Source: Limisalsivibrio acetivorans
Lineage (GTDB): Bacteria; Chrysiogenota; Deferribacteres; Deferribacterales; Geovibrionaceae
Length of the DNA: 64,000 bases
Assembly: GCF_000421105.1 (NCBI RefSeq)
Contig: NZ_ATWF01000001.1
Span: 592,930 to 656,929, forward strand
Direction of reading: 5' to 3'
Numbering within the stretch: position 1 is the first letter of the stretch; every line of letters begins with the position of its first letter. Shown here piece after piece: positions 1-64,000 of the stretch. The notes beneath the pieces were generated by a model, which worked only from the letters and a program-made list of their open reading frames with translations, searched no databases and was not told where the DNA came from. A program made the translations under genes and the position numbers.

Positions 1-1371
1 ACAGCCTTCGGCCAGGGGGATAAGGAATTCCCCGCAGACGGCGTCGTCACAGGATGCGGACTAGTAAACGGAAAAGCGGCCTATGCCGCCAGTCAGGATT
101 TCACCGTAGCGGGCGGAACTGTGGGTGAATCGGGTGCGGATAAGATTCGTGAGGTGATGGAAAACGCCCTGAAAACCGGGGATCCCTTCATCTTCATAAA
201 CGACAGCGGCGGTGCACGGATCCAGGAGGGTGTGGACGCACTATCCGGATACGGCAAGATATTCTACCGCAACGTACTACTCTCCGGTGTTGTGCCTCAG
301 ATAAGCATAATCGCAGGGCCATGCGCAGGTGGAGCGGCCTACTCTCCGGCACTCACGGACTTCATCGTTCAGATACGCCGTGAGGGGCAGATGTATATAA
401 CAGGCCCGAAGATCATCAAAGAGGTAACCGGTGAGGATGTAACCTCCGAGGAACTGGGGGGAGTGGAGAGCCATTCGGTGTACTCCGGCGTTGTCCATTT
501 CTCCGCAGAAAACGGATACGAGGCGATGAATATCACGAAGCGCCTGCTCACCTTCCTCCCCAGCAACAATACCGAGGACCCGCCCTACTACCCCGAATGC
601 GACGAACAGGCGATACCATCGGATGAATACCTTAACACCCTTGTTCCCTCAGACACCAAACAGCCCTACGACATGCATGATATCATCCAGCGCATCGTAA
701 CTGGCGGTGACTTTATGGAGGTTATGGAGCATTTTGCACCGAACATAATCATAGGCTTCGGCAGGCTGAACGGCTCCACCGTTGGCGTTGTGGCAAACCA
801 GCCGATGAGCCGTGCGGGTGTTCTCGATATCAACTCCTCGGATAAGGCGGCACGCTTCATTCGCTTCTGCAACGCCTTCAACATACCTATACTCACCCTC
901 GTTGATGTACCAGGATTCCTCCCGGGGCTTGATCAGGAGTACGGGGGCATCATACGCCACGGCGCAAAGATGCTCTTTGCCTATGCAGCGGCCACGGTCC
1001 CCAAGATAACCGTCATCGTACGCAAGGCATACGGCGGTGCATACCTTGCCATGTGCTCCAAGGAGATGGGTGCGGACAGGGTTTATGCCTGGCCCACGGC
1101 GGAGGTTGCCGTCATGGGTGCTGAAGGTGCATCCAAGATCCTTTTCAAGAAAGAGCTTGAGGAGGCTGAGGACAAGGATGCCAAGCGTGCAGAGCTCATA
1201 GAAAAATATAAGGAAGAGGCCACAAAGCCATACATAGCAGCCTCCAGAGGCTACATAGACGATATTATCGAACCGGCATACACCAAGGGTATCCTCGCAC
1301 AGGATCTTCAGATACTCAAAACCAAAAGGGACGTCAGGCCGCAGAAGAAGCACGGCCTAATCCCCCTTTAA
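1..1371 (+). CDS. mmdA: Methylmalonyl-CoA decarboxylase alpha subunit (carboxyltransferase), 5'-truncated by the window
   Basis: Carboxyltransferase subunit that moves the carboxyl group of (S)-methylmalonyl-CoA to biotin on the MmdC carrier. The reading frame is open to base 1, so the N-terminus (about 60 residues by comparison with the usual 510-520) lies outside the window and the GTG at 121 is not the start. Crotonase-like motifs of the acyl-CoA carboxylase beta family are visible: NDSGGARIQEG near the front, AGPCAGGAAYSPALTD, VDVPGFLPG and KAYGGAYLAMCSKEMGAD in the second half. The family alone would also fit propionyl-CoA carboxylase beta. The adjacent mmdD, mmdC and the membrane subunit mmdB decide for the Na+-pump decarboxylase. 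Confidence 0.9.
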   Translation, partial: TAFGQGDKEFPADGVVTGCGLVNGKAAYAASQDFTVAGGTVGESGADKIREVMENALKTGDPFIFINDSGGARIQEGVDALSGYGKIFYRNVLLSGVVPQISIIAGPCAGGAAYSPALTDFIVQIRREGQMYITGPKIIKEVTGEDVTSEELGGVESHSVYSGVVHFSAENGYEAMNITKRLLTFLPSNNTEDPPYYPECDEQAIPSDEYLNTLVPSDTKQPYDMHDIIQRIVTGGDFMEVMEHFAPNIIIGFGRLNGSTVGVVANQPMSRAGVLDINSSDKAARFIRFCNAFNIPILTLVDVPGFLPGLDQEYGGIIRHGAKMLFAYAAATVPKITVIVRKAYGGAYLAMCSKEMGADRVYAWPTAEVAVMGAEGASKILFKKELEEAEDKDAKRAELIEKYKEEATKPYIAASRGYIDDIIEPAYTKGILAQDLQILKTKRDVRPQKKHGLIPL

Positions 1372-1382
1372 GGCAGGCAGAT

Positions 1383-1742
1383 ATGCAGAGCAACATGTCA
1401 TTCGCCATCACTCTCTCTGTGGTAGGGGTACTTATTGTTTTCGTATCCCTATTTCTCATATCCACCCTCGTATCCTTTATGCGCAGGATGGACGAGAGAT
1501 GGCAGAACAGAGAAAAAGAGGAAGAGGCGGAGAAACTCACTAAGGAGCCGAATATTGACACCACCACCGTTGTACTTATTTCGGCGGCGGTTTCGGCGGT
1601 TCTTATGCAGAGGTTCAGGATTAAAACCATTAAAAGAATACATTCGCCGGAGGCAAAAACAGCCTCATGGTCCTTCCAGGGGCGTGCCGTACTCCACGGC
1701 TCCCATGTTCTTCCGGTGAAACACGAAAGAGGATACAGATGA
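1383..1742 (+). CDS. mmdD: Methylmalonyl-CoA/oxaloacetate decarboxylase small subunit (OadG/MmdD-like)
   Basis: Small assembly subunit of the sodium-pumping decarboxylase that tethers the carboxyltransferase to the membrane subunit. The 119-residue product has one N-terminal membrane segment (about residues 6-30), a charged Glu/Lys linker and a basic C-terminal part with the SWSFQGRA and SAAVSAVL patterns seen in OadG-type proteins. It starts 11 bp after mmdA, and its TGA overlaps the ATG of mmdC (ATGA), which indicates translational coupling. The gene is weakly conserved as a family, so the call relies on context as well as topology. Confidence 0.8.
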   Translation: MQSNMSFAITLSVVGVLIVFVSLFLISTLVSFMRRMDERWQNREKEEEAEKLTKEPNIDTTTVVLISAAVSAVLMQRFRIKTIKRIHSPEAKTASWSFQGRAVLHGSHVLPVKHERGYR

Positions 1743-2152
1743 AGCTCAAGATTACAGTTCACGGAGTTGCATACGAAGTTGATGTAGAGGTCCTTGATCC
1801 CGGTGAGGAGATGACGGTACCCAGTGCTCCCCTACCCCAGATGCAGATGCCGCAGTCTGCACCATCAGCAGGGCCGGCCCCTTCGGCTGCTCCACCCAGA
1901 GCCCCCAAGGGCCCCGCACAGAACAAACCAGCCATGAGCGGCGGCGACGTTACCTCACCCATAGCCGGAACCGTTGTGGAGGTTAAATGCTCCCCCGGAC
2001 AGGATGTGAGCGAAGGGGATATTATAATCATCATCGAGGCGATGAAGATGAACACCTCCATAGCCGCCCCCGCTTCGGGTAAGATCAAAACCATCAAGGT
2101 GAACAAAGGGGATTCCGTAACAGAGGGTCAGGCACTCGTAGAACTGGAGTAA
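1739..2152 (+). CDS. mmdC: Biotin carboxyl carrier subunit of methylmalonyl-CoA decarboxylase
   Basis: A 137-residue biotinyl carrier. It has an N-terminal segment (MKLKITVHGVAYEVDVE), a Pro/Ala-rich flexible hinge (about residues 28-66) and a C-terminal biotinyl-lipoyl domain with the EAMKMN motif; Lys103 is the biotinylation site. The ATG at 1739 overlapping the mmdD stop is chosen over an upstream in-frame extension because the protein then begins exactly at the conserved first strand. The carrier shuttles CO2 from MmdA to MmdB, 6 bp downstream. Confidence 0.93.
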   Translation: MKLKITVHGVAYEVDVEVLDPGEEMTVPSAPLPQMQMPQSAPSAGPAPSAAPPRAPKGPAQNKPAMSGGDVTSPIAGTVVEVKCSPGQDVSEGDIIIIIEAMKMNTSIAAPASGKIKTIKVNKGDSVTEGQALVELE

Positions 2153-2158
2153 TCCGTC

Positions 2159-3286
2159 ATGGACATTTTATTGAATTTTATACACTCCGGAGCTGTGGGA
2201 AACTTCACCTTCGGAAACCTTATAATGCTGGTGGTGGGGTGCGTTTTCATATGGCTCGCCATCACCAAGGACTATGAACCCCTCCTGCTGGTGCCCATAG
2301 GCTTCGGCGTTCTTGTGGGGAACATCCCGTTCAGCGAAGGGATGAACATCGGCGTATACGAAGGGGGAAGCGTTCTCTCGATCCTCTATCAAGGTGTGAG
2401 CCAGGGTTTTTATCCTCCGCTCATCTTCCTCGGTATCGGGGCGATGACCGATTTCTCCTCCATGCTCTCCAACCCGAGGCTTATCCTCCTCGGTGCGGCG
2501 GCGCAGGCGGGGATATTCATCACCTTCTTCGGCTCGGTGCTTCTCGGATTCAGCAACGAACATGCAGCGGCCATCGGTATCATAGGCGGAGCGGACGGCC
2601 CTACGGCTATCTTCCTCTCCTCCAAGCTCGCCCCTGAATATCTGGGTCCCATCGCCATTGCGGCCTATTCATACATGGCTCTCGTGCCGGTTATACAGCC
2701 CCCTATCATAAAGCTTCTTACCAGCAGAGAGGAGAGGCTCATCCGTATGAAGCCGTCAAAGCCGGTAAGCAAGCGCCTGAAGATAATATTTCCCATCGTT
2801 GCCTTCATGGTAACCGCCTTCATTGCGCCCGGCTCCATTACACTGCTGGGTATGATGTTCTTTGGTAACGTCCTTAAGGAATCCGGCGTTACGGAGAGGC
2901 TGGCAAATACGGCACGTAATGCACTTATCGATATAGTTACCATCCTTCTCGGCTTCACAGTGGGAACATCAACCGATGCGACACGCTTTCTGACCCCCGA
3001 TTCCATAAAGATCTTCGCACTGGGTGCGGGCTCATTCTGCGTGGCGACGGCTTGCGGTATCATATTTGCGAAGCTGATGAACGTTTTCTGCAAGGATAAG
3101 ATAAACCCGATTATAGGAGCGGCAGGGGTTTCCGCTGTGCCCGATTCAGCAAGGGTTTGCCAGAATGTGGGCGCCCATGAGGATCCTAACAACTTCCTCA
3201 TAATGCACGCTATGGCACCCAACGTTGCGGGCGTTATCGGTTCTGCGGTGGCGGCGGGTATATTCCTCTCCACCTTCTCAGGATAG
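2159..3286 (+). CDS. mmdB: Sodium-translocating decarboxylase beta subunit (integral membrane)
   Basis: The Na+ channel/decarboxylase subunit: it releases CO2 from carboxybiotin and exports Na+. The 375-residue protein has about ten hydrophobic segments and the hallmark GIIGGADGPTAIF motif followed by YSYMALVPVIQPP, both diagnostic for the OadB/MmdB/GcdB family. The C-terminal NPIIGAAGVSAVPDSARV region carries the second conserved signature with Asn/Ser residues of the Na+ site. Length matches the family. It is the last gene of the operon and converges on the next minus-strand gene with 1 bp between the stop codons and no room for a dedicated terminator. Confidence 0.95.
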   Translation: MDILLNFIHSGAVGNFTFGNLIMLVVGCVFIWLAITKDYEPLLLVPIGFGVLVGNIPFSEGMNIGVYEGGSVLSILYQGVSQGFYPPLIFLGIGAMTDFSSMLSNPRLILLGAAAQAGIFITFFGSVLLGFSNEHAAAIGIIGGADGPTAIFLSSKLAPEYLGPIAIAAYSYMALVPVIQPPIIKLLTSREERLIRMKPSKPVSKRLKIIFPIVAFMVTAFIAPGSITLLGMMFFGNVLKESGVTERLANTARNALIDIVTILLGFTVGTSTDATRFLTPDSIKIFALGAGSFCVATACGIIFAKLMNVFCKDKINPIIGAAGVSAVPDSARVCQNVGAHEDPNNFLIMHAMAPNVAGVIGSAVAAGIFLSTFSG

Positions 3287-3287
3287 T

Positions 3288-4715
3288 TTAAAGACGGCGG
3301 GCACTCTCAAGGATACTGCTCACCATCTTCTTGAAGATAAGACCGTGAAACGGCAGGACGGAGTACCAATAAAGCCGTCCTGCCAATCCTTTGGGGTAGA
3401 AGTAGGCGTTCTGATATATGTAGTCCTCCCCTACGATAAACTCCAGCCAAGCCTTGCCGGGGAGCTTCATCTGGGCGGCAAGCACAAGGCGTACACCCGG
3501 CTTTAGATCCTCCACCTTCCAAAAATCCACACTGTCGCCAACCCTGAGCTCGTCACGCTCACGGCGCCCCCTGTTAAGCCCTACACCGCCAAAGACCTTA
3601 TCTATAAAACCTCTTATACGCCAAAGGAAATCGTAACCATACCAGCCGGTATCGCCGCCGATGGAGATAACAGCATGGAAAACCTTATAGGGGGGAACAT
3701 CGCCTATGGGGAGCTTTTTCCGGTCCACAAAGACCGAGTGTTCCATATCCTCATCCTTAACGACATCGCATACCTCCCCCATGGTGCTGTCGCACCACCG
3801 GCTTACTACCTGACGATGCTCTATCTCACGTATAGCCTTGCGGACGCACTCCTCATAGCTCGCAGGGACAATCTCCGGGAAATACCTGGCTGCGTTGTCG
3901 TTCATCTTAACGGTTTCATACCTCAGCCCCTCCACAAGCGCCCTTGCAACGGATACAGGAACGGGTGTGAAGAATGTAAGCCAATATGAGGCGAGCTTTG
4001 GTGAAAGCACCGGAACGGGGATAACCTTCCGGTTGAGCCCCATCTCCTTTGCGGCAAGCTCGAGGAGTTCTTTGAATGTGTGTACACCAGAGCCAATATC
4101 TACAGTAAGGTTCCCTTCTATATTCAGGAAACGTGCACGATCCAGATAGGTAAGCACATCATCAATGCCGATGGGCTCTGTGTCGTTAAGTACCCATTTT
4201 GGTGCTGTCATCACAGGGAGCTTCTGTACAAGGTTGCGGATTATCTCATAGCTGGCGCTTCCGGAGCCTATTATAACGCCGGCACGGAAGGAGGTTACAC
4301 CCGTTTCCTCCGGTTTTGCACCAAGCACTTCACCGGTTTCGTTACGACTAACAAGATGCTCGCTGGAGTTTTTGGGATCCCCGAGTCCACCCAGATACAC
4401 AATACGCTTAACACCATTTGCGATACATGCCTCTCGAAAATTTTCAGCACTTATGACATCAAGGTTTCGAAAGCTCCCCTTGGAGCCCATGGAGTGAATA
4501 AGGTAATACGCCACATCGATCCCTTCCAGAGCTTCATGCAGGCTCTTTTCATGGAATGTATCACCTTCATAAACCTCCACTCTCTCTGGAAGCTGGATCG
4601 AAAGTTTGTCTTTGTTACGTACGAAGAGCCTTAGACTGAGACCTTCATCACCAAGAAGTCTGTGCAGGAGCCTGCGCCCTATGTATCCTGTGGAGCCCGT
4701 GAGAAGAACTTTCAT
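3288..4715 (-). CDS. NAD(P)-binding SDR-family oxidoreductase with C-terminal DUF2867 domain
   Basis: A 475-residue two-domain protein. The N-terminal 300 residues form an extended/atypical short-chain dehydrogenase Rossmann domain with TGSTGYIG at residues 6-13 and YYLIHSMGS, FREACIANGVKRIVYLGGLG; the C-terminal 140 residues match the DUF2867 pattern (YGYDFLWRIRGFIDKVFGG, LPGKAWLEF). This architecture resembles YbjT-like proteins; the substrate is unknown. The ATG at 4715 is preferred over a GTG two codons upstream. It is isolated from its neighbours except that it lies 73 bp after a co-directional LuxR-type regulator gene. Confidence 0.8.
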   Translation of the reverse strand: MKVLLTGSTGYIGRRLLHRLLGDEGLSLRLFVRNKDKLSIQLPERVEVYEGDTFHEKSLHEALEGIDVAYYLIHSMGSKGSFRNLDVISAENFREACIANGVKRIVYLGGLGDPKNSSEHLVSRNETGEVLGAKPEETGVTSFRAGVIIGSGSASYEIIRNLVQKLPVMTAPKWVLNDTEPIGIDDVLTYLDRARFLNIEGNLTVDIGSGVHTFKELLELAAKEMGLNRKVIPVPVLSPKLASYWLTFFTPVPVSVARALVEGLRYETVKMNDNAARYFPEIVPASYEECVRKAIREIEHRQVVSRWCDSTMGEVCDVVKDEDMEHSVFVDRKKLPIGDVPPYKVFHAVISIGGDTGWYGYDFLWRIRGFIDKVFGGVGLNRGRRERDELRVGDSVDFWKVEDLKPGVRLVLAAQMKLPGKAWLEFIVGEDYIYQNAYFYPKGLAGRLYWYSVLPFHGLIFKKMVSSILESARRL

Positions 4716-4788
4716 AAACACACACCAGTATTAGGTTTTTGTTATATACATAATAACGCCCAAAGAGATGTATTACAACGTAATGTGT

Positions 4789-5367
4789 TTAGATAAGCCC
4801 TGCACTGCAGGCATAGCCGACAAGTGAGGCTGTATTGGTCAGATTAAGCTTCTGGAGCATCTTGTTTCTGTGCGTATCTACTGTGTTCTTGCTTATAAAG
4901 AGCTCATCGGCGATCTGTCTGCTCGTTTTCCCCGCTGCAATCAGCTTAAGGATCTCACACTCCCGAACGGTAAGGAAATCCTGAATAGCTGCATTAAAGC
5001 CATTACCCACACCGCTGAGAAAGAGCTTGATATTCTCCGCAGTTTTACTCATGCAATCCTCAACGTAGACAAAGCTCTCTATTTTATATTTCTGGGAATA
5101 ATAACCTAAAAGCGGATTACTGTAGGATGATGCGAGAAGCATTGCGCATTCGTGACGGGAATTATAGACAGAGGATATAAGATTATCTCCAATCCCTCGC
5201 GAAAAGATGTCGATGATCATCGCTTCCGGTTTTTTTTCTTCAAAAAGTGATAAAGCACTCTCATGTGACCCTGCTGAGAAAAGGCATACTCCGCCCATTT
5301 TTTGTATAAGCTCTGTAAGAGACTCACGATAGATTGTGTTAGTGCTTGCAATGCCAACGTTTTCCAT
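4789..5367 (-). CDS. LuxR/NarL-type DNA-binding regulator with atypical receiver-like domain
   Basis: 192 residues. The C-terminal GerE/LuxR helix-turn-helix is clear (about residues 128-185: LTVRECEILKLIAAGKTS, then RQIADELFISKNTVDTHRN). The N-terminal part has receiver-like predicted fold and an Asp at position 53 in the usual phosphorylation position (MIIDIF). However, the acidic pair at the end of strand 1 is replaced by uncharged residues (ASTN) and the conserved lysine near the end is absent (SFVYVED). It may therefore respond to something other than a kinase phosphoryl group. No sensor kinase is adjacent. Targets are unknown; the co-directional DUF2867 oxidoreductase downstream is a possible one. 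Confidence 0.78.
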   Translation of the reverse strand: MENVGIASTNTIYRESLTELIQKMGGVCLFSAGSHESALSLFEEKKPEAMIIDIFSRGIGDNLISSVYNSRHECAMLLASSYSNPLLGYYSQKYKIESFVYVEDCMSKTAENIKLFLSGVGNGFNAAIQDFLTVRECEILKLIAAGKTSRQIADELFISKNTVDTHRNKMLQKLNLTNTASLVGYACSAGLI

Positions 5368-5591
5368 AGCCCACCAAATAAATGATAGTTAACATGTTCA
5401 TTTTTACATTAACCGCAATCTTATATGGTGTAAATACTAACAAGTATGTATTTTGGAAATTATATTAATAAGGTAATTCTCTTAAGAAAAAGATCAATTC
5501 TACATATTTGAAATGAGATTTCAGTCATCTATTGGATTCATCAATAGTACACAGTAGGGCTACATTGACAATGCATATCAACTTATAATAC
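5368..5591. other. AT-rich intergenic region between two minus-strand genes
   Basis: About 220 bp with no convincing ORF. It holds the upstream region of the LuxR-type gene. A TTGACA box at 5569-5574 followed by TATAAT at 5588-5593 on the plus strand is spaced only 13 bp apart, so it is not accepted as a promoter. Confidence 0.5.
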
Positions 5592-5617
5592 ACACCCCGC
5601 TCCGACGGGGTGTTTTT
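5592..5617. terminator. Stem-loop terminator below the CBS-ACT gene
   Basis: Perfect 8-bp stem ACACCCCG (5592-5599) / CGGGGTGT (5606-5613) with a 6-nt loop, followed on the plus strand by a T-run and preceded by it (as A-run) on the minus strand. It sits 10 bp after the stop of the minus-strand gene at 5627 and probably ends that operon. The T-run is on the better side for plus-strand transcripts, so it may also protect against read-through in the other direction. Confidence 0.65.
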
Positions 5618-5626
5618 CTAGTTACT

Positions 5627-6310
5627 TTAAAGTATATCCTCGGGTATGATTTCATCCACATCTATTACGCTTGTGAGATTGAAGTTTGCGGCTCTAAGCT
5701 CCTTAACCGTTTTGTCAATCTCCTCCTGATCGCCGTTTATACGGATAACAACATCCCTGGTTCCCTCTGGCTTATTCTTGAGGAAGAATGTCGACAGGCT
5801 TACAATATTCAGTTTGTTGTTATCGATAATAGATGTCATTTCATGAAGGGCACCTTTACGGTCCTCCACAAGGATAGCGATGCGGGTACTCTGGTGGCTA
5901 ACCCCCATTGATTCAACAAAAATGTCGAATATATCCACTGCGGTAATAATCCCCACAAGGGTGCCGTCATCATTCACAACGGGTAAACCGCCGAACCTCT
6001 TGTCTCTAAGGATTAACGCTGCTTTTTCAATAGGGCTGTCCGGGTGAACTGTGATAACATCCGTATTCATGGCATCGGAAACAACGGTCTTTGCCAGAAG
6101 ACGCTTAAGCTCATACACATCGAGGGAGCTCGCCTTTGAGGGGGTGAACTCCTTGATATCCTTCTCGGTGATGATTCCGAGGAGCTTATCGTTCTGTACA
6201 ACGGGAAGGCGGCGTATATTATTCTCCTGCATAAGGTGTTTCGCATCAAGGATGGTATCATCCTTATTGACTGTTATCAGGTCCTTTCTCATCCAGTTTT
6301 TAACAAACAT
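5627..6310 (-). CDS. CBS-domain pair plus ACT domain protein (AcuB-like)
   Basis: 227 residues: two CBS motifs (about residues 5-60 and 78-132; MRKDLITVNKDDTILDAKHL and TDVITVHPDSPIEKAALI) followed by an ACT-like domain (about 140-215, RIAILVEDRKGALHEMTSII). CBS pairs bind adenine nucleotides and ACT domains bind small ligands such as amino acids, so this is likely a cytosolic metabolic sensor. It is the last gene of the first Liv operon, 7 bp after the PaaK-like gene. The second Liv operon also encodes an ACT protein, which suggests the ACT module reports on the transported or activated acid. A direct catalytic role is not evident. Confidence 0.82.
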   Translation of the reverse strand: MFVKNWMRKDLITVNKDDTILDAKHLMQENNIRRLPVVQNDKLLGIITEKDIKEFTPSKASSLDVYELKRLLAKTVVSDAMNTDVITVHPDSPIEKAALILRDKRFGGLPVVNDDGTLVGIITAVDIFDIFVESMGVSHQSTRIAILVEDRKGALHEMTSIIDNNKLNIVSLSTFFLKNKPEGTRDVVIRINGDQEEIDKTVKELRAANFNLTSVIDVDEIIPEDIL

Positions 6311-6317
6311 ATCTCAC

Positions 6318-7490
6318 CTACCTTTCCTTAAGGTGTTCCCTTCGGTCACGTACTTCCGTTTTTTCAATGGTATCATCTATCTGAACCTCATTCAACCTGA
6401 GGCCGAACCGCTCCTTAAAGGCTGTTGCCACACTGCTCTCATCACCACTTTTGAGTACTACCTTCAGAGCATCGGAGCCTGTTTCATCCCTGAATACATC
6501 AAGAACTCCCTCCGAGCCAAGCTCGTCACGCATGAATGTTTCCACCTGCCAGTAGTGGATAAAAACACCCTTAACCTTAACAGAGGCATCGGAGCGACCA
6601 AATATACCGGCTATCTTGCCCTCATCACGCTTATCGGAGATGCTCCCGGGAGCGGTCATGGAGAGATCCCCAGTGGCAAGCCTTAGGTAGGGGGTGGTCC
6701 TGTTCATGAATGTAACCACAACCTCCCCTATCTCACCATCCTGAACGGGTTCCCATGTCTGTGGATCAAGGATCTCTAGGAACTGAGCATCCGTATCCAC
6801 GTGCATACCCTCCAGATCCTCATGCTCGGTGGATATAAGCCCCAGCTCTGCAGTACCGTAGCCCTGGTACACACTCACTCCGAAGGTCTCCCTGAAAAGG
6901 CGTCTGTCGTCCTCGGTGAGCTTTTCTGCAATAAGATAGGCCTTTGTTACAGTATTCTCATCACCAAGCTTCTCAAGGCATTTAAGAAGGTATGTACGGG
7001 TTCCTATGAAAGCTGTGGCCGAGGTCTCCTTGATGAGATCTGCGCCTGCTGTGCTGTCCGCCGTTCCCATGGGTATAACGGCGCACCCAATCTTGGCACA
7101 TGCTTCATCAAACATATCCCCTGCGGGGCTCATATGGTAGCTGAAGCTGTTAAGAACAATATCCCCGACGAGAAAACCTGCTTGTTCAAGCGCCTTATAG
7201 AACCTGAAGTGCTCATACTCCTCACCCTTGAGGTTGAATATTGGGCCTGGTGACTTGAATATCTTTGTTACAAAACCGAACTGGAAGAGATTCTCCGCAG
7301 GTATCCTTCCACCCTGCATCTCGGAAAGCTCACGCTTACTCAGGGGCTTTACCTTCCTGAGGTCATCGAGGGTTTTTATCTCAGAGCATTTTACGCCGGA
7401 GCGCTCCTCCTGGAACCGTACCAGGGGGTGTGTACCATCCATCTCCGAAAAAAACTCTGCAACCTTGGAAAAGTCTCCTATGAAAGCCAT
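6318..7490 (-). CDS. PaaK-like adenylate-forming protein lacking the canonical P-loop motif
   Basis: 390 residues related to phenylacetate-CoA ligase: YQGYGTAELG (A5 type), LRLATGDLS (A7 type with Asp) and GRSDASVKVKGVFIHYWQVE (A8 type) are present in order. The glycine/serine-rich ATP phosphate-binding loop, SSGTTG in the two PaaK proteins elsewhere in this window, is replaced by KSPGPIFNLKG at residues 79-89. The N-terminus is about 40 residues shorter than PaaK. It may be a weak or altered-specificity ligase or a non-catalytic partner. The gene begins inside the 3' end of livF (13-bp overlap) with AGGAG 7 bp before the ATG. Confidence 0.78.
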   Translation of the reverse strand: MAFIGDFSKVAEFFSEMDGTHPLVRFQEERSGVKCSEIKTLDDLRKVKPLSKRELSEMQGGRIPAENLFQFGFVTKIFKSPGPIFNLKGEEYEHFRFYKALEQAGFLVGDIVLNSFSYHMSPAGDMFDEACAKIGCAVIPMGTADSTAGADLIKETSATAFIGTRTYLLKCLEKLGDENTVTKAYLIAEKLTEDDRRLFRETFGVSVYQGYGTAELGLISTEHEDLEGMHVDTDAQFLEILDPQTWEPVQDGEIGEVVVTFMNRTTPYLRLATGDLSMTAPGSISDKRDEGKIAGIFGRSDASVKVKGVFIHYWQVETFMRDELGSEGVLDVFRDETGSDALKVVLKSGDESSVATAFKERFGLRLNEVQIDDTIEKTEVRDRREHLKER

Positions 7491-8260
7491 CTCTTTCTCC
7501 TGCGGTAGTGTTTAACGTCACGAAAGCTCTTCTTGCCCACTGCGCCCAGATAGAACTCCCTGACGTCATCGTTTTCCTTAAGCTCGGAACTCTCACCATC
7601 CAGAACCACGCGACCGTTTTCCATGATGTAGCCGTAATGCGCTGCAGACAGTGCCATGCTCGCATTCTGTTCAACGAGCATGATGGTTGTCCCCTCCTCA
7701 CGGTTAAGGGTGGTTATAATATTAAATATCTCCTTAACCAGCAGGGGCGCAAGGCCCAGGGAGGGCTCATCCATCAGGATAAGCTTAGGCGCAGCCATAA
7801 CCGCCCTTCCGATGGCGAGCATCTGCTGTTCGCCGCCGCTCATGTAGCCGGCTAGCTGGCTCCTTCTGTCCTTAAGACGGGGGAAGTATGTGTACACCCT
7901 CTCTATGGAAGTGGGGATTGAATTACCCGGACGGGTGTATGCTCCTGCGATAAGGTTCTCCTCAACGGTCAGATCCTTGAAGACCCTTCTCCCCTCCATG
8001 ACCTGGAAGATCCCTGATTTCACGATCTCAGAGGCATCAGCTTTGTCGATGCGCTCACCGTTAAAGCGGATCTCGCCATCGGTAATTTCGCCGTCATCGG
8101 GGCGGAGCAGACCGGACACAGCCTTTAGGGTTGTGGTCTTACCAGCTCCATTGGAGCCGAGGAGGGCAACGATCTTACCCTCCTCAACATCCATGGAAAG
8201 TCCTTTTAAAACAAGAATTACGTCGTTGTAAACGACCTCTATATTACTGATATTCAGCAT
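7478..8260 (-). CDS. livF: Branched-chain amino acid-type ABC transporter ATPase (LivF)
   Basis: Second ATPase of a HAAT/Liv importer. Walker A GSNGAGKTT (about residues 35-43), ABC signature MSGGEQQ, Walker B LILMDEPSLG and the LivF-type LVEQNASMAL switch region are all present. 260 residues, slightly longer than usual because of a basic C-terminal tail (KHYRRRKRWLS). Its ATG overlaps the TAA of the binding-protein gene (TAATG), so the two are translationally coupled. Transport substrate is probably an amino, aromatic or other carboxylic acid given the co-operonic CoA ligases. Confidence 0.93.
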   Translation of the reverse strand: MLNISNIEVVYNDVILVLKGLSMDVEEGKIVALLGSNGAGKTTTLKAVSGLLRPDDGEITDGEIRFNGERIDKADASEIVKSGIFQVMEGRRVFKDLTVEENLIAGAYTRPGNSIPTSIERVYTYFPRLKDRRSQLAGYMSGGEQQMLAIGRAVMAAPKLILMDEPSLGLAPLLVKEIFNIITTLNREEGTTIMLVEQNASMALSAAHYGYIMENGRVVLDGESSELKENDDVREFYLGAVGKKSFRDVKHYRRRKRWLS

Positions 8261-9405
8261 TACTCAGCAGTTATGTAGTCTGTAAAGGGGTTAAGCTCAC
8301 CGTTTTCTATCCTGTAAAGCTTAAGGGAGTGAACACCCTTATGGCTCTCCTTGGAGAAGGAAACGGGGGAAGTCAGACCCATGGTGTCGAAGTTGCTCAT
8401 ATTCTCATATACGCTCTTAAGGTTATCGCCGTCATAGTCGCCGCCCGCCTTTTTTATGCCGTGGAGAAGCACATACATGGATGTAAACCCCTGTATGTAA
8501 TTAACCTTTCTATATGTAACATCAGGATGGTACTTCTTGTTCAGCTCGTGGAGGAACTTTATCCCCTTAACATCGGTCTGATGCCACAGGGTAAAGGCGT
8601 TGGTTCCCATGAACCCGTTAGATGCCTCACCCACAAGCTCAACAAGCTTCTGTCCGAAGGTCCAGTTGAGGCCGATAAACTGGGTTTCTATGCCTAGCTT
8701 CTTTGCATCCTTAAGGATGGTAGAGGCGGCCATGTACGTCTCCTGAATAAAGGCGTAACCGGGGTTTGCCTTGCTGAGGTTAAGAAGCTGGCTGGTGGCA
8801 TCAAGTGCCTTGAGATCCACAACCTGCTTGTCCACAACCTTAAGCCCCAGCTCCTTGGCGTAGTCCTCTCCTATGGGGAAGAATGGAGCACGCCCGAAGC
8901 CTGTATCGTTGTATATGAAGGAGACGTCCTTGTTATCCCCACCCTGCTCTTTTATGTATTTGAGACCGATCTTAACCTGATCGCCGTAGGTAACACCGAC
9001 AAGGAAGTTGTAGGGTGCTTTGTCGGGATGGGTGAGGTGATCGGAGTAGGAGGCAGAGAAATAGGGGATCTTATCTCTGGTTACCATCTTGATGAGGTTC
9101 TCGGTGTCACCCGTTCCCCAGCCGTGGATAGCCACAACCCTCTCACGCTTGAATTTTTTATATGCACTGAGAGCGGCGGGGATCTTGTATCCGTAATCCA
9201 CATAGATAAGCTCGATCTCGTTGCCGTTTATGCCGCCGTTGTCGTTGAACCACTGCACACAGTCACGTATACCCTCGCCGTAGGGTTTACCCACGTCACC
9301 GGTGGGGCCGGACTCGTCCACAAGAACGCCGATCTTGATGTTTTTCGCATATGCACCGCTCACAAGCAGGGCAAGGGTAAGCACAACCATAAATAACTTT
9401 TTCAT
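8260..9405 (-). CDS. Periplasmic substrate-binding protein of Liv-type ABC transporter
   Basis: 381 residues with a typical signal peptide (MKKLFMVVLTLALLVSGAYA) followed by the type I periplasmic binding fold start KNIKIGVLVDESGPTGDVG. The family is LivJ/LivK-like (Peripla_BP_6). It captures the substrate in the periplasm and delivers it to LivHM. The gene lies between livM and livF in the operon, with an AGGAGG sequence just before the ATG. Specificity cannot be read from sequence; branched-chain amino acids, aromatic acids and short-chain amides are all known ligands of the family. Confidence 0.9.
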   Translation of the reverse strand: MKKLFMVVLTLALLVSGAYAKNIKIGVLVDESGPTGDVGKPYGEGIRDCVQWFNDNGGINGNEIELIYVDYGYKIPAALSAYKKFKRERVVAIHGWGTGDTENLIKMVTRDKIPYFSASYSDHLTHPDKAPYNFLVGVTYGDQVKIGLKYIKEQGGDNKDVSFIYNDTGFGRAPFFPIGEDYAKELGLKVVDKQVVDLKALDATSQLLNLSKANPGYAFIQETYMAASTILKDAKKLGIETQFIGLNWTFGQKLVELVGEASNGFMGTNAFTLWHQTDVKGIKFLHELNKKYHPDVTYRKVNYIQGFTSMYVLLHGIKKAGGDYDGDNLKSVYENMSNFDTMGLTSPVSFSKESHKGVHSLKLYRIENGELNPFTDYITAE

Positions 9406-9431
9406 AACAACCTCCTGACTATATAATCACG

Positions 9432-10484
9432 TCAATACGAGAAGGGCCAAAGCTTCCAATACGCCTTGATCAGCCTCCACCTGCGCACAAGACCTTCGGG
9501 CTCAAAAACAAGGAAAAGGATAATTACAAGACCGAAGACCCCTTCCTTGATCGAACCGATAATCTGGGTCATTGCGGGATAGTACGACCCCGCCCAGTCG
9601 GATATACTCTGCAGAAACTCGGGCAGAACAACGATGAACGCCGCTCCGAATATCGCTCCCTGTATACTACCAAGCCCGCCGATGATTATCATCGAAAGGT
9701 ACTGGATAGAAACGCTGATGGTGAAGTTTTCCGGCGTAATGATGGTTGTGTAGTATGCCCAGAGTGAGCCTGCAACACCCGCATAAAAAGAACTGACGGC
9801 AAATGAGAGGAGCTTGTAGCGGAAAAGGCTGATACCCATGGCCTCTGCGGCTATGTAGTTGTCCCTGATGGAGAGGAACGCCCTTCCCAGCTTTGTGCGC
9901 ATCATGTTCATCCCTGCGAGGGTCATCAGTATGCAGATTGTGAGACTGAGGAAGTAGAACCTGAAATCGTCGTATATCTCTATGCCGAAGAAGTTGGCAT
10001 AGTCTATGGAAAGCCCCGTTACACCGCCTGTTATCGGCTCCAGGCGGATAAAGAGGAATTCTATAATGAACTGAGCGGCCAGTGTTGCAATGGAGAGGTA
10101 AAGCCCTTTAAGCCGCAGTGAGGGTATCCCGAAGAAGGCGCCGAACACCGCTGTGGTAAGCCCTGCCATCGGTATTGCAAGGTAGAAAGGTATACCCCAC
10201 CGAAGGGAGAAATATCCGGCAGCATAGGCTCCAACGCCCATGAAAGCACCCTGCCCCAGCGAGATAAGCCCTGTGTAGCCTGTGAGTATATTAAGCCCCA
10301 CCGCACCGATAACGGCGATGAAGATAAGGTTCATAACATAAAGCAGATAAGGACCTAAAAGAAAAGGGAGCCCGAACAGAGCAATAACAAAGCCCCAAAT
10401 GAGGGCCTTTGAAAACTTCGTCTGATAGACTTCGGCATCTTTGGTGTAAGAGGTTTTGAAATTGCCGCAGTTGACGTAATTCAT
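9432..10484 (-). CDS. livM: Liv-type ABC transporter permease (LivM)
   Basis: 350-residue inner-membrane permease with about nine hydrophobic segments and the LivM signature GYTGLISLGQGAFMGVGAYA near residue 70, plus the EAA-like loop region (GRAFLSIRDNYIAAEAMG) that contacts the ATPases. The N-terminus has a cytosolic 30-residue extension. Its ATG overlaps the end of livH by 4 bp, so LivH and LivM are made together to form the heterodimeric channel. Confidence 0.93.
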   Translation of the reverse strand: MNYVNCGNFKTSYTKDAEVYQTKFSKALIWGFVIALFGLPFLLGPYLLYVMNLIFIAVIGAVGLNILTGYTGLISLGQGAFMGVGAYAAGYFSLRWGIPFYLAIPMAGLTTAVFGAFFGIPSLRLKGLYLSIATLAAQFIIEFLFIRLEPITGGVTGLSIDYANFFGIEIYDDFRFYFLSLTICILMTLAGMNMMRTKLGRAFLSIRDNYIAAEAMGISLFRYKLLSFAVSSFYAGVAGSLWAYYTTIITPENFTISVSIQYLSMIIIGGLGSIQGAIFGAAFIVVLPEFLQSISDWAGSYYPAMTQIIGSIKEGVFGLVIILFLVFEPEGLVRRWRLIKAYWKLWPFSY

Positions 10485-11365
10485 ACCTTCTCAACCTCCA
10501 CGGTTCCGAAGAGTCCGTAGGGCTTTATCATGAGGACGATGATCATTACCACAAAGGGGAATATCTGCTTCGCACCGCCACCGATGAGGGGGTCAATGTA
10601 GCCTCCGGCGAGGTTTTCCAGTATGCCTATAATAAGCCCGCCTACTATGGCGCCGAGGATGCTGTCCAGCCCGCCGAGGATAACAACGGGGAACACCATA
10701 AGCCCGAAGTGGGATAGAGACGTATTGATACCGTTTATGTTGCCGAGGAATATTCCACCCACAGCGGATACAACGGCTGCGATGGCCCAGCTAAGGGCGA
10801 AGATCTTCTTAACATCGATACCCATGGAGAGTGCCGCCTGCTGGTCGCTCGCCACAGCACGCATGGCAACGCCCACCTTGGACTTCTTGAAGAATATGGA
10901 GAAGAGGACCAGAAAGCCCGCAACGGCAACGATGGAATAGATATAAACACGGCTTATGCTGAGACCCGCTATCTGAATAGGCTCCTGAGAAAAGACCGGG
11001 GGAAATGTCCTTGTGTCCGTACCCCAGATTATCTGCACGATGGACTTAAGCACCGATGAGAGGCCTATGGTAAGCATGATAATTGATATGATAGGCTCGC
11101 CGATCATCCTCCGCAGGAAAACCTTCTCTATGAAGAATCCCATCAGGAATGTGAATATAAGGGTTATCACAAAGGAGGCGATGAATGGGATAGAGTAGCT
11201 TACTGTGAGATGAAGGCACACATAAGCCCCCACCATAAGAAGCTCCCCCTGGGCAAAGTTAACAACATCCGTTGCCTTATATATCAGCGTGAAGCCGAGG
11301 GCGAGGAGGGAATATATACTCCCGATAACAACGCCTGTGATAATTAGCTGAAAGAACAGATCCAT
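10481..11365 (-). CDS. livH: Liv-type ABC transporter permease (LivH)
   Basis: 294-residue permease with seven to eight membrane segments. The N-terminal ALGFTLIYKATDVVNFAQGE motif is the LivH family signature, and GRAMRA-like loop residues (VGVAMRAVASDQQAALSMGI) form the coupling helix. It partners LivM encoded immediately downstream. The gene starts 3 bp after the acyl-CoA synthetase stop codon, which confirms that the synthetase is an integral part of this transport operon. Confidence 0.93.
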   Translation of the reverse strand: MDLFFQLIITGVVIGSIYSLLALGFTLIYKATDVVNFAQGELLMVGAYVCLHLTVSYSIPFIASFVITLIFTFLMGFFIEKVFLRRMIGEPIISIIMLTIGLSSVLKSIVQIIWGTDTRTFPPVFSQEPIQIAGLSISRVYIYSIVAVAGFLVLFSIFFKKSKVGVAMRAVASDQQAALSMGIDVKKIFALSWAIAAVVSAVGGIFLGNINGINTSLSHFGLMVFPVVILGGLDSILGAIVGGLIIGILENLAGGYIDPLIGGGAKQIFPFVVMIIVLMIKPYGLFGTVEVEKV

Positions 11366-11368
11366 ACA

Positions 11369-13267
11369 CTACCCCTGCATATAATAAAGGCGCATGTCGG
11401 TTTCGATGCTCCGCTCACGCCCGTCCTGTAGTTTAATAGTCGCTTTGATATGAACACTTTCGAGATCCTTGTAGAGTGCCTCCACGATCTCCTTATAACG
11501 CTCCTCGATGAAGCCTCTTCTAACCTTTCTGGTTCTTGTGAGCTCACCATCATCGGCATCGAGCTCCTTATAAAGAAGTACGAACTTCTTAACCTGCATC
11601 TCCGGCGGGAGCTCGGCGTTAACCCCCTTAAGCTCCTCCGCAATAAGATCGTAGACCTCTTTCTTTGCAGAGAGGTCGGTATAGGTAGTATAGCCTATCT
11701 TGTTGTTCTCCGCCCATTTGCCTACGATGCCCATCTCGATATTGAGGATGAGGGTTATGTAATCCCTCTTGTCGCCAAGGGCAACAGCCTCTTTCACATA
11801 GGGGCTGAACTTGATCTTATTCTCAATGAACTGGGGGGAGAAGCGGGTTCCGTCGTTGAGATACATGAGGTCCTTCATACGGTCTATGACAACTAGTTTG
11901 CCTTCATCATCGAAGTATCCCGCATCGCCGGAATAGAGCCAGCCGTCAACGAGAGCCTCTTCGGTGGCCTCCTTATTGCCGTAATACCCCGCAAAGACCG
12001 CACCGCTTTTCGATATGATCTCTCCGTCATCGGTGAGCTTAATCTCGGTTCCACGTATGGGTGTTCCCACACTGGTGAAGTCAATATCGTCGTTTCTATG
12101 TATGCAGGAGATACCGGATATCTCCGTCTGACCGTAGATCTGTTTCAGGTTTATGCCCAGAGCGTGGAAGAAGCGGAATGTATCGGGGCCGAGTGCCGCT
12201 CCACCCGTCATGGCGCTGCGAAGATGGGAGAAGCCCATGCGCTCCTTGAGCTTGCGGAACATTGTCCAGTAGGCGAGTTTATACTTCAGTTTAAGGCCGA
12301 AGCCCGGCTCCCTCTTCTCGAATTTGCAGTTCGCCCACTCCTCGCCTATGGGGTACATCTTTTTGTACATGAACTGCTTGAAAGGGGTAGCGTCCATTAT
12401 CTTCACCTGAACGGTGGAGGCCATATTCTCCCAGACCCTCGGGGGTGAGAATACGAAATTGGGGCCTATCTCCTTCATATCCTCCTGTACGGTATCTGTA
12501 CTCTCGGGGAAGTTCACAGTGAAGCCGAAGCGGAGTGCGGATACAACGCACATCATCTGCTCACCGATCCACGGGAGGGGGAGGAAGGAAACGAATTCAT
12601 CGGACTGATACTTCGGGTCCGCATCGGCGAGGTTCTCCGCCATGCTGACAAGGTTGCTGTGGGTGAGCATGGCGAGTTTGGGCTTACCCGTTGTTCCGGA
12701 AGTTGTGCACATAACAGCCACATCGCTCATGCTGAGGGACTTAATCCTCCCCTCTATATAGCGAACAGCCTCGCTGTGTCCCATCTTCTGCTCATTTACT
12801 GCATCATCGAAATATATGAGGGAATCGTGATCGTACTGATACATCCCTCTGTCGTCATAGTATATTATCTTTTGTATGCGGGGGATCTCTTCGAGTATAT
12901 CAAGAACCTTATCCACCTGTTCCTGATCCTCGGCCACCACTGCCACGGAATCCGACGCCTCAAGGAGATACTTGACCTCCTCCGTAACAGAATCCTGATA
13001 GATTCCTATGGCGATGGCGCCGAGGAGCTGGGCAGCGAGCTCTGCTATAACCCATTCGGGTTTGTTGTCGCCGATGATGGATATGTTGTTCCCCGGCTTG
13101 ACCCCGAGCTCCTGCATATAGGCAGCCATGCTGGCTATGCGCACAGCATAATCCTCCCAGGAGGTTTCTATCCAGATGCCATAGTCCTTCTCACGGATAG
13201 CCGTTCTCTTGGGGTTTTTCTTAACGTTCTCAAGGAGATAATAGGGGATAGTCTTGTCTACAGCCAT
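11369..13267 (-). CDS. Long-chain-type acyl-CoA synthetase (AMP-forming)
   Basis: 632-residue adenylate-forming enzyme of the FadD/FACL type: activates a carboxylic acid with ATP and CoA. The P-loop motif TSGTTGKPKLAMLTHSNL (about residues 191-208), IYGQTE and GWLYSGDAGYFDDEGKL are intact, followed by IDRMKDLMYLNDG. Its length with the central insertion (VFSPPRVWENMASTVQ) is that of bubblegum/long-chain synthetases. The ATG overlaps the end of livG by 10 bp and livH follows directly, so the enzyme probably traps the imported acid as its CoA ester. Chain-length specificity is unknown. Confidence 0.9.
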   Translation of the reverse strand: MAVDKTIPYYLLENVKKNPKRTAIREKDYGIWIETSWEDYAVRIASMAAYMQELGVKPGNNISIIGDNKPEWVIAELAAQLLGAIAIGIYQDSVTEEVKYLLEASDSVAVVAEDQEQVDKVLDILEEIPRIQKIIYYDDRGMYQYDHDSLIYFDDAVNEQKMGHSEAVRYIEGRIKSLSMSDVAVMCTTSGTTGKPKLAMLTHSNLVSMAENLADADPKYQSDEFVSFLPLPWIGEQMMCVVSALRFGFTVNFPESTDTVQEDMKEIGPNFVFSPPRVWENMASTVQVKIMDATPFKQFMYKKMYPIGEEWANCKFEKREPGFGLKLKYKLAYWTMFRKLKERMGFSHLRSAMTGGAALGPDTFRFFHALGINLKQIYGQTEISGISCIHRNDDIDFTSVGTPIRGTEIKLTDDGEIISKSGAVFAGYYGNKEATEEALVDGWLYSGDAGYFDDEGKLVVIDRMKDLMYLNDGTRFSPQFIENKIKFSPYVKEAVALGDKRDYITLILNIEMGIVGKWAENNKIGYTTYTDLSAKKEVYDLIAEELKGVNAELPPEMQVKKFVLLYKELDADDGELTRTRKVRRGFIEERYKEIVEALYKDLESVHIKATIKLQDGRERSIETDMRLYYMQG

Positions 13268-14040
13268 TGCTCTTCCCCTAGATAAGCGGAGATAACCTCC
13301 GGATTGCTGGATACCTCATCGGGGGTTCCCTCTTTGCAGAGTTTCTCGCCGAAGTTGATAGCCACCACACGGGAGGATATGTCCATTACAACGTTCATAT
13401 CGTGCTCAATGAGGATAACGGATATCCCCATCTCTTCATTTATATCAAGGATATAGCGTGCCATATCCTCGGTTTCCTCGGTGTTCATTCCCGCCATGGG
13501 CTCATCAAGAAGGAGTAGACGTGGCTCAAGACAGAGACCTCTGGCCAGCTCCACCCTCTTCTGGATCCCGTAAGAGAGCGTTCCCACAGGCTTCTTGCGC
13601 ACGTGGGTGAGCTGGAGAAAGTCGATAACTTCCTCCACACGCCGACGGTGTTCAATCTCCTCCCTGCGGGTTCTGCCGTAGTAGAACAGGGATGAGAACA
13701 GTCCATACTTTATGTAGATATGTCGGCTGAGCATCAGGTTGTCCAGAATGCTCATACCCTTGAAGAGCTCAAGGTTCTGGAACGTTCTGACGATACCCGT
13801 AGAGGGTCTTTTGTGAACGGGCACGCGAGTTATATCCCTGCCCTCGTAGATGATCTTCCCCTTTGTAGGGGGGTATATACCTGTAATGGTGTTAAGAATA
13901 CTGGTTTTGCCTGCTCCGTTCGGTCCTATAATGGAGAAAATCTCACCCTCATAAACCTTGAAGCTGACACCCGCAATGGCCTGTATCCCACCAAAACTCA
14001 GGTATATATTATCGGCATGTAAAAGCGGCTCTTTTTCCAT
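13258..14040 (-). CDS. livG: Liv-type ABC transporter ATPase (LivG), first gene of operon
   Basis: 260-residue ATPase with Walker A GPNGAGKTS (about 39-47), signature LSYGIQKRVELA, Walker B LLLLDEPMAGMN and the switch histidine in LIEHDMNVVMD; the insertion after the Walker A region and the YLG C-terminal motif are typical of LivG. It heads the minus-strand operon livG-acs-livH-livM-BP-livF-paaK'-CBS/ACT, in which every junction is under 30 bp or overlapping. A purine-rich GGAAGGGAG lies just before the ATG. Confidence 0.93.
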   Translation of the reverse strand: MEKEPLLHADNIYLSFGGIQAIAGVSFKVYEGEIFSIIGPNGAGKTSILNTITGIYPPTKGKIIYEGRDITRVPVHKRPSTGIVRTFQNLELFKGMSILDNLMLSRHIYIKYGLFSSLFYYGRTRREEIEHRRRVEEVIDFLQLTHVRKKPVGTLSYGIQKRVELARGLCLEPRLLLLDEPMAGMNTEETEDMARYILDINEEMGISVILIEHDMNVVMDISSRVVAINFGEKLCKEGTPDEVSSNPEVISAYLGEEQWL

Positions 14041-14063
14041 AACTCCCTTCCGTATGAGGGAGA

Positions 14064-14092
14064 AGTTAACACATTTAAAGAGGTGATGTCAA
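14064..14092 (-). promoter_or_regulatory. Possible sigma-70-type promoter of the first Liv operon
   Basis: On the minus strand, TTGACA (14092-14087) is followed after exactly 17 bp by TTAACT (14069-14064). The -35 box is perfect, the -10 box poor (3 of 6). Located 24 bp upstream of the livG start codon. Confidence 0.4.
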
Positions 14093-14158
14093 AGATTTAT
14101 TCAGGCTCACCAAATATTTTTTCATTTCACTAAACAACAGCCGGGAACTTCTGTTAAC

Positions 14159-14172
14159 ATGAATATATTCAT
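14159..14172. promoter_or_regulatory. Perfect 14-bp palindrome upstream of the Liv operon
   Basis: ATGAATATATTCAT reads identically on both strands and is flanked by GTTAAC on the left and ATAAC on the right. It lies between the end of the suhB-like gene and the candidate livG promoter and could be an operator for a dimeric regulator. Confidence 0.4.
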
Positions 14173-14188
14173 ATAACAGAGGTTTGTT

Positions 14189-14953
14189 TCAAGGGCATCT
14201 TATCAGATCGAGCATCTTCCCATGGATAACCCCGTTGGAGGCCATGATAAAATTGCCTGTAATATCGTGGGGAACGCCGTCGAAACCGGTTACCGTTCCA
14301 CCCGCCTCACGCACAATGCAGATACCGCCGGCAACATCCCATGGACGCAGGTTGAACTCATAATAGCAGTCGAATACACCCTTGGCCGTGTAGCAGAGAT
14401 CCAGTGCAGCTGAACCCGCCCTTCTGATACCTCTTGTACTTTTGAGGATGTTGCCCAGCATGGTGAGCATATTGGTGCACTCCCGCTCCACGATACTGTA
14501 GGGAAAGCCGGTGGCGACGAGGGATTTCTTAGTATCATCGTTACTGCTGACACTTATCTGCTCATCATTCAACCACGCACCGGAGCCCTTCTCCGCCGAG
14601 TAAAGCTCGTTCATTATCGGGTTGTAGACAACACCCGCCACAGCCTCGTCATTCTCATACACACCTACAGATATTGCTGTGAAGGGGAACGAATGTACAA
14701 AGTTTGTGGTTCCGTCGATGGGGTCTATATATATAGCCTTCTCCGGCTTCTCATTCCCCTTTGAGGACTCCTCGGCGACTATGGTGTGCTCTGGATAGAG
14801 GGGCTGTATCAGCTTCTTAAGTATATTCTCGGTCTCAACATCGTAACGGGTAACAAGGTCCTTTGCGCTCTTATATTGAACATCCTGAACCTCACTAAAA
14901 CCTTTTTTTACGTGCTCACCCGCTTCCAGCACGGCTTTAATCAATGATTCCAT
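14189..14953 (-). CDS. suhB: Inositol-monophosphatase family phosphatase (SuhB/FBPase IV-like)
   Basis: 254 residues with the two Li+-sensitive phosphatase motifs: IDPIDGTTNFVHSFPF (metal and phosphate site) and RPWDVAGGICIVREAGG (second motif). The glutamate of VAEESS completes the metal site. The family covers inositol monophosphatase, fructose-1,6-bisphosphatase and SuhB, a transcription-associated factor; sequence alone does not separate them. The ATG at 14953 is chosen because GGGGGAGG lies 7-8 bp upstream and the protein then begins at the usual position (MESLIKAVLEAGE). Divergently transcribed from zapE. Confidence 0.88.
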   Translation of the reverse strand: MESLIKAVLEAGEHVKKGFSEVQDVQYKSAKDLVTRYDVETENILKKLIQPLYPEHTIVAEESSKGNEKPEKAIYIDPIDGTTNFVHSFPFTAISVGVYENDEAVAGVVYNPIMNELYSAEKGSGAWLNDEQISVSSNDDTKKSLVATGFPYSIVERECTNMLTMLGNILKSTRGIRRAGSAALDLCYTAKGVFDCYYEFNLRPWDVAGGICIVREAGGTVTGFDGVPHDITGNFIMASNGVIHGKMLDLIRCP

Positions 14954-15058
14954 AACATCCTCCCCCGTTTTTATAACAATTATGTCTTGCATCATGCAAA
15001 CATTTTCGCTAACTTTTCCAGATGCCAAAATCCGGTAGCCACCAGGAGCAATGATTCC
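14954..15058. promoter_or_regulatory. Divergent promoter region suhB/zapE
   Basis: A 105-bp gap between two divergent start codons, so promoters for both genes should lie here. It contains the suhB Shine-Dalgarno (GGGGGAGG, minus strand) and AGGAG at 15044-15048 for zapE. No convincing -35/-10 pair was picked out. Confidence 0.45.
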
Positions 15059-16111
15059 ATGAGTAATAAAGACCGATATATCAATCTCGAAGATATCAGC
15101 TTCGATATATCCATAGAGGACTGTTTCAATAATCTGCGCCCCCATCCTAAATTCAGCGGATGTACCTTCGAAAACTACATCCCCGATGATAACTACCCCT
15201 CCCAGCACTACATAAAAACCCTCCTTCACGAAACGGTTGAGAAGATGGGAACCAAAGAGGCAACGCCGGAGAAGAAGAGATTCAGCTTCTTTAAACCAAA
15301 GAAATCTGGATTTGAAAAGCCGCTTAATATATACATAGACGGCAGCTACGGCATCGGAAAAACCCATCTGCTGAGTGCGGCTTACAACATGGCCGATATG
15401 AAGAAATCATTCATGAGCTTCTCGGAGATGAACTACTTCTTCCACTATCTCGGCGTTGAGAAATGCATTGAATTCTTCTCGGATCTCGACCTGCTGCTCA
15501 TCGATGAGTTTGAGCTGGACGACCCCGCCATGTGCCTGATTATGGCGAGGTTTTTCAGGGAGATTAACAAGGATACCCTCGTTATAACAACGTCAAACAC
15601 ACTACCCACGGAGCTCGGCAAAACACGTTTTCAGGTGGAGCGGTTCGAGAAGGAGATGGGGGTTATTGCGGAATCCTTCAAAACCGTCGTTGTGGAGGGT
15701 GAGGACTACCGCAAAAGAAAGAAGAAGACCACATGGAAGATAGGCTTCGCCGATGAACCGTTCCTAGATGCATTCAACGACTGTAAAACCGAGGAGAAGG
15801 CGAAAACCAGGATAGGCTTCGATAAGCTGATGAAGATCCTCGAAGGCGCACACCCCTTCAAGTTCTTTGTAATCCCCTCTCAATGCGAGGCGATATTCAT
15901 AGACGGTCTCAAAACCTTCGACCAGCTCAACAGCGCCCTGAGGTTCAATCACCTCATCGATCACTGCTATTACTACAACACAAAGCTTTTTATCCGTTCG
16001 GACTGTGAACTGAGCGAACTTTTCACAAAAGAGCAGATAGAATCCCCCTTTGAGAAAAAACTGCTCAGGTGTCTTTCAAGGCTGGATGAGCTGGCTCTCT
16101 GGTTTAAATAG
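15059..16111 (+). CDS. zapE: ZapE/AFG1-like AAA+ ATPase
   Basis: 350-residue AFG1-family ATPase. Walker A GSYGIGKTH (residues 95-103), Walker B LLLIDEFELDD and the sensor region VITTSNTLPTELG are intact; the N-terminal CTFENYIPDDNYPSQH resembles the entry segment of ZapE proteins. E. coli ZapE destabilises the Z ring during division; mitochondrial AFG1 assists membrane protein turnover. The ATG at 15059 (MSNKDRY) is chosen because AGGAG precedes it; an in-frame extension upstream overlaps the divergent promoter. Stop codon is 3 bp from the convergent XRE gene. Confidence 0.82.
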   Translation: MSNKDRYINLEDISFDISIEDCFNNLRPHPKFSGCTFENYIPDDNYPSQHYIKTLLHETVEKMGTKEATPEKKRFSFFKPKKSGFEKPLNIYIDGSYGIGKTHLLSAAYNMADMKKSFMSFSEMNYFFHYLGVEKCIEFFSDLDLLLIDEFELDDPAMCLIMARFFREINKDTLVITTSNTLPTELGKTRFQVERFEKEMGVIAESFKTVVVEGEDYRKRKKKTTWKIGFADEPFLDAFNDCKTEEKAKTRIGFDKLMKILEGAHPFKFFVIPSQCEAIFIDGLKTFDQLNSALRFNHLIDHCYYYNTKLFIRSDCELSELFTKEQIESPFEKKLLRCLSRLDELALWFK

Positions 16112-16114
16112 GGA

Positions 16115-16708
16115 TTATTTTTCCCGCTTCTCGATGCTCTCTTTGATGTTATCCGTTCTGAGGGCGACTGTGAGTATACGGGCCTCACTCTCAAGGCATT
16201 CAATATAATGGGGAATTCGTGAATTGAAGGCGATGGAATCACCCTCGGAGATCTCTATGACATCATTATTAAGGAAGAGCTTGATCCTCCCCTTCTCCAT
16301 ATAAAGGTACTCAAAGCCCTGGTGATTAAAAAGCTTCTTCTCACCGTCGTTGGGTTTCACAGTAACCATGAAGATCTCGAGGTTCTCGAAATTTCTTATC
16401 CTTGCAAGCTCCTCGTAGATATATCCGTGCTTAACACCCTCACGAAACACATATTTACGTTCATCGGCACGCACAAGATAATAATCCTTACTGTCGATCT
16501 CCTCTTCGAAGAAGAAGGTCATTTTAACGTTCAGAACCTTGGCAATCTTTGCGAGTGTATTGATAGGGGGAGTGACAACGTTGTTTTCTATCTGAGATAT
16601 CAGCGCTTTGGAAAACCCTGTATAGGATGCCACATCCTGCAGGGTAAGCCCCCGCTGGTTTCGTATCTTGCGTACCCTCTCGCCAATCTTGATCTCAGGC
16701 TCAGCCAT
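16115..16708 (-). CDS. XRE-family transcriptional regulator with C-terminal cupin sensor domain
   Basis: 197 residues: N-terminal helix-turn-helix of the Cro/CI type (about residues 9-63; RVRKIRNQRGLTLQDVASYT then GFSKALISQIENN) and a C-terminal cupin_2 barrel (about 110-180; HQGFEYLYMEKGRIKLFL, EGDSIAFNSRIPHYIE). This PuuR-like architecture binds a small effector in the cupin. It often regulates transport or catabolism genes; here no obvious partner operon is adjacent apart from the intergenic dyad upstream, which suggests autoregulation. Confidence 0.87.
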   Translation of the reverse strand: MAEPEIKIGERVRKIRNQRGLTLQDVASYTGFSKALISQIENNVVTPPINTLAKIAKVLNVKMTFFFEEEIDSKDYYLVRADERKYVFREGVKHGYIYEELARIRNFENLEIFMVTVKPNDGEKKLFNHQGFEYLYMEKGRIKLFLNNDVIEISEGDSIAFNSRIPHYIECLESEARILTVALRTDNIKESIEKREK

Positions 16709-16746
16709 AGCACCGTCCCTTGTTTAATGATATTGATTAATGTTCA

Positions 16747-16775
16747 GTTTTACTAAATTCTATCAAATATGTCAA
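16747..16775 (-). promoter_or_regulatory. Sigma-70-type promoter of the XRE-cupin gene
   Basis: Minus strand TTGACA (16775-16770), 17-bp spacer, TAAAAC (16752-16747; 4 of 6 with the -10 consensus). It lies about 40 bp upstream of the ATG at 16708. Confidence 0.55.
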
Positions 16776-16791
16776 GTTCCGTCGGGGTGCA

Positions 16792-16829
16792 ATAATTGCC
16801 TGCAACATCCGTTGCACTTGCGCAATTAT
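16792..16829. promoter_or_regulatory. Nested dyad, candidate operator
   Basis: Outer arms ATAATTGC (16792-16799) / GCAATTAT (16822-16829) and inner arms TGCAAC (16801-16806) / GTTGCA (16811-16816) are perfect inverted repeats around ATCC. It lies 17 bp upstream of the XRE -35 box and is a plausible binding site for that regulator. Confidence 0.5.
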
Positions 16830-16990
16830 CATTGATACCGAAAACCGTAACAGGTGTTTTACTCTGTATTTTTTTCATATAATCCCATATATTTAGAACC
16901 CACCACACGGGCAGGCTGCCTAAATAATAACCACAACCCTCACCCCGGAGTGATGCTCTAAACCACTGTCAAAACCATTTCCCGATCATA

Positions 16991-17006
16991 TGGCACAGTT
17001 GTTGCT
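16991..17006 (+). promoter_or_regulatory. Sigma-54 (RpoN) promoter
   Basis: TGGCACAGTTGTTGCT matches TGGCAC-N5-TTGCW with the essential GG and GC dinucleotides separated by exactly 10 bp. The start of transcription would fall near 17017, giving a leader of about 80 nt before the receiver-like gene. Confidence 0.75.
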
Positions 17007-17097
17007 TAATATTCAGCAGAATCGAACGATATGATAAGGAGAGCCCGAACGGATAAAAGGCTCTCTTTTAACACAGCAAGGTAGCATGGAGGCTGTC

Positions 17098-17487
17098 ATG
17101 AAAGGAAGATCCGTATTAATTATAGACTCGGACCCGGGATTTTTATCCATACTTCAAAACGAGCTCGCCCTTCTGGGGCTCAGGGCGGACGGTGCTGAAA
17201 CACCCGAGGACGGGCTTACAATGGTTCGGGATATGCACGAATCTGGAAAGAGATACGACCTCGTGGTAATGGAACATAAGCTTGCCGAAAGGGGTGTGTT
17301 CCGAAAAGTTAAAGGGAGCGAACTGGTTCTGCCCAGGATGATAATCTCCACCGGAGCGGATAAGATCATGTACAGCTACCTGCTCAAGAATGATAGAGAT
17401 AATATACAGGGGGCCTATAAACCGAGGCTCCTTGTGGAAAGGATAAAGAACTCCATTTTCTACGATCCTTCCATAGCAACAGCCTGA
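17098..17487 (+). CDS. Single-domain receiver-like protein with Glu at the phosphorylation site
   Basis: 129 residues with a CheY-like pattern: strand 1 SVLIIDSDPGF with acidic residues D10 and D12, strand 3 YDLVVMEHKL in which Glu59 occupies the position of the phospho-accepting Asp, strand 4 MIISTGAD and the conserved Lys108 in YKPRL. Glu at this site often mimics a permanently phosphorylated state. No output domain follows. Start at 17098 is chosen because GGAGG lies 5 bp upstream; an alternative ATG at 17086 adds four residues. Preceded by a sigma-54 promoter. Partner unknown. Confidence 0.72.
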   Translation: MKGRSVLIIDSDPGFLSILQNELALLGLRADGAETPEDGLTMVRDMHESGKRYDLVVMEHKLAERGVFRKVKGSELVLPRMIISTGADKIMYSYLLKNDRDNIQGAYKPRLLVERIKNSIFYDPSIATA

Positions 17488-17501
17488 CACATTCGTTTAC
17501 A

Positions 17502-17576
17502 CAGGCGGTTATCAAAGCCTCTCTCGCCCCCGCTTCTTACCTGAGCGGATCAAAGGCTTACAACGGTAACCGCCTG
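17502..17576. repeat. Nested inverted repeat at the convergent 3' ends of the receiver gene and mutS2
   Basis: CAGGCGGTTA (17502-17511) pairs perfectly with TAACCGCCTG (17567-17576), and AAGCCT (17515-17520) with AGGCTT (17554-17559) inside it. The right arms lie in the last codons of mutS2. There is no T-run, so any terminator role would not be the classic intrinsic type. Confidence 0.5.
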
Positions 17577-19829
17577 CCCGCCTTCCCCTTGGGGTGCTAC
17601 CTGGTAGCTCTTCACCCTGGGGTCATTGCGCATGAACTCGTGGAGCCCCTTTCGAAGCTGGCCGGATCCCCTGCCGTGGACAACGTATATCTTATCCCTG
17701 CCGCTTAAAACGGAATCGTCGAGGAACTTGTCGAGCATATCGCACCCCTCCTCCACACGTTTACCCACCAGCACAAGCTCCATGCGCTGTTCGGGAGAAG
17801 CACTGCCGGAAATCTTGACATCCTTTATCTTCTCTTCCTGCTCTATCTTCTTCCCCACAAGCTCCGAGCGCTTTATCTTAACCCTGATACCCCCCATGTC
17901 GATATAGGCGTTGTTTGAATCAAGCTCCAGAACCTTGCCTGTCTTGTCGTATTTATCGAGATGGATAACATCCCCCTCCTGAATATCACGGACGGGCTTC
18001 TTCTTGCTTTCAAGCTTCTTGAGCCTGCCCCCCGCTTTCTCGAGATCGGCATCAATATCCTTCTCTTTCCCCTTGCCGGGCTTCTCCTTTGCAAGACGTC
18101 TACCCTTCTCCAGAAGCCTGTACGCCTCCTCCAGAAGCTCGCTTTCCTTCTTCTCAAGGCGTTTCTTAAGCTCCCTTTCACGCTCCTCAATAACGGCCTC
18201 ACGCTCCAGAACCTTCAGCTGGCGGTTTCTGACACTCTCCCGCTCACGCAGGAGCTCCGCACGGAGGGTATTAACCTCCTCAAGCCCAAGCTCTATGCTG
18301 TCCTGCTGGGATTCAATGATCTCCTCGGAACGCTTTATCACCTCATCGGGAAAGCCGAGGCGACGGCTTATAAGTATGGGGTCGGATTTCCCGGCAACTC
18401 CTTTCAGCAGGCTGTATCTTGGCTCAAACTCCTTATAATCGAATTCAACGGCAAAAACAGCCGAGTCATCCCTGCTGAGGGCGAAGTTCTTCATATCCGC
18501 AAAGTGGGTTGTTACAAACACCCTGACACCCCTGCTAAGGAGCATCTCGCATATGGATACCGCAAGGGCTGCACCCTCTCTGGGCTCTGTGCCTGTACCG
18601 AGCTCATCCATAAGTACGAGTGAACCCGATCCGGCGGCCTCCAGTATATCCCGGATATTTACCATATGGGATGAGAAGGTGGAGAGGTCCATAACGAGGG
18701 ACTGCTTATCGCCAATATCGGCTAGAACGTCACCTGTTTCATACATATCCGCCTCTTTGCCGAACAGCGGCAGGCCGCAGGAGGCGATGATATGGTTAAG
18801 ACCAAGGGACTTCAGGGCGGCTGTCTTCCCCCCTGTGTTGGGCCCTGTGACCACACCCAGATTCTGCCCCGGCTCCATCTCTATATCCAGCGGAACAGAT
18901 TCACTCCCCTTCTCAAGGAATATGATCGGATGGTGCACCTTCTTCATCCTCAGCCTGTCGCCGAAGGAGGGGAAGCAGTGGGGGCGTTCCTTATAGAAAA
19001 GAGCTGTCTCAAGACGGAACATAACCTCGGTGTAGTTCTCTACAGTAAGGCGTATCTCTTTGCTGTGCCTGTTTATCTCTGTGATAATAGAGGCGATTAT
19101 GCGTGAAATCTCATTACGCTCATCCGCCATGAGTTCGTGGTGGGAGTTATTCAGCTGGACAGTGGAGGAGGGCTCCACAAAGAAGGTCTGTCCGCTTGCG
19201 GAGCGATCGTGTACGATACCCTGTATATACTGACGAAAATTACCCTTACAGGGGATGGTAAAGCGACCGCTCCGTTCTGTTACAACAGTTTCCTGAACGA
19301 ACTTATCCGCATCTCTGCTGAAGATAACGGAGTTGAGGCTCTTGTTTATATCCTTTTTAATCTTTTTAAGATCGCTTCGAATACTCGAAAGCTTTGGGGA
19401 TGCGTTATCCTTGATCTCACCTTTTTCGCTGACAACATCATCTATCTCATCGCTTATCCTTGTGAGCGCATATATGTTGCTGAGATACCTCTTAAGATGC
19501 TTCGCCTCCCACTCGTGGAGGGTGGCCTTAACGTATCTCGCCTGCTTAAGAAATTCCGAGAAGGTGAGCATCTCCTGCGGTTCATAGAACGAGAGGGGAT
19601 CATCGAGTTTCTTATACACCTCGACGAAGTCCTCATCCCGCATACGCTCAAGGGGTGAGTTTTTTACAAAATCCAGAGCCTCGGCCATCTCTTCCTGCAT
19701 TGCAGAAAGATCCTGACTGTCTCTTATGACCGTGAGCTTCTCCAGCCTCTGCCTTGAGAAGGAAGAGACGAAGGAACCGCCCAGATAATCTTTAAATAGG
19801 GGGAACTCAAGGGTTTCTGAATGGGACAT
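17550..19829 (-). CDS. mutS2: MutS2 family protein (MutS-like ATPase with Smr domain)
   Basis: 759 residues. Walker A GPNTGGKTAALKS, Walker B LVLMDELGTGTEP and the following TTHFADMK are the MutS ATPase motifs; a long Glu/Arg-rich coiled coil follows, then a KOW-like segment (GDVIHLDKYDKTGKVLEL) and a C-terminal Smr nuclease-type domain (VVHGRGSGQLRKGLHEF). The mismatch-recognition domain of MutS1 is absent, as in all MutS2. MutS2 acts in recombination suppression and, in Bacillus, in rescue of collided ribosomes. The ATG at 19829 is chosen just after the cvpA stop codon; an upstream ATG at 19847 is possible. Last gene of a nine-gene string. Confidence 0.93.
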   Translation of the reverse strand: MSHSETLEFPLFKDYLGGSFVSSFSRQRLEKLTVIRDSQDLSAMQEEMAEALDFVKNSPLERMRDEDFVEVYKKLDDPLSFYEPQEMLTFSEFLKQARYVKATLHEWEAKHLKRYLSNIYALTRISDEIDDVVSEKGEIKDNASPKLSSIRSDLKKIKKDINKSLNSVIFSRDADKFVQETVVTERSGRFTIPCKGNFRQYIQGIVHDRSASGQTFFVEPSSTVQLNNSHHELMADERNEISRIIASIITEINRHSKEIRLTVENYTEVMFRLETALFYKERPHCFPSFGDRLRMKKVHHPIIFLEKGSESVPLDIEMEPGQNLGVVTGPNTGGKTAALKSLGLNHIIASCGLPLFGKEADMYETGDVLADIGDKQSLVMDLSTFSSHMVNIRDILEAAGSGSLVLMDELGTGTEPREGAALAVSICEMLLSRGVRVFVTTHFADMKNFALSRDDSAVFAVEFDYKEFEPRYSLLKGVAGKSDPILISRRLGFPDEVIKRSEEIIESQQDSIELGLEEVNTLRAELLRERESVRNRQLKVLEREAVIEERERELKKRLEKKESELLEEAYRLLEKGRRLAKEKPGKGKEKDIDADLEKAGGRLKKLESKKKPVRDIQEGDVIHLDKYDKTGKVLELDSNNAYIDMGGIRVKIKRSELVGKKIEQEEKIKDVKISGSASPEQRMELVLVGKRVEEGCDMLDKFLDDSVLSGRDKIYVVHGRGSGQLRKGLHEFMRNDPRVKSYQVAPQGEGGQAVTVVSL

Positions 19830-19830
19830 A

Positions 19831-20604
19831 TCAGTTCTTAGGCTCATCCGGTGCGAGGAGTTTTTCCACGAGCGCATCCTTCTCCTCATCGGAGAGATTC
19901 TCGATGCTCTTCATAAGCTCTTCCTTGGACTGCTCCGCCTTCTCACCAGCCTTCTCTTTGATATCAGCACCTGTCTCTGCTGCGGCGTCCCTTATATCCT
20001 CAAACTGCTTACCCGTCTTCTCCTTAACACGCTCAAGGGTTTCATTGATATTGTCTCCCTTGAACATATCAGCGGGCTTCAGATCGATCTCCATATCCCT
20101 CTTAAAGGGGTTCACGTTGCCGTCTCCGGGGATACGGCTGAGAAGATCGTATATAACGGGATTGGCCTTAACGAGGGTCGAGGCCACGGGTGATTCGTCC
20201 ACCACCTTCACAAACTTGTAATCATCGGGGAGGAAGGAGATAAGCGCTCCGAGTATAACGGTTATAATAACAGCGGACTTAAGACCGCCAAACACAAGAC
20301 CACCGCCACGGTTCACCCCGCTCATCTTAACATCCTTGAGGATGCGGGAGATGAAAACGGAGACGATCATGATAAGCAGATAGGCCACGATGAAGACGAT
20401 AACAAAACCGATGGCGTTTATCGCCCTCTCGCTTATCTCAAGGGAGCGGAATAGCGAACCCACGTCGCTGTCAAACTTAAAGGCGAGAAGATAACCACCC
20501 ACTATGGCGATTACTCCGAATACTTCATGGACCAGACCCTTAAAAAGACCTCTAAGGGCGAAGATCCCGATTATTGTAAGTATTACAATATCAATTATTC
20601 CCAT
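19831..20604 (-). CDS. cvpA: CvpA family membrane protein with charged C-terminal extension
   Basis: 257 residues: four N-terminal membrane segments in the first 165 residues with the CvpA pattern (IDIVILTIIGIFALRGLFKG, HEVFGVIAIVGGYLLAF) and then a strongly charged, probably helical cytosolic tail (about 175-255, Lys/Glu-rich) not found in the minimal family. CvpA was linked to colicin V export and to envelope stress resistance. The ATG at 20604 follows a TTG; it overlaps the end of the yqeY gene by 14 bp, and the mutS2 start lies 1 bp after its stop. Confidence 0.82.
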   Translation of the reverse strand: MGIIDIVILTIIGIFALRGLFKGLVHEVFGVIAIVGGYLLAFKFDSDVGSLFRSLEISERAINAIGFVIVFIVAYLLIMIVSVFISRILKDVKMSGVNRGGGLVFGGLKSAVIITVILGALISFLPDDYKFVKVVDESPVASTLVKANPVIYDLLSRIPGDGNVNPFKRDMEIDLKPADMFKGDNINETLERVKEKTGKQFEDIRDAAAETGADIKEKAGEKAEQSKEELMKSIENLSDEEKDALVEKLLAPDEPKN

Positions 20605-21043
20605 CAAACGCTTCCCTTACAAGCTGATTAACTACTTTGCCATCCGCTTTGCCGGCGGTTTTCTGCATAACTTCCTTCATAACCCTGCCGAACTGGCTTT
20701 TATCAGAGGTGTCCACACCCTTGCACGCCTCGGCTATGATACCCCGAACCTCCTCCTCGCCCATCTGCTCGGGCATGTATTTCTCGAGGACGGCAACTTC
20801 GGCAAGCTCTTTCTCTGCAAGCTCAGGCCTGTTCGCCTCGGAATACTGGGCGGCGGAATCCTTGCGCTTCTTAATAGCGGAGGCAACGACCTTCTGTACG
20901 GCGGCATCATCCAGATCCACACGGTCGTTTATCTCAACATTCTTTATCTCAGAGCGGAGCATACGAACAGCATCCAGAGCGGTTTTGTTCTTCTCCCTCA
21001 TAAAGGTTTTCATATCTTCGTTTATCTGATCCTTAAGGCTCAT
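20591..21043 (-). CDS. yqeY: GatB/YqeY domain protein
   Basis: 150 residues with the YqeY pattern throughout: MSLKDQINEDMKTFMREKNK, LDAVRMLRSEIKNVEI, AIKKRKDSAAQYSEANRPEL and a C-terminal tail (FGRVMKEVMQKTAGKADGK) resembling the tRNA-binding end of GatB. The fold suggests a tRNA or RNA-binding role, but the function is not established. Start at 21043 sits 1 bp after the stop codon of the adenosyltransferase gene, with GGAGGAAGAG upstream. Confidence 0.88.
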   Translation of the reverse strand: MSLKDQINEDMKTFMREKNKTALDAVRMLRSEIKNVEINDRVDLDDAAVQKVVASAIKKRKDSAAQYSEANRPELAEKELAEVAVLEKYMPEQMGEEEVRGIIAEACKGVDTSDKSQFGRVMKEVMQKTAGKADGKVVNQLVREAFDGNN

Positions 21044-21044
21044 C

Positions 21045-21551
21045 CTACTCTTCCTCCTTCTCAAGCACCCTTGCGAGCATGAAAAGCATGTCCGACAGTC
21101 TGTTAACGTATTTTCGGACAGCGGGATTAAAATTATCATATCCGGAGACAGTAATCAATCTCCTTTCATAGCGCCTCGCAACGGTTCTGCAGATATCCGC
21201 CTTCGAGGCCTTAAGGTTCCCAGAGGGTATTATAAACGCCTTGAGCTCGCCGTAGAACTCCTCGAACTCCGCCGTTTTCTCCTCAAGGAAGGATATATCG
21301 CTTTCACTAACGGAAAACTTCTCCCTCTGCTCACCCTTTGTGGCCACATGGGCGTTAAGGGTAAAGATCGTCTTCTGTACCCTGAGGATAGTATCCGCAT
21401 GCTCAACACACCGCAGTCTCAGTTCGCCCAGATGGGAAACAAGCTCATCGCCTGTTCCTACAGCCTCCATGAGTGCGTCGTCCTTTCTAACCCTTTCTCC
21501 GGAATAGAGGGATGTTTCCCCTCCGTCTCCGCCCTTCGTTGTAACAGACAT
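21045..21551 (-). CDS. ATP:cob(I)alamin adenosyltransferase, PduO/MMAB type
   Basis: 168 residues. N-terminal ATP-binding segment TTKGGDGGETSLYSGERVRK, central CRTVARRYERR (the RxxxRxxER substrate motif) and C-terminal NRLSDMLFMLAR match the PduO-type fold. It makes adenosylcobalamin, the cofactor of methylmalonyl-CoA mutase, so it connects to the methylmalonyl-CoA decarboxylase at the start of the window. Its ATG overlaps the pfkA stop codon by one base. Confidence 0.92.
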   Translation of the reverse strand: MSVTTKGGDGGETSLYSGERVRKDDALMEAVGTGDELVSHLGELRLRCVEHADTILRVQKTIFTLNAHVATKGEQREKFSVSESDISFLEEKTAEFEEFYGELKAFIIPSGNLKASKADICRTVARRYERRLITVSGYDNFNPAVRKYVNRLSDMLFMLARVLEKEEE

Positions 21552-22513
21552 CAGTGGCTCAAATCCTCCGCAATCTTCATAAGTCGCTCATCAAGCTGGC
21601 GTGTATTGCCAAGCACCTCTTCAAAGGGGATAAACTCGATATTTTTGTTCACAAGGGCTGTCATAACCCCTGTTTTCCCCTCCATAAGACCCTCAACCGC
21701 CGCCGCACCCATACGAGTGGCAAGCATACGGTCGAACACAGTGGGGCTTCCACCCCTTTGAAGGTGCCCCAGCACCATTATCCTTGTATCGAAACCACCC
21801 ATCATCTGGAGGGTCTTACCAAAGTCGTGGGCGGAACCAACACCCTCTGCTATGAGGATTATGCTCCTTGTTTTCCCCTCTTCGTAACGCTTACGAATCT
21901 TCTCAAGGATGCTCTCCAGGTCGAAGGGGATCTCAGGGATAAGAGCCGCCTCCGCACCTCCGGCGATGGCCGCCGTTAATGCAAGATATCCGCAGTTCCT
22001 TCCCATAACCTCGACCATGAAGGTTCTATCATGGGAGGAGGCGGTATCGTTGATGGTGTCAATGGCGTGGATAATGTTGTTAAGTGCAGTATCAACGCCT
22101 ATGGATATGTTAGTACCGTATATGTCGTTATCGATGGAGCCGGGGATGCCTATTACCTTATATCCGTATTCATCCTCAAGAACCTTTGCACCTGTGAGAG
22201 AGCCGTCCCCTCCGATTACCACAAGGGCCTCGATATCATGCTTCTTAAGGTTCTGCACACCCTTCTCACGCCCCTCCTTCGTCTTAAACTCCAGACATCG
22301 GGCACTTCTAAGGAAGGTTCCCCCTCTGTAGATGGTGTTTGAAACATCCTTGCTTTCAAGCAGGCGCATCTTATCCTGTATAATCCCTTTGTACCCCTGC
22401 TCTATTCCAAAGACTTCGATATCGTTGGCTATTCCAGTCCTAACTACACTGCGGATAGCCGCATTCATGCCGGGGCTGTCACCCCCGCTTGTCATCACTG
22501 CAATCCTTTTCAT
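21551..22513 (-). CDS. pfkA: ATP-dependent 6-phosphofructokinase
   Basis: 320 residues, the standard bacterial PfkA length. The glycine-rich start TSGGDSPGMNAAIRSVVR, GGDGSLTGA (the Gly after GGD marks ATP rather than PPi use), catalytic IPGSIDNDI (Asp of the DND motif), MGRNCGYLA and LGHLQRGGSPT are all present. Catalyses fructose 6-phosphate to fructose 1,6-bisphosphate. The Thr of the usual PGTIDND is Ser here, a conservative change. Located between queC and the cobalamin adenosyltransferase in the same string of genes. Confidence 0.95.
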   Translation of the reverse strand: MKRIAVMTSGGDSPGMNAAIRSVVRTGIANDIEVFGIEQGYKGIIQDKMRLLESKDVSNTIYRGGTFLRSARCLEFKTKEGREKGVQNLKKHDIEALVVIGGDGSLTGAKVLEDEYGYKVIGIPGSIDNDIYGTNISIGVDTALNNIIHAIDTINDTASSHDRTFMVEVMGRNCGYLALTAAIAGGAEAALIPEIPFDLESILEKIRKRYEEGKTRSIILIAEGVGSAHDFGKTLQMMGGFDTRIMVLGHLQRGGSPTVFDRMLATRMGAAAVEGLMEGKTGVMTALVNKNIEFIPFEEVLGNTRQLDERLMKIAEDLSH

Positions 22514-22540
22514 ATCTAACCCCGTTATTTCGGTATTATT

Positions 22541-23221
22541 CTATCCAGGCCGTTTTGCATACTCTATGGGATCCTCGTAGCCAGCTTCCTGGAAGCCCCT
22601 GAGCCTCAGCAGACAGCTGTCGCACTCTCCGCAAGCCCTCTCCTCACTCTTGTAGCATGACCATGAAAGGTGCAGAGGCGCATTAAGATCCATACCCAGC
22701 TTAACTATATCCTTTTTACGAAGGTTTATCAGCGGAGTTTCAATACTTATTTTTGTATCCGGCCTTGTACCCTGGTCTATGGCTCTCTCAAAGGCATCGT
22801 AGAAGCTCTTACGGCAGTCGGGATACCCGCTGCCATCCTCCTCCACAGCCCCTATAAAAAGGGCATCCGCCCTCAAAACCTCCGCCCAGCTGGCGGCGAT
22901 GGAGAGGATATTTGCATTACGGAAGGGTACATATGTTGAAGGGACACCCTCACGCTCAAGCTCCCCTTTCTCTACAGCCATGTCATCATCGGTGAGCGAA
23001 GAGCCCCCAATCTCTTTGAGATAGCTTATGTCCACAACGAGCTTTGCGCTCACATTAAAATGGGCACAGAGATCCATAAATGCCCTGTACTCCCTGTCCT
23101 CGGTACGCTGACCGTAGTTTATATGAAGGAAGTAAAGCTCATATTCCTCAGCCGCCACAGCGGATGTGACACAGCTGTCCATGCCGCCGCTCACGAGAAC
23201 CACAGCCTTTTTCTTCTGCAT
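22541..23221 (-). CDS. queC: 7-cyano-7-deazaguanine synthase (QueC)
   Basis: 226 residues. The PP-loop SGGMDS (residues 11-16) binds ATP, and the C-terminal zinc site is intact (SWSCYKSEERACGECDSC, then LLR). It converts carboxy-deazaguanine and ammonia to preQ0 in queuosine synthesis. No other queuosine gene or preQ1 riboswitch-like leader is visible nearby. It lies 18 bp after the cyclase gene. Confidence 0.95.
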   Translation of the reverse strand: MQKKKAVVLVSGGMDSCVTSAVAAEEYELYFLHINYGQRTEDREYRAFMDLCAHFNVSAKLVVDISYLKEIGGSSLTDDDMAVEKGELEREGVPSTYVPFRNANILSIAASWAEVLRADALFIGAVEEDGSGYPDCRKSFYDAFERAIDQGTRPDTKISIETPLINLRKKDIVKLGMDLNAPLHLSWSCYKSEERACGECDSCLLRLRGFQEAGYEDPIEYAKRPG

Positions 23222-23239
23222 ATCTTTTGCTCCTGAAAT

Positions 23240-25327
23240 TTACTTTGTTTTGAGGGTAAAAACCCCGTCCCAATCCTCCGGCGGGGGTTCCTCCATGAAC
23301 AGCCTGCATCTCTCAACAAAGACCTGCGAGGTTCTGTCACCTAAATCATCGCCCAGGCTCCGAAACTTCTTCAGAGCAGAGTTGAAGTCCTTACTGTAAT
23401 AGAGTTCGAGGGCTTTTTCAAACCGTTCCTTGATCTCTCTGTTGTTACCCTCATCCTCCATCGGTTCAAATATCTCCACAGGCTTAACCTTACCCTTAAC
23501 AAGCACCCTGTCAAGCCTGCGGATGAGGAACGGATGGCTCAGCTTAGCCATGGTGAACTCGCTGATAACTATCCTCGTTTTATATTGCTTGCAAAGCCCC
23601 TCAAGACGGGAGGCAAGGTTAACACTGTCGCCGATGGCGGTATACTCAAAGCGCACGCGGGAACCCATATTACCAACTACCACCGTACCGGTATTGATAC
23701 CCACACCCACATCCACAACGGGTATCCCCTCCTTCTCAAACTCCGCATTTATCCCCTTAAGACACCTTATAAGCTCAAGGGCGGAGAGGACAGCCTTATC
23801 CGGATGGTCCTCCACATCAACAGGAGTGTTGAAAAGCGCCATCATCGCATCGCCGATATACTTATCGAGCATGCCTCTGTTGTTGAGGATAACGTTGGTC
23901 ATTGGATCGAGGAGCCTGTTCAGCATCGATACCAGAGCTGTGGGGGTAAGGCTCTCGGATAGGGTTGTGAAGCCACGTATATCAGAAAACAGTACGGATA
24001 TCTCACGTTCCTGACCGCCAAGCTCGAGCCCTTCAGGATTGCTGAGAATCTCCTCCACAAGCTCGGGGGAGACGTAGGAACCGAAGGCCTTCTTCACCTC
24101 GAGAGCCTCCATCTCGGATTTAAAGAATGCAAAACCCTCAAGGGTAACCATAAACAATATGGGAGGAATGGTGAAATAAAACTCCCGAAGCCATATGAAT
24201 TCTGAGAAAAAGAGGGAATAGGAGACAAATCCCGCCATGACGATTATAAAGAAGTCCAGAAGCCAGCGCATATACTGCTTCTTATAGAAGCTTACGAGGA
24301 ATATAAGCAGAAGAACTCCGACGATAAGAGCCATATCAAGAAGAGGCGCCGTCCTTATTATATGGTCCTTGAGAAGGTTGCTTATTGCCGCATAGTGAAG
24401 CGACACACCGGGCGTTATGGGGCTCTGGGGGGTTGGGCGCATATCGTAGACCCCCACCTCTGTAACGCCCACTACTACAATCTTATCCTGGAAAAATTCA
24501 GGCTTAACCTTGCCCGAGTAAACGTCATAGGCCGATATATATGTAACATCATCATAGAAATTCAGTTTGAAATACGACTGATCCTCAATCACCGTATCAC
24601 CCAGCTTGAAGTAGTCCACACCCTCACTGTCCAGAACCATCTCACTGTCCTGATTGAGGTAATAACGCAAAGTCTGTACGGCAATGGGAGGGAACAGCAT
24701 CCCTTTGTGGATATACGAGAGGGGATAACGCCTGTATACTCCGTCCGTATCCGCCTCGGTATTGAAGAAAGCACAGGTAAGCCCGGAGTCGGCGATTATG
24801 GGTATATTCACCTCGGCATTCGGGAACTCCTTAACGCCTACCGTTTCATCGGCAAGCTCGAAGTTCATATAGGCACAGTCTTCCAGATAGTACAAAGCCT
24901 GCTCAGTAGTTTTCTGGGTAGCGTTATCCCGCAGGAAGAAACCGAGGATAACGTTGTCCATATCGTAGATCTGCTCCGCAAGGTATTCATCCCTCAAAGC
25001 CTCGGATTCCTCTGAGAAAACAATATCAAGGGCCACAATCTGAGCTTCGGAAAGGTTTGCGAATGTATCTGCGATGATATCCCTGCGCCAGGGCCACCTG
25101 CCGAGGAGGTTTACGCTCACCTCATCAACGGTAACGATAACCATATCCTCATAGGGCTTCGGCGACATCCCGAGGGCGGAGCGTACTCCGAACTTGGAGT
25201 CCTCAAGGCCAAGGGCAAAACGATCCACAAAGGAGGGTTTGAATTGATACATAGAGAGGCACAGCACCGTAAACAACAAGAAGACGATGAAACGATACCC
25301 CAGCAAAAAGGATTTAAGCCTCTCCAT
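23240..25327 (-). CDS. CHASE2-domain class III adenylate cyclase
   Basis: 695 residues: N-terminal membrane anchor (about 8-28), extracytoplasmic CHASE2 domain (about 35-315; PKPYEDMVIVTVDEVSVNLL, ALDIVFSEES), three membrane helices (about 325-405), then a cytosolic class III cyclase domain (about 430-625). The metal aspartates are in LFSDIRGFTTLSE and KYIGDAMMALFNTP (the Lys selects adenine), and the catalytic end has EYTAIGDSVNLASRLEG. It probably makes cAMP in response to an envelope signal. A C-terminal tail of about 70 residues follows. Co-transcribed with two exported FlgT/LPP20-like proteins. Confidence 0.92.
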   Translation of the reverse strand: MERLKSFLLGYRFIVFLLFTVLCLSMYQFKPSFVDRFALGLEDSKFGVRSALGMSPKPYEDMVIVTVDEVSVNLLGRWPWRRDIIADTFANLSEAQIVALDIVFSEESEALRDEYLAEQIYDMDNVILGFFLRDNATQKTTEQALYYLEDCAYMNFELADETVGVKEFPNAEVNIPIIADSGLTCAFFNTEADTDGVYRRYPLSYIHKGMLFPPIAVQTLRYYLNQDSEMVLDSEGVDYFKLGDTVIEDQSYFKLNFYDDVTYISAYDVYSGKVKPEFFQDKIVVVGVTEVGVYDMRPTPQSPITPGVSLHYAAISNLLKDHIIRTAPLLDMALIVGVLLLIFLVSFYKKQYMRWLLDFFIIVMAGFVSYSLFFSEFIWLREFYFTIPPILFMVTLEGFAFFKSEMEALEVKKAFGSYVSPELVEEILSNPEGLELGGQEREISVLFSDIRGFTTLSESLTPTALVSMLNRLLDPMTNVILNNRGMLDKYIGDAMMALFNTPVDVEDHPDKAVLSALELIRCLKGINAEFEKEGIPVVDVGVGINTGTVVVGNMGSRVRFEYTAIGDSVNLASRLEGLCKQYKTRIVISEFTMAKLSHPFLIRRLDRVLVKGKVKPVEIFEPMEDEGNNREIKERFEKALELYYSKDFNSALKKFRSLGDDLGDRTSQVFVERCRLFMEEPPPEDWDGVFTLKTK

Positions 25328-25342
25328 AGGTTCTATGCTCCC

Positions 25343-26452
25343 CTAGTAAACCTCGCTCACGACTATCTCATAGTCTGAAAATCTCTCTACCTTATACTTA
25401 GGCTTACTATTAAGTGCTGCTGCAAGGTAAAGAGCCTTCTCAGGATAAACAGCCATGAGCGTATCCATCCCCTGCTCCTTCACCTCAAGCACCCAGCTTG
25501 TATAGTTAAGGACCTGCTTAAGATCCATAAGCTTCTTCAGGTCCGCCTTCCCTGTGAGGCGAACGGTTACTGTACGGTTGTTGATCCCCTTTATCTTCTC
25601 CATCACTATACCCACAAGCTGACCCGCAACCCTGTCACGAAGGTTCTCGGTCATCCGGAATGTGGCATCGGCCAGAGAACTCCCCTGCCCTCTTACGGGA
25701 AGGTATCCACTGGCGAGTATCACACTGCGTCCATCCTTCTCGGTGAGGAGCCTGTAGGTTAGCCTTCCAGTAACAACATTATAGGGGAGCTTAACACCAT
25801 AGCCGATGTCCGAACCCTCGCTGGCGGTGGTGCTTGTCTCCACCTTACCCACAAGTATTGTACCCGAAAGATACTTCTGGGCGAGGGAGCGAAGGCTCAT
25901 GTAGTCGTTGTTTCTCATTGCAGTCTCAAGCTCCGAAGCGCCTACACCCTCACCTGTGGAGGCTATATCAACAACCTCCATCTCTCTGGTAATAAGCTCA
26001 TTGATAACCGTTTCAGATAGCGCTGTGGTTTCCTCCACACGCCCGTCAGGGAAGCTTACAGGGAGAAGAACCGCAATGGATGTGTTCTTTGCAAGAACGC
26101 CCATGGCCTCCTTTGCCTTTGTCTCCTCCACAACCGCTTTGACCATAACCCTGTATATGGAGCCATCCTGCTGTTCCCCGGTTACCTCATAGCTTTTGAC
26201 AACACCCTGAACCTCTGTCTTTATCGCCTCATCCACAAGGACAGCGTTCTGGATAATCGTATCCGCCTTAACCTTCATACCGGCGGCCTCTTCAAGGGCG
26301 GCCCACTTTGCTCTGGCAACGGCCTTTATCCTCGCCTCGGAGACATCTCCATTAAGGATATCAGCCTCACCTATGGCGGAGACCTCCTTCACAGCTGCAA
26401 AGGATACGGCGGAGAGAGCCATAATTATAATGATAATAATCAGTTTTTTCAT
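25343..26452 (-). CDS. Exported FlgT-like protein of unknown function
   Basis: 369 residues beginning with a very hydrophobic signal peptide (MKKLIIIIIIMALSAVSFAA). The region after it (about 22-110) has the FlgT N-terminal/LPP20-type pattern: EADILNGDVSEARIKAVARA, followed by a repeated-residue stretch of short strands. The remainder (about 120-300) resembles the middle FlgT domain that folds like a periplasmic nucleoside-binding lobe. The ATG at 26452 is preferred over a TTG four codons upstream because GAGGTG lies 5 bp before it. No flagellar genes are nearby, so a direct flagellar role is not implied. Gap to the cyclase gene is 15 bp. Confidence 0.65.
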   Translation of the reverse strand: MKKLIIIIIIMALSAVSFAAVKEVSAIGEADILNGDVSEARIKAVARAKWAALEEAAGMKVKADTIIQNAVLVDEAIKTEVQGVVKSYEVTGEQQDGSIYRVMVKAVVEETKAKEAMGVLAKNTSIAVLLPVSFPDGRVEETTALSETVINELITREMEVVDIASTGEGVGASELETAMRNNDYMSLRSLAQKYLSGTILVGKVETSTTASEGSDIGYGVKLPYNVVTGRLTYRLLTEKDGRSVILASGYLPVRGQGSSLADATFRMTENLRDRVAGQLVGIVMEKIKGINNRTVTVRLTGKADLKKLMDLKQVLNYTSWVLEVKEQGMDTLMAVYPEKALYLAAALNSKPKYKVERFSDYEIVVSEVY

Positions 26453-26469
26453 TTCACACCTCAAGAGTT

Positions 26470-27324
26470 CTAATCCCTGTAGTTAAATACAAAATACACC
26501 GGCGCATCGCTGTTTTCTGCCAGAATCCGGCTGATTTCAAGGGCGTCTGTATAAGTAAGCACAGCGTCTGTGTAACGCTGAACCTCTTTAACCTTTGCCG
26601 TAAAAGGCTTTCTGCACCCTGCACCTATAAGCGAAGAGACAGCATCTGTTACGTTAAACGTATATACCGGCGTAGTCGAATCTTCCCCGGGCATCCAAAC
26701 CAGCTCACCCGTATTGGAGAGTACCCTGTTCAGGATAGCCGGAACGAAGCTGTACCCACCCGTATCAACTATTATACATCCATAATCGGAGAGTATCGGA
26801 TCCGCCTCCGGATTAAAGGGGGGAACCTTCTGTTCATCTGGTACCGGTTCATGATCAAGGATCTCCTTACGGAGATCCTCAAACGGGATCTCCATGCAGA
26901 AATACCCCTTCTTGTCCCCCTGAGAGAAATTCATGTGCGTCCCTTCACAGGGTTCAGCTCTCTCTAGATATTCAGTAAATAAGACTGCAAACTCAGGGTT
27001 TCTGGATTCCAACTCCTGTATACCGGAGAAGCCCATCAGAGGAAAGTCGAGCAGGTCGGTACGTATCCGTCTGCGGGCATCAAGCTTGGCTCTGGAAACG
27101 GCATAATACCTGGGGAGTCCGTCCCTTGACTCTCCTATAACCCGAAGCTTCCCCGTATTAAGCACCTCGTGGAAACGGCTTATCTCCTCAGGAAGCTCAC
27201 CCTTTTGGAGAACCTTCTTCTCGGTAATAACCATCTCCGGCTCTGCTGCATCGGTGTTATCGGCACAGAACCCGGATACAGATGTGAACAGTATGATTAG
27301 GAAACAAATTGCCAGAAACCGCAT
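26470..27324 (-). CDS. Exported LPP20-like protein of unknown function
   Basis: 284 residues with a signal peptide (MRFLAICFLIILFTSVSGFC; the Cys at 20 could also mark a lipoprotein, though the lipobox is imperfect). A segment of basic residues (AVSRAKLDARRRIRTDLL) is followed by a C-terminal domain of the kind found in LPP20/FlgT-associated proteins: YGCIIVDTGGYSFVPAILNR, then VYTFNVTDA. The start at 27324 has GAGGGGGG upstream. It heads the minus-strand string and is divergent from the radical SAM gene. Function unknown. Confidence 0.6.
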   Translation of the reverse strand: MRFLAICFLIILFTSVSGFCADNTDAAEPEMVITEKKVLQKGELPEEISRFHEVLNTGKLRVIGESRDGLPRYYAVSRAKLDARRRIRTDLLDFPLMGFSGIQELESRNPEFAVLFTEYLERAEPCEGTHMNFSQGDKKGYFCMEIPFEDLRKEILDHEPVPDEQKVPPFNPEADPILSDYGCIIVDTGGYSFVPAILNRVLSNTGELVWMPGEDSTTPVYTFNVTDAVSSLIGAGCRKPFTAKVKEVQRYTDAVLTYTDALEISRILAENSDAPVYFVFNYRD

Positions 27325-27533
27325 CAACCCCCCTCGCCTGTAAGGTATTGTCATACAGAGTTTACCCTTTGGCAGGGATACTCTCAAGGCAAAAGTAACA
27401 ATGGACAAAAAAGCTGCTGAGGCGCAGAAGGTGTCCTAATAATTTTTACAGGGGATAACGCAGTGTTTGGGTAGGAAAAATATTGCCCTTTTCCCATAGT
27501 TGTTTATTATACCCCGATAAGCGAGGTAGACAA
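27325..27533. promoter_or_regulatory. Divergent promoter region
   Basis: 209 bp between the start codons of the exported protein (minus) and the radical SAM gene (plus); promoters of both must lie here. The plus-strand Shine-Dalgarno is GAGGT at 27523-27527. No -35/-10 pair is convincing. Confidence 0.45.
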
Positions 27534-28604
27534 ATGAGCAATAAATGGGAACTTAAGTGGATGGCGTGGGAGATCACGAGAAAGTGCAACCTTAACTGTG
27601 TACACTGCCGCTCCTCCTCATCTATAGAATCCGCCGAAGGTGCCCTTACCTTCGACAAATGCAAAAGCCTGATGGACGAAATATCCGAATTCGCAAAACC
27701 GGTAATAGTTCTCTCCGGCGGCGAACCCCTTCTCCGCAAGGATGTTTTTGATATAGCTACATACGGCACAGAGAAAGGCTTCCGCATGGCCATGGCAACA
27801 AACGGCATGCTTGTGGATGACGAGGTCTGTGAGAACATTAAGAAATCCGGGATAAAGATAGTATCCCTAAGCCTTGATGGGCCCACTGCGGAGATCCACG
27901 ATGATTTCCGGGGGGATGCAGGCTCCTACGATGGTGTTATGAGGGCTTCCGAGCTCTTCAATAAGCACGGCATACCATTCATCATCAACTCATCCTTTAC
28001 CAAAAGGAATCAGGCCTATATAGAGGAGACCTACAAGCTCGGCAAAAAGCTCGGTGCTACGGCATGGTATATGTTCCTCATCGTCCCCACAGGCAGGGGG
28101 GAAGAGGTGATGAAAGAGCTTGTATCCAAAGAGGACTACGAGGATATCCTGAACTGGCACTACGATATGGAGCGTCAGGAGGAAGATATCATGGTACGCC
28201 CCACCTGCGCACCACAGTATTACAGGATCTGGAATGAACGCAGTAAGGAGGAGGGGAAGGATACAGAAAGACGCAACCTCTCCTTCGGAACAGGGGGAGG
28301 CAAAGGTTGCATCGCAGCCCAGAAGATATGCCTAGTCAACTTCGAAGGGGATGTGTACCCCTGCTCATACTTTCCCCTTGCGGCGGGCAACGTCTTTGAA
28401 CAGCCCCTCAAGGAGATCTGGGAGAACTCAAAGCTATTCAACGATATACGTAACTTCAAGGACTACGAGGGGAAATGCGGTTCATGCAAATTCCTCGGTG
28501 TATGCGGAGGATGCCGTGCACGCTCCTATGCGGTTACAGGCTCATATATGGAAGAGGAGCCCTTCTGCGATTACATCCCCCAGAACTACGGCGCATGCAA
28601 GTAG
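27534..28604 (+). CDS. Radical SAM/SPASM protein, AhbD/NirJ-like
   Basis: 356 residues. The radical SAM cluster motif is CNLNCVHC (CxxxCxxC with an N-terminal WEITRK) at about residues 16-23, followed by [12 protein letters not shown] and a typical TIM-barrel pattern. The C-terminal SPASM-like region has Cys clusters ([34 protein letters not shown]) that would bind one or two extra Fe-S clusters. The WxxWEITR start and the [10 protein letters not shown] end resemble AhbD (alternative heme b synthesis) and NirJ (heme d1). No other heme gene is adjacent, so a role in another peptide or cofactor modification cannot be excluded. Confidence 0.78.
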
Positions 28605-28630
28605 CAAAAATATAATAAACATCATCGACA

Positions 28631-28661
28631 GCCCCCTCCAGCCAACGAGGGGGCTTTTTTT
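28631..28661 (+). terminator. Strong intrinsic terminator after the radical SAM gene
   Basis: Perfect 8-bp stem GCCCCCTC (28631-28638) / GAGGGGGC (28647-28654), 8-nt loop and a run of seven Ts. Confidence 0.92.
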
Positions 28662-28851
28662 ATATCTACGTTTTTAAATCCCCTCCCCTTCCCTGGATAA
28701 AGGCCCCTAATACTGTTCAGTAGAAGGGTGTTCCATAACTTTTTTGCTCTATTATTAAGTTCCGTTCTGTTATTTGAATCCAAATTAATCCTTATAACAC
28801 AAGTGCGTCCGTACGGTGTTAATTAATTTCAGTTATCTTTTACTGAACTGC

Positions 28852-28880
28852 TTGACATGGTTCAAATTCTGTTTTATTAT
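28852..28880 (+). promoter_or_regulatory. Near-consensus sigma-70 promoter
   Basis: TTGACA (28852-28857), exactly 17 bp, TATTAT (28875-28880). It lies 24 bp before the ATG of the amidase gene and probably drives the CoA-transferase as well. Confidence 0.88.
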
Positions 28881-28903
28881 GCCTTGCACTTAAGAGAGGT
28901 AGC

Positions 28904-29689
28904 ATGAAGATAGTATCGATTCAGCTTCCCGTACATCTTGGTGATGTGGAAGCAAACAAAAAAACCTTTCTTGGAAAATTGCCGGAAGTTATTGGTGATG
29001 AACCGTCTATTATCATCTTTCCCGAGATGTGGGTTTCCGGTTTCGATTACGAAAGGCTTTTGGAATTCTCTACGAAAACCGACGAGATCTGCAGGGAAAT
29101 AAGCTCTCAGCTTAACCAAAACTCCCTTGTCATCTCTGCGATGCCCGAGGGAATTTATAACAAGGTTTACAACACGATCTACGCCGTTTCATCGAAGGGT
29201 GTTGAGGCCAAATATAGAAAGAACTTCCTCTTCAGCCCGCTGGGCGAGAACAAGTATATAGAGAGAGGGAAAGGGGTTTCCGTTTTTGAATTCAACGGAG
29301 CAAAGATAGGCCTTCAGGTCTGCTACGAGATACGCTTCCCCGAGCTTTTCAGAACAAGCGCCTTCGCAGGGGCCGAACTGATATGCGTTCCCGCCATCTG
29401 GCCGGAGATGAAGAAGAACCACTGGCTCACCCTGCTAAAGGCCAGAGCTGTTGAAAACCAGTGCTATATCGCAGGCTGCAACACCAGCGTTATGCACACC
29501 CGCAAGAAGGATATGGAATGCGGATACTCCGTTACATGGGACCCATGGGGCGAAGCCGCATATGAGCCTGTCTCAGGTGAAGGGGTTTTCATATCAGAGT
29601 TCGACCCCGAAAAGGTGCGGGATATCAGAAAGAAGATACCAAGCTTTGAAGACGCAAAGAAAGCATTCACAATAAAAAGAAAAGATTAG
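28904..29689 (+). CDS. Carbon-nitrogen hydrolase (nitrilase superfamily, omega-amidase-like)
   Basis: 261 residues with the complete Glu-Lys-Cys triad: E41 in FPEMW, K106 in YRKNFLF and C140 in QVCYEIRFPE. The superfamily hydrolyses amides or nitriles; the size and FPE / CYEIRFPE signatures fit the Nit2/omega-amidase or YafV branch, which act on small alpha-keto acid amides and deaminated glutathione. Cytosolic. It lies 27 bp upstream of the CoA-transferase under a shared strong promoter. No specific substrate can be inferred. Confidence 0.87.
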   Translation: MKIVSIQLPVHLGDVEANKKTFLGKLPEVIGDEPSIIIFPEMWVSGFDYERLLEFSTKTDEICREISSQLNQNSLVISAMPEGIYNKVYNTIYAVSSKGVEAKYRKNFLFSPLGENKYIERGKGVSVFEFNGAKIGLQVCYEIRFPELFRTSAFAGAELICVPAIWPEMKKNHWLTLLKARAVENQCYIAGCNTSVMHTRKKDMECGYSVTWDPWGEAAYEPVSGEGVFISEFDPEKVRDIRKKIPSFEDAKKAFTIKRKD

Positions 29690-29716
29690 TCAATTAAACG
29701 ACATAAGGAGGAAAGC

Positions 29717-31276
29717 ATGTCTGAACTTTTAAAAAGGGTTCGCGATAAGAGCCTTCACAACCTCATCATGAAGCCTGAGGAGACTATCAAGTTCTTCGCA
29801 GACGCTGACAACAGAGTAATGGACCTCGGATGGTCAGGCTTCACACCCGTGGGATATCCCAAGGTTGTACCCATAGCTCTTGCTGATCACGTAGAGAAAA
29901 ACAACCTTCAGGGTAAGTGGAAGTTCAACCTTTTCATCGGTGCATCCGTTGGTGCTGAAACCGAGGACAGGTGGGCAACCCTCGACATGATCGACAGAAG
30001 ATGGCCCTATCAGACCGGCAAAAACATCGGTAAAGGTATCAACAGCGGAAAAATCAGAATGGGAGATAAACACCTCTCTATGTTCGCTCAGGACCTCAGG
30101 TACGGCTTCTATACAAAAGACAGAGGCGGCAAGCTTGACGTAGCCCTTATCGAAGCAACCGGAATAACCGAGGACGGAAACATTATCCTTGCTGGTTCAG
30201 TTGGTGCTGCTCCTGAAATCGTAGATATCGCAGACAAGATAATCGTGGAGATCAACACAAGCATACCTTCCCTTGAGGGAATGCACGACATCTTCTCCAC
30301 AGACCTTCCCCCCTACAGGAAGATCATCCCCGTTACAGATGTTAAGCAGAGAATCGGTACCCCCTGGGTCCCCACCGACAAGAGCAAGATCGTTGCTATC
30401 GTTGAATCAGACATGCCCGATAACGGACGTGCGCTCCGTGGTACCGATGATGTAGCTCAGGCCATCGCAGACAACATCGTAGATTTCTTCAAGGACGAAG
30501 TTAATGCAGGACGTCTTCCTAATAACCTTCTTCCCCTTCAGTCCGGTGTTGGTTCCATCGCAAACGCAGTTGTGGGCGGCCTCACAGCCTCACCCTTCGA
30601 AGACCTCGTAGTTTTCACAGAGGTTCTTCAGGATACATTCCTCCCCTTCCTCGATTCAGGAAAGTGCAAGTACATTAACTGTACATCTCTGTCACTCTCC
30701 AACGAAGGTTTCAAAGAGTGGTGGGAGAAGTTCGATAAGTATAAGGACATGGTTCTCATGAGACCTCAGCAGATCTCCAACAACCCTGAGCTCATCAGAA
30801 GGCTCGGCGTTATCGGTATGAACACGCCCCTCGAGTTCGACATGTATGCCCACGCAAACTCTACCTGCGCAGGCGGTACAAGGATGCTTAACGGTATCGG
30901 CGGTTCCGGAGACTTCGAGCGTAACGCTTACATCTCCATCATGCACTGCCCCTCCGTTCGTCCTTCCAAGACAGACGAATTCGGTATCACAGGCGTTGTT
31001 CCCAAGGTTCCCCATGTGGACCACACCGAGGCGGACATCGATGTTCTCGTTACCGAGCAGGGACTCGCAGACCTTCGTGGACTTGCTCCCAAGGACAGAG
31101 CGAGAGAGATCATCAACAAGTGTGCTCACCCCACTTACAAAGAGTACCTTATGGACTACCTCGAGCGTGCTGAGAAGGCTACCGGCTATCACCATGAGCC
31201 CCACCTTCTTGATGAGTGCTACAAGCTCCACCTCAGCCTCGCAGAAAACGGAACTATGCGTTTCTGGGAGAAGTAA
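29717..31276 (+). CDS. Acetyl-CoA hydrolase/CoA-transferase family, probable succinyl-CoA:acetate CoA-transferase
   Basis: 519 residues, the length of Cat1/AarC-type enzymes. The catalytic glutamate is E302 in VVFTEVLQD, which forms the covalent CoA intermediate; the glycine-rich GVGSIANAVVGGL and the VTEQGLADLRGL motif near the end bind CoA. Moves CoA between succinyl-CoA and acetate, feeding acetate oxidation or excreting acetate. It has a strong Shine-Dalgarno (AAGGAGGAAAG) and codon choice biased to a few frequent codons compared with its neighbours, consistent with high expression. Ends in a UUCG terminator. Confidence 0.9.
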   Translation: MSELLKRVRDKSLHNLIMKPEETIKFFADADNRVMDLGWSGFTPVGYPKVVPIALADHVEKNNLQGKWKFNLFIGASVGAETEDRWATLDMIDRRWPYQTGKNIGKGINSGKIRMGDKHLSMFAQDLRYGFYTKDRGGKLDVALIEATGITEDGNIILAGSVGAAPEIVDIADKIIVEINTSIPSLEGMHDIFSTDLPPYRKIIPVTDVKQRIGTPWVPTDKSKIVAIVESDMPDNGRALRGTDDVAQAIADNIVDFFKDEVNAGRLPNNLLPLQSGVGSIANAVVGGLTASPFEDLVVFTEVLQDTFLPFLDSGKCKYINCTSLSLSNEGFKEWWEKFDKYKDMVLMRPQQISNNPELIRRLGVIGMNTPLEFDMYAHANSTCAGGTRMLNGIGGSGDFERNAYISIMHCPSVRPSKTDEFGITGVVPKVPHVDHTEADIDVLVTEQGLADLRGLAPKDRAREIINKCAHPTYKEYLMDYLERAEKATGYHHEPHLLDECYKLHLSLAENGTMRFWEK

Positions 31277-31320
31277 TAACTTAGAGTTCTATCCGGCAAA
31301 GTTGGCAATACAGCAAAAGG

Positions 31321-31347
31321 GGCCCTGTCTTCGGACAGGGTCTTTTT
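31321..31347 (+). terminator. Intrinsic terminator with UUCG tetraloop
   Basis: GGCCCTGTC (31321-31329), TTCG loop, GACAGGGTC (31334-31342), then TTTTT. The stem is strong with one G-T pair at the base. Confidence 0.93.
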
Positions 31348-31428
31348 AATTAAGCTATGGCGTATTAATCTGGAAAATTCATCATCCTGACTCTATCTAT
31401 GGAATTTCCAGGGTCTGATTCTATGTAT

Positions 31429-31453
31429 GGAATTTCCCATCCATGGAAATTCC
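31429..31453. repeat. Hairpin with CATCCAT loop
   Basis: Perfect arms GGAATTTCC / GGAAATTCC around CATCCAT. Confidence 0.8.
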
Positions 31454-31539
31454 ATTATTGTTCGGGCATGGAAACCCTGCCCTCTCGCACTTCCGGCTAC
31501 GTCAGACCAGCAAAGCTGTTCTTCCTCTCGCCTTCAGAG

Positions 31540-31555
31540 CCAACATCCATGTTGG
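31540..31555. repeat. Hairpin with ATCCAT loop
   Basis: Perfect arms CCAAC / GTTGG around ATCCAT; the stem is unrelated to that at 31429 but the loop is the same. Confidence 0.7.
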
Positions 31556-31556
31556 A

Positions 31557-31715
31557 CTTAATTTATCTGGGAAATTCATCATCCTGAGAATTTCCCTGCC
31601 GCTACACTTGGCAAAGCCTTCGCTCCGCTTACTTCCGTTACAGAATATGAAGCATAGCTCCATATTCTTCACTTCAGGGCTTCCATCCCTGGAAGCCTGT
31701 TGCGTATCAACCTTA
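31557..31715 (+). repeat. Left arm of long imperfect inverted repeat
   Basis: The outer part (31557-31637) matches the reverse complement of 32491-32572 over about 80 bp with only a few differences clustered at about 31604-31611. The inner part (about 31671-31715, with GGCTTCC...GGAAGCC and TGTTGCGTATCAACC) matches the reverse complement of about 32415-32460. The intervening 30-40 bp are unrelated in the two arms. Confidence 0.85.
31678..31697. repeat. Hairpin with ATCCCT loop
   Basis: Perfect arms GGCTTCC / GGAAGCC around ATCCCT; the equivalent hairpin in the right arm (32430-32449) has loop AAGAAT. Confidence 0.75.
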
Positions 31716-32160
31716 ATAATTATCTTTCAAATGGATTTTAAAGGGGATAGTTTTTCCTACAATTTCCCAGGTTAATCACAACGCAGACCATTATAAAGTA
31801 TGCTGTCACGTGCCCGGTGCGAGCAAAACAAAGTACCCCGTGTGGATCTGTTTGATCAGTAGTCATACATTCGACCATGTAGTTGTTGCGTCCACGTCCC
31901 TTTCTTCTCCTCCCCGAATGTTTTACAGCCGAATGAGCTCTTTTGGAACCGCCCGGAAGTTTTGGCCGCACATGACAGGCCGATTAGGCAGTTTGGATGT
32001 ACAGCAGTACGCATGAAGTGCGGTTACACTCCTCAGCATCAGCAAAACTTCAGGTGGAAAAAGAGTGAAATGAGGGCACCGCCATCACTTACGAATTTAT
32101 GATAATAAATGAGTAATAATGGTGGCTTAAAAACCCTGAGGGAATAGTTTTGCATACTTT

Positions 32161-32215
32161 TGCGCCAAAAGTATGGCATGCTTTAGCACGAAGACAAATA
32201 AATTAGTGACTTATT
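32161..32215 (+). repeat. Repeat module A, copy 1
   Basis: Begins TGCGCCAAAAGTATGGCATG and ends AATTAGTGACTTATT. It matches the reverse complement of 49319-49372 with about five differences over 54 bp. Contains the small inverted repeat GCGCC/GGCatGC. Confidence 0.88.
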
Positions 32216-32252
32216 TCTAGTTTGAGTATGTATATAAAAGACTAAGGGGAAA

Positions 32253-32292
32253 TTTTTAGGGAACAAAGTTCCCCACACCCCTTAAAAACTCC
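32253..32292 (+). repeat. Repeat module B, copy 1
   Basis: TTTTTAGGGAACAAAGTTCC followed by CCACACCCCTTAAAAACTCC; includes a perfect GGGAAC-AAA-GTTCCC hairpin. It matches the reverse complement of 49388-49426 with about three differences. Confidence 0.88.
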
Positions 32293-32303
32293 TTTATCTA
32301 TCT

Positions 32304-32332
32304 GAATAATTTCCCGTCCATGGAAATTATTC
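32304..32332. repeat. Repeat module C, copy 1: hairpin with CGTCCAT loop
   Basis: Perfect 11-bp arms GAATAATTTCC / GGAAATTATTC around CGTCCAT. The same loop with a different stem occurs at 49458-49483. Confidence 0.82.
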
Positions 32333-32374
32333 TGCCGTTCGAAGAAAGAGACTTCCTTCTTACTTACGCGAGCG

Positions 32375-32394
32375 AGCTTTCATCCATGAAAGCT
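32375..32394. repeat. Hairpin with ATCCAT loop
   Basis: Perfect arms AGCTTTC / GAAAGCT around ATCCAT. Confidence 0.75.
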
Positions 32395-32414
32395 TATGCT
32401 AGTCATACAATCAT

Positions 32415-32572
32415 GGTTGATATGCAACAGGCTTCCAAGAATGGAAGCCCAGAAGGCGAAACTAAATTGAATTGTATTCAATTTATGTAGCCGGAAGTAA
32501 GCGGAGCGAAGGCTTTGCCGAGCGGAGCGGCAGGGAAATTCTCAGGATGATGAATTTCCCAGATAAATTAAG
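32415..32572 (-). repeat. Right arm of long imperfect inverted repeat
   Basis: Reverse-complement partner of 31557-31715. Shared blocks include the motif TATCTGGGAAATTCATCATC and CTTCGCTCCGCTTACTTCCG. The arms are about 160 bp each and enclose about 700 bp. A partial third copy of the outermost motif lies at about 31366-31390. Confidence 0.85.
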
Positions 32573-32607
32573 ACCAGGTAAATTCCATACATAAAATCAA
32601 TAAGCAA

Positions 32608-32631
32608 GCCGACCCCCATAAGGGGGCCGAC
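32608..32631 (-). terminator. Stem-loop below amt
   Basis: On the minus strand GTCGGCCCCC, TTAT, GGGGGTCGGC: a ten-pair stem with two G-T pairs, 38 bp after the amt stop codon. It is followed by only a moderately T-rich stretch. Confidence 0.7.
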
Positions 32632-32668
32632 AGCACAACACATTAGGAAGCAGGAACGGGTTGGGTTC

Positions 32669-33928
32669 TTAAAATTTATATGCGCTCTCACCATGCTGGG
32701 TAATATCAAGCCCTTCGGTCTCCTCGTTTGCTTCAACACGGATACCAATAGTGCTCTTTATGCCCATGGCGATTACATAACTTACTACGAATGAGAATAT
32801 ACCCGCAGCCATAATACCTGCGAACTGGAGCCATACCTGCTTGGGGTTACCGGCTATAAGGCCTTCCGCACCAAGAGTGGCGAAGATACCAGTTGCGATA
32901 GCTCCCCAGAATCCGCCGATACCGTGGATTCCGAAAACGTCCAGTGATTCATCAAGCTTGAGCTTGAACTTAAGCTGTACGCCGTAGTAGCAGAGTATAC
33001 CGGCTACAAGACCTATTATTATTGCCGCCCAAGGCTCAACAAACCCCGCAGCAGGGGTTATTGCCACAAGACCGGCTACAATACCTGATGCAAGACCGAT
33101 TCCACTGGGCTTTGATTTAATCCACTCCATAACCATCCAGCTTGTACCTGCGGCGGCGGGTGCTACCAGAGTGTTCGCAAAGGCAGTACCGGCACCAGTA
33201 CCGGCACCAAGAGCGGACCCGGCGTTGAAGCCGAACCATCCGAACCAGAGGATACCAGCACCGATGAGCGTATAGCTTACGTTATGGGGCATTGTGGAGC
33301 TTTTCATAAAGTCTTTTCTGTTGCCCAGAACAAGGGCAAGAGCGAGAGCTGCTGTACCGGATGAGAAGTGTACAACAGTACCGCCGGCGAAATCGAGTGC
33401 ACCCATTTCAAGGAGCCAGCCGTTGTCTCCCCATACCCAGTGGGCTATGGGTGCATAAACGACGGTTGCCCAGATTAATATAAAGATTACAAATGCAGAG
33501 AATTTGATCCGCTCAACAACTGCACCGCTTATAAGAGCACAAGTGATAATGGCAAACATACCCTGAAACATAGCGAATACGGAAAGGGGTATTGTTCCGC
33601 TGAGCGCTTCAAGGAAATCGCCGCCGAGGAAGAGGTACTGAAAACCTCCCATAAAGGCGGATTCTGTGGGTCCGAAGGCGATTGTGAAACCGCATATCGC
33701 CCATTGGAGACCGATAACACACATCGCTACGAAGCTGTACATTATTGTTGAAAGAGCACTTTTTGTTCTAACCATACCGGCGTAAAACATTGCCAGTCCG
33801 GGCAGCATAAAAAGAACCATGGCCGAAGAGACCAAGAGCCAGGCCGTATCGCCTGTATCTACACCGCCCTCAGCAGCGAAAGCCGCACTACTGCAAAGCA
33901 GTAAGGTAATAAGCATTATCCTTTTCAT
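32669..33928 (-). CDS. amt: Ammonium transporter (Amt/MEP/Rh family)
   Basis: 419 residues with a cleavable-looking N-terminus (MKRIMLITLLLCSSAAFAAE) and eleven membrane helices. Family signatures: DTAWLLVSSAMVLFMLPGLA at the start, FQGMFAIITCALISGAVVER and HFSSGTAALALALVLGNRK in the middle, with the paired pore histidines in the VHFSSG and GIHGIGG regions. The ATG at 33928 has AGGAGG 5-6 bp upstream; longer in-frame versions extend into the promoter. No glnK/PII gene is adjacent, which is unusual. Expression is probably nitrogen-controlled through the sigma-54 promoter upstream. Confidence 0.95.
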   Translation of the reverse strand: MKRIMLITLLLCSSAAFAAEGGVDTGDTAWLLVSSAMVLFMLPGLAMFYAGMVRTKSALSTIMYSFVAMCVIGLQWAICGFTIAFGPTESAFMGGFQYLFLGGDFLEALSGTIPLSVFAMFQGMFAIITCALISGAVVERIKFSAFVIFILIWATVVYAPIAHWVWGDNGWLLEMGALDFAGGTVVHFSSGTAALALALVLGNRKDFMKSSTMPHNVSYTLIGAGILWFGWFGFNAGSALGAGTGAGTAFANTLVAPAAAGTSWMVMEWIKSKPSGIGLASGIVAGLVAITPAAGFVEPWAAIIIGLVAGILCYYGVQLKFKLKLDESLDVFGIHGIGGFWGAIATGIFATLGAEGLIAGNPKQVWLQFAGIMAAGIFSFVVSYVIAMGIKSTIGIRVEANEETEGLDITQHGESAYKF

Positions 33929-33952
33929 GTTTCCTCCTGTTTGCCTCATCTG

Positions 33953-33968
33953 TGCAATGCGCATGCCA
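33953..33968 (-). promoter_or_regulatory. Sigma-54 (RpoN) promoter of amt
   Basis: Minus strand TGGCATGCGCATTGCA: GG and GC spaced exactly 10 bp, matching TGGCAC-N5-TTGCA at all but one position. Transcription would start near 33943, giving a 15-nt leader containing only the Shine-Dalgarno. It is consistent with NtrC-type nitrogen control. Confidence 0.8.
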
Positions 33969-34044
33969 AAAGCAGGGAACGAAAAATTGGGGTTTTCAAA
34001 GGGTCGGTGGTTAATAAATGGACGAGTGCATGGTTAAATAATAA

Positions 34045-34401
34045 TCAAAGGAGCTCTGTATCACCATGGGAGTAAGGGGGAGTGCATATACAAAGGATCC
34101 TCAGCGGCTCATCACCTGTGTTTATAATCCTATGTGGTTCTCCTGGCTTAATAAGTATGCTGTCACCGGCGGTAACGGCGAAGCTTTTACCCGATAGATT
34201 CATATCACCGTAACCGCTAAGTATGTGATAGATCTCCTCACTCTCAACGTGGCAATGCAGCTCTGTTATACCCCCTACAGCAACAACGGCCTCTGCAAGG
34301 CTGGTTCTCAACTCGCCATCATTATCCGGATGCAGAAGCTCCCTTATCTCTGAAAGATCCTTTGTTATGTATGGGTTAACTTCGCTATATGACTTCTTCA
34401 T
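34045..34401 (-). CDS. Small cupin-domain protein
   Basis: 118 residues forming a single cupin barrel. The metal-binding pattern is ELHCHVESEEIYHILSGYG (first motif) and GDSILIKPGEPHRIINTG (second motif), so a bound metal is likely. Functions in the family range from sugar isomerase to oxygenase to ligand sensing, and none can be chosen. Its ATG overlaps the stop codon of the histidine kinase (ATGA), so it is made together with it and could act as its accessory sensor. Confidence 0.78.
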   Translation of the reverse strand: MKKSYSEVNPYITKDLSEIRELLHPDNDGELRTSLAEAVVAVGGITELHCHVESEEIYHILSGYGDMNLSGKSFAVTAGDSILIKPGEPHRIINTGDEPLRILCICTPPYSHGDTELL

Positions 34402-37400
34402 TGTGCCGGTGTTTTTTTGAGCAATATTCTAACAAGGGCGCCGTTATTATGGTTTTCGAGGGTAATCTGCCCACCCATATTCTTTTCGATGATGGTTTTT
34501 GACATGAAGAGGCCCATTCCAATCCCCTGCCCTTCCTCTTTTGTGGTGAAATAAGGGTCGAAAACCTTCATGATATAAACGGGGTTAACGCCGCCACCGT
34601 TATCTGTAATAGCCACAGAGACTTTGTTATCGATGTTCTCCACCGTTATCTCCACAAGCCCCTTGCACTCCTCGCTCAGCTTTGTGTATTTTTCGACCAC
34701 CGCATCACGGGAGTTGTTTATGATGTTGAGGATAACCTGCCTGAACTCACTCTTGTAACCCGTTACAGTATGATCCTGCTCCTTATCCGTATACAGCTTA
34801 ATCTGAATGCCTTCGAGCTCGAAACGATCCCTGAGAAGCTTAAGCACATCCTCCACTGCATCCGATGCGTCAAAATCCGACAAGATCCCCGACGGCTTAA
34901 AGAAATCTCTGAAGTCATCGATGGTTTTCGAGAGCCTGGTCACATAGTGCATTGTGTCCCTGACGGTGTCCTTAATGTACTGACGGTCGGTCTCTTCATA
35001 CTCAAAGGCATCCTCCAGATCCTGAACAAATAGACCAATAGTGTTGAGGGGCTGTCTCCAATGGTGGGCAATAGCCCCTATCATCTCCCCCATGGAGGCA
35101 AGACGGGACTGGTTGATAAGAAGCTGTTCCTGATGACGGCGTTTTTCTATCTCTTCATTGACACGCTTCTCGAGCTGTTCCTGTATCTCGCTGATCTCTG
35201 TGATATCAACGAAGGTGACAAGGCCTGCACTTCTACCCTTGTAAGGAACCGAGGTAAGGAAAAAGAATACGCTCTTCTCCCTGCCGCTCTTATGGGTTAT
35301 ACGCACATCTCTGTATTTGCGGACCTTTTTATCGCCGTAAAGGGCTTTAAAGCAGACATCCTTTATCTTCGGAGCACCCTCCGGCGCCACTAACTCCCAT
35401 GGGCTCAGCTTTTGAAGTTCCTCTGTGCTGTATCCGGTTATATCCTCAAGAACAGGGTTGCTGTATATAATCTGCTCGGTGAAGAGAGCCACACCGGCCA
35501 CGTTATACTCCGCCAGTGTACGGAACATCTCCTCACGCTCCTCAAGAAGCTCGGAGAGCTCCTTCTTCTTCGAAACGTCTATGATAATGAGGAAAAGCTG
35601 TATCTGCTCTCCGAATCTGATTAATGTTGAATGTATCTCACAGTCCTTCCTCGTGCTGTCAGGCATGAGGATCCCCACCGAGCCGCTGTTTATCATCTTA
35701 TCAAGGGAAAATGTATTATACTCACCCTCCCCCGCATCGAGGAAGTCTTCGATGTTATGGTTTATCAGATCCTGACGCTCAAGACTGAAGAATTCCGCCG
35801 CAGAATTGTTTGCATCCCCCACAACGCCGCTCACAGGATCCACTATCAACATAACGGCACCATTCTTCATGAACAGCTTCTTAAACTGCTGTTCGCTCTC
35901 CCTCAGCTTCCTTTCGGTCTCCATCCTCTCACTGATATCACGGAAGGAGCCTCTAAGGACAGGTTTACCCTGTTCACCACATGGAACCTCAGTACAGAAA
36001 GCTCTCACCCATTTGACGCCTCTACCTCTGCCATTGATTCGCAGAACAACATCGGTGCTTTCGCCTGGTCCGGATTTATACCTGAACCATTTATCGAGGT
36101 CATCCTGATGTATCAGGGCATCAATCAGGGTTGGATCAGCGTAGAACTCCTCCGGTTCATAGCCTGTAAGCTCAACACATTTAGGCGAAATGAAAGCAAG
36201 TGAGCCGTCGGGAGAAAACCAGTACTCCACCTCGGAGGTATGCCTGCTGAGGAGTTCCCACTTGTTCACAAGATCCCCGTAGTCATCCTGCATACGCCTC
36301 AGATGGGAGACGGCATCAGAGAAATCGGAATCGAAGACCTCCCCTCCTCCTATTAAGGCGGAGTTAATGCCGGCAATCTTCCTCCGCATTAGGTAAAGAC
36401 TGGCGATAAGTACAAGGATAGCAGTAGCAGCACCCGCAAGGACTGCAGGGATTGCCAGTTCTAAGGTTATGCTGTCAACCCGGGATATGCTTTCTGCGGG
36501 TATATGCAGGGTTATAATATAGTCTGCGGATTCGATGCGGTGATGATGAACAAGTATCCGCCTGTTGTTACTGCTGTAAAAGAAAGATCCCTTTTTGTTC
36601 TGGAGGAGTGCCTCCCAGTGCTTATAGAGGGATGAATCCCCCTCAACCTTGGGTGCAACAGGGATAAGGTGACCATCATCATCAAACTGACGGTGCGCCG
36701 CCTCTTCTGCTCTGGAATGATAGATATATGTTCCGTCCGAATTGAATATTGAGATGTAGGACTCATCGCCAAAGCGGCTCTTGATCCTTTCTGTCATCCG
36801 TTCAAGGCGCTTATCCAGAAAATACCACTCGATACTCCCGGCTATCATACCAAGGGTTTCCCCCTTGCCGGACAAGATTGTCGAAGCGATGACCACCTGC
36901 CTCTGACCGGAAAGTACCTCAAACATCAGCTTGGATATATCTATGACGTGCCTGCCGCCGTTTCGATGAACGGTATTTTTCCAGTATTCACGGTGCTTTA
37001 TGGATATCAGCTCCGAATCCGGCGAGCTGTCGTCATAGCTGACATAGCCATCCTGAAACGGGTTGCCGTCCTTTGTGGAGTGTACTCTGCCGTCGGGATA
37101 GGCGATGAAGAGCTTGTCGTATGTGTTGCTCAACCGCTCCTGCTCACGAAGCAGAAAGGGCTTCATCCGCTCCCAATCCATAGACTGCACAGAAGGGGTG
37201 TTCGAAAGCATGGCAATCTCGGACTTTCGGGCGGTGAAAAACTGATCGAGCATAGTGGAGGTAACCTCAACAAGCTCTTCGGCATCCTCTTTGTTATGTT
37301 CGGAAATGTAGGCAAGGATGGAGCTGGTGAAATAAAAACCAGTGAACATTGAAGCAGCAATACCAGCAGCGGCAACGGCGGCGATCAGGAGTTTTTTCAT
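34398..37400 (-). CDS. Membrane sensor histidine kinase with Cache-like and three PAS domains
   Basis: 1000 residues: transmembrane helix (about 4-31), a long periplasmic Cache-type sensor (about 35-305), second membrane helix (about 312-338), PAS domains (about 385-500, 505-625 and 635-745) joined by coiled coils, then the kinase core. The phosphoacceptor is in GAIAHHWRQPLN (H-box near 770), with N box NIINNSRDAV, G1 ITDNGGGV and G2 GIGMGLFMSK near the C-terminus. No cognate response regulator gene is next to it. The overlapping cupin gene is the only co-transcribed neighbour. The signal is unknown; PAS chains commonly bind small ligands or heme. Confidence 0.9.
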   Translation of the reverse strand: MKKLLIAAVAAAGIAASMFTGFYFTSSILAYISEHNKEDAEELVEVTSTMLDQFFTARKSEIAMLSNTPSVQSMDWERMKPFLLREQERLSNTYDKLFIAYPDGRVHSTKDGNPFQDGYVSYDDSSPDSELISIKHREYWKNTVHRNGGRHVIDISKLMFEVLSGQRQVVIASTILSGKGETLGMIAGSIEWYFLDKRLERMTERIKSRFGDESYISIFNSDGTYIYHSRAEEAAHRQFDDDGHLIPVAPKVEGDSSLYKHWEALLQNKKGSFFYSSNNRRILVHHHRIESADYIITLHIPAESISRVDSITLELAIPAVLAGAATAILVLIASLYLMRRKIAGINSALIGGGEVFDSDFSDAVSHLRRMQDDYGDLVNKWELLSRHTSEVEYWFSPDGSLAFISPKCVELTGYEPEEFYADPTLIDALIHQDDLDKWFRYKSGPGESTDVVLRINGRGRGVKWVRAFCTEVPCGEQGKPVLRGSFRDISERMETERKLRESEQQFKKLFMKNGAVMLIVDPVSGVVGDANNSAAEFFSLERQDLINHNIEDFLDAGEGEYNTFSLDKMINSGSVGILMPDSTRKDCEIHSTLIRFGEQIQLFLIIIDVSKKKELSELLEEREEMFRTLAEYNVAGVALFTEQIIYSNPVLEDITGYSTEELQKLSPWELVAPEGAPKIKDVCFKALYGDKKVRKYRDVRITHKSGREKSVFFFLTSVPYKGRSAGLVTFVDITEISEIQEQLEKRVNEEIEKRRHQEQLLINQSRLASMGEMIGAIAHHWRQPLNTIGLFVQDLEDAFEYEETDRQYIKDTVRDTMHYVTRLSKTIDDFRDFFKPSGILSDFDASDAVEDVLKLLRDRFELEGIQIKLYTDKEQDHTVTGYKSEFRQVILNIINNSRDAVVEKYTKLSEECKGLVEITVENIDNKVSVAITDNGGGVNPVYIMKVFDPYFTTKEEGQGIGMGLFMSKTIIEKNMGGQITLENHNNGALVRILLKKTPAQ

Positions 37401-37548
37401 TTAAAACCTTCATCCCTTTCAAATTTCGTTTAAAATTATAACACTTATTTCTTGCGATTACAAAAATGAGAATGGTTTAAACACCCGTTGAGAAAATTTT
37501 ATAATCATGGTACTTATAGCCTCCTGTAGTAAAGGAGAAAATCAGCTA
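37401..37548. promoter_or_regulatory. Divergent promoter region of histidine kinase and GT2 gene
   Basis: 148 bp between divergent genes. TATAAT at 37500-37505 is a good -10 element for the plus-strand operon, 44 bp before the GT2 ATG at 37549, but the -35 is poor. This placement argues against a start at 37507. Confidence 0.5.
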
Positions 37549-38268
37549 ATGAGGCTAATTTCCTACGTCGTTCCGGTTTATAATGAAAATGAGAGCCTGA
37601 GGCCCCTTACTGAGAAGATCCTCATGGCGGCGGAAAAAACCGGATATGAAGCCGAAATTATTTATATTGATGACAAAAGTACCGACGGCAGTCTGGAGAC
37701 TATAAAGGAACTGGCCGCAGAGGAGCCAAGAATACGCTACGGCTCCCTTTCCAGAAATATGGGGCAGTCCGCCGCTCTTTATGCCGGTTTTTCTATGAGC
37801 AGGGGTGAGATAGTTGTCACCATGGATGCAGACCTGCAGAATGACCCCGCCGATATACCGGAGATGCTCAAGCACTACGGCGAATATCAGATGGTGAACG
37901 GATGGCGGAAAAACAGGAAGGACAGCTCCTCCAAAAGGATAGCAAGCAGATTCGGCAACTGGCTCCGCAACAGGATGCTCAGGGAGAACCTGCACGATTC
38001 CGGCTGCTCGCTCAAGGTAATGAACGGCGACATGGTAAGACGCATTAAGATGTACGATGGTCTTCACCGCTTCCTCCCAGCCATGATGCGTAATGAGGGG
38101 GCAAAGGTTATTGAGGTCCCGGTAAACCATCAGGCACGGCAGTTCGGAAAGTCGAAATATACAAACCTGAAGCGTGCCAAGGTCGCCTTCTATGATCTTT
38201 TAAGTACCAGATGGATGATGCTCAGGCATATTGAACCAGAGATAAAGGAGCATAATGACCAGCTTTGA
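37549..38268 (+). CDS. Family 2 glycosyltransferase (dolichol/undecaprenyl-phosphate sugar synthase type)
   Basis: 239 residues with GT-A motifs: VVPVYNENESLRPLTEKIL at the start, IYIDDKSTDGS, DADLQNDPADIPEM (the DxD-type metal site) and GWRKNRKDSSSKRI. It lacks the C-terminal membrane pair of ArnC, so it resembles soluble DPM1-like enzymes that load a sugar on a polyprenyl phosphate. The ATG at 37549 has AGGAG 11 bp upstream. It overlaps the LAB_N gene by 14 bp; with the GT39 gene this forms a sugar-transfer cassette. Confidence 0.87.
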   Translation: MRLISYVVPVYNENESLRPLTEKILMAAEKTGYEAEIIYIDDKSTDGSLETIKELAAEEPRIRYGSLSRNMGQSAALYAGFSMSRGEIVVTMDADLQNDPADIPEMLKHYGEYQMVNGWRKNRKDSSSKRIASRFGNWLRNRMLRENLHDSGCSLKVMNGDMVRRIKMYDGLHRFLPAMMRNEGAKVIEVPVNHQARQFGKSKYTNLKRAKVAFYDLLSTRWMMLRHIEPEIKEHNDQL

Positions 38269-38899
38269 AACGTTTCTCCTGATTTTCGGGATAGCTGGAC
38301 AGATAATTTTTTTCACCCGTTTTATCATACAGTGGCTTTACACCGAGAGGCAGAAGAGGAGCGTTGTTCCCATATCTTTTTGGTATTTCAGTCTTTCGGG
38401 CAGTTTTATACTACTTACCTACTCCATAATCATAAAGGATCCTATCTTCATCTTCGGTCAGTCCCTCGGCTTTATCATTTACCTGCGGAATCTTTACTTC
38501 ATATATCTAGAAAGGGGTGTGAGCAAATCGAAGTTCACCCGCTATACCCTTATATTCCTTATAGTCTATGTTGGCGTTTCCGCCGCCGCTGCGTTCATTG
38601 CTCCATCTATTCGTGAGGAGAAGGAGGCTTCCCAGCTCCTCTGGATATACGGCATAGGCCTTGTGGGTCAAGGATTTTTCTTCCTGCGCTTCTTCGTGCA
38701 GTGGCTGTATTCTGAGAAGCTGCGCAAAAGCGCATTCCCCGTGCTTTTCTGGTATTTCAGCATAGCAGGGAGCGTATTCCTTCTCACGTATTCCATAATT
38801 GTCGGCGATGTCGTCTTCATCATCGGACAGATTATCGGGCTCCTCATCTATTTCCGGAACATATACTACATAGGCAAAGAGGCAAAGGCTTCAGAATGA
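38255..38899 (+). CDS. Tandem LAB_N-domain integral membrane protein
   Basis: 214 residues containing two copies of the lipid-A-disaccharide-synthase N-terminal (LAB_N) motif: FTRFIIQWLYTERQKRS...FWYFSLSGSFILLTY and LRFFVQWLYSEKLRKSA...FWYFSIAGSVFLLTY. Each copy has three membrane helices, so the protein is an internal duplication. LAB_N proteins resemble small multidrug/EamA-type transporters and are suggested flippase partners. Sandwiched between GT2 and GT39 genes with overlaps on both sides, it is well placed to flip the polyprenyl-linked sugar. Function is inferred from context. Confidence 0.82.
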   Translation: MTSFETFLLIFGIAGQIIFFTRFIIQWLYTERQKRSVVPISFWYFSLSGSFILLTYSIIIKDPIFIFGQSLGFIIYLRNLYFIYLERGVSKSKFTRYTLIFLIVYVGVSAAAAFIAPSIREEKEASQLLWIYGIGLVGQGFFFLRFFVQWLYSEKLRKSAFPVLFWYFSIAGSVFLLTYSIIVGDVVFIIGQIIGLLIYFRNIYYIGKEAKASE

Positions 38900-40479
38900 A
38901 CCGGGTATCGTACGCACCCCTTTTCATGGCAGGCTGGTTTCTTCTGATAATAATGCCGAACTACTTTATCCCCCTTTTCGAAACCACCGATGCAAGGTAT
39001 GCAGAGATTGCGAGGGAGATGTTCGTTAGCGGGAACCTTCTTGAGCCCCATTTCAACGGGATAAAGCACTTCCACAAGCCACCCTTAACCTATTGGATGA
39101 CATCCCTCGGATACTTATTATTCGGAATAAACGGATTCGGAGCAAGGTTCTTCGGTGCATTCGCCGCCCTTGTTACATTGATGTACACTTATAGAACCGC
39201 CAGGCTCCTGGGGGATGAAAAAACAGGGGGGAACGCCGTTCTCATCCTCGCCTCTTTGGCTCTCTTCATCATCGTTTCAAGGGTGGTGTCTACGGACATC
39301 TACCTCACAATGTTCACCGCCATCGCCTACTATCACATCTTCTGTAGGCTTGAGGGTGTACGTAACAAGCTGGATTCACTCAAGCTGGGGGTTATACTCG
39401 GGCTGGGCTTTCTAACCAAGGGGCCGCTGATACTCCTATTCACTATTATTCCTTTCATACTGAGCATTCCATTCTCAAAAAACCACCGCAGAGCGTTTTC
39501 CCTAAGGGAGTGGGGGATCACAGCTGTACTTTTCCTCTTCATCGGGCTGCCGTGGTACATCGCTGTCATACTGAAAAATCCCGGTCTGCTTGATTACTTC
39601 ATAGGAACCCAGACCATCGACCGTGTAGCCACGGATAAATTCAAACGGATGGAACCCTGGTGGTACTTCCTGCAGATTTTCATGCTCCTTGCCGGACCGT
39701 ATTCACTCTACATAACCTCCGCCATGATACGGCGAAGGGGGATAAGACAGGCAACAACGATAACATTCTACATACTGTTCCCCTTTATCGTTTTCTCCCT
39801 GTCCATGAGCAAGCTTCCCACGTATATCCTCCCCCTCTTCCCACTCTTTGCCATACTATTTGCGGGGGAGATACCCAGAATAACAAACAGATGGGGGCTT
39901 TCTGCGGGGCATGCCTACCTCCTGCTTTTTGCATTTTTTCCTGCATTGGCGGGTAGTTTCATCAGTTTCACAGAGCCTTACAGGATTCAGATGTATGCCG
40001 CATCAGCGTTCTGCCTGCTGGTATGGTTTGTGACTGTCTTTGTAATGAAGAGGGGGCTTATAGCCGCCTCCGCCCTTGTGCTCATCATCTCAATAAACTC
40101 TGTTTACCTTGTAACCCCGCTCATCGGTCCGCATATGAAGGGCTACAGGCTAATGGCCGAAGCATCGAAGAATATCGCACCGGAGCTGGATATGCTCTGC
40201 TACCACTGCTTCCTCCCCTCACTCAGCTTCTACAGGAACGAGATAGTCCCTGCGGCCATAAGCAAAACGAGGGAGACACAGTTTCAGGATGAAGAGGAGT
40301 ACAGCGAGTATTACATCGATGAAAACAGCGAACTCAAAGAATGGCTATCCTCGAGAGAAAGGCTTTTTATGGTAACAAAACCCAAAAACAGGAAATATTT
40401 CGAGTGGTGGTTCGGCTATGAATGCAGTGTCGCTTTTGAACACGACCGCCAGCACCTCTTCCTCTGCGAAAGGGACTGA
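38896..40479 (+). CDS. Family 39 (ArnT-like) glycosyltransferase, polytopic
   Basis: 527 residues with about eleven membrane helices. The N-terminal ETTDARYAEIAREM and HFHKPPLTYWMTSLGYLLFG motifs are those of ArnT/PMT enzymes, with the essential acidic residue in TTDARY and the periplasmic loop. It transfers a sugar from a polyprenyl phosphate donor to a periplasmic acceptor such as lipid A. A soluble C-terminal domain of about 120 residues follows. Overlaps the LAB_N gene by 4 bp. Confidence 0.87.
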   Translation: MNRVSYAPLFMAGWFLLIIMPNYFIPLFETTDARYAEIAREMFVSGNLLEPHFNGIKHFHKPPLTYWMTSLGYLLFGINGFGARFFGAFAALVTLMYTYRTARLLGDEKTGGNAVLILASLALFIIVSRVVSTDIYLTMFTAIAYYHIFCRLEGVRNKLDSLKLGVILGLGFLTKGPLILLFTIIPFILSIPFSKNHRRAFSLREWGITAVLFLFIGLPWYIAVILKNPGLLDYFIGTQTIDRVATDKFKRMEPWWYFLQIFMLLAGPYSLYITSAMIRRRGIRQATTITFYILFPFIVFSLSMSKLPTYILPLFPLFAILFAGEIPRITNRWGLSAGHAYLLLFAFFPALAGSFISFTEPYRIQMYAASAFCLLVWFVTVFVMKRGLIAASALVLIISINSVYLVTPLIGPHMKGYRLMAEASKNIAPELDMLCYHCFLPSLSFYRNEIVPAAISKTRETQFQDEEEYSEYYIDENSELKEWLSSRERLFMVTKPKNRKYFEWWFGYECSVAFEHDRQHLFLCERD

Positions 40480-40713
40480 GTTTATATCTCGTTAATATTT
40501 TATCTGAGCAAAAACAGGGCAAACGGGATGATTAAAATATCGTTTTAGTGAGCAAATCCGCACTATTAACCAGTAAACTACTGTTGTATATTACAATCTG
40601 CACAGCAATCAACACATCTCGTCGATAAAGATAGACTAAACATTGTTAAATTTAATTTGACTAAAGTTGTTAAACCTGCTACATTTTTTGAAATTTTCCC
40701 CGGAGATGTGTCA
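40480..40713. other. Intergenic region upstream of the second Liv operon
   Basis: 234 bp, AT-rich, no gene. The promoter at 40657 is the only feature recognised. Confidence 0.5.
40657..40685 (+). promoter_or_regulatory. Sigma-70-type promoter of the second Liv operon
   Basis: TTGACT (40657-40662), exactly 17 bp, TACATT (40680-40685). It gives a leader of about 20 nt to the paaK ATG at 40714. Confidence 0.65.
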
Positions 40714-42015
40714 ATGATCTGGAATGAAGATTTCGAGACCCTTCCAAGAGAAGCCCTGGAAGCACTCCAGCTTAACAGGCTGAGAGCTATGCTCGAAAAC
40801 GTCTATGCAAGAGTCCCCTTTTACAAGAAGCAGTTTGACGAGGTGGGAGTCAAGCCCGAGAACCTCAAAACGCTTAAAGATCTTTCAAAATTCCCCTTCA
40901 CCTATAAGCAGGACCTAAGGGATAACTACCCCTTCGGCATGTTTGCCGTTCCCCAGGAACAGGTTGTAAGGATACATGCCTCCAGCGGGACAACGGGCAA
41001 GCCAACCGTTGTCGGCTACACCCGCAGGGATATCGATACATGGTCGGAACTCATGGCCAGAACCCTCAGCGGAGCAGGTGTCGGCAAGGGTGATGTTATG
41101 CAGAACGCCTACGGCTACGGCCTTTTCACAGGAGGTCTCGGCGCCCATTACGGCGCGGAGAAGATAGGCGCATCCGTTATCCCCATCTCCGGTGGTAACT
41201 CCAAGCGCCAGCTTATGATAATGAAGGATTTCGGCTCCACAGCCATCTCCTGCACGCCCAGCTACGCCCTTAACCTTTACGAGATAGCCAAAGAGGAAGG
41301 GATAGATATGCGAGAACTCCCCATAAAAGTGGGGGTCTTCGGTGCAGAGCCATGGACCGATGAGATGCGCAGGGATATCGAAGAGAAATGGGGTATCGAT
41401 GCAGTTGATATATACGGTCTCAGCGAGATAATAGGCCCCGGTGTCGCCTTCGAATGTGTCGAGGCGAAGAAGGGTATGCATATCAATGAGGATCATTTCA
41501 TAGTAGAAACCATAGACCCTGAAACCGGAGAGGTTCTCCCCTTCGGCGAACCCGGGGAACTGGTATTCACCACGATCACAAAGGAAGCTATCCCCCTTGT
41601 ACGCTACAGAACAAGGGATATCACCATAATAGAAAAGGAGCCCTGCAAATGCGGGCGTACCTTCGTGCGGATGAACAAGGTTGCTGGAAGAAGCGACGAC
41701 ATGCTCATCATCCGCGGCGTAAATGTGTTCCCCTCCCAGATCGAATCGATACTGGTTGATAGAAAGGGCATACTCCCCCATTACCTCCTTGAGGTGGACA
41801 GGGACGGAAACCTTGATACACTTGAGGTTAAGGTGGAGGTCTCCGAGGAGCTTTTCTCCGACGAGATCAAGAACCTGCAGACACTGGCAAAAAGCATAGA
41901 GAAGGATATCAAGGATATCATAGGCGTAACCTGCAGGGTGCGCCTTGTGGAGCCTAAGAGCATCGCCCGGAGCGAAGGAAAGGCTCAGCGGGTTATCGAC
42001 AAGAGGAAAAAGTGA
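40714..42015 (+). CDS. paaK: Phenylacetate-CoA ligase (PaaK family), first copy
   Basis: 433 residues, the usual PaaK length. It activates aryl- or short-chain acids to CoA esters with ATP. Motifs in order: [18 protein letters not shown] (ATP loop), [22 protein letters not shown] and [20 protein letters not shown]; the C-terminal RVIDKRKK ends as in the family. The ATG at 40714 with CGGAG 9 bp upstream is chosen over an extension into the promoter. It opens an operon with an ACT protein and a complete Liv transporter. Other possible substrates include indoleacetate and other arylacetates from amino acid degradation. Confidence 0.93.
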
Positions 42016-42026
42016 GGTATGCGTAA

Positions 42027-42458
42027 ATGAAGATAGGACAGATCTCCGTTTTTATCGAAAACGAATCAGGAAGACTTTTTGAAGTTACCGATCTCCTCGG
42101 CAAGAACAACATCAATATAAGGGCTCTTTCATTGGCGGATACATCGGATTTCGGCATCCTCCGCCTTATCGTGAATGACCCGGACAGAGCATATACCCTT
42201 CTTAAGGAGAACGATTTCACTGTGGGGAGAACGGAGGTTCTCGCCATAGAAGTACCCGATGATCCCGGCGGTCTGGCAGGGGTTCTCGGTGTCCTAAGTG
42301 AAAACAGCCTTAACGTTGAATACATGTACGCACTCGTGGAAACCAGCAGTGACTGTGCGGTCATGATCTTCCGTTTCGATGAAACCGACAAGGCTATCGA
42401 GGTGCTGAAAGGTGCCGGCTACACCCTTATGGAGGGCAAGAAGATCTACGAAATCTAG
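42027..42458 (+). CDS. Tandem ACT-domain protein
   Basis: 143 residues made of two ACT domains (about 1-68 and 70-143: [20 protein letters not shown] and [20 protein letters not shown]). The domains bind amino acids in regulators such as AHAS small subunit. ACT proteins of this length commonly sit next to paaK genes of anaerobes. It is probably a sensor or allosteric partner of the adjacent ligase. Eleven bp downstream of paaK. Confidence 0.87.
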
Positions 42459-42467
42459 GAGTTTCCC

Positions 42468-43592
42468 ATGAAAAAAACAATTCTCGCCCTGATGATTGGA
42501 CTTTTAACCGCCGCCTTCGCCCATGCGGAGACGATCAAGATCGGCGCTGTACTCGCTGAAACAGGCCCCGCATCCTACCTCGGATACCCCGAGAAGCAGA
42601 CGCTTGAGATGCTTGTGGAAGAGATAAACGCCGAAGGCGGACTGAACGGAAACAAGATTGAGCTCATCGCCCTGGATACCCAAGGCTCCGAGCAGCGAAC
42701 CATAAACAACTTTAAAAGGCTGGTGACAAAGGATCAGGTCCTTGCTGTAATCGGACCCACCAGAACCGGCTCCACCCTTGCCATTAAACCCCTTGCCGAT
42801 AGATACAGGGTACCCCTCTTCAGCTGTGCGGCGAGCAAGAGAATCGTTGAGCCAACCAGCCCCTATGTATTCAAATCACCCCAGAGCGATGTCCATGCGG
42901 CGGAGAAGATCTTCGGCTACATGAAGGCTAAGGGGATGACAAAGGCGGCTCTTATCACTGCCCAGAGCGGTTTTGGAACCACAGGTCGTGACGCCCTCCT
43001 CGAAAGTGCCAAGGAGATGGGGATCACCATTGTCGCCGATGAAAAGTTCGGCGATAAGGATAAGGATATGACCAGCCAGCTCGATAAGATAAAGAAAGAA
43101 AATCCCGATGCTGTTATCTGCTGGGGAGTCGGCCCCGCACCCGCCATTGTGGCGAGAAACGCATCCCAGCTCGGTATCGAAAACCTCTTTATGAGCCACG
43201 GCGTTGCATCAAAAAAATTTATTGAGCTTGCAGGAGACAGTGCAAATGGTATAAAACTTCCTGCGGGAAGGCTAACTGTTGCAGAAAAACTTCCCGACGG
43301 GAACAGGTACAAGCCCGTTCTCATGGAATATAAAAATAAATTTGAGAAGAAGTTCGACAGCCCCGTATCCTCCTTCGGCGGACACGCTTACGACTCCTTC
43401 CACATGTTCAAACTAGCCTACGAAAAGGCCGGTGCAGACAGGGAGAAGATAGCAAAAGCGGCAGAGCAGATTAAGGGATTCCTCGGCACAGCGGGTGAAT
43501 TCAATCTCTCCGAAACGGATCACAATGGGCTTACAGCAGAGGCGTTTATAATGGTCGAGATTAAAGACGGCAACTTCGAGATTGCTGACTAA
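42468..43592 (+). CDS. livK: Periplasmic substrate-binding protein of Liv-type ABC transporter
   Basis: 374 residues: signal peptide MKKTILALMIGLLTAAFAHA followed by ETIKIGAVLAETGPASYLGY and the type I binding-protein fold of the LivJK/Peripla_BP_6 family. Its signal peptide and core differ from the binding protein of the first Liv operon (8260-9405), so the two systems probably have different ligands. It is separated from livH by zero bases (TAA then ATG). Confidence 0.92.
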   Translation: MKKTILALMIGLLTAAFAHAETIKIGAVLAETGPASYLGYPEKQTLEMLVEEINAEGGLNGNKIELIALDTQGSEQRTINNFKRLVTKDQVLAVIGPTRTGSTLAIKPLADRYRVPLFSCAASKRIVEPTSPYVFKSPQSDVHAAEKIFGYMKAKGMTKAALITAQSGFGTTGRDALLESAKEMGITIVADEKFGDKDKDMTSQLDKIKKENPDAVICWGVGPAPAIVARNASQLGIENLFMSHGVASKKFIELAGDSANGIKLPAGRLTVAEKLPDGNRYKPVLMEYKNKFEKKFDSPVSSFGGHAYDSFHMFKLAYEKAGADREKIAKAAEQIKGFLGTAGEFNLSETDHNGLTAEAFIMVEIKDGNFEIAD

Positions 43593-44456
43593 ATGCAGTT
43601 TCTATATTCGGGGCTTACCAGCGGCAGTATCTATGCGCTGGTAGCCCTAGGTTTCAACATAATCTACAACACAACCGGAATCATCAACTTCGCCCAGGGT
43701 GAGTTTGTCATGCTGGGCGGAATGATGATATACACCCTGTTCACGCTGGCCGGCCTACCCTTCGCAGTGGCGTTTCCGGGTGCTGTTCTCTCTGCGCTCA
43801 TCATCGGACTCCTGTTCGAGAGGGTTTTCATAAACCTTGTGAGGGTGAAGAGCGAGATCAACCTGATAACCGTTACCATTGCTGCATCGATAATCCTTCG
43901 TGACATCGGCATGCTCATCTGGGGGCGTGACTCTATTCGTGTGGGGGAGTTCATCCCCAACAAGAATATCGACATGCCCGGCGGCGTTATCACATCCCAG
44001 AGCGTTCTTGTTATCATTACAGGTATCGCCGTTGCGCTCCTACTTAACCTTTTCCTTAAGAAAACACGTTTCGGAAGGGCGATGAGGGCGTGTTTCGATG
44101 ATATGACAGCGGCAGGAATCTGTGGCATAAACGTTATGATGGTGCGTGTATTCAGCTTCGGTTTGGCCGGTGCTGTGGGAGCCATTGCCGGTGTTATCAT
44201 ATCCCCCATAACCTTTGTTACCTACGACGACGGTGTCATGATAGGACTGAAGGGCTTTGCAGCTGCCATCCTCGGCGGACTTGGCAACTTCTGGGGTGCT
44301 GTCCTCGGCGGGCTTCTTCTTGGAGTTTTCGAGAGCTTCTCCGCAAGCATAATACCCTCCGGCTACAAGGATGCGATGGCGTTCTTCGTAATCCTCGTAA
44401 TCCTCTTTGTCCGCCCCGACGGACTACTCGGACGCAAGAAGGTGCACAGGGTATGA
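43593..44456 (+). CDS. livH: Liv-type ABC transporter permease (LivH)
   Basis: 287-residue permease with seven to eight membrane segments. The ALGFNIIYNTTGIINFAQGE motif at the start is the LivH signature. The coupling loop (GRAMRACFDDMTAAGICGI) is present. Start ATG directly abuts the binding-protein stop. Ends overlapping livM by 4 bp. Confidence 0.95.
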   Translation: MQFLYSGLTSGSIYALVALGFNIIYNTTGIINFAQGEFVMLGGMMIYTLFTLAGLPFAVAFPGAVLSALIIGLLFERVFINLVRVKSEINLITVTIAASIILRDIGMLIWGRDSIRVGEFIPNKNIDMPGGVITSQSVLVIITGIAVALLLNLFLKKTRFGRAMRACFDDMTAAGICGINVMMVRVFSFGLAGAVGAIAGVIISPITFVTYDDGVMIGLKGFAAAILGGLGNFWGAVLGGLLLGVFESFSASIIPSGYKDAMAFFVILVILFVRPDGLLGRKKVHRV

Positions 44457-45391
44457 AAAGGCTCAATCCATTTCCTACACTTGCTCTGGCCATCTTCCTT
44501 ACAATTTTCGGAATGAAGATAGACAGCCCCTACTATCTGGGCGTTGCCATAATGATAATGATCCATTCCCTTAATGCCAGCGGCTTCAACCTTCTGCTGG
44601 GCTATACGGGGATCATATCCCTTGGTCAGGCGGCCTTCTTCGGCCTCGGGGCTTATATATCAGGGGTTCTCTCCTCCGCCTACGGCTGGGATGCTATCCT
44701 GACACTCCCGGTAGCCGCCGTATCGGCATTCTTTCTTGCACTCCTTGTGGGCTGGCCCGTACTACGCCTCCACGGCCACTATCTGGCGATGGCAACACTC
44801 GGTTTCGGAATGATAATGTACATATTCATGAACGAGATGAGCTTTATTACAGGGGGCCCCTCCGGCCTTATGGGGATAGGTGATTTCACACTCTTCGGCA
44901 AAGCCTTCCCCTTCGAGGATGAGTTCTTCATTGTAATGTCTGTGTATTTCATACTTGCGCTTACCATACTGGAGCTAATAGATAAATCCTTTCTCCACTA
45001 TAAGATGAAGTTCATTAAGTCCTCTGAAACAGCCTCGGCGAGCTACGGCATAAACGTGGTAAGCACAAAGCTGTTCGTCTTCGCTTCCGTGGCGGCATTC
45101 ACAGCTCTTAACGGCTCGATGTATGCCTTCTACACCCACTTCATAAGCCCCGTTTCCTTCGGGCTGAAATATTCTATCGAGCTCGTTGCGATGGCCACCG
45201 TCGGCGGGCTGGGCTACGTTACAGGGGGCGTCGTAGGTGCAGTTCTGCTTGGTCTTATACCCGAACTCTTCGCAGGTCTGGAGGAATTCGAGATGATCAT
45301 ATACGGAACCTTCCTCGCCGTTGTTGTTATGTTTGCTCCCGGGGGAGTTGTGGGAACCGTTATAAAGCTCTGGAGGCGCAAGGATGCTTGA
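44453..45391 (+). CDS. livM: Liv-type ABC transporter permease (LivM)
   Basis: 312 residues with nine membrane segments; GYTGIISLGQAAFFGLGAYI near residue 50 is the LivM motif. It lacks the 30-residue N-terminal extension of the first operon's LivM. Overlaps both livH (4 bp) and livG (8 bp). Confidence 0.95.
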   Translation: MKRLNPFPTLALAIFLTIFGMKIDSPYYLGVAIMIMIHSLNASGFNLLLGYTGIISLGQAAFFGLGAYISGVLSSAYGWDAILTLPVAAVSAFFLALLVGWPVLRLHGHYLAMATLGFGMIMYIFMNEMSFITGGPSGLMGIGDFTLFGKAFPFEDEFFIVMSVYFILALTILELIDKSFLHYKMKFIKSSETASASYGINVVSTKLFVFASVAAFTALNGSMYAFYTHFISPVSFGLKYSIELVAMATVGGLGYVTGGVVGAVLLGLIPELFAGLEEFEMIIYGTFLAVVVMFAPGGVVGTVIKLWRRKDA

Positions 45392-46136
45392 TGTTCAAGG
45401 TATCTCCGTCCGCTTCGGAGGAGTAAAAGCGCTAACAGACGTATCATTCAGCATAAAAGAGGGGGGAATATCCGCCCTCATCGGCCCTAACGGTGCCGGT
45501 AAAACCACCATGTTCAACGCAGTAACCGGCTTTGTAACCCCTAGCGAAGGAAGAGTGGAGTTCAACGGCGAGGATATAACCGCCGCCCTCCCCCACAAAG
45601 TTTTCGACAGGGGCATAAGCCGGACATTCCAGAACCTGAATATTATCCCCGAGCTCTCACTGCGGGAGAACATGTATCTTGGTATCATAGGTAAGGAGAA
45701 GCCGGGTGGCTTCAAGAGCGTATTCCGGTTGAACAAAAGCTACTGGAAAAGTTCCGCCGAGCGGATAGACCGCTATCTTGAGCTGGCAGGCGTAAAGCAG
45801 TATGAAAACCTGCTACCCGGCTCGGTTCCCTACGGCGTTCTGAAGAACTTCGAGCTCGCCCGTGCAGTTCTTTCCAAACCGAGGCTCCTGCTTCTGGATG
45901 AACCTGCGGCGGGGCTCAACATAGCGGAGAAGGAGACCCTTGCCATGATTGTGCGCAAGGTTTCCGATGAAGGCGTTACGATACTCATGGTCGAGCACGA
46001 CATGGACTTTATATCAAGCCTTGCGGAATACGTTGTATGTCTGAATTTCGGAGAGGTCCTCGCCAAAGGAACCTATGACGAGATACGTTCGGACGATGCC
46101 GTACTCAAGGCGTATCTGGGGGATGAGGATGCTTAG
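45384..46136 (+). CDS. livG: Liv-type ABC transporter ATPase (LivG)
   Basis: 250 residues. Walker A GPNGAGKTT, ABC signature VPYGVLKNFELA (weakly matched, as in some LivG), Walker B LLLLDEPAAGLN and switch histidine LMVEHDMDFISS. The Leu-Ser-Gly-Gly-Gln motif is degenerate (PYGVLKN), an oddity shared by some members of this subfamily. Followed by livF with an 8-bp overlap. Confidence 0.92.
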   Translation: MLDVQGISVRFGGVKALTDVSFSIKEGGISALIGPNGAGKTTMFNAVTGFVTPSEGRVEFNGEDITAALPHKVFDRGISRTFQNLNIIPELSLRENMYLGIIGKEKPGGFKSVFRLNKSYWKSSAERIDRYLELAGVKQYENLLPGSVPYGVLKNFELARAVLSKPRLLLLDEPAAGLNIAEKETLAMIVRKVSDEGVTILMVEHDMDFISSLAEYVVCLNFGEVLAKGTYDEIRSDDAVLKAYLGDEDA

Positions 46137-46854
46137 GGTAAAATCACTTTCCGTATCCTATGGAGCCGTACAGGCGATCATGAACGTTTCCCTCCACGTA
46201 TCCCACGGCGAGTTTGTATCGCTCATCGGAAGCAACGGAGCGGGCAAAACAACCCTGCTCAACTCCATCATGGGTATCGTCCCTCCAAAAGACGGGGAGA
46301 TAACCTTCAATGGTGACTCCATCGCTTCATACTCCGTTCATAAGTCGGTCAAGGAGGGGCTTGCACTGGTGCCCGAAGGCAGGCGTGTATTCCCTAATAT
46401 GACGGTATACGAAAATATCCTCATGGGGGGCTTCACCAGAAGCTCCAAAGAGAATGAGGAGAAGGCTGAGGAAATCGAGGAGATGTTCCCCGTTCTCAAG
46501 GAGCGCAGGAGTCAGGCTGCCGGCATGCTCTCCGGCGGTGAACAGCAGATGCTCGCCATAGCAAGGGCTCTCATGAGCAGACCGAAAATGCTTCTCATGG
46601 ACGAACCCTCCATGGGGCTTGCGCCACTGGTTATAAAGGATGTATACGAAAAGCTTGCGGGGCTCAGCAAAAGCGGGCTTACCATCCTCCTCGTGGAGCA
46701 GAACGCAACTATGGCACTGAAATATGCGGACAGAGGCTATGTGCTTGAAAATGGACGCATAGTTCTTCAGGGCTCCTCTTCGGAACTTCTTGGTGACAAC
46801 GAGGTGAAGAGAGCCTATCTTGGCAAGGAATACAAGGAGAAGTGGGAGAGATAG
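46129..46854 (+). CDS. livF: Liv-type ABC transporter ATPase (LivF)
   Basis: 241 residues with Walker A GSNGAGKTT, signature LSGGEQQML, Walker B LLMDEPSMGL and LVEQNATMAL. The ATG at 46129 overlaps the livG end. It is chosen over an upstream extension and an ATG at 46123 because GGGGG lies 6 bp before it and the length matches LivF. Completes the transporter. Confidence 0.92.
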   Translation: MLRVKSLSVSYGAVQAIMNVSLHVSHGEFVSLIGSNGAGKTTLLNSIMGIVPPKDGEITFNGDSIASYSVHKSVKEGLALVPEGRRVFPNMTVYENILMGGFTRSSKENEEKAEEIEEMFPVLKERRSQAAGMLSGGEQQMLAIARALMSRPKMLLMDEPSMGLAPLVIKDVYEKLAGLSKSGLTILLVEQNATMALKYADRGYVLENGRIVLQGSSSELLGDNEVKRAYLGKEYKEKWER

Positions 46855-48171
46855 ATGAAATACTGGCAGGAACGTGAAGAGACGATGAGCGTTGAGGAAC
46901 GGGAAGCTTTCCAGCTGGAGAGGCTTCAAACCACCCTCAACAGAGCATACGAGAACGTTGATTTCTACAGCAGAAAATTCCGTGAGGTCGGTGCAGACCC
47001 CTCCACAGTTAAGGATCTCAAGGATATTGCCAATATGCCCTTCACCACGAAGCAGGACCTTCGTGATAACTATCCCTACGGCATGTTCGCTGTGCCCCTG
47101 AGAGATATCGTCCGCATCCACTCCTCCAGCGGAACCACCGGAAAACCCACCGTTGTAGGCTACACTAAGGCGGATCTTGAAAACTGGAAGGATCTCGTTG
47201 CCCGTCTGTTCATCGCAGGGGGAGCGGACCAGAACGACATAGTCCATATCGCCTTCACCTACGGCCTCTTCACAGGCGGCTTCGGTCTTCACTACGGTGC
47301 CGAGCATATCGGCGCATCCGTTATACCCGTATCAAGCGGAAACACCGGCAGACAGATCAATATTATGCAGGACTACCGCTCCTCCGTACTCATAAGCACA
47401 CCCTCCTATGCGCTTCATATCGCAGAGACCCTCGAAAAACAAGGGCTCACAAAGGATGATATACACCTGCGCCTCGGCATGTTCGGAAGCGAACCGTGGG
47501 GGCAGAAGATACGTGAGGAGATAGAGGAGAAGCTCGGTGTAATCGCCACGGACAACTACGGTCTTTCCGAGCTTATGGGTCCGGGTGTCGCCGGAGAATG
47601 CCTTGAAAAGAAGGGTCTTCACGTTAACGAGGACCATTTCCTCATGGAGATAATCGATCCCGAAACACTCAAACCCCTCCCCCTCGGCGAAAAGGGTGAG
47701 CTTGTTATCACAACCCTCAAGCGTGAGGCGATGCCCCTTATACGCTACCGTACGAGGGATATAACACGCCTTTACCGAGAGGAGTGCCCCTGCGGCAGGA
47801 CACTTATCAAGATGGAGAAGCCCTGCGGCAGAACGGATGACATGCTTATCATCAACGGCGTAAACGTCTTCCCCTCACAGGTTGAAGAGGTTCTGGAGAA
47901 GGTTCAGGGCGCATCACCCCACTATATGCTTATAGTGACAAAGAAGGGTGCACTCGATGATCTGGAGATACAGATAGAGGTATCCGAGGCGCTCTTCTTC
48001 GATGAGATGAAGAAACAGAGAACTCTCATGGAGGAGCTCACAAAACTCTTCCAGCAGGGGCTTCTCATTAAGCCTAAAGTTAAGCTTGTTATGCCCAAGT
48101 CCCTTGATCGTTTTGAGGGTAAGGCGAAACGGGTTATCGATAAAAGACCGGTTGCCTGCGATTATGAGTAA
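46855..48171 (+). CDS. paaK: Phenylacetate-CoA ligase (PaaK family), second copy
   Basis: 438 residues with the same motif order as the first copy ([60 protein letters not shown]). The two copies are clearly homologous but diverged, so this is an old duplication with probable substrate divergence, not a recent repeat. ATG immediately follows the livF stop. It ends overlapping the HD-domain gene by 8 bp. Confidence 0.93.
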
Positions 48172-48745
48172 CGACAACAGGCTTGCTAACTTCTTCTTTG
48201 AGGCCGGATTCCTCCAGAATATGGAGCGCACCGGCCTTCCTTATCTGGGGAGCGGCTCCCAGAATGTCGCCTCCCATGTCTACCGTACCTGTATAATCGG
48301 CTTCACCCTCGCCTCCGAGGTGGGCGCCGATGCGGACAAGGTCTTGAAGATGTGCCTCTTCCATGATATTGAGGAAGCAAGGACTGGTGACTTGAACTAC
48401 CTTCAGCAGAGGTATGTAGACTCCGATGACGATCGAGCCCTCTCCCATGCGCTTAAGGGACTACCCATCGAGAGCTCGGTTAAAGAGCTTATCGATGAGT
48501 TCACCGAACAGAAAACCATCGAGGCACGGCTTGCCAAGGATGCGGATGTTCTGGAGCTCATACTGTTCCTGAAAGAACAGGCGGATAAAGGGAACGACCA
48601 GGCAAAGCGCTGGATTAGAGCGGCTCTCACCAGACTTAAAACGGACAGGGCAAAGGGAATGGCCGAAGGCATCCTTGAAACCCTGTACTATGAGTGGTGG
48701 TACGGAGAGGATGATGACTGGAAAGGCGGATCAAAAAACTGGTGA
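48164..48745 (+). CDS. HD-domain phosphohydrolase (YfbR/5'-nucleotidase-like)
   Basis: 193 residues. The H...HD...D metal motif is complete: [19 protein letters not shown] and KDADVLE. The [11 protein letters not shown] context is that of YfbR-type 5'-deoxynucleotidases (HD_3). It starts inside the end of the second paaK and probably belongs to the operon by position rather than by function. Tryptophan-rich acidic C-terminus ([11 protein letters not shown]). Confidence 0.78.
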
Positions 48746-49250
48746 GGAGAGCTATCCGGGCATACTCGATTCCCTGACCGCTGCACTTTACCTCTGCTTC
48801 TTCAATAAAAAGGCACTCTATATGCTCTTCCTGAACAGGAGGCACATGTGGAATATAATCACCATAGCCCTCGCCACCCTCATTCTGCCGTACAGAACCC
48901 CCATAAACGGAACCGATGTCTTCTTCACCTTCGAAGGATTCCTAGAGACAGTTATCCTCGAATCGATATTCTTCGGCCTCCTCTTTATCTTTGCCAGACG
49001 TAAAAGCTTCCGCTATGCGGCGGGCTTCCTTAGGGTATTTTTGGCGATATATATCACAGGATTCGCCATGCCACTCACACTTTTCTTTTCAGGTAACATG
49101 CTCTCTATCCTTTTTGCCTTCCTTTCAGCATGGAACCTCAGCGTTATCATCTTCGCATTCAGCACACTTAACGGGCTTGATTATTTCAGGGGCGGGTCAG
49201 TGGTTATGTTGTGCTTCATGATTACGATCATGATACCGGCGGTAATGTGA
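48714..49250 (+). CDS. Integral membrane protein of unknown function
   Basis: 178 residues with four to five hydrophobic segments (about 35-60, 72-95, 100-150, 155-175) and no recognised catalytic motif; the arrangement recalls Yip1-type membrane proteins. Start at 48714 has GGAG 6 bp upstream, within the end of the HD gene. Terminal gene of the second Liv operon. I do not recognise it. Confidence 0.7.
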   Translation: MTGKADQKTGEESYPGILDSLTAALYLCFFNKKALYMLFLNRRHMWNIITIALATLILPYRTPINGTDVFFTFEGFLETVILESIFFGLLFIFARRKSFRYAAGFLRVFLAIYITGFAMPLTLFFSGNMLSILFAFLSAWNLSVIIFAFSTLNGLDYFRGGSVVMLCFMITIMIPAVM

Positions 49251-49318
49251 GGGGTGGTTAAGGGGAAGATATTCCTCTTAGAATCTCCTTTTTTTATTCT
49301 TTACATAGTCGAATACGA

Positions 49319-49372
49319 AATAAGTCACTAATTTATGTGTTTCGTGCTAAAGCACGCCATACTTTTGGCGCA
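49319..49372 (-). repeat. Repeat module A, copy 2
   Basis: Reverse complement of the module at 32161-32215, with about five differences over 54 bp. Contains the hairpin GTGCT-AA-AGCAC. Confidence 0.88.
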
Positions 49373-49387
49373 ATTTATTCCTAATAT

Positions 49388-49426
49388 GGGTTTTTGAGGG
49401 GTGCGGGGAACTTTGTTCCCTAAAAA
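49388..49426 (-). repeat. Repeat module B, copy 2
   Basis: Reverse complement of the module at 32253-32292 with about three differences, including the GGGAAC-N3-GTTCCC hairpin. Confidence 0.88.
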
Positions 49427-49457
49427 GTTCCCTGCGATCTTAGCTTTACTAATCTTT

Positions 49458-49483
49458 GGAATTTCCCGTCCATGGAAATTTCC
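49458..49483. repeat. Repeat module C, copy 2: hairpin with CGTCCAT loop
   Basis: GGAATTTCC / GGAAATTTCC around CGTCCAT; the inner five pairs are perfect. Right arm ends just before the tonB stop codon. Confidence 0.78.
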
Positions 49484-49488
49484 CACAT

Positions 49489-50349
49489 TTAATAGATGTC
49501 AAAAGCTCCGCCGATCTTGTAGACGAAATGCCCGTCAACTCGAAGTATCCGCTTATCATAGCTGGCCGGAAGGGGCACACCACCCATATCCTTAAGGGCA
49601 CGGACGGCCTCCTTGTCAAGGTCGGGGTATCCGCTGCTCTCCACTACCTGCACACCAGTTATTCTACCGTCTTTATGTATTACAAAGCGTATGCGAACAA
49701 CACCCTCTTCCCCCCGCATGCCTGAATCGTAGGGGTAGTTCCATGTCTGGTAAAGCCTGCGTTTGAACTTGTGGAAGTATGAGGTGTATTTCAGCTTTAC
49801 CTGTGTCATCGAGACGACTTCCTCGCCGTCGCTGTACTCACCTTCGGCCGCTTTACCGATCACATCCCTCGGGTTAAGTATCCTGTCCACCTGCTCGCGG
49901 CTGAGGTTTAGCTCGGAGCTGTCATCCTTCTCCACTTTCGGCAGATCCGGCTTCTCCGGCGGTAAAGGCTCAACCTCCTGAGCTGTACTGGGTTTCTGCT
50001 CACGCTGTTCCGGTTCAGACTCCACAGGTTTATCGGGCTTCCTGTCTGGACTTTGTCTCGGCTTTGCCCTCTTCTCCTCTTCCGCTTCGGGGAGTGGAGG
50101 TGCCTCCTCCGGTTTTACACGTACAGGCTTTTCAGGATCGGGTTCCGGCACAATTTCCGGCTGGGGCTGGGGTTGAGATGGTTGAGGCTTCTTCGGTTCA
50201 GGGGGTTCTGGCTTCTTCTTTTCGATAACGTCTACGGTTATTGGCTTTTTCTTTTCTTCACTCTCAGGAACATTAAGGTCTACAAGCTGAAGGACTAGCA
50301 GGTGAATGAATGCAGAAATAAGGATGAAGAGTATAAGCCTTCTGTTCAT
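49489..50349 (-). CDS. tonB: TonB family energy transducer
   Basis: 286 residues. N-terminal membrane anchor (about 5-25), a Pro/Glu/Lys-rich periplasm-spanning linker (about 40-150) and a C-terminal TonB domain (about 200-286) with the GYPDLDKEAVRALKDMG motif and VRIRFVIHKDGRITGVQVVE. It couples the proton-motive force to outer-membrane receptors. No exbBD genes or TonB-dependent receptor lies next to it. It is isolated, with stop codon bordering the repeat region. Confidence 0.9.
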   Translation of the reverse strand: MNRRLILFILISAFIHLLVLQLVDLNVPESEEKKKPITVDVIEKKKPEPPEPKKPQPSQPQPQPEIVPEPDPEKPVRVKPEEAPPLPEAEEEKRAKPRQSPDRKPDKPVESEPEQREQKPSTAQEVEPLPPEKPDLPKVEKDDSSELNLSREQVDRILNPRDVIGKAAEGEYSDGEEVVSMTQVKLKYTSYFHKFKRRLYQTWNYPYDSGMRGEEGVVRIRFVIHKDGRITGVQVVESSGYPDLDKEAVRALKDMGGVPLPASYDKRILRVDGHFVYKIGGAFDIY

Positions 50350-50540
50350 TATATAATAATTATCCTCATATTAAGCCCTTACAAGCCCCTCCTCTCAATT
50401 ATACTAATACATGAACAAAGTCTCGGCAAGAAGTTCAAAGCCAATACAGAAGCAAAAACAGAACTCCATATAATAAAACTTGACATGAATCGACTAAGGT
50501 ATTATTCATAACACTGACAGAATAAATCGAGGAGGATACT
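50350..50540. promoter_or_regulatory. Divergent promoter region tonB/hsp20
   Basis: 191 bp. A perfect TTGACA at 50480-50485 with TATTCA 17 bp on (50503-50508; weak -10) faces the hsp20 gene. No CIRCE element and no clear HAIR (HspR) inverted repeat is visible; CTTGACA...ACTAAGG is only a weak partial match. AGGAGG lies before the hsp20 ATG. Confidence 0.5.
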
Positions 50541-50978
50541 ATGGCAATAGTAAGATGGGACCCCCTGAAGGATCTTATGGCAATGCACGACAGGATGAAC
50601 AAGATGTTCGATGAGGCATTCGAAAAGACGGGGAACACTGGCTACGGTGAGTGGACACCCCCCGTTGACATCTATGAGACCGAGGAAAATATCGTAATCG
50701 TATGCGAGGTTCCCGGCATGGACGAGAAGGATGTGGATATCCAGATATCCGAAGGCGTACTCACGCTCAAGGGTGAAAAGAAGTACCCCATCGACAAGGA
50801 GAGCGACAACTACTACAGGCTTGAACGCTCCTACGGCAAGTTTAACAGAACCTTTGCCATCCCCAACAGTGTAGACCTTGAGAATATCAAGGCCGGCCTT
50901 AAGGACGGAATCCTTAAGATCACCCTCTTCAAGAAGAGCGAGGTTCAACCGAAGGTGATTAAGGTGGAAACTGAATGA
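50541..50978 (+). CDS. Small heat-shock protein (Hsp20/alpha-crystallin family)
   Basis: 145 residues with the alpha-crystallin domain (about 38-132): PPVDIYETEENIVIVCEVPG, the A-x-L-K-x-G-L motif variant (IKAGLKDGILKI) and a C-terminal IKVE tail. Binds unfolded proteins independent of ATP. The first gene of hsp20-dnaJ-hspR-clpB. Confidence 0.94.
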   Translation: MAIVRWDPLKDLMAMHDRMNKMFDEAFEKTGNTGYGEWTPPVDIYETEENIVIVCEVPGMDEKDVDIQISEGVLTLKGEKKYPIDKESDNYYRLERSYGKFNRTFAIPNSVDLENIKAGLKDGILKITLFKKSEVQPKVIKVETE

Positions 50979-51012
50979 TTTTTTCCGTTCTGAACGCAAG
51001 GAGAAGTAACTG

Positions 51013-52116
51013 ATGGCTGAGAACTATTACGACATACTCGGCATAGAGAAAGGCGCCACTCAGGATGAGGTGAAGAAGGCGTATCGCAAGATGGCCAGAA
51101 AATACCACCCCGATCTGAACCCCGGCGACAAAGAGGCCGAGAGTAAGTTTAAAGAGGTTTCCGAAGCCTACGGTGTTCTCAGCGATGAGGAGAAGCGCAA
51201 GCAGTACGACCAGCTAGGCCACGATGCCTTCAAAAACGGCGGACACGGCTACGACTTCTCCGGCTCTAACTTTGAGGATATCCGGGATCAGTTCAGCGGT
51301 TTCGGATTCGACGATCTCTTCGGCGATATATTCGGCATGGGTGGCGGTTCTGCACGCAGAGCCGACCGCCCTACCCAGGGTGAGGATCTGTATTACACCG
51401 TAAAGATCCCCTTTGTGGACTCCATCAAGGGTCGTGAATACGAGCTTAATATTGTGCACACCGTCTCCTGCGAGAAATGCGGCGGCAAAGGGGGCGATAA
51501 GTCCACGTGCACCGTATGTCAGGGTACTGGAAAAAGCTCCCATAACAGGGGGGGCTTCTTCGTAAACAGCGTCTGCTCAAACTGCGGCGGTTCCGGTAAA
51601 ATCACCACACGCCAATGCAATGAGTGCTACGGCAAGGGTGAGAAGGAAGTCAAAGAGCGTATTAAGGTACGCATACCCGCCGGCGTGGACAAGGGTTCGA
51701 AGGTAAAAGTCAAAAACAAAGGGAACGCCGGAAGAAACGGAGGACCCCAAGGGCATCTTTTCATAATAACAAACGTGGAGGACCACCCCGTATACAGACG
51801 TGAGGGGCACAGCCTCTACGTTGATATCGATGTGGATATGTTCGAGGCCTCACTGGGACGAAAGATTGAGGTTCCCACACCCTACGGAAACATCAACATA
51901 AACGTTCCCGCCGGAACCCAACCGGGACAGAAGTTCCGGATAAGGAACAAGGGCGTTCCCAAGCTGAAGGGTGACGGTAACGGCGACCTGTACGTGGTAG
52001 TGAACGTTGTAATACCACAGGTAGCCATCGGCGAGGACAGGGAAACCCTTGAAGAGATGCAGAAACGATACGCCACAGGGCTTCGTGATGAGGTACTGAA
52101 AAAAGGTAAAATCTAG
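51013..52116 (+). CDS. dnaJ: Chaperone DnaJ, type I
   Basis: 367 residues: J domain (about 1-70) with [16 protein letters not shown] including the HPD motif, Gly/Phe-rich linker (about 75-110), a four-repeat zinc domain with [24 protein letters not shown] and CNECYGKG, then the C-terminal beta-sandwich domains. Complete. It stimulates DnaK, whose gene is not in the window. Thirty-four bp after hsp20. CbpA-like position next to hspR. Confidence 0.94.
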
Positions 52117-52126
52117 GTAAGAGATT

Positions 52127-52507
52127 ATGGGTAACAAACCGCTATACGCCATCAGCATCGTTGCGGAGATGCTCCAGCTTCATCCGCAGACACTGAGGCA
52201 ATACGAAAAGCTCGGGCTTGTAACACCATCGAGGACACTCGGGAATACCCGGGTGTACTCCGATGAGGACATTGACAGGCTCCGCTTCATCAATACCCTC
52301 TCCAAGGAGATGGGTGTGAACACAGCGGGGATCGAGATTATTCTCAACATGAGGGACCAGATAGACGGCCTTCAGGAGCAGGTTGATGCTCTGAAGAAAT
52401 ACATAAAGACACGAATGAATGAACACCACAAAACAACAGATACGGAGAAAGCCGTCGTGCCCTCCCCTCCCCGCAATATTATAAAGGTTAAGATAGAAAA
52501 GGAATAA
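52127..52507 (+). CDS. hspR: MerR-family heat-shock repressor (HspR-like)
   Basis: 126 residues. N-terminal MerR winged helix (about 5-70; YAISIVAEMLQLHPQTLRQY then EKLGLVTPSR) and a short coiled coil, without a metal-binding Cys cluster. The AEMLQLHPQTLR pattern plus the dnaJ neighbour point to HspR, which represses chaperone operons through HAIR sites. Likely autoregulates the operon. Ten bp after dnaJ. Confidence 0.85.
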   Translation: MGNKPLYAISIVAEMLQLHPQTLRQYEKLGLVTPSRTLGNTRVYSDEDIDRLRFINTLSKEMGVNTAGIEIILNMRDQIDGLQEQVDALKKYIKTRMNEHHKTTDTEKAVVPSPPRNIIKVKIEKE

Positions 52508-52509
52508 CC

Positions 52510-52574
52510 CGGAACCGGACAATGAGCATATGCCCTTAACGGCCACACACAGGAGAGATCCGTCCACGGTTCCG
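52510..52574 (+). promoter_or_regulatory. Long stem-loop between hspR and clpB
   Basis: CGGAACCG (52510-52517) pairs perfectly with CGGTTCCG (52567-52574), extended by GAC/GTC across a small bulge. It ends 2 bp before the clpB Shine-Dalgarno (GGAG at 52577-52580). It could be a 5' RNA processing or attenuation structure; no T-run follows. Confidence 0.55.
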
Positions 52575-52587
52575 TTGGAGATGAAAG

Positions 52588-55194
52588 ATGATAAACTTCA
52601 ACAAAATGACCATAAAGGCTCAGGAAGCTTTGGAACAGGCGGCCATGGCGGCCTCCGAGAATAATCACCAGCAAATTGAGCCGGAACATATACTTAAAAG
52701 TCTCATAAAACAGGAGGATGGCCTTGTTAAGCCCCTGCTCACCAAAGCCGGTGTGAACACAAACGCCCTGCTCTCTTCCATAGATGAAGTACTGGGCAAG
52801 ATAGCACAGGTTCAGGGTGGACAGCAGTACATATCCCAGGACTCAAACAAGGCCCTCGAGCATGCCTTCAAGAAGCTCAAGGACTTTGGTGATGAATACG
52901 TATCCACTGAACATATCCTGCTGGGAATAATAGAAAATGCGGGCTACAACCTCCGTACCGCACTATCCTCTGCAGGGGTGGATTATAAGACGGTAGAGCG
53001 TGCAGTTAAAGAGTTGCGGGGCTCGTCAAAGGTTACGGATCAGAACCCCGAAGAGAAGATGAACGCCCTCGAGAAATACACCATAGACCTCACCAACCTT
53101 GCCCGTGAGGGTAAGCTGGATCCTGTCATCGGACGGGATGAGGAGATACGCCGGGTTGTACACGTACTTTCCAGACGTACAAAGAACAACCCCGTCCTCA
53201 TCGGCGAACCCGGTGTGGGTAAAACGGCTATCGTAGAAGGGCTTGCCCACCGGATAGTTAACGGTGACGTACCCGATTCCCTCAAGGATCGTGTGGTAGC
53301 ATCCCTCGATATGGGCTCACTCATCGCCGGAACCAAGTTCAGGGGTGAGTTTGAGGACAGACTCAAGGCGATTCTCTCCGAGATTCGTGAGCGTGAGGGT
53401 GAGATAATCCTCTTCATTGATGAGATGCATACCCTCGTTGGTGCAGGTAAAACCGACGGCGCCATGGATGCGGCGAACCTCCTCAAGCCGGCACTGGCAA
53501 GGGGGGATCTCCACTGCATCGGTGCCACTACCCTTGATGAGTATAAAAAGCATGTGGAGAAGGATGCCGCCCTTGAGAGACGTTTCCAGCCTGTAACCGT
53601 GAAGGAGCCTACCGTAGAGGATACGGTATCCATCCTTCGGGGTCTCAAGGAGAAATACGAGGTGCACCACGGTGTGCGCATCAAGGATTCCGCACTCGTT
53701 GCAGCGGCGCATCTTGCCAGAAAATACATAACCGACCGCTTCATGCCCGATAAGGCCATAGACCTCATAGACGAAGCCACGGCCAGAATCCGCATGGAGA
53801 TAGACAGCATGCCCACAGAGCTGGACGAGATCGAAAGGAAGATAACCCAGCTTGAGATAGAACGTCAGGCACTCAAAAAGGAGAGTGACAGCGCCAGTAA
53901 ATCGAGGCTTGTACGCCTTGATGAGGAGCTTGCTAACCTCAAGGGTGAGCGAGACAGCCTCAAGACCCACTGGTCCAACGAAAAGGGGCTCATCCAGCGT
54001 TCCCGTGAGATCAAGGAGAGGATTGAGTCCGAGAAACACAGGATGCAGAAGGCAGAGCGTGAGGGGGATCTCCAGACCGCCTCGGAGATCAAATACTCCG
54101 GTCTTGTGGCTCTTGAAAGGGAGCTTGAGGAGCTTAACGCACAACTTGCAGACTCACAGGAGGACAAGAAGATGCTCAAGGAGGAGGTGGACGATGAAGA
54201 TATCGCCGCCGTTGTCTCCAAATGGACGGGCATTCCTGTAACTAAACTCCTGCAGGAAGAGGCGGACAAGCTCATCAAGATGGAGGAACATCTCCACCGA
54301 AGGGTTGTGGGCCAGGACAGAGCCATCAAGGCAGTGAGCGAGGCTGTAAGACGTAACAGAGCCGGCCTTGGCGATCCTGCCAAGCCCATAGGCTCATTCA
54401 TATTCCTCGGCCCCACTGGTGTGGGAAAAACCGAGCTGGGCAAGGCTCTAGCGGAGTTCCTCTTCGATTCAGAGGACGCCCTTGTGCGGATCAACATGAG
54501 CGAATATATGGAGAAGCATTCTGTTGCAAGGCTCATAGGCGCACCCCCCGGGTATGTGGGCTACGACGAAGGTGGACAGCTCACCGAAACAGTAAGACGC
54601 AGGCCCTACTCCGTTATCCTGCTGGACGAGATTGAGAAGGCGCACCCCGATGTCTTTAATATCCTCCTCCAGATGCTTGATGACGGAAGGCTTACAGACT
54701 CCAGAGGAAGGACTGTAAGCTTCAAAAACTGCGTGGTTATAATGACATCGAACATAGCCAGTCAGGAGATTCAGGAGGAGTTTTCCAGGGAATCCTCCGA
54801 TGAGGACAGATACGTTTTCATCGACGGCGTTGTGATGAACAGGCTCTCCCAATACTTCAAACCGGAGTTCCTGAACAGAGTGGACGATATTATCGTATTC
54901 CACCCCCTCTTTGGCGACCACCTCCGCAATATAGCAGAACTCCTTATGGAGGACTTTGCCAAGAGGATTGCGGAAAACGGGATAGAACTTAAATGGGACA
55001 GCTCTGTCATAGAAGAGATAGTAAAGGCTGGTTTCGATCCCGCCTTCGGTGCAAGACCTATGAAAAGGGCCATCAGAAGGCTGGTGGAGAACAAGCTGGC
55101 AGAAGCACTTATAAAGGGTGAAATAACAGCCGAGCAGGTTGTCGAACTAAGCTTCGACACGGGCGAACTTGCATTTAGGGCTACAACCTCCTAA
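52588..55194 (+). CDS. clpB: ATP-dependent disaggregase ClpB
   Basis: 868 residues: N-terminal Clp repeat domain (about 1-150), first AAA+ with GEPGVGKT and ILFIDEMHT, a long coiled-coil middle domain (about 410-530, [15 protein letters not shown]...), and second AAA+ with GPTGVGKTE and [12 protein letters not shown]. The pore-loop aromatic (GYVGYDEGG) is present. It lacks a ClpP-binding loop, as expected for ClpB. Rescues aggregated proteins with DnaK/DnaJ. Strong terminator follows. Confidence 0.96.
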
Positions 55195-55200
55195 ACACCG

Positions 55201-55228
55201 GGCGGCTTTCGGGCCGCCTTTTTTTTTA
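55201..55228 (+). terminator. Intrinsic terminator after clpB
   Basis: GGCGGC (55201-55206), TTTCGG loop, GCCGCC (55213-55218), then about ten Ts. Confidence 0.95.
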
Positions 55229-55317
55229 CCCTTTAATAACATTATGGTTTTGCACATTTTTATGCTGTGCTATACTTGTTAAAGATTTAACCGCTTATTA
55301 TTTAAGGCTTGGGGATT

Positions 55318-56286
55318 ATGGGAAAAAAGAAGGCAGAGAACACAGAAAATCCGCAGGAAGTTGAAGATACAGAGGAATCCGAGGAGGATCTTGAGGAGGT
55401 CACCGAGCAGGTGGCGGATAATGAAGAGGAAGTAGCTGAAAAACCGGAGGCGATTCCGCCGGTTAGCGAAAACACCCTCAAACATTACCTCAACAGTATC
55501 AGCAGCTACCGCCCTCTCACCAAGGATGAGGAATTCGCACTGGGTGAAAGGATACAAAATGGGGATGAAAAGGCCCTTACCCATCTCATTCTATGCAATC
55601 TCAAGTTTGTAGTCTCCATAGCCAATAGATACCGCAATACCGGCCTGCCCATCTCTGATCTTATAAACCAAGGTAACCTTGGCCTTGTGGAGGCGGCTAA
55701 GCGTTTTGATCACACAAAAGGCGTTAAATTCATATCCTATGCGGTCTGGTGGATACGTCAGGCTATCATTCAGGCTCTTGCGGAGCAGTCTGGAACAGTC
55801 AAACTTCCCATAAAGCAGGCGGGTATCCTTTATAAGATCAACGGCGCCATGGAGAAGCTGAACAAAGAACTCGGGCGTGAACCCACATCCTCCGAACTGG
55901 CTAGCCATCTTGGAATGCAGGAGGGTGACATAGAGAATGTCCTGCGTGTATCCAGAAACTACCTCTCGCTGGAAGCCCCCATCAAGGAGGGCGAGGACCG
56001 CTCGTTCATAGACCTTTTAGATTCCGGCTCCCAGAGTGTTGAGGATGAGATCGTCATGAAGACCCTCAAGCAGGCGCTCGGGGACATCATAGAAGAACTT
56101 GAGGGGAGAGAGTCCCAGATAGTTTCCTGGCGTTACGGGCTTGACGGTGATGCACCCAAAACCCTGGAGGAGATAGGCGACATCCTCAATATCAGCCGTG
56201 AACGTGTACGCCAGCTCGAATCAAGGGCTCTGGCGAAACTGCGTAAGAAGGCTATGCGCAAGAAGCTCCATGACTACCTGAACTAA
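55318..56286 (+). CDS. Group-2 RNA polymerase sigma factor (RpoS-like)
   Basis: 322 residues. A very acidic N-terminal tail (about 1-50, Glu/Asp-rich) replaces region 1.1; region 1.2 (SENTLKHYLNSI), region 2 (ALTHLILCNLKFVVSIANRY, DLINQGNLGLVEAAKRFD, ISYAVWWIRQAIIQALAEQS), region 3 and region 4.2 (ISRERVRQLESRALAKLRK) are all intact. It lacks the large non-conserved insert of RpoD, so it is a non-essential sigma-70 relative, probably RpoS-like. Its position after the chaperone operon suggests a stress role. The ATG at 55318 is preferred over a TTG at 55309. Confidence 0.86.
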   Translation: MGKKKAENTENPQEVEDTEESEEDLEEVTEQVADNEEEVAEKPEAIPPVSENTLKHYLNSISSYRPLTKDEEFALGERIQNGDEKALTHLILCNLKFVVSIANRYRNTGLPISDLINQGNLGLVEAAKRFDHTKGVKFISYAVWWIRQAIIQALAEQSGTVKLPIKQAGILYKINGAMEKLNKELGREPTSSELASHLGMQEGDIENVLRVSRNYLSLEAPIKEGEDRSFIDLLDSGSQSVEDEIVMKTLKQALGDIIEELEGRESQIVSWRYGLDGDAPKTLEEIGDILNISRERVRQLESRALAKLRKKAMRKKLHDYLN

Positions 56287-56542
56287 AGTCCGGCAACAGC
56301 ACCGATACAATCCTGCAATTGATTAATCGCGCACTTAATAAAAACGTACCACAATCAAACATATTTAAACACGAGCATCCTCAACTACATCAAGTTGCTG
56401 TAATACATCAATAATTCTTATGCAAAGCTATAACATAAAAAACCAAACCTTTGAGCTATTATATAAGTTATAAACCTATCAAATACCATATTATTCGATA
56501 ACATGTTCAAATATACAAACTTTCATTCTACTGTGAACCCAT

Positions 56543-56567
56543 AAAAAAAGGCGCAGATTTCTGCGCC
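56543..56567 (-). terminator. Intrinsic terminator below xpt (minus strand)
   Basis: Minus strand: GGCGCAG, AAAT, CTGCGCC followed by seven Ts. It lies about 70 bp after the xpt stop codon and ends the transport operon. Confidence 0.9.
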
Positions 56568-56593
56568 CTCTTAATTCGTATATTAAGCTACTT

Positions 56594-56627
56594 AGCAATC
56601 ACTTAGCATCTACATGCTAAAATTGCT
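56594..56627. repeat. Nested stem-loop between xpt and its terminator
   Basis: AGCAAT (56594-56599) / ATTGCT (56622-56627) enclose TTAGCA (56603-56608) / TGCTAA (56615-56620). It begins just after the xpt stop codon on the minus strand and may stabilise the 3' end. Confidence 0.5.
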
Positions 56628-56639
56628 CAATTGTTCACA

Positions 56640-57173
56640 TCATATATTTTGTCTTATCTCATCAAGGGAAAGGATAGAATACACATCATCCCTACCCTGC
56701 TTATCGATGATAACGGCTCTGCCCACCATCTCGGCTCCGGCCTCCTCAACGATACTCTCCACAGCCTTGAGCGTGTTGCCTCTGGCAAGGAAATCATCCA
56801 CATAGAGGAGCTTTTCACCCGGCTTGAGAACTTCGCCGGATACATGCAGGGTTGTGTCCTCCTGTTTAGTGAAAGAGTAGCTCTTTGCCATGTAGCATAT
56901 ATTCATTGTAAGGGGCTTTTTCTTCTTTGCGAATATATAGTTAACCCCGAGCTCCTCGGCAACGGGATGGGCTATGCTGATACCGCTTGTCTCTGCGGTG
57001 CACACCTTTGTCACACCCTTGTCCCGGAATGCGGCGGCGATGTCCTTTGCCATCATACGGTAGAGTTCGATATCCACCTGGTGATTGAGGAAGGTGTCCA
57101 CCTTGACGATCTCGCCGTCTACCCTTCCGTGTTCTTTAATCAGATCAATAAGATAAAGCTGTGCAGGTCTCAT
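56640..57173 (-). CDS. xpt: Xanthine phosphoribosyltransferase
   Basis: 177 residues of the type I phosphoribosyltransferase fold. The PRPP motif LLYVDDFLARGNTLKA and the start LIKEHGRVDGEIVKVDTFLN with VDTFLNHQVD are those of Xpt rather than adenine PRTase. It converts xanthine plus PRPP to XMP. Its ATG overlaps the permease stop codon (ATGA), so it is the last gene of a transporter operon, which points to a purine as the imported substrate. Confidence 0.87.
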   Translation of the reverse strand: MRPAQLYLIDLIKEHGRVDGEIVKVDTFLNHQVDIELYRMMAKDIAAAFRDKGVTKVCTAETSGISIAHPVAEELGVNYIFAKKKKPLTMNICYMAKSYSFTKQEDTTLHVSGEVLKPGEKLLYVDDFLARGNTLKAVESIVEEAGAEMVGRAVIIDKQGRDDVYSILSLDEIRQNI

Positions 57174-58087
57174 TTTCTATCCTCTCTGTCATAGGGCACG
57201 CCAAGGCTCTCCGGCTCCGGCGTTGCTCCTTTTCCAAGTCTAATGGTCGAAATAACAAGCACTACGATGGTGAAAAGGTAGGGCATAACGGCAAGTATGT
57301 GTGTGGAGATCTCAGTCCCCATCGCCTGCATCCTCAGCTGAAGGGCATCCACGCCGCCGAAAAGATATGCACCAAAAACAGCTCTGGTAGCATGCCACTG
57401 GCTGAATATAACAAGAGCAACGGCTATCCAGCCACGTCCTGCTGTCATGTTCTCCACCCAGAAGGGTGTATATGCGAGGGACAGATACGCTCCACCCAGA
57501 CCTGCGATACCGGAACCGATAAGAACCGCCATCATGCGGTATTTAACAACACTGATTCCGGAGGTATCCGCCGCCGCAGGGTTCTCCCCCACAGAGCGGA
57601 GGTAGAGACCCCATTTGGTTTTATAGAAGAAGAAACGTACCATCAGTACGATGAATATACTGAAGTATACAAGGATATCCTGATTAAACAGCGGGCCGAT
57701 AAAGGGTATATCTGAGAGAAGGGGTATCTCAATACGGGAAAACTCCTGGATTGTACGTCCCACCATCCCCCTGCCGAAGAGGGCTGTTATACCTATCCCG
57801 AAGAGTGTAAGCGACAGACCGCTGACGATCTGGTTCCCCCGGAGGATTACCGTTACAAGCCCGTGGATAGCTCCTGCTGCGAGGGCCGCTATGAATGCAG
57901 CAATAACGCCTAGAAAGAGGCTCCCCGTTAAATTTGCCGTAGCGAAGCCTGCTAGGGCTCCTATGAGCATAAGCCCCTCTATACCGAGGTTGATAACACC
58001 GGAACGTTCCATAATGATTGCACCGGTGGTGGCGAAAAGGATGGATGTTCCAGCCCGTATGGTTGCATCAAGGAGTATTTCAATCAT
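57170..58087 (-). CDS. BMP-family ABC transporter permease (second)
   Basis: 305-residue permease of the branched-chain/ribose-type superfamily found in nucleoside (BMP) transporters, with eight to nine membrane segments. GVINLGIEGLMLIGALAGF is the family motif. Pairs with the permease at 58080-59147. Overlaps it by 8 bp. Confidence 0.9.
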   Translation of the reverse strand: MIEILLDATIRAGTSILFATTGAIIMERSGVINLGIEGLMLIGALAGFATANLTGSLFLGVIAAFIAALAAGAIHGLVTVILRGNQIVSGLSLTLFGIGITALFGRGMVGRTIQEFSRIEIPLLSDIPFIGPLFNQDILVYFSIFIVLMVRFFFYKTKWGLYLRSVGENPAAADTSGISVVKYRMMAVLIGSGIAGLGGAYLSLAYTPFWVENMTAGRGWIAVALVIFSQWHATRAVFGAYLFGGVDALQLRMQAMGTEISTHILAVMPYLFTIVVLVISTIRLGKGATPEPESLGVPYDREDRK

Positions 58088-59147
58088 TGTTGTCCCTCAC
58101 AAGGCGCACCCTGTTAAGCATAAAGAAGTCGGATGAAAGAACAAAGAACAGTATAAGCCCCTGAAACAGGTTGATAAAGGCAACGGGGAGCTGCCATGTT
58201 ATCTGGAGGCTGTCACCCCCCACTAGGAGTACACCCATAATCAGCGAAACGAAAAGAACCCCGAAGGCGCTGCGCCTCGCCAGCCATGCAACAATTATGG
58301 CGGTGTAGCCATACCCTATGGAGATGCTCTCCTGAAGACGATACTGTACACCGGCAAATTCGCTAAAACCGGCAATACCCGCTATGGCTCCGCTGAGGAA
58401 CATGGTTCCCATAACAGCCAAAGGAATGTTCATCCCTGCATATTTGGCCGCACTGGGGTTATCCCCGATTACCCGTATCTCGTAGCCGTAAACGGTTTTT
58501 TCCATGAAGATATGTATAAGTACAACAAGGACCAGAGCTATGATGAAGCCCGTGTGTAGCCTTGTGTCGAAGTAGTATGCCAACCTTGCTGAATCGGCAA
58601 GCTGTTGGGAGTGGGGGAAGTTGAATCCCATGGGGTCCTTCATTGGCCCGTATATGAGCCAGCTGAGGACCGAGATTGCTATATAGTTCATCAAAAGGGT
58701 TACTATGATCTCGTTTACCCTGTATTTTGCTTTAAGAAAGCCTGAAACAAGCGCCCACATACCGCCGAAGAGGAATGATGCGCCCAGCATAGCGGCGAGC
58801 AGAAGGATCTCCGACTCTATACCGGAATAAAGCCCGACGATGGAGGAACCGATGGCTCCCATAACAAGCTGACCTTCGGCACCGATATTCCAGAGCTGCA
58901 TACGAAACGCTATGGATATGCCAAGCCCTGCAATGATAAGCGGAGTCGCCTTAACAAGGGTTTCGCTGATACCGTAGAAGGTTCCAAGCGCTTCGGTGAG
59001 CATCTCATAGTATGCGGCAAGGGGATTAATACCTGCAAAGATCATGATGATCCCCGCTGTTACAAGGGACAAAAACACGGACATCAAAGGCGCTGTTATG
59101 CCGAAATACTTAGATGTATTAAGCCTCTTCTCGACCTTAATCCGCAT
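58080..59147 (-). CDS. BMP-family ABC transporter permease (first)
   Basis: 355 residues with about nine membrane segments; IAFRMQLWNIGAEGQLVMGA is the signature of the first permease of YufP/NupB type. It overlaps the ATPase gene by 11 bp. Together with its partner it forms a heterodimer. Confidence 0.9.
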   Translation of the reverse strand: MRIKVEKRLNTSKYFGITAPLMSVFLSLVTAGIIMIFAGINPLAAYYEMLTEALGTFYGISETLVKATPLIIAGLGISIAFRMQLWNIGAEGQLVMGAIGSSIVGLYSGIESEILLLAAMLGASFLFGGMWALVSGFLKAKYRVNEIIVTLLMNYIAISVLSWLIYGPMKDPMGFNFPHSQQLADSARLAYYFDTRLHTGFIIALVLVVLIHIFMEKTVYGYEIRVIGDNPSAAKYAGMNIPLAVMGTMFLSGAIAGIAGFSEFAGVQYRLQESISIGYGYTAIIVAWLARRSAFGVLFVSLIMGVLLVGGDSLQITWQLPVAFINLFQGLILFFVLSSDFFMLNRVRLVRDNND

Positions 59148-60651
59148 TGCGCACCTCGCCGCTCATCATAAGGCCTATCTCCTCTCTGGTGGTCTCCTCA
59201 GGCCTTACAACACCTGTTATTCCTCCACGGAACATAACCGCCACCCGATCGGAGAGCTTGAGAAGCTCGTCCAGATCCTCGCTGATAAGAATGGTGCTCA
59301 TCCCCTTATCCCTCGCCTCGGCAATAACCTTATGCACATACTCCGCAGAGCCAATATCAAGCCCTCTGGTCGGGTACAGAGCAACAAGAACGAGGGGGTT
59401 GAGGGAAAGCTCCCTTGCGATGATTACCTTCTGAATATTACCGCCTGAAAGGAGCCTGACAGGCGAGCCTTTAGGGCCTGTCTTTATGGCGAAACGCTCA
59501 ACAAGGTCGTCGTAATTATCCTGTATCGCCTTTCTGTTTTGTATGGGACCGCTTCGGAATTTTGCATCCTTGTAGCTCTTAAGTATCAGATTTTCATCCA
59601 CACTCATCTCCGGAGCAATACCGAGAGCCTTTCTGTCCTCGGGGATGTGGGCAATCATCTGGATGAGTGAGTTACGCCCTCTTGTGTGGGTAACATCCTC
59701 ACCACCTGCCATGATCACACCATCGCAGGCATCCCTGAGCCCTGTGAGGACCTCTGCCAATGCTTTCTGACCGTTTCCTGCAACACCGGCTATACCGAGT
59801 ATCTCACCTTTGCAGAGTTCGAAGCTCAACTCGGAAACATCCGCCATTCCTTTGTCGTTATTGACGCATAGATTGGATACGCTGAGGATTGTTTCATCGA
59901 AGGCAACGGGATTCTTCTCCCACTCGGGTATGTCATCGGAGCCGATCATAAGGCTTGCAAGCCTTGATTCATCGAAATCCCCAGCCTCCAGGCTGGCCAC
60001 AGTTCTTCCTTTCTTGAGCACTGTAACCCTGTCCGAAAGCTCCATAACCTCACGCATCTTATGGGAGATGAATATGATAGATTTTCCTTTTTCTTTGAGC
60101 TTCTTAAGGAATCCAAAGAGGTTCCTTGCCTCCTGCGGCGTGAGAACCGCCGTGGGTTCATCAAGGATAAGTACCTTGCAGTCACGCACCAGAAGCTTAA
60201 CCAGCTCCACCCACTGTTGCTCGCCGATGGAGAGCTTCCAGATCGGTTCCTCAAGATCTATTTCCAGACCGAACTCGGACAAAATCTCTTTCGTTCTGCG
60301 GGCGATCTGCTTCCTGTTTATAATGCCCGGAAGGTCGTCCAGAGAAAGAAGGATATTTTCCATTACGGAGTGGTTTTTAACCAGCATAAAGTGCTGATAC
60401 ACCATGCCTATGCCGAGGCTTAGACTTTCCGCCGGTTTAGCGGGGCGAACCTCTTTGCCGTCTATGCTTATCCGCCCTGATTCAGGCTTATACAGTCCCG
60501 CAAGGACGCTCATAAGCGTACTCTTGCCGGCTCCGTTTTCACCGAGGAGGGTGTGGATCTCTCCCAGATGGCACTCAAGCCTGACATCGTCGAGTGCCTT
60601 AACGCCGGGGAAACTCTTTGTTATTCCTTCAAGCTTAAGAAAGGGTTCCAA
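59137..60651 (-). CDS. BMP-family ABC transporter double ATPase
   Basis: 504 residues containing two ATPase halves. The first has Walker A GENGAGKST, signature LSIGEQQWVEL and Walker B VLILDEPTAVLTPQ; the second has an eroded P-loop (GVAGNGQKALAE) but a good signature (LSGGNIQKVIIARE) with a Walker B region that lost its Glu (LVALYPTRGLDIGS). Such asymmetry is usual in sugar/nucleoside ATPases. The start is TTG at 60651 with AGGA 9 bp upstream; no ATG gives a better protein start. It follows a transcription terminator that lies between it and the binding-protein gene. Confidence 0.9.
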   Translation of the reverse strand: MEPFLKLEGITKSFPGVKALDDVRLECHLGEIHTLLGENGAGKSTLMSVLAGLYKPESGRISIDGKEVRPAKPAESLSLGIGMVYQHFMLVKNHSVMENILLSLDDLPGIINRKQIARRTKEILSEFGLEIDLEEPIWKLSIGEQQWVELVKLLVRDCKVLILDEPTAVLTPQEARNLFGFLKKLKEKGKSIIFISHKMREVMELSDRVTVLKKGRTVASLEAGDFDESRLASLMIGSDDIPEWEKNPVAFDETILSVSNLCVNNDKGMADVSELSFELCKGEILGIAGVAGNGQKALAEVLTGLRDACDGVIMAGGEDVTHTRGRNSLIQMIAHIPEDRKALGIAPEMSVDENLILKSYKDAKFRSGPIQNRKAIQDNYDDLVERFAIKTGPKGSPVRLLSGGNIQKVIIARELSLNPLVLVALYPTRGLDIGSAEYVHKVIAEARDKGMSTILISEDLDELLKLSDRVAVMFRGGITGVVRPEETTREEIGLMMSGEVRNAD

Positions 60652-60669
60652 TTGAGCAATCCTGAGAAT

Positions 60670-60706
60670 AAAAAAGAGCAGACCCGGACAACTCCAGGCC
60701 TGCTCT
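60670..60706 (-). terminator. Intrinsic terminator inside the BMP operon
   Basis: On the minus strand AGAGCAG and CCTGGA pair with TCCGGG and CTGCTCT around a 4-nt loop, then a run of Ts. It lies between the binding-protein gene and the ATPase gene and would leave only part of the transcripts to read through. Confidence 0.85.
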
Positions 60707-60722
60707 GTTATTGTTTAAGCAA

Positions 60723-61778
60723 TTACTTGGCGGAGCCCTGAACGCCTTCTACGAAGAAGTCCATGCTCAGCATTTCGCCATCGGTCATTGTTTTACCTGA
60801 GGGTACAACAACCTTGCCGCTCTGGTCCTTGATGGGGCCGGTGAACACATCGGTTCTGCCGCTGGCCAGAGCTTCGTACTGCTCCATAACCATGTCTTTA
60901 ACTTCTGCGGGAACGGCATCATTGATGGGAGCAAGGTCTACAAGCTTCTTGTCAAGTCCCCACCAGATCTGCCTGGATTCCCAGTTGCCGTTGTGTACTT
61001 CCTCGGCGATCTGGGTGTAAACAGCTTCCCAGTTCCATACGGGTGCAGTGAGGAAGGCTTTGGGTGCAAACTTGCTCATGTCGGAGTTGTATCCGATGGC
61101 GTATGCGCCTCTCTTCTCAGCAGCCTGAAGGGGAGCGGGGGTATCCTGGTGCATGGTGATCACGTCTGCGCCTGCATCGAGTGCTGATTCAGCGGCTTCT
61201 CTTTCCTTGCCGGGATCGAACCATGTGTGTGTCCAGACAACCTTAACCTTTGCATCGGGATTAACACTGCGAACGCCGAGGGTGAAGGCGTTGATCCCCC
61301 TGATAACCTCAGGGATGGGGAATGCGGCAACATATCCGATGGTGTCGGATTCGGTCATTTTACCAGCGATGATACCGGAAAGGTAGCGGGGCTGATACAT
61401 ACGTCCGAAGTATGTTCCCACGTTCTCGGCTGTTTTGTAGCCGGAGCAGTGCATGAATACGATGTCTTTGTTGCGCTTGGCAACTTCGATGGTGGGGTCC
61501 ATGTAGCCAAAGCTTGTGGTGAAGATAAGGTTGTATCCTTTCTTCGCAAGGCTTGTGATGATCCTTGTGGAGTCAGCACCTTCGGGTACGGATTCGATAA
61601 AGGTTGTTTTAGTAACGTAGGGGAGTTCTTCCATAACCTTGCGCCCTTCATCGTGGGCATAGGTCCAGCCTGCGTCACCTACGGGTCCTACATATACGAA
61701 CCCGGCTTTGATGTCCTTTGCCGAAGCCATGGATACGGCAAACACCATAACAAAGATTACAGCCAAAAGTTTCTTCAT
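60723..61778 (-). CDS. BMP-family (Med/BmpA) nucleoside/purine-binding protein
   Basis: 351 residues with a signal peptide (MKKLLAVIFVMVFAVSMASA) and the BMP fold start KDIKAGFVYVGPVGDAGWTY, which is diagnostic for the PnrA/Med family of nucleoside-binding proteins. The conserved GWTYAHDEGR segment lines the ligand site. No lipobox is present, so it is soluble rather than a lipoprotein. The ATG at 61778 with GAGG upstream is chosen. First gene of the operon. Confidence 0.9.
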   Translation of the reverse strand: MKKLLAVIFVMVFAVSMASAKDIKAGFVYVGPVGDAGWTYAHDEGRKVMEELPYVTKTTFIESVPEGADSTRIITSLAKKGYNLIFTTSFGYMDPTIEVAKRNKDIVFMHCSGYKTAENVGTYFGRMYQPRYLSGIIAGKMTESDTIGYVAAFPIPEVIRGINAFTLGVRSVNPDAKVKVVWTHTWFDPGKEREAAESALDAGADVITMHQDTPAPLQAAEKRGAYAIGYNSDMSKFAPKAFLTAPVWNWEAVYTQIAEEVHNGNWESRQIWWGLDKKLVDLAPINDAVPAEVKDMVMEQYEALASGRTDVFTGPIKDQSGKVVVPSGKTMTDGEMLSMDFFVEGVQGSAK

Positions 61779-61891
61779 GTTGCACATCCTCACTGTGTTT
61801 ATTGAAGCGTTTCCCCTCCTGAAGGGAAGCGTAAAAGGTACACCCTAACCGTTCTGCTTATTATAACGTGTGATCGTGCTGTAAAGATATA

Positions 61892-61920
61892 GTTTTAATG
61901 CAGTAGTAAAGTGCTGTCAA
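61892..61920 (-). promoter_or_regulatory. Sigma-70-type promoter of the BMP operon
   Basis: Minus strand TTGACA (61920-61915), 17 bp, TAAAAC (61897-61892). The -10 is identical to that of the XRE gene at 16747. Leader of about 105 nt. Confidence 0.55.
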
Positions 61921-61996
61921 TCACGATGTTAGAACCTTGTGAAGTCTTAGGCGGCGTAGCCACAGCCAGTTAGGGGTTAGAAAGGATTACACGAAA

Positions 61997-62024
61997 AAAG
62001 CCCCTGCAAAAGTGCAGAGGCTTT
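61997..62024 (-). terminator. Terminator of the FmdB/thioredoxin genes
   Basis: Minus strand AAAGCC-CTGCA / TGCAG-GGCTTT with a CTTT loop and a small internal mismatch, ending in TTTTTT. About 70 bp after the FmdB gene stop. Confidence 0.85.
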
Positions 62025-62092
62025 GTATTCATTTTTTAGGCTTTAATTCATTTTTTGGAGCATCGAAACCGATGCCCTGCTATTCTCTAAGC

Positions 62093-62287
62093 TCAAGTGA
62101 AGCCGGAAGGCGAGGAACAGCCTCCGCCGGAAGAGTCCGAACCGGGCGAGAAGGAACTAACAGCAGAGATTAGCTTCTCCACTTCCTCACTTTCGCATTT
62201 CGGGCACTTTACCTCTGCAGTAGAGCTGAAAACGAGCTTCGAAAACTCATTCTCGCACTTTTTGCATTTGTATTCGTAAATCGGCAT
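62093..62287 (-). CDS. FmdB-family zinc-ribbon protein
   Basis: 64 residues. MPIYEYKCKKCENEF starts the FmdB zinc ribbon, with paired CxxC motifs (CKKC and CPKC) binding one zinc; the Ser/Gly-rich tail with a late Cys (SGGGCSSPSG) is typical. Function is unknown; FmdB was originally named a regulator of formamidase. It lies 25 bp after the thioredoxin gene and is probably co-transcribed. Confidence 0.83.
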   Translation of the reverse strand: MPIYEYKCKKCENEFSKLVFSSTAEVKCPKCESEEVEKLISAVSSFSPGSDSSGGGCSSPSGFT

Positions 62288-62312
62288 CTTCCGTTACCCT
62301 TCTTTGCTGTTC

Positions 62313-62630
62313 TTAGATGTATTTCTTAACAGCGTCCTCGTAAACACCCTTGGGCTGAACGCCGATAAACTGCTCTGCAACTTTACCTTCGTTAAAAACC
62401 ATAACAGTGGGGATGCTCATGATGCCGTACTTGGCGGCGAGCTGCTGGTTTTCATCAACGTTTACCTTGGCTACCTTTATCTTGCCTTCGTATTCGCCTG
62501 CAAGCGCTTCGATAGTGGGGGTAAGCATACGGCAAGGTCCGCACCAAACTGCCCAGAAATCTACAACTACGGGAACATCGCTTTCAAGAACCTCGCTCTG
62601 GAAGCTTGATTCGTTAAGTTCTACAGCCAT
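62313..62630 (-). CDS. trxA: Thioredoxin
   Basis: 105 residues with the active site WCGPCR (C30 and C33) and the cis-Pro region [11 protein letters not shown]. Standard length and fold. It has an AAGGAGGAAA Shine-Dalgarno and an extended -10 promoter upstream. Cytosolic disulfide reductase. Confidence 0.96.
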
Positions 62631-62660
62631 TATTTCCTCCTTAATAACTTCTTAAGTTAT

Positions 62661-62686
62661 AGTATACCAATTAGTGTTTTTGTCAA
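62661..62686 (-). promoter_or_regulatory. Promoter of trxA
   Basis: Minus strand TTGACA (62686-62681) and an extended -10 TGGTATACT (hexamer 62666-62661). The spacing of 14 bp is short, so the extended -10 alone may suffice, or a TATAAC 19 bp from the -35 is used. Confidence 0.45.
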
Positions 62687-62741
62687 TAATTCAGCTTTCA
62701 TACTATATAAATTATAGCTTACTCACCATCATGCAATGGGA

Positions 62742-63536
62742 TTAGAAGGGACAAACACCGAAAATATCGCAATCTGAGCATGTTTCCCCTTTCTCATACC
62801 TGCATCCGCCGGCTATGCCTAGCCTTGTAAGGGAAAAATCATATTTTGCAGGATCCTCTGGGTTCATTTCCCTGAAAAAGTTCGTTACAGTTTCAAGGTT
62901 TTTCCTCGTTCCCGCAGTTGTTTTAATGATCCCTCTATTGTATGCGAATCTTAATATATGCGTATCTATTGGAAATTGCAACCCCGCACTTTGAAATTTT
63001 TTCCACAGACCGAAATCTATCTCGTCGCTGCGGATCATCCATCGCATAAACATACGGAAACGTTTAGCTCCAGACTTCACAGGATCGGGGAAAAGGAAGG
63101 CATACCCCCTCCCTGCGCCGAAACGCTCACCCTCGCCTTTCATATGGTTCACAAAGGTGATGAGGGCCTCCTCGGGGTCGGAGGAGAAGCTGTAGAAGGC
63201 ATCCTCCACGGAACCGAATCGCTGGTAAAGCTCGCGCACTGCAAGGCTGAAAGCTCTTACATCCTCCGGCTTCTGAAAGCGGTAGTAAAGTTCTGTGGGT
63301 TTATCCTGAATATCCCCTGGATCCGTTCCGTATTCATTGAAATAGGATAGCAGAAAACCTTTGATCGCCTTCACATTTCCATAGGCGAAACAGCTTGCCG
63401 CCAGAGACACAAATTCCGTACTCCCCCCTATGGTGTGGGGGTAGAAGATCGGGTCTGTATCGATATACTCTTTACGGTTATAACGGCTGTACAGTTCCTC
63501 AAAGAACGGCCTGTGGAGTTCTGCTTTTTTCAGCAA
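62742..63536 (-). CDS. TIGR02757 family protein, probable divergent HhH-GPD DNA glycosylase with Fe-S cluster
   Basis: 264 residues matching the TIGR02757/DUF2400 family (no established function). In the C-terminal third FPIDTHILRFAYNRG places Asp191 in the position of the catalytic aspartate of endonuclease III/MutY (VDTHV-R). It is followed by C245, C253, C256 and C262 in a C-x7-C-x2-C-x5-C array, one residue longer than the C-x6-C-x2-C-x5-C [4Fe-4S] loop of those enzymes. The helix-hairpin-helix is not evident. It overlaps the DUF2344 gene by 7 bp. Confidence 0.72.
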   Translation of the reverse strand: MLKKAELHRPFFEELYSRYNRKEYIDTDPIFYPHTIGGSTEFVSLAASCFAYGNVKAIKGFLLSYFNEYGTDPGDIQDKPTELYYRFQKPEDVRAFSLAVRELYQRFGSVEDAFYSFSSDPEEALITFVNHMKGEGERFGAGRGYAFLFPDPVKSGAKRFRMFMRWMIRSDEIDFGLWKKFQSAGLQFPIDTHILRFAYNRGIIKTTAGTRKNLETVTNFFREMNPEDPAKYDFSLTRLGIAGGCRYEKGETCSDCDIFGVCPF

Positions 63537-64000
63537 TCTTCCCTCGGGATTATGTAAAGGTTTGTTCTGGAAACATCCAGCTCCGCCTTATCCAGTCCGT
63601 TCTGGGAGAAGAATTCCAGAAGATTGAAGGAACCCTTCTGACCTGAGGAGAGAACTATCCAGTCATCACCTCTGGCGAGCAGGAATTCATCAAGGATAAT
63701 CTGCTTATCACGCCCCTTTTTGTCCTTTCTTATGTAATAGTTCTTTCCCTGTTCCATAAGCTCATTGAGCGTGGCGGATAGATCTCCGCCTAAACGGAAG
63801 CGCCCTGCGAAGGTATGCTTCTTTTCATTGGCTCTCAAGGGGAGGATCTCTTTAACAACAAAGCCTTCAGGGAGGATATCGTTGAGGGTATCCCGCATCG
63901 AATCCAGACCGCCGAAGTCCGCCGCCTCGATACCCATGAGGTCATTAAAGGCATCAACCCCCACAGGAGGGGGAATAAGATAGCGCATCTTCGGCTGGGG
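63530..64000 (-). CDS. DUF2344/TIGR03936 radical-SAM-linked protein, truncated by the window end
   Basis: The reading frame is open to the window edge (codons for PQPKMRYLIPPPVGV), so the ATG at 63988 is internal. The visible 156 residues have the DUF2344 pattern with the LPVGV-like start (MRYLIPPPVGVDAFNDLMG) and the C-terminal tail (LDVSRTNLYII). In many bacteria this domain is fused to or sits beside a B12-binding radical SAM protein and RNase G-type genes. The missing N-terminal part could contain the radical SAM domain. Confidence 0.7.
   Translation of the reverse strand, partial: PQPKMRYLIPPPVGVDAFNDLMGIEAADFGGLDSMRDTLNDILPEGFVVKEILPLRANEKKHTFAGRFRLGGDLSATLNELMEQGKNYYIRKDKKGRDKQIILDEFLLARGDDWIVLSSGQKGSFNLLEFFSQNGLDKAELDVSRTNLYIIPREDC

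What the first reader, a model, noticed from the sequence alone, without database searches (positions are those of the whole stretch)
31557..32572. Long imperfect inverted repeat enclosing an unknown 700 bp segment
Arms of about 160 bp (31557-31715 and 32415-32572) are inverted copies. Outer blocks match over about 80 bp with a few clustered changes, and inner blocks share paired hairpins with different loops (ATCCCT versus AAGAAT). The tract lies between convergent genes and has no recognisable protein, transposase or known RNA. It could be a non-autonomous mobile element, a decayed element or a structured RNA locus. Partial extra copies of the outer motif nearby suggest repeated local duplication.
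Basis: seen in the sequence. Interest (0 to 1): 0.68.

Follow-up and report, generated by a model that had tools for sequence, protein, structure and literature searches.

The report
Combinatorial hairpin-cassette repeat with structured core
The supposed inverted repeat is one of about 40-50 sites in this bacterium where the gap between genes is filled by a shuffled set of small hairpin-forming repeat cassettes around a 228-base folded core; the core is otherwise unseen, and no gene that could spread it has been found.

Summary
The inverted repeat is real, but it is not the unit. The two arms are two of >100 copies of a ~155-bp cassette scattered over a 2.97-Mb genome. Each cassette is a row of four hairpins. 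Every hairpin slot holds one of 2-4 alternative stems, and the slots are reassorted: 23 combinations among 95 typed copies. The enclosed ~490-bp segment is a second repeat. Its 228-nt heart (window 31915-32142) has 38 covariance-model matches, about 33 of full length. Two subtypes, roughly 50-60% identical, keep the same three-way-junction fold: 99% of base-pair cells form and 18 of 44 pairs changed on both sides. This copy is a B/A chimera. Blocks fill intergenic gaps, mostly between convergent genes, often start within 10 bp of stop codons, have no fixed ends, and are landing sites for two IS30-type insertion sequences. The core was absent from 50 other genomes of the phylum and from plasmid, phage and viral collections. 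No Rfam match. The genome has no Y1/RAYT transposase, reverse transcriptase or TnpB. Best reading: a lineage-specific, non-autonomous intergenic mosaic repeat, working like Neisseria NIMEs or E. coli BIMEs, with a new structured core. Mobility and transcription were not shown.

The parts
31358..32600 (.). Whole mosaic block, lying between the 3' ends of the two convergent genes
   Evidence: coverage by genome-wide repeat matches; ORFs; a terminator-like hairpin just outside at 32631-32608 (-) and, by eye, one at about 31319-31350 (+)
31364..31390 (+). Fragment of the cassette's first hairpin (slot 1 type a)
   Evidence: families D4, I3
31422..31555 (+). Cassette 1, slot types b-b-b-b
31562..31715 (+).
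31569..31596 (+). Hairpin GGGAAATTC-ATCATCCTGA-GAATTTCCC; 76 genome copies with <=3 mismatches
31716..31747 (-). Linker that usually joins a cassette to the core tail, here in inverted orientation
   Evidence: HSP-end pile-up
31761..31911 (+). 5' part of the core, subtype B in this copy
   Evidence: chimera analysis
31915..32142 (+). 228-nt structured core domain (subtype A here), three-way junction; 38 model matches in the genome
32153..32175 (+). Hairpin CATACTTTT-NNN-AAAAGTATG; in four other copies an IS30-type element sits in the loop of this hairpin
32245..32292 (+). Tail hairpin and conserved CCCCT(T/C)AAAAAC; the only module with detectable homologues in relatives
32293..32411 (+). Alternative linker (type b) with two further hairpins
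32412..32567 (-).

Best explanation
This is one copy of a lineage-specific, non-autonomous intergenic mosaic repeat. It is built from (i) ~155-nt cassettes, each a row of four hairpins whose stems are exchanged as blocks between copies, and (ii) a structured core of ~490 nt. Shown: it is dispersed and high-copy; cassettes and core are chimeric; pairing is conserved by compensatory change; blocks are intergenic and concentrated between convergent genes; two IS30-type elements land in it. Inferred: new blocks arise by copying (by recombination, or with help in trans) through a step that needs the folded single strand, DNA or RNA. They persist where insertion is harmless, downstream of genes, and then decay slowly while exchanging hairpins by recombination. 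A role for the host (transcription end, mRNA 3' end, DNA topology) is possible but unproven.
For: 259 matches to the block in its own genome. 38 core matches by covariance model, 76 copies of one cassette hairpin, 104 cassettes in the fetched loci with 23 slot combinations among 95 typed; linkage is strong between neighbouring slots 1-2 and weak between slots 1 and 4. Module ends pile up at discrete positions. This core is B-type 5' and A-type 3', L065 is alike and L055 reciprocal. Core structure: 99.0% of cells paired, 18 of 44 pairs doubly changed, no shuffle reaches the number of pairs or cells with a change on both sides, slid structures drop to 38-49% paired. Between A and B consensus 28 paired sites changed and all 44 pairs still form; simulated mean 28, maximum 40. 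26 of 53 blocks lie between convergent ORFs against 6 of 58 neighbouring pairs in the window, Fisher p = 7e-6. IS30-type transposases sit in copies.
Against: No mobiliser identified: no Y1/RAYT, reverse transcriptase or TnpB. No target-site duplication or fixed end was seen, and the ends abut stop codons at many different module positions. No empty site could be shown, because gene order around the tested sites is not kept in the nearest genus. Singleton changes in paired columns keep the pair about half the time (14 kept, 11 broken), so constraint on present-day copies is mild. The tested structure was predicted from the same alignment, which favours it.
Confidence: 0.68

Rival explanations
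1. The core is a functional non-coding RNA gene family kept in ~38 copies by selection on the host; the cassettes are its processing or termination sequences.
For: Core length kept at 227-229 nt in the 30 copies matched by pattern despite two deeply diverged subtypes; strong covariation; folding z-scores -5.1 and -3.8; paired columns least diverse (0.026 vs 0.107-0.176 in subtype A).
Against: Recent (singleton) changes break pairs nearly as often as not. Copies are truncated or interrupted by IS elements. No more promoter-like sites in the block than in shuffles. Absent from the other genomes of the phylum held here.
Confidence: 0.15
2. The blocks are bidirectional transcription terminators or mRNA 3'-end stabilisers selected between convergent genes, spread by gene conversion.
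For: Convergent bias; blocks begin within 10 bp of stop codons at many loci; dense stable hairpins.
Against: At this and some other loci the flanking genes have their own terminator-like hairpins outside the block. The block's hairpins mostly lack T-runs. A 0.3-2 kb, many-hairpin structure is far more than termination needs. BOX, RUP, SPRITE and IS elements show the same convergent bias, read there as tolerance rather than function (PMC3049150).
Confidence: 0.1
3. An ordinary MITE: a transposon derivative with terminal inverted repeats (the two arms) moved by a transposase such as one of the IS30-type enzymes present.
For: Inverted arms at this locus; IS30-type transposases reside in copies.
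Against: Arms are direct, single or tandem elsewhere. The IS ends (GCAGATTGTAAT / ATTTACAATTCGC) do not resemble the arms, and the IS uses the hairpin as a target. Block ends are not constant.
Confidence: 0.05

Closest known systems
Neisserial intergenic mosaic elements (NIMEs: dRS3 hairpins plus 30-160 bp RS units)
   Same: Intergenic arrays of 0.2-2.7 kb made of short hairpin repeats separating ~30-160 bp units, mosaic in order; hundreds of hairpins per genome (PMC3898611).
   Different: Here the hairpin is GGGAAATTC-N10-GAATTTCCC, not ATTCCC-N8-GGGAAT; each cassette holds four hairpin slots with alternative stems; there is a covarying 228-nt core; no sequence relation was seen.
BIME/REP elements and REPINs (RAYT-mobilised)
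   Same: Extragenic palindromic units in composite blocks; targets for specific insertion sequences (Tobes and Pareja, PMC1525189).
   Different: No RAYT or other Y1 transposase in the genome; units are much longer; I know of no REP counterpart of the core.
Pneumococcal BOX elements
   Same: Modular A/B/C repeats with strong secondary structure, over-represented between convergent genes (PMC3049150).
   Different: No boxA/B/C sequence was looked for; blocks here reach ~1.7 kb against a reported BOX maximum of 637 bp; no fixed termini.

Membership tests
NIME (Neisseria) | dRS3 repeat ATTCCC(N8)GGGAAT flanking RS units | tested here: not met
   The recurrent hairpin is GGGAAATTC-N10-GAATTTCCC; dRS3 definition from PMC3898611
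NIME (Neisseria) | Mosaic intergenic arrays of short units delimited by hairpins | tested here: met
   Discrete module boundaries and variable order
REP/REPIN-RAYT system | RAYT (Y1 transposase, PF01797) in the genome | tested here: not met
   No match in own genome while five control genomes match
MITE | Fixed terminal inverted repeats bounding each copy | tested here: not met
   Block ends vary and arms occur in other arrangements
MITE | Target-site duplication or empty site | tested here: inconclusive
   Synteny not kept in the nearest genus; no closer genome held
Known structured RNA (Rfam 15) | Match to a family model | tested here: not met
Retroelement-derived (group II intron, retron, DGR) | Reverse transcriptase in the genome | tested here: not met
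   No PF00078 match
IS605/TnpB-guided element (omega/re-RNA) | TnpB (PF07282) or Y1 TnpA in the genome | tested here: not met
   IscB was not searched
BOX element (Streptococcus) | boxA, boxB and boxC sequence modules | not tested
   Only the genomic distribution was compared
Structured RNA (any) | Transcription of the core | not testable with these tools
   No RNA-seq available

The most novel reading that the evidence does not exclude
The 228-nt core is a new class of structured RNA or single-stranded-DNA element whose fold is needed for its own copying by an unidentified enzyme, and the surrounding hairpin cassettes are its exchangeable accessory parts: a mobile or amplifying system without any known mobiliser.
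Probability: 0.25. Interest if true: 0.8.

Novelty: new variant of a known kind. Interest (0 to 1): 0.55.

Why it matters
It adds a heavily expanded intergenic mosaic repeat in a lineage for which two literature searches on guessed relatives found none described. At least 47 kb (1.6%) of the genome is this material in the fetched loci alone. The stem-swapping cassettes and the two-lineage covariation make a natural test case for how hairpin repeats recombine and spread when no RAYT, reverse transcriptase or TnpB is present. The core's fold is a new, well-supported target for structure probing.

Tried and rejected
Known RNA: nothing in Rfam. Protein-coding core: the short ORFs are not shared in frame between subtypes and the most conserved stretch shows no codon pattern (inspection; not quantified). 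Core elsewhere: no match in plasmids or phages or in viral contigs by three patterns, one of them a cassette hairpin; the one hit among 84,980 species genomes (L110) looks like a chance match inside coding sequence. Other genomes of the phylum: no core by BLAST or by covariance model; only the tail hairpin is found in one sister genus. Y1/RAYT, reverse transcriptase, TnpB: absent. Empty-site tests by synteny for this locus and for part of twelve others: flanking genes not adjacent in the nearest genus where both were found; the last loci of the prepared list were left out of that query. Literature searches for repeats in guessed relatives gave nothing relevant.

Full report
WHAT WAS CHECKED. 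The arms exist as described: 31553-31637 against 32492-32576 (85 nt, 95%) and 31672-31717 against 32410-32455 (46 nt, 87%). They lie between convergent genes: a 519-aa ORF read as an acetyl-CoA hydrolase/transferase ending at 31276, and a 431-aa ORF read as an Amt-type ammonium transporter ending at 32669 (names from the sequence, not tested by family search, though a homologue of the second is found in relatives). A terminator-like hairpin follows the second gene outside the block, and by eye one follows the first. There is no tRNA and no Rfam family.

IT IS A GENOME-WIDE REPEAT. Searching 31350-32640 against its own 2.97-Mb genome gives 259 matches; the enclosed segment alone gives 54; one arm gives 65; one 28-nt hairpin of the arm gives 76 copies, 41 on one strand and 35 on the other. 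Forty stretches around the copies were fetched. They contain at least 47 kb of this material, about 1.6% of the genome. This is a lower bound, since further copies seen were not fetched.

ANATOMY. Ends of matches pile up at discrete positions: cassette 31420-31554, cassette 31562-31715, core from 31911, tail hairpin 32245-32292, linker 32293-32408, cassette 32408-32570. All three cassettes belong to one family. Across 104 cassettes, four consecutive hairpin slots are each filled from a small set of alternatives (2, 2, 4 and 4 main types). 95 cassettes could be typed and show 23 combinations. Association between slots is strong for slots 1-2 (p = 6e-13) and weak for 1-4 (p = 0.016), as expected if blocks are exchanged by recombination. 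The locus has types bbbb, aaaa and, inverted on the right, aada. In an alignment of 70 cassettes 26 of 40 predicted pairs show double changes, with 93.6% of cells paired; that alignment mixes slot variants, so this count is only indicative. So the inverted arrangement is one of many: other loci have cassettes in direct orientation, alone, or in tandem (for example a 416-bp period at C1:2131730-2133319).

THE CORE. Around 490 nt (31804-32289) are shared by the full copies. A 228-nt domain (31915-32142) gives 38 covariance-model matches in the genome and none in the 50 other genomes of the phylum held here, with the tool's stricter filters. 30 copies matched by pattern are 227-229 nt long. Two subtypes, A and B, are on average only about 50-65% alike over this domain, yet share the helices of a three-way junction. 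RNAalifold finds 69 pairs over the longer alignment, 20 with compensatory double changes. On 31 copies, 99.0% of cells of a 44-pair structure are standard pairs and 18 pairs have double changes. No shuffle of 500 reaches either of these or the covariation score (13 of 500 reach the count of pair types), and sliding the partner by 1-3 columns drops pairing to 38-49%. Between the A and B consensus 28 paired sites differ and every pair is kept: 12 pairs changed on both sides and 4 on one side; random changes keep 28 of 44 on average and at most 40 in 20,000 trials. Two cautions: the structure was predicted from these sequences, and the A/B contrast is essentially one deep split. The copy in the window is a chimera, B-type up to the conserved CCCCGAATGTTTT and A-type after it; L065 has the same switch and L055 the reverse one.

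SELECTION OR DECAY. In subtype A, diversity is lowest in paired columns (0.026), higher in unpaired columns (0.107) and in the apical part (0.176), but singleton changes in paired columns keep the pair only 9 times of 17 (5 of 8 in B). I read this as structural constraint on the lineages that multiply, with looser constraint on individual copies: the pattern of an amplifying element more than of a gene family in which each copy is needed. This is inference from small numbers.

CONTEXT. 26 of 53 blocks with two neighbours lie between convergent ORFs, 6 between divergent ones; in the window 6 of 58 neighbouring pairs are convergent (Fisher p = 7e-6). ORFs were called mechanically and some neighbours are IS genes, so the figures are approximate. 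Blocks often start within 10 bp of a stop codon and do so at different points of different modules, so there are no fixed ends. Two different IS30-type elements (HTH_38 plus rve) and one IS with an HTH_Tnp_1 orfA sit in copies. One of the IS30-type elements lies in the loop of the CATACTTTT-NNN-AAAAGTATG hairpin in all four cases examined.

MECHANISM. Best explanation (0.68): a non-autonomous intergenic mosaic repeat that multiplied in this lineage by a step depending on folded single strands, and whose hairpin blocks are exchanged by recombination; harmless sites between convergent genes retain it. What copies it is unknown: no Y1/RAYT, reverse transcriptase or TnpB. I did not search IS110, IscB, HUH replicases or tyrosine recombinases. 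Rivals are a multicopy ncRNA (0.15), selected terminators (0.10) and a classical MITE (0.05).

KNOWN RELATIVES. In build it works like NIMEs, which combine dRS3 hairpins with 30-160-bp RS units in arrays of 0.2-2.7 kb (PMC3898611), and shares the convergent bias of BOX, RUP and SPRITE (PMC3049150) and the IS-target role of REPs (PMC1525189). It is not filed as a member of NIME, REP/RAYT or MITE, because a defining feature of each was tested and not met; BOX sequence modules were not tested. In one sister genus BLAST finds only the tail hairpin, but by eye nearby hairpins have a similar loop with other stems (GCATTCCC-TTCCAT-GGGAATGC; up to 10 matches per genome with some compensatory variants), so lineage-specific versions of the same kind may be widespread in the family.

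LIMITS. No second strain, no RNA data, no empty site.

Noticed in passing
L069:2777-3748, L078:1011-1982, L079:3678-4649, L056:782-1753: An IS30-type element inserted in the loop of the same core hairpin in four of four copies, with an apparent TA duplication: a candidate site-specific, hairpin-targeting IS.
   Followed up: partly
L047:3116-4081, L051:1010-1975, L082:2348-3313: A second IS30-type element, also within the repeat blocks but at three different positions.
   Followed up: partly
L088 (G022:C9) around 1100-1560: A relative carries a 163-bp tandem array built on the same tail hairpin (GGGGGTGCGGGGGAACTTTGTTCC...).
   Followed up: no
L095:1550-1800 and G023:C1:496141-496510: In a sister genus, small arrays of GCATTCCC-TTCCAT-GGGAATGC hairpins with compensatory stem variants, spaced about 100-116 bp.
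   Followed up: partly
G000:C1:359-739 and G000:C2:584916-585170: The start of contig 1 and the end of contig 2 carry the same repeat hairpins with identical mismatches, so these contig ends may overlap.
   Followed up: no
L055:2604-3607: Four tandem copies of a 249-bp unit containing the type-b cassette between convergent genes.
   Followed up: no
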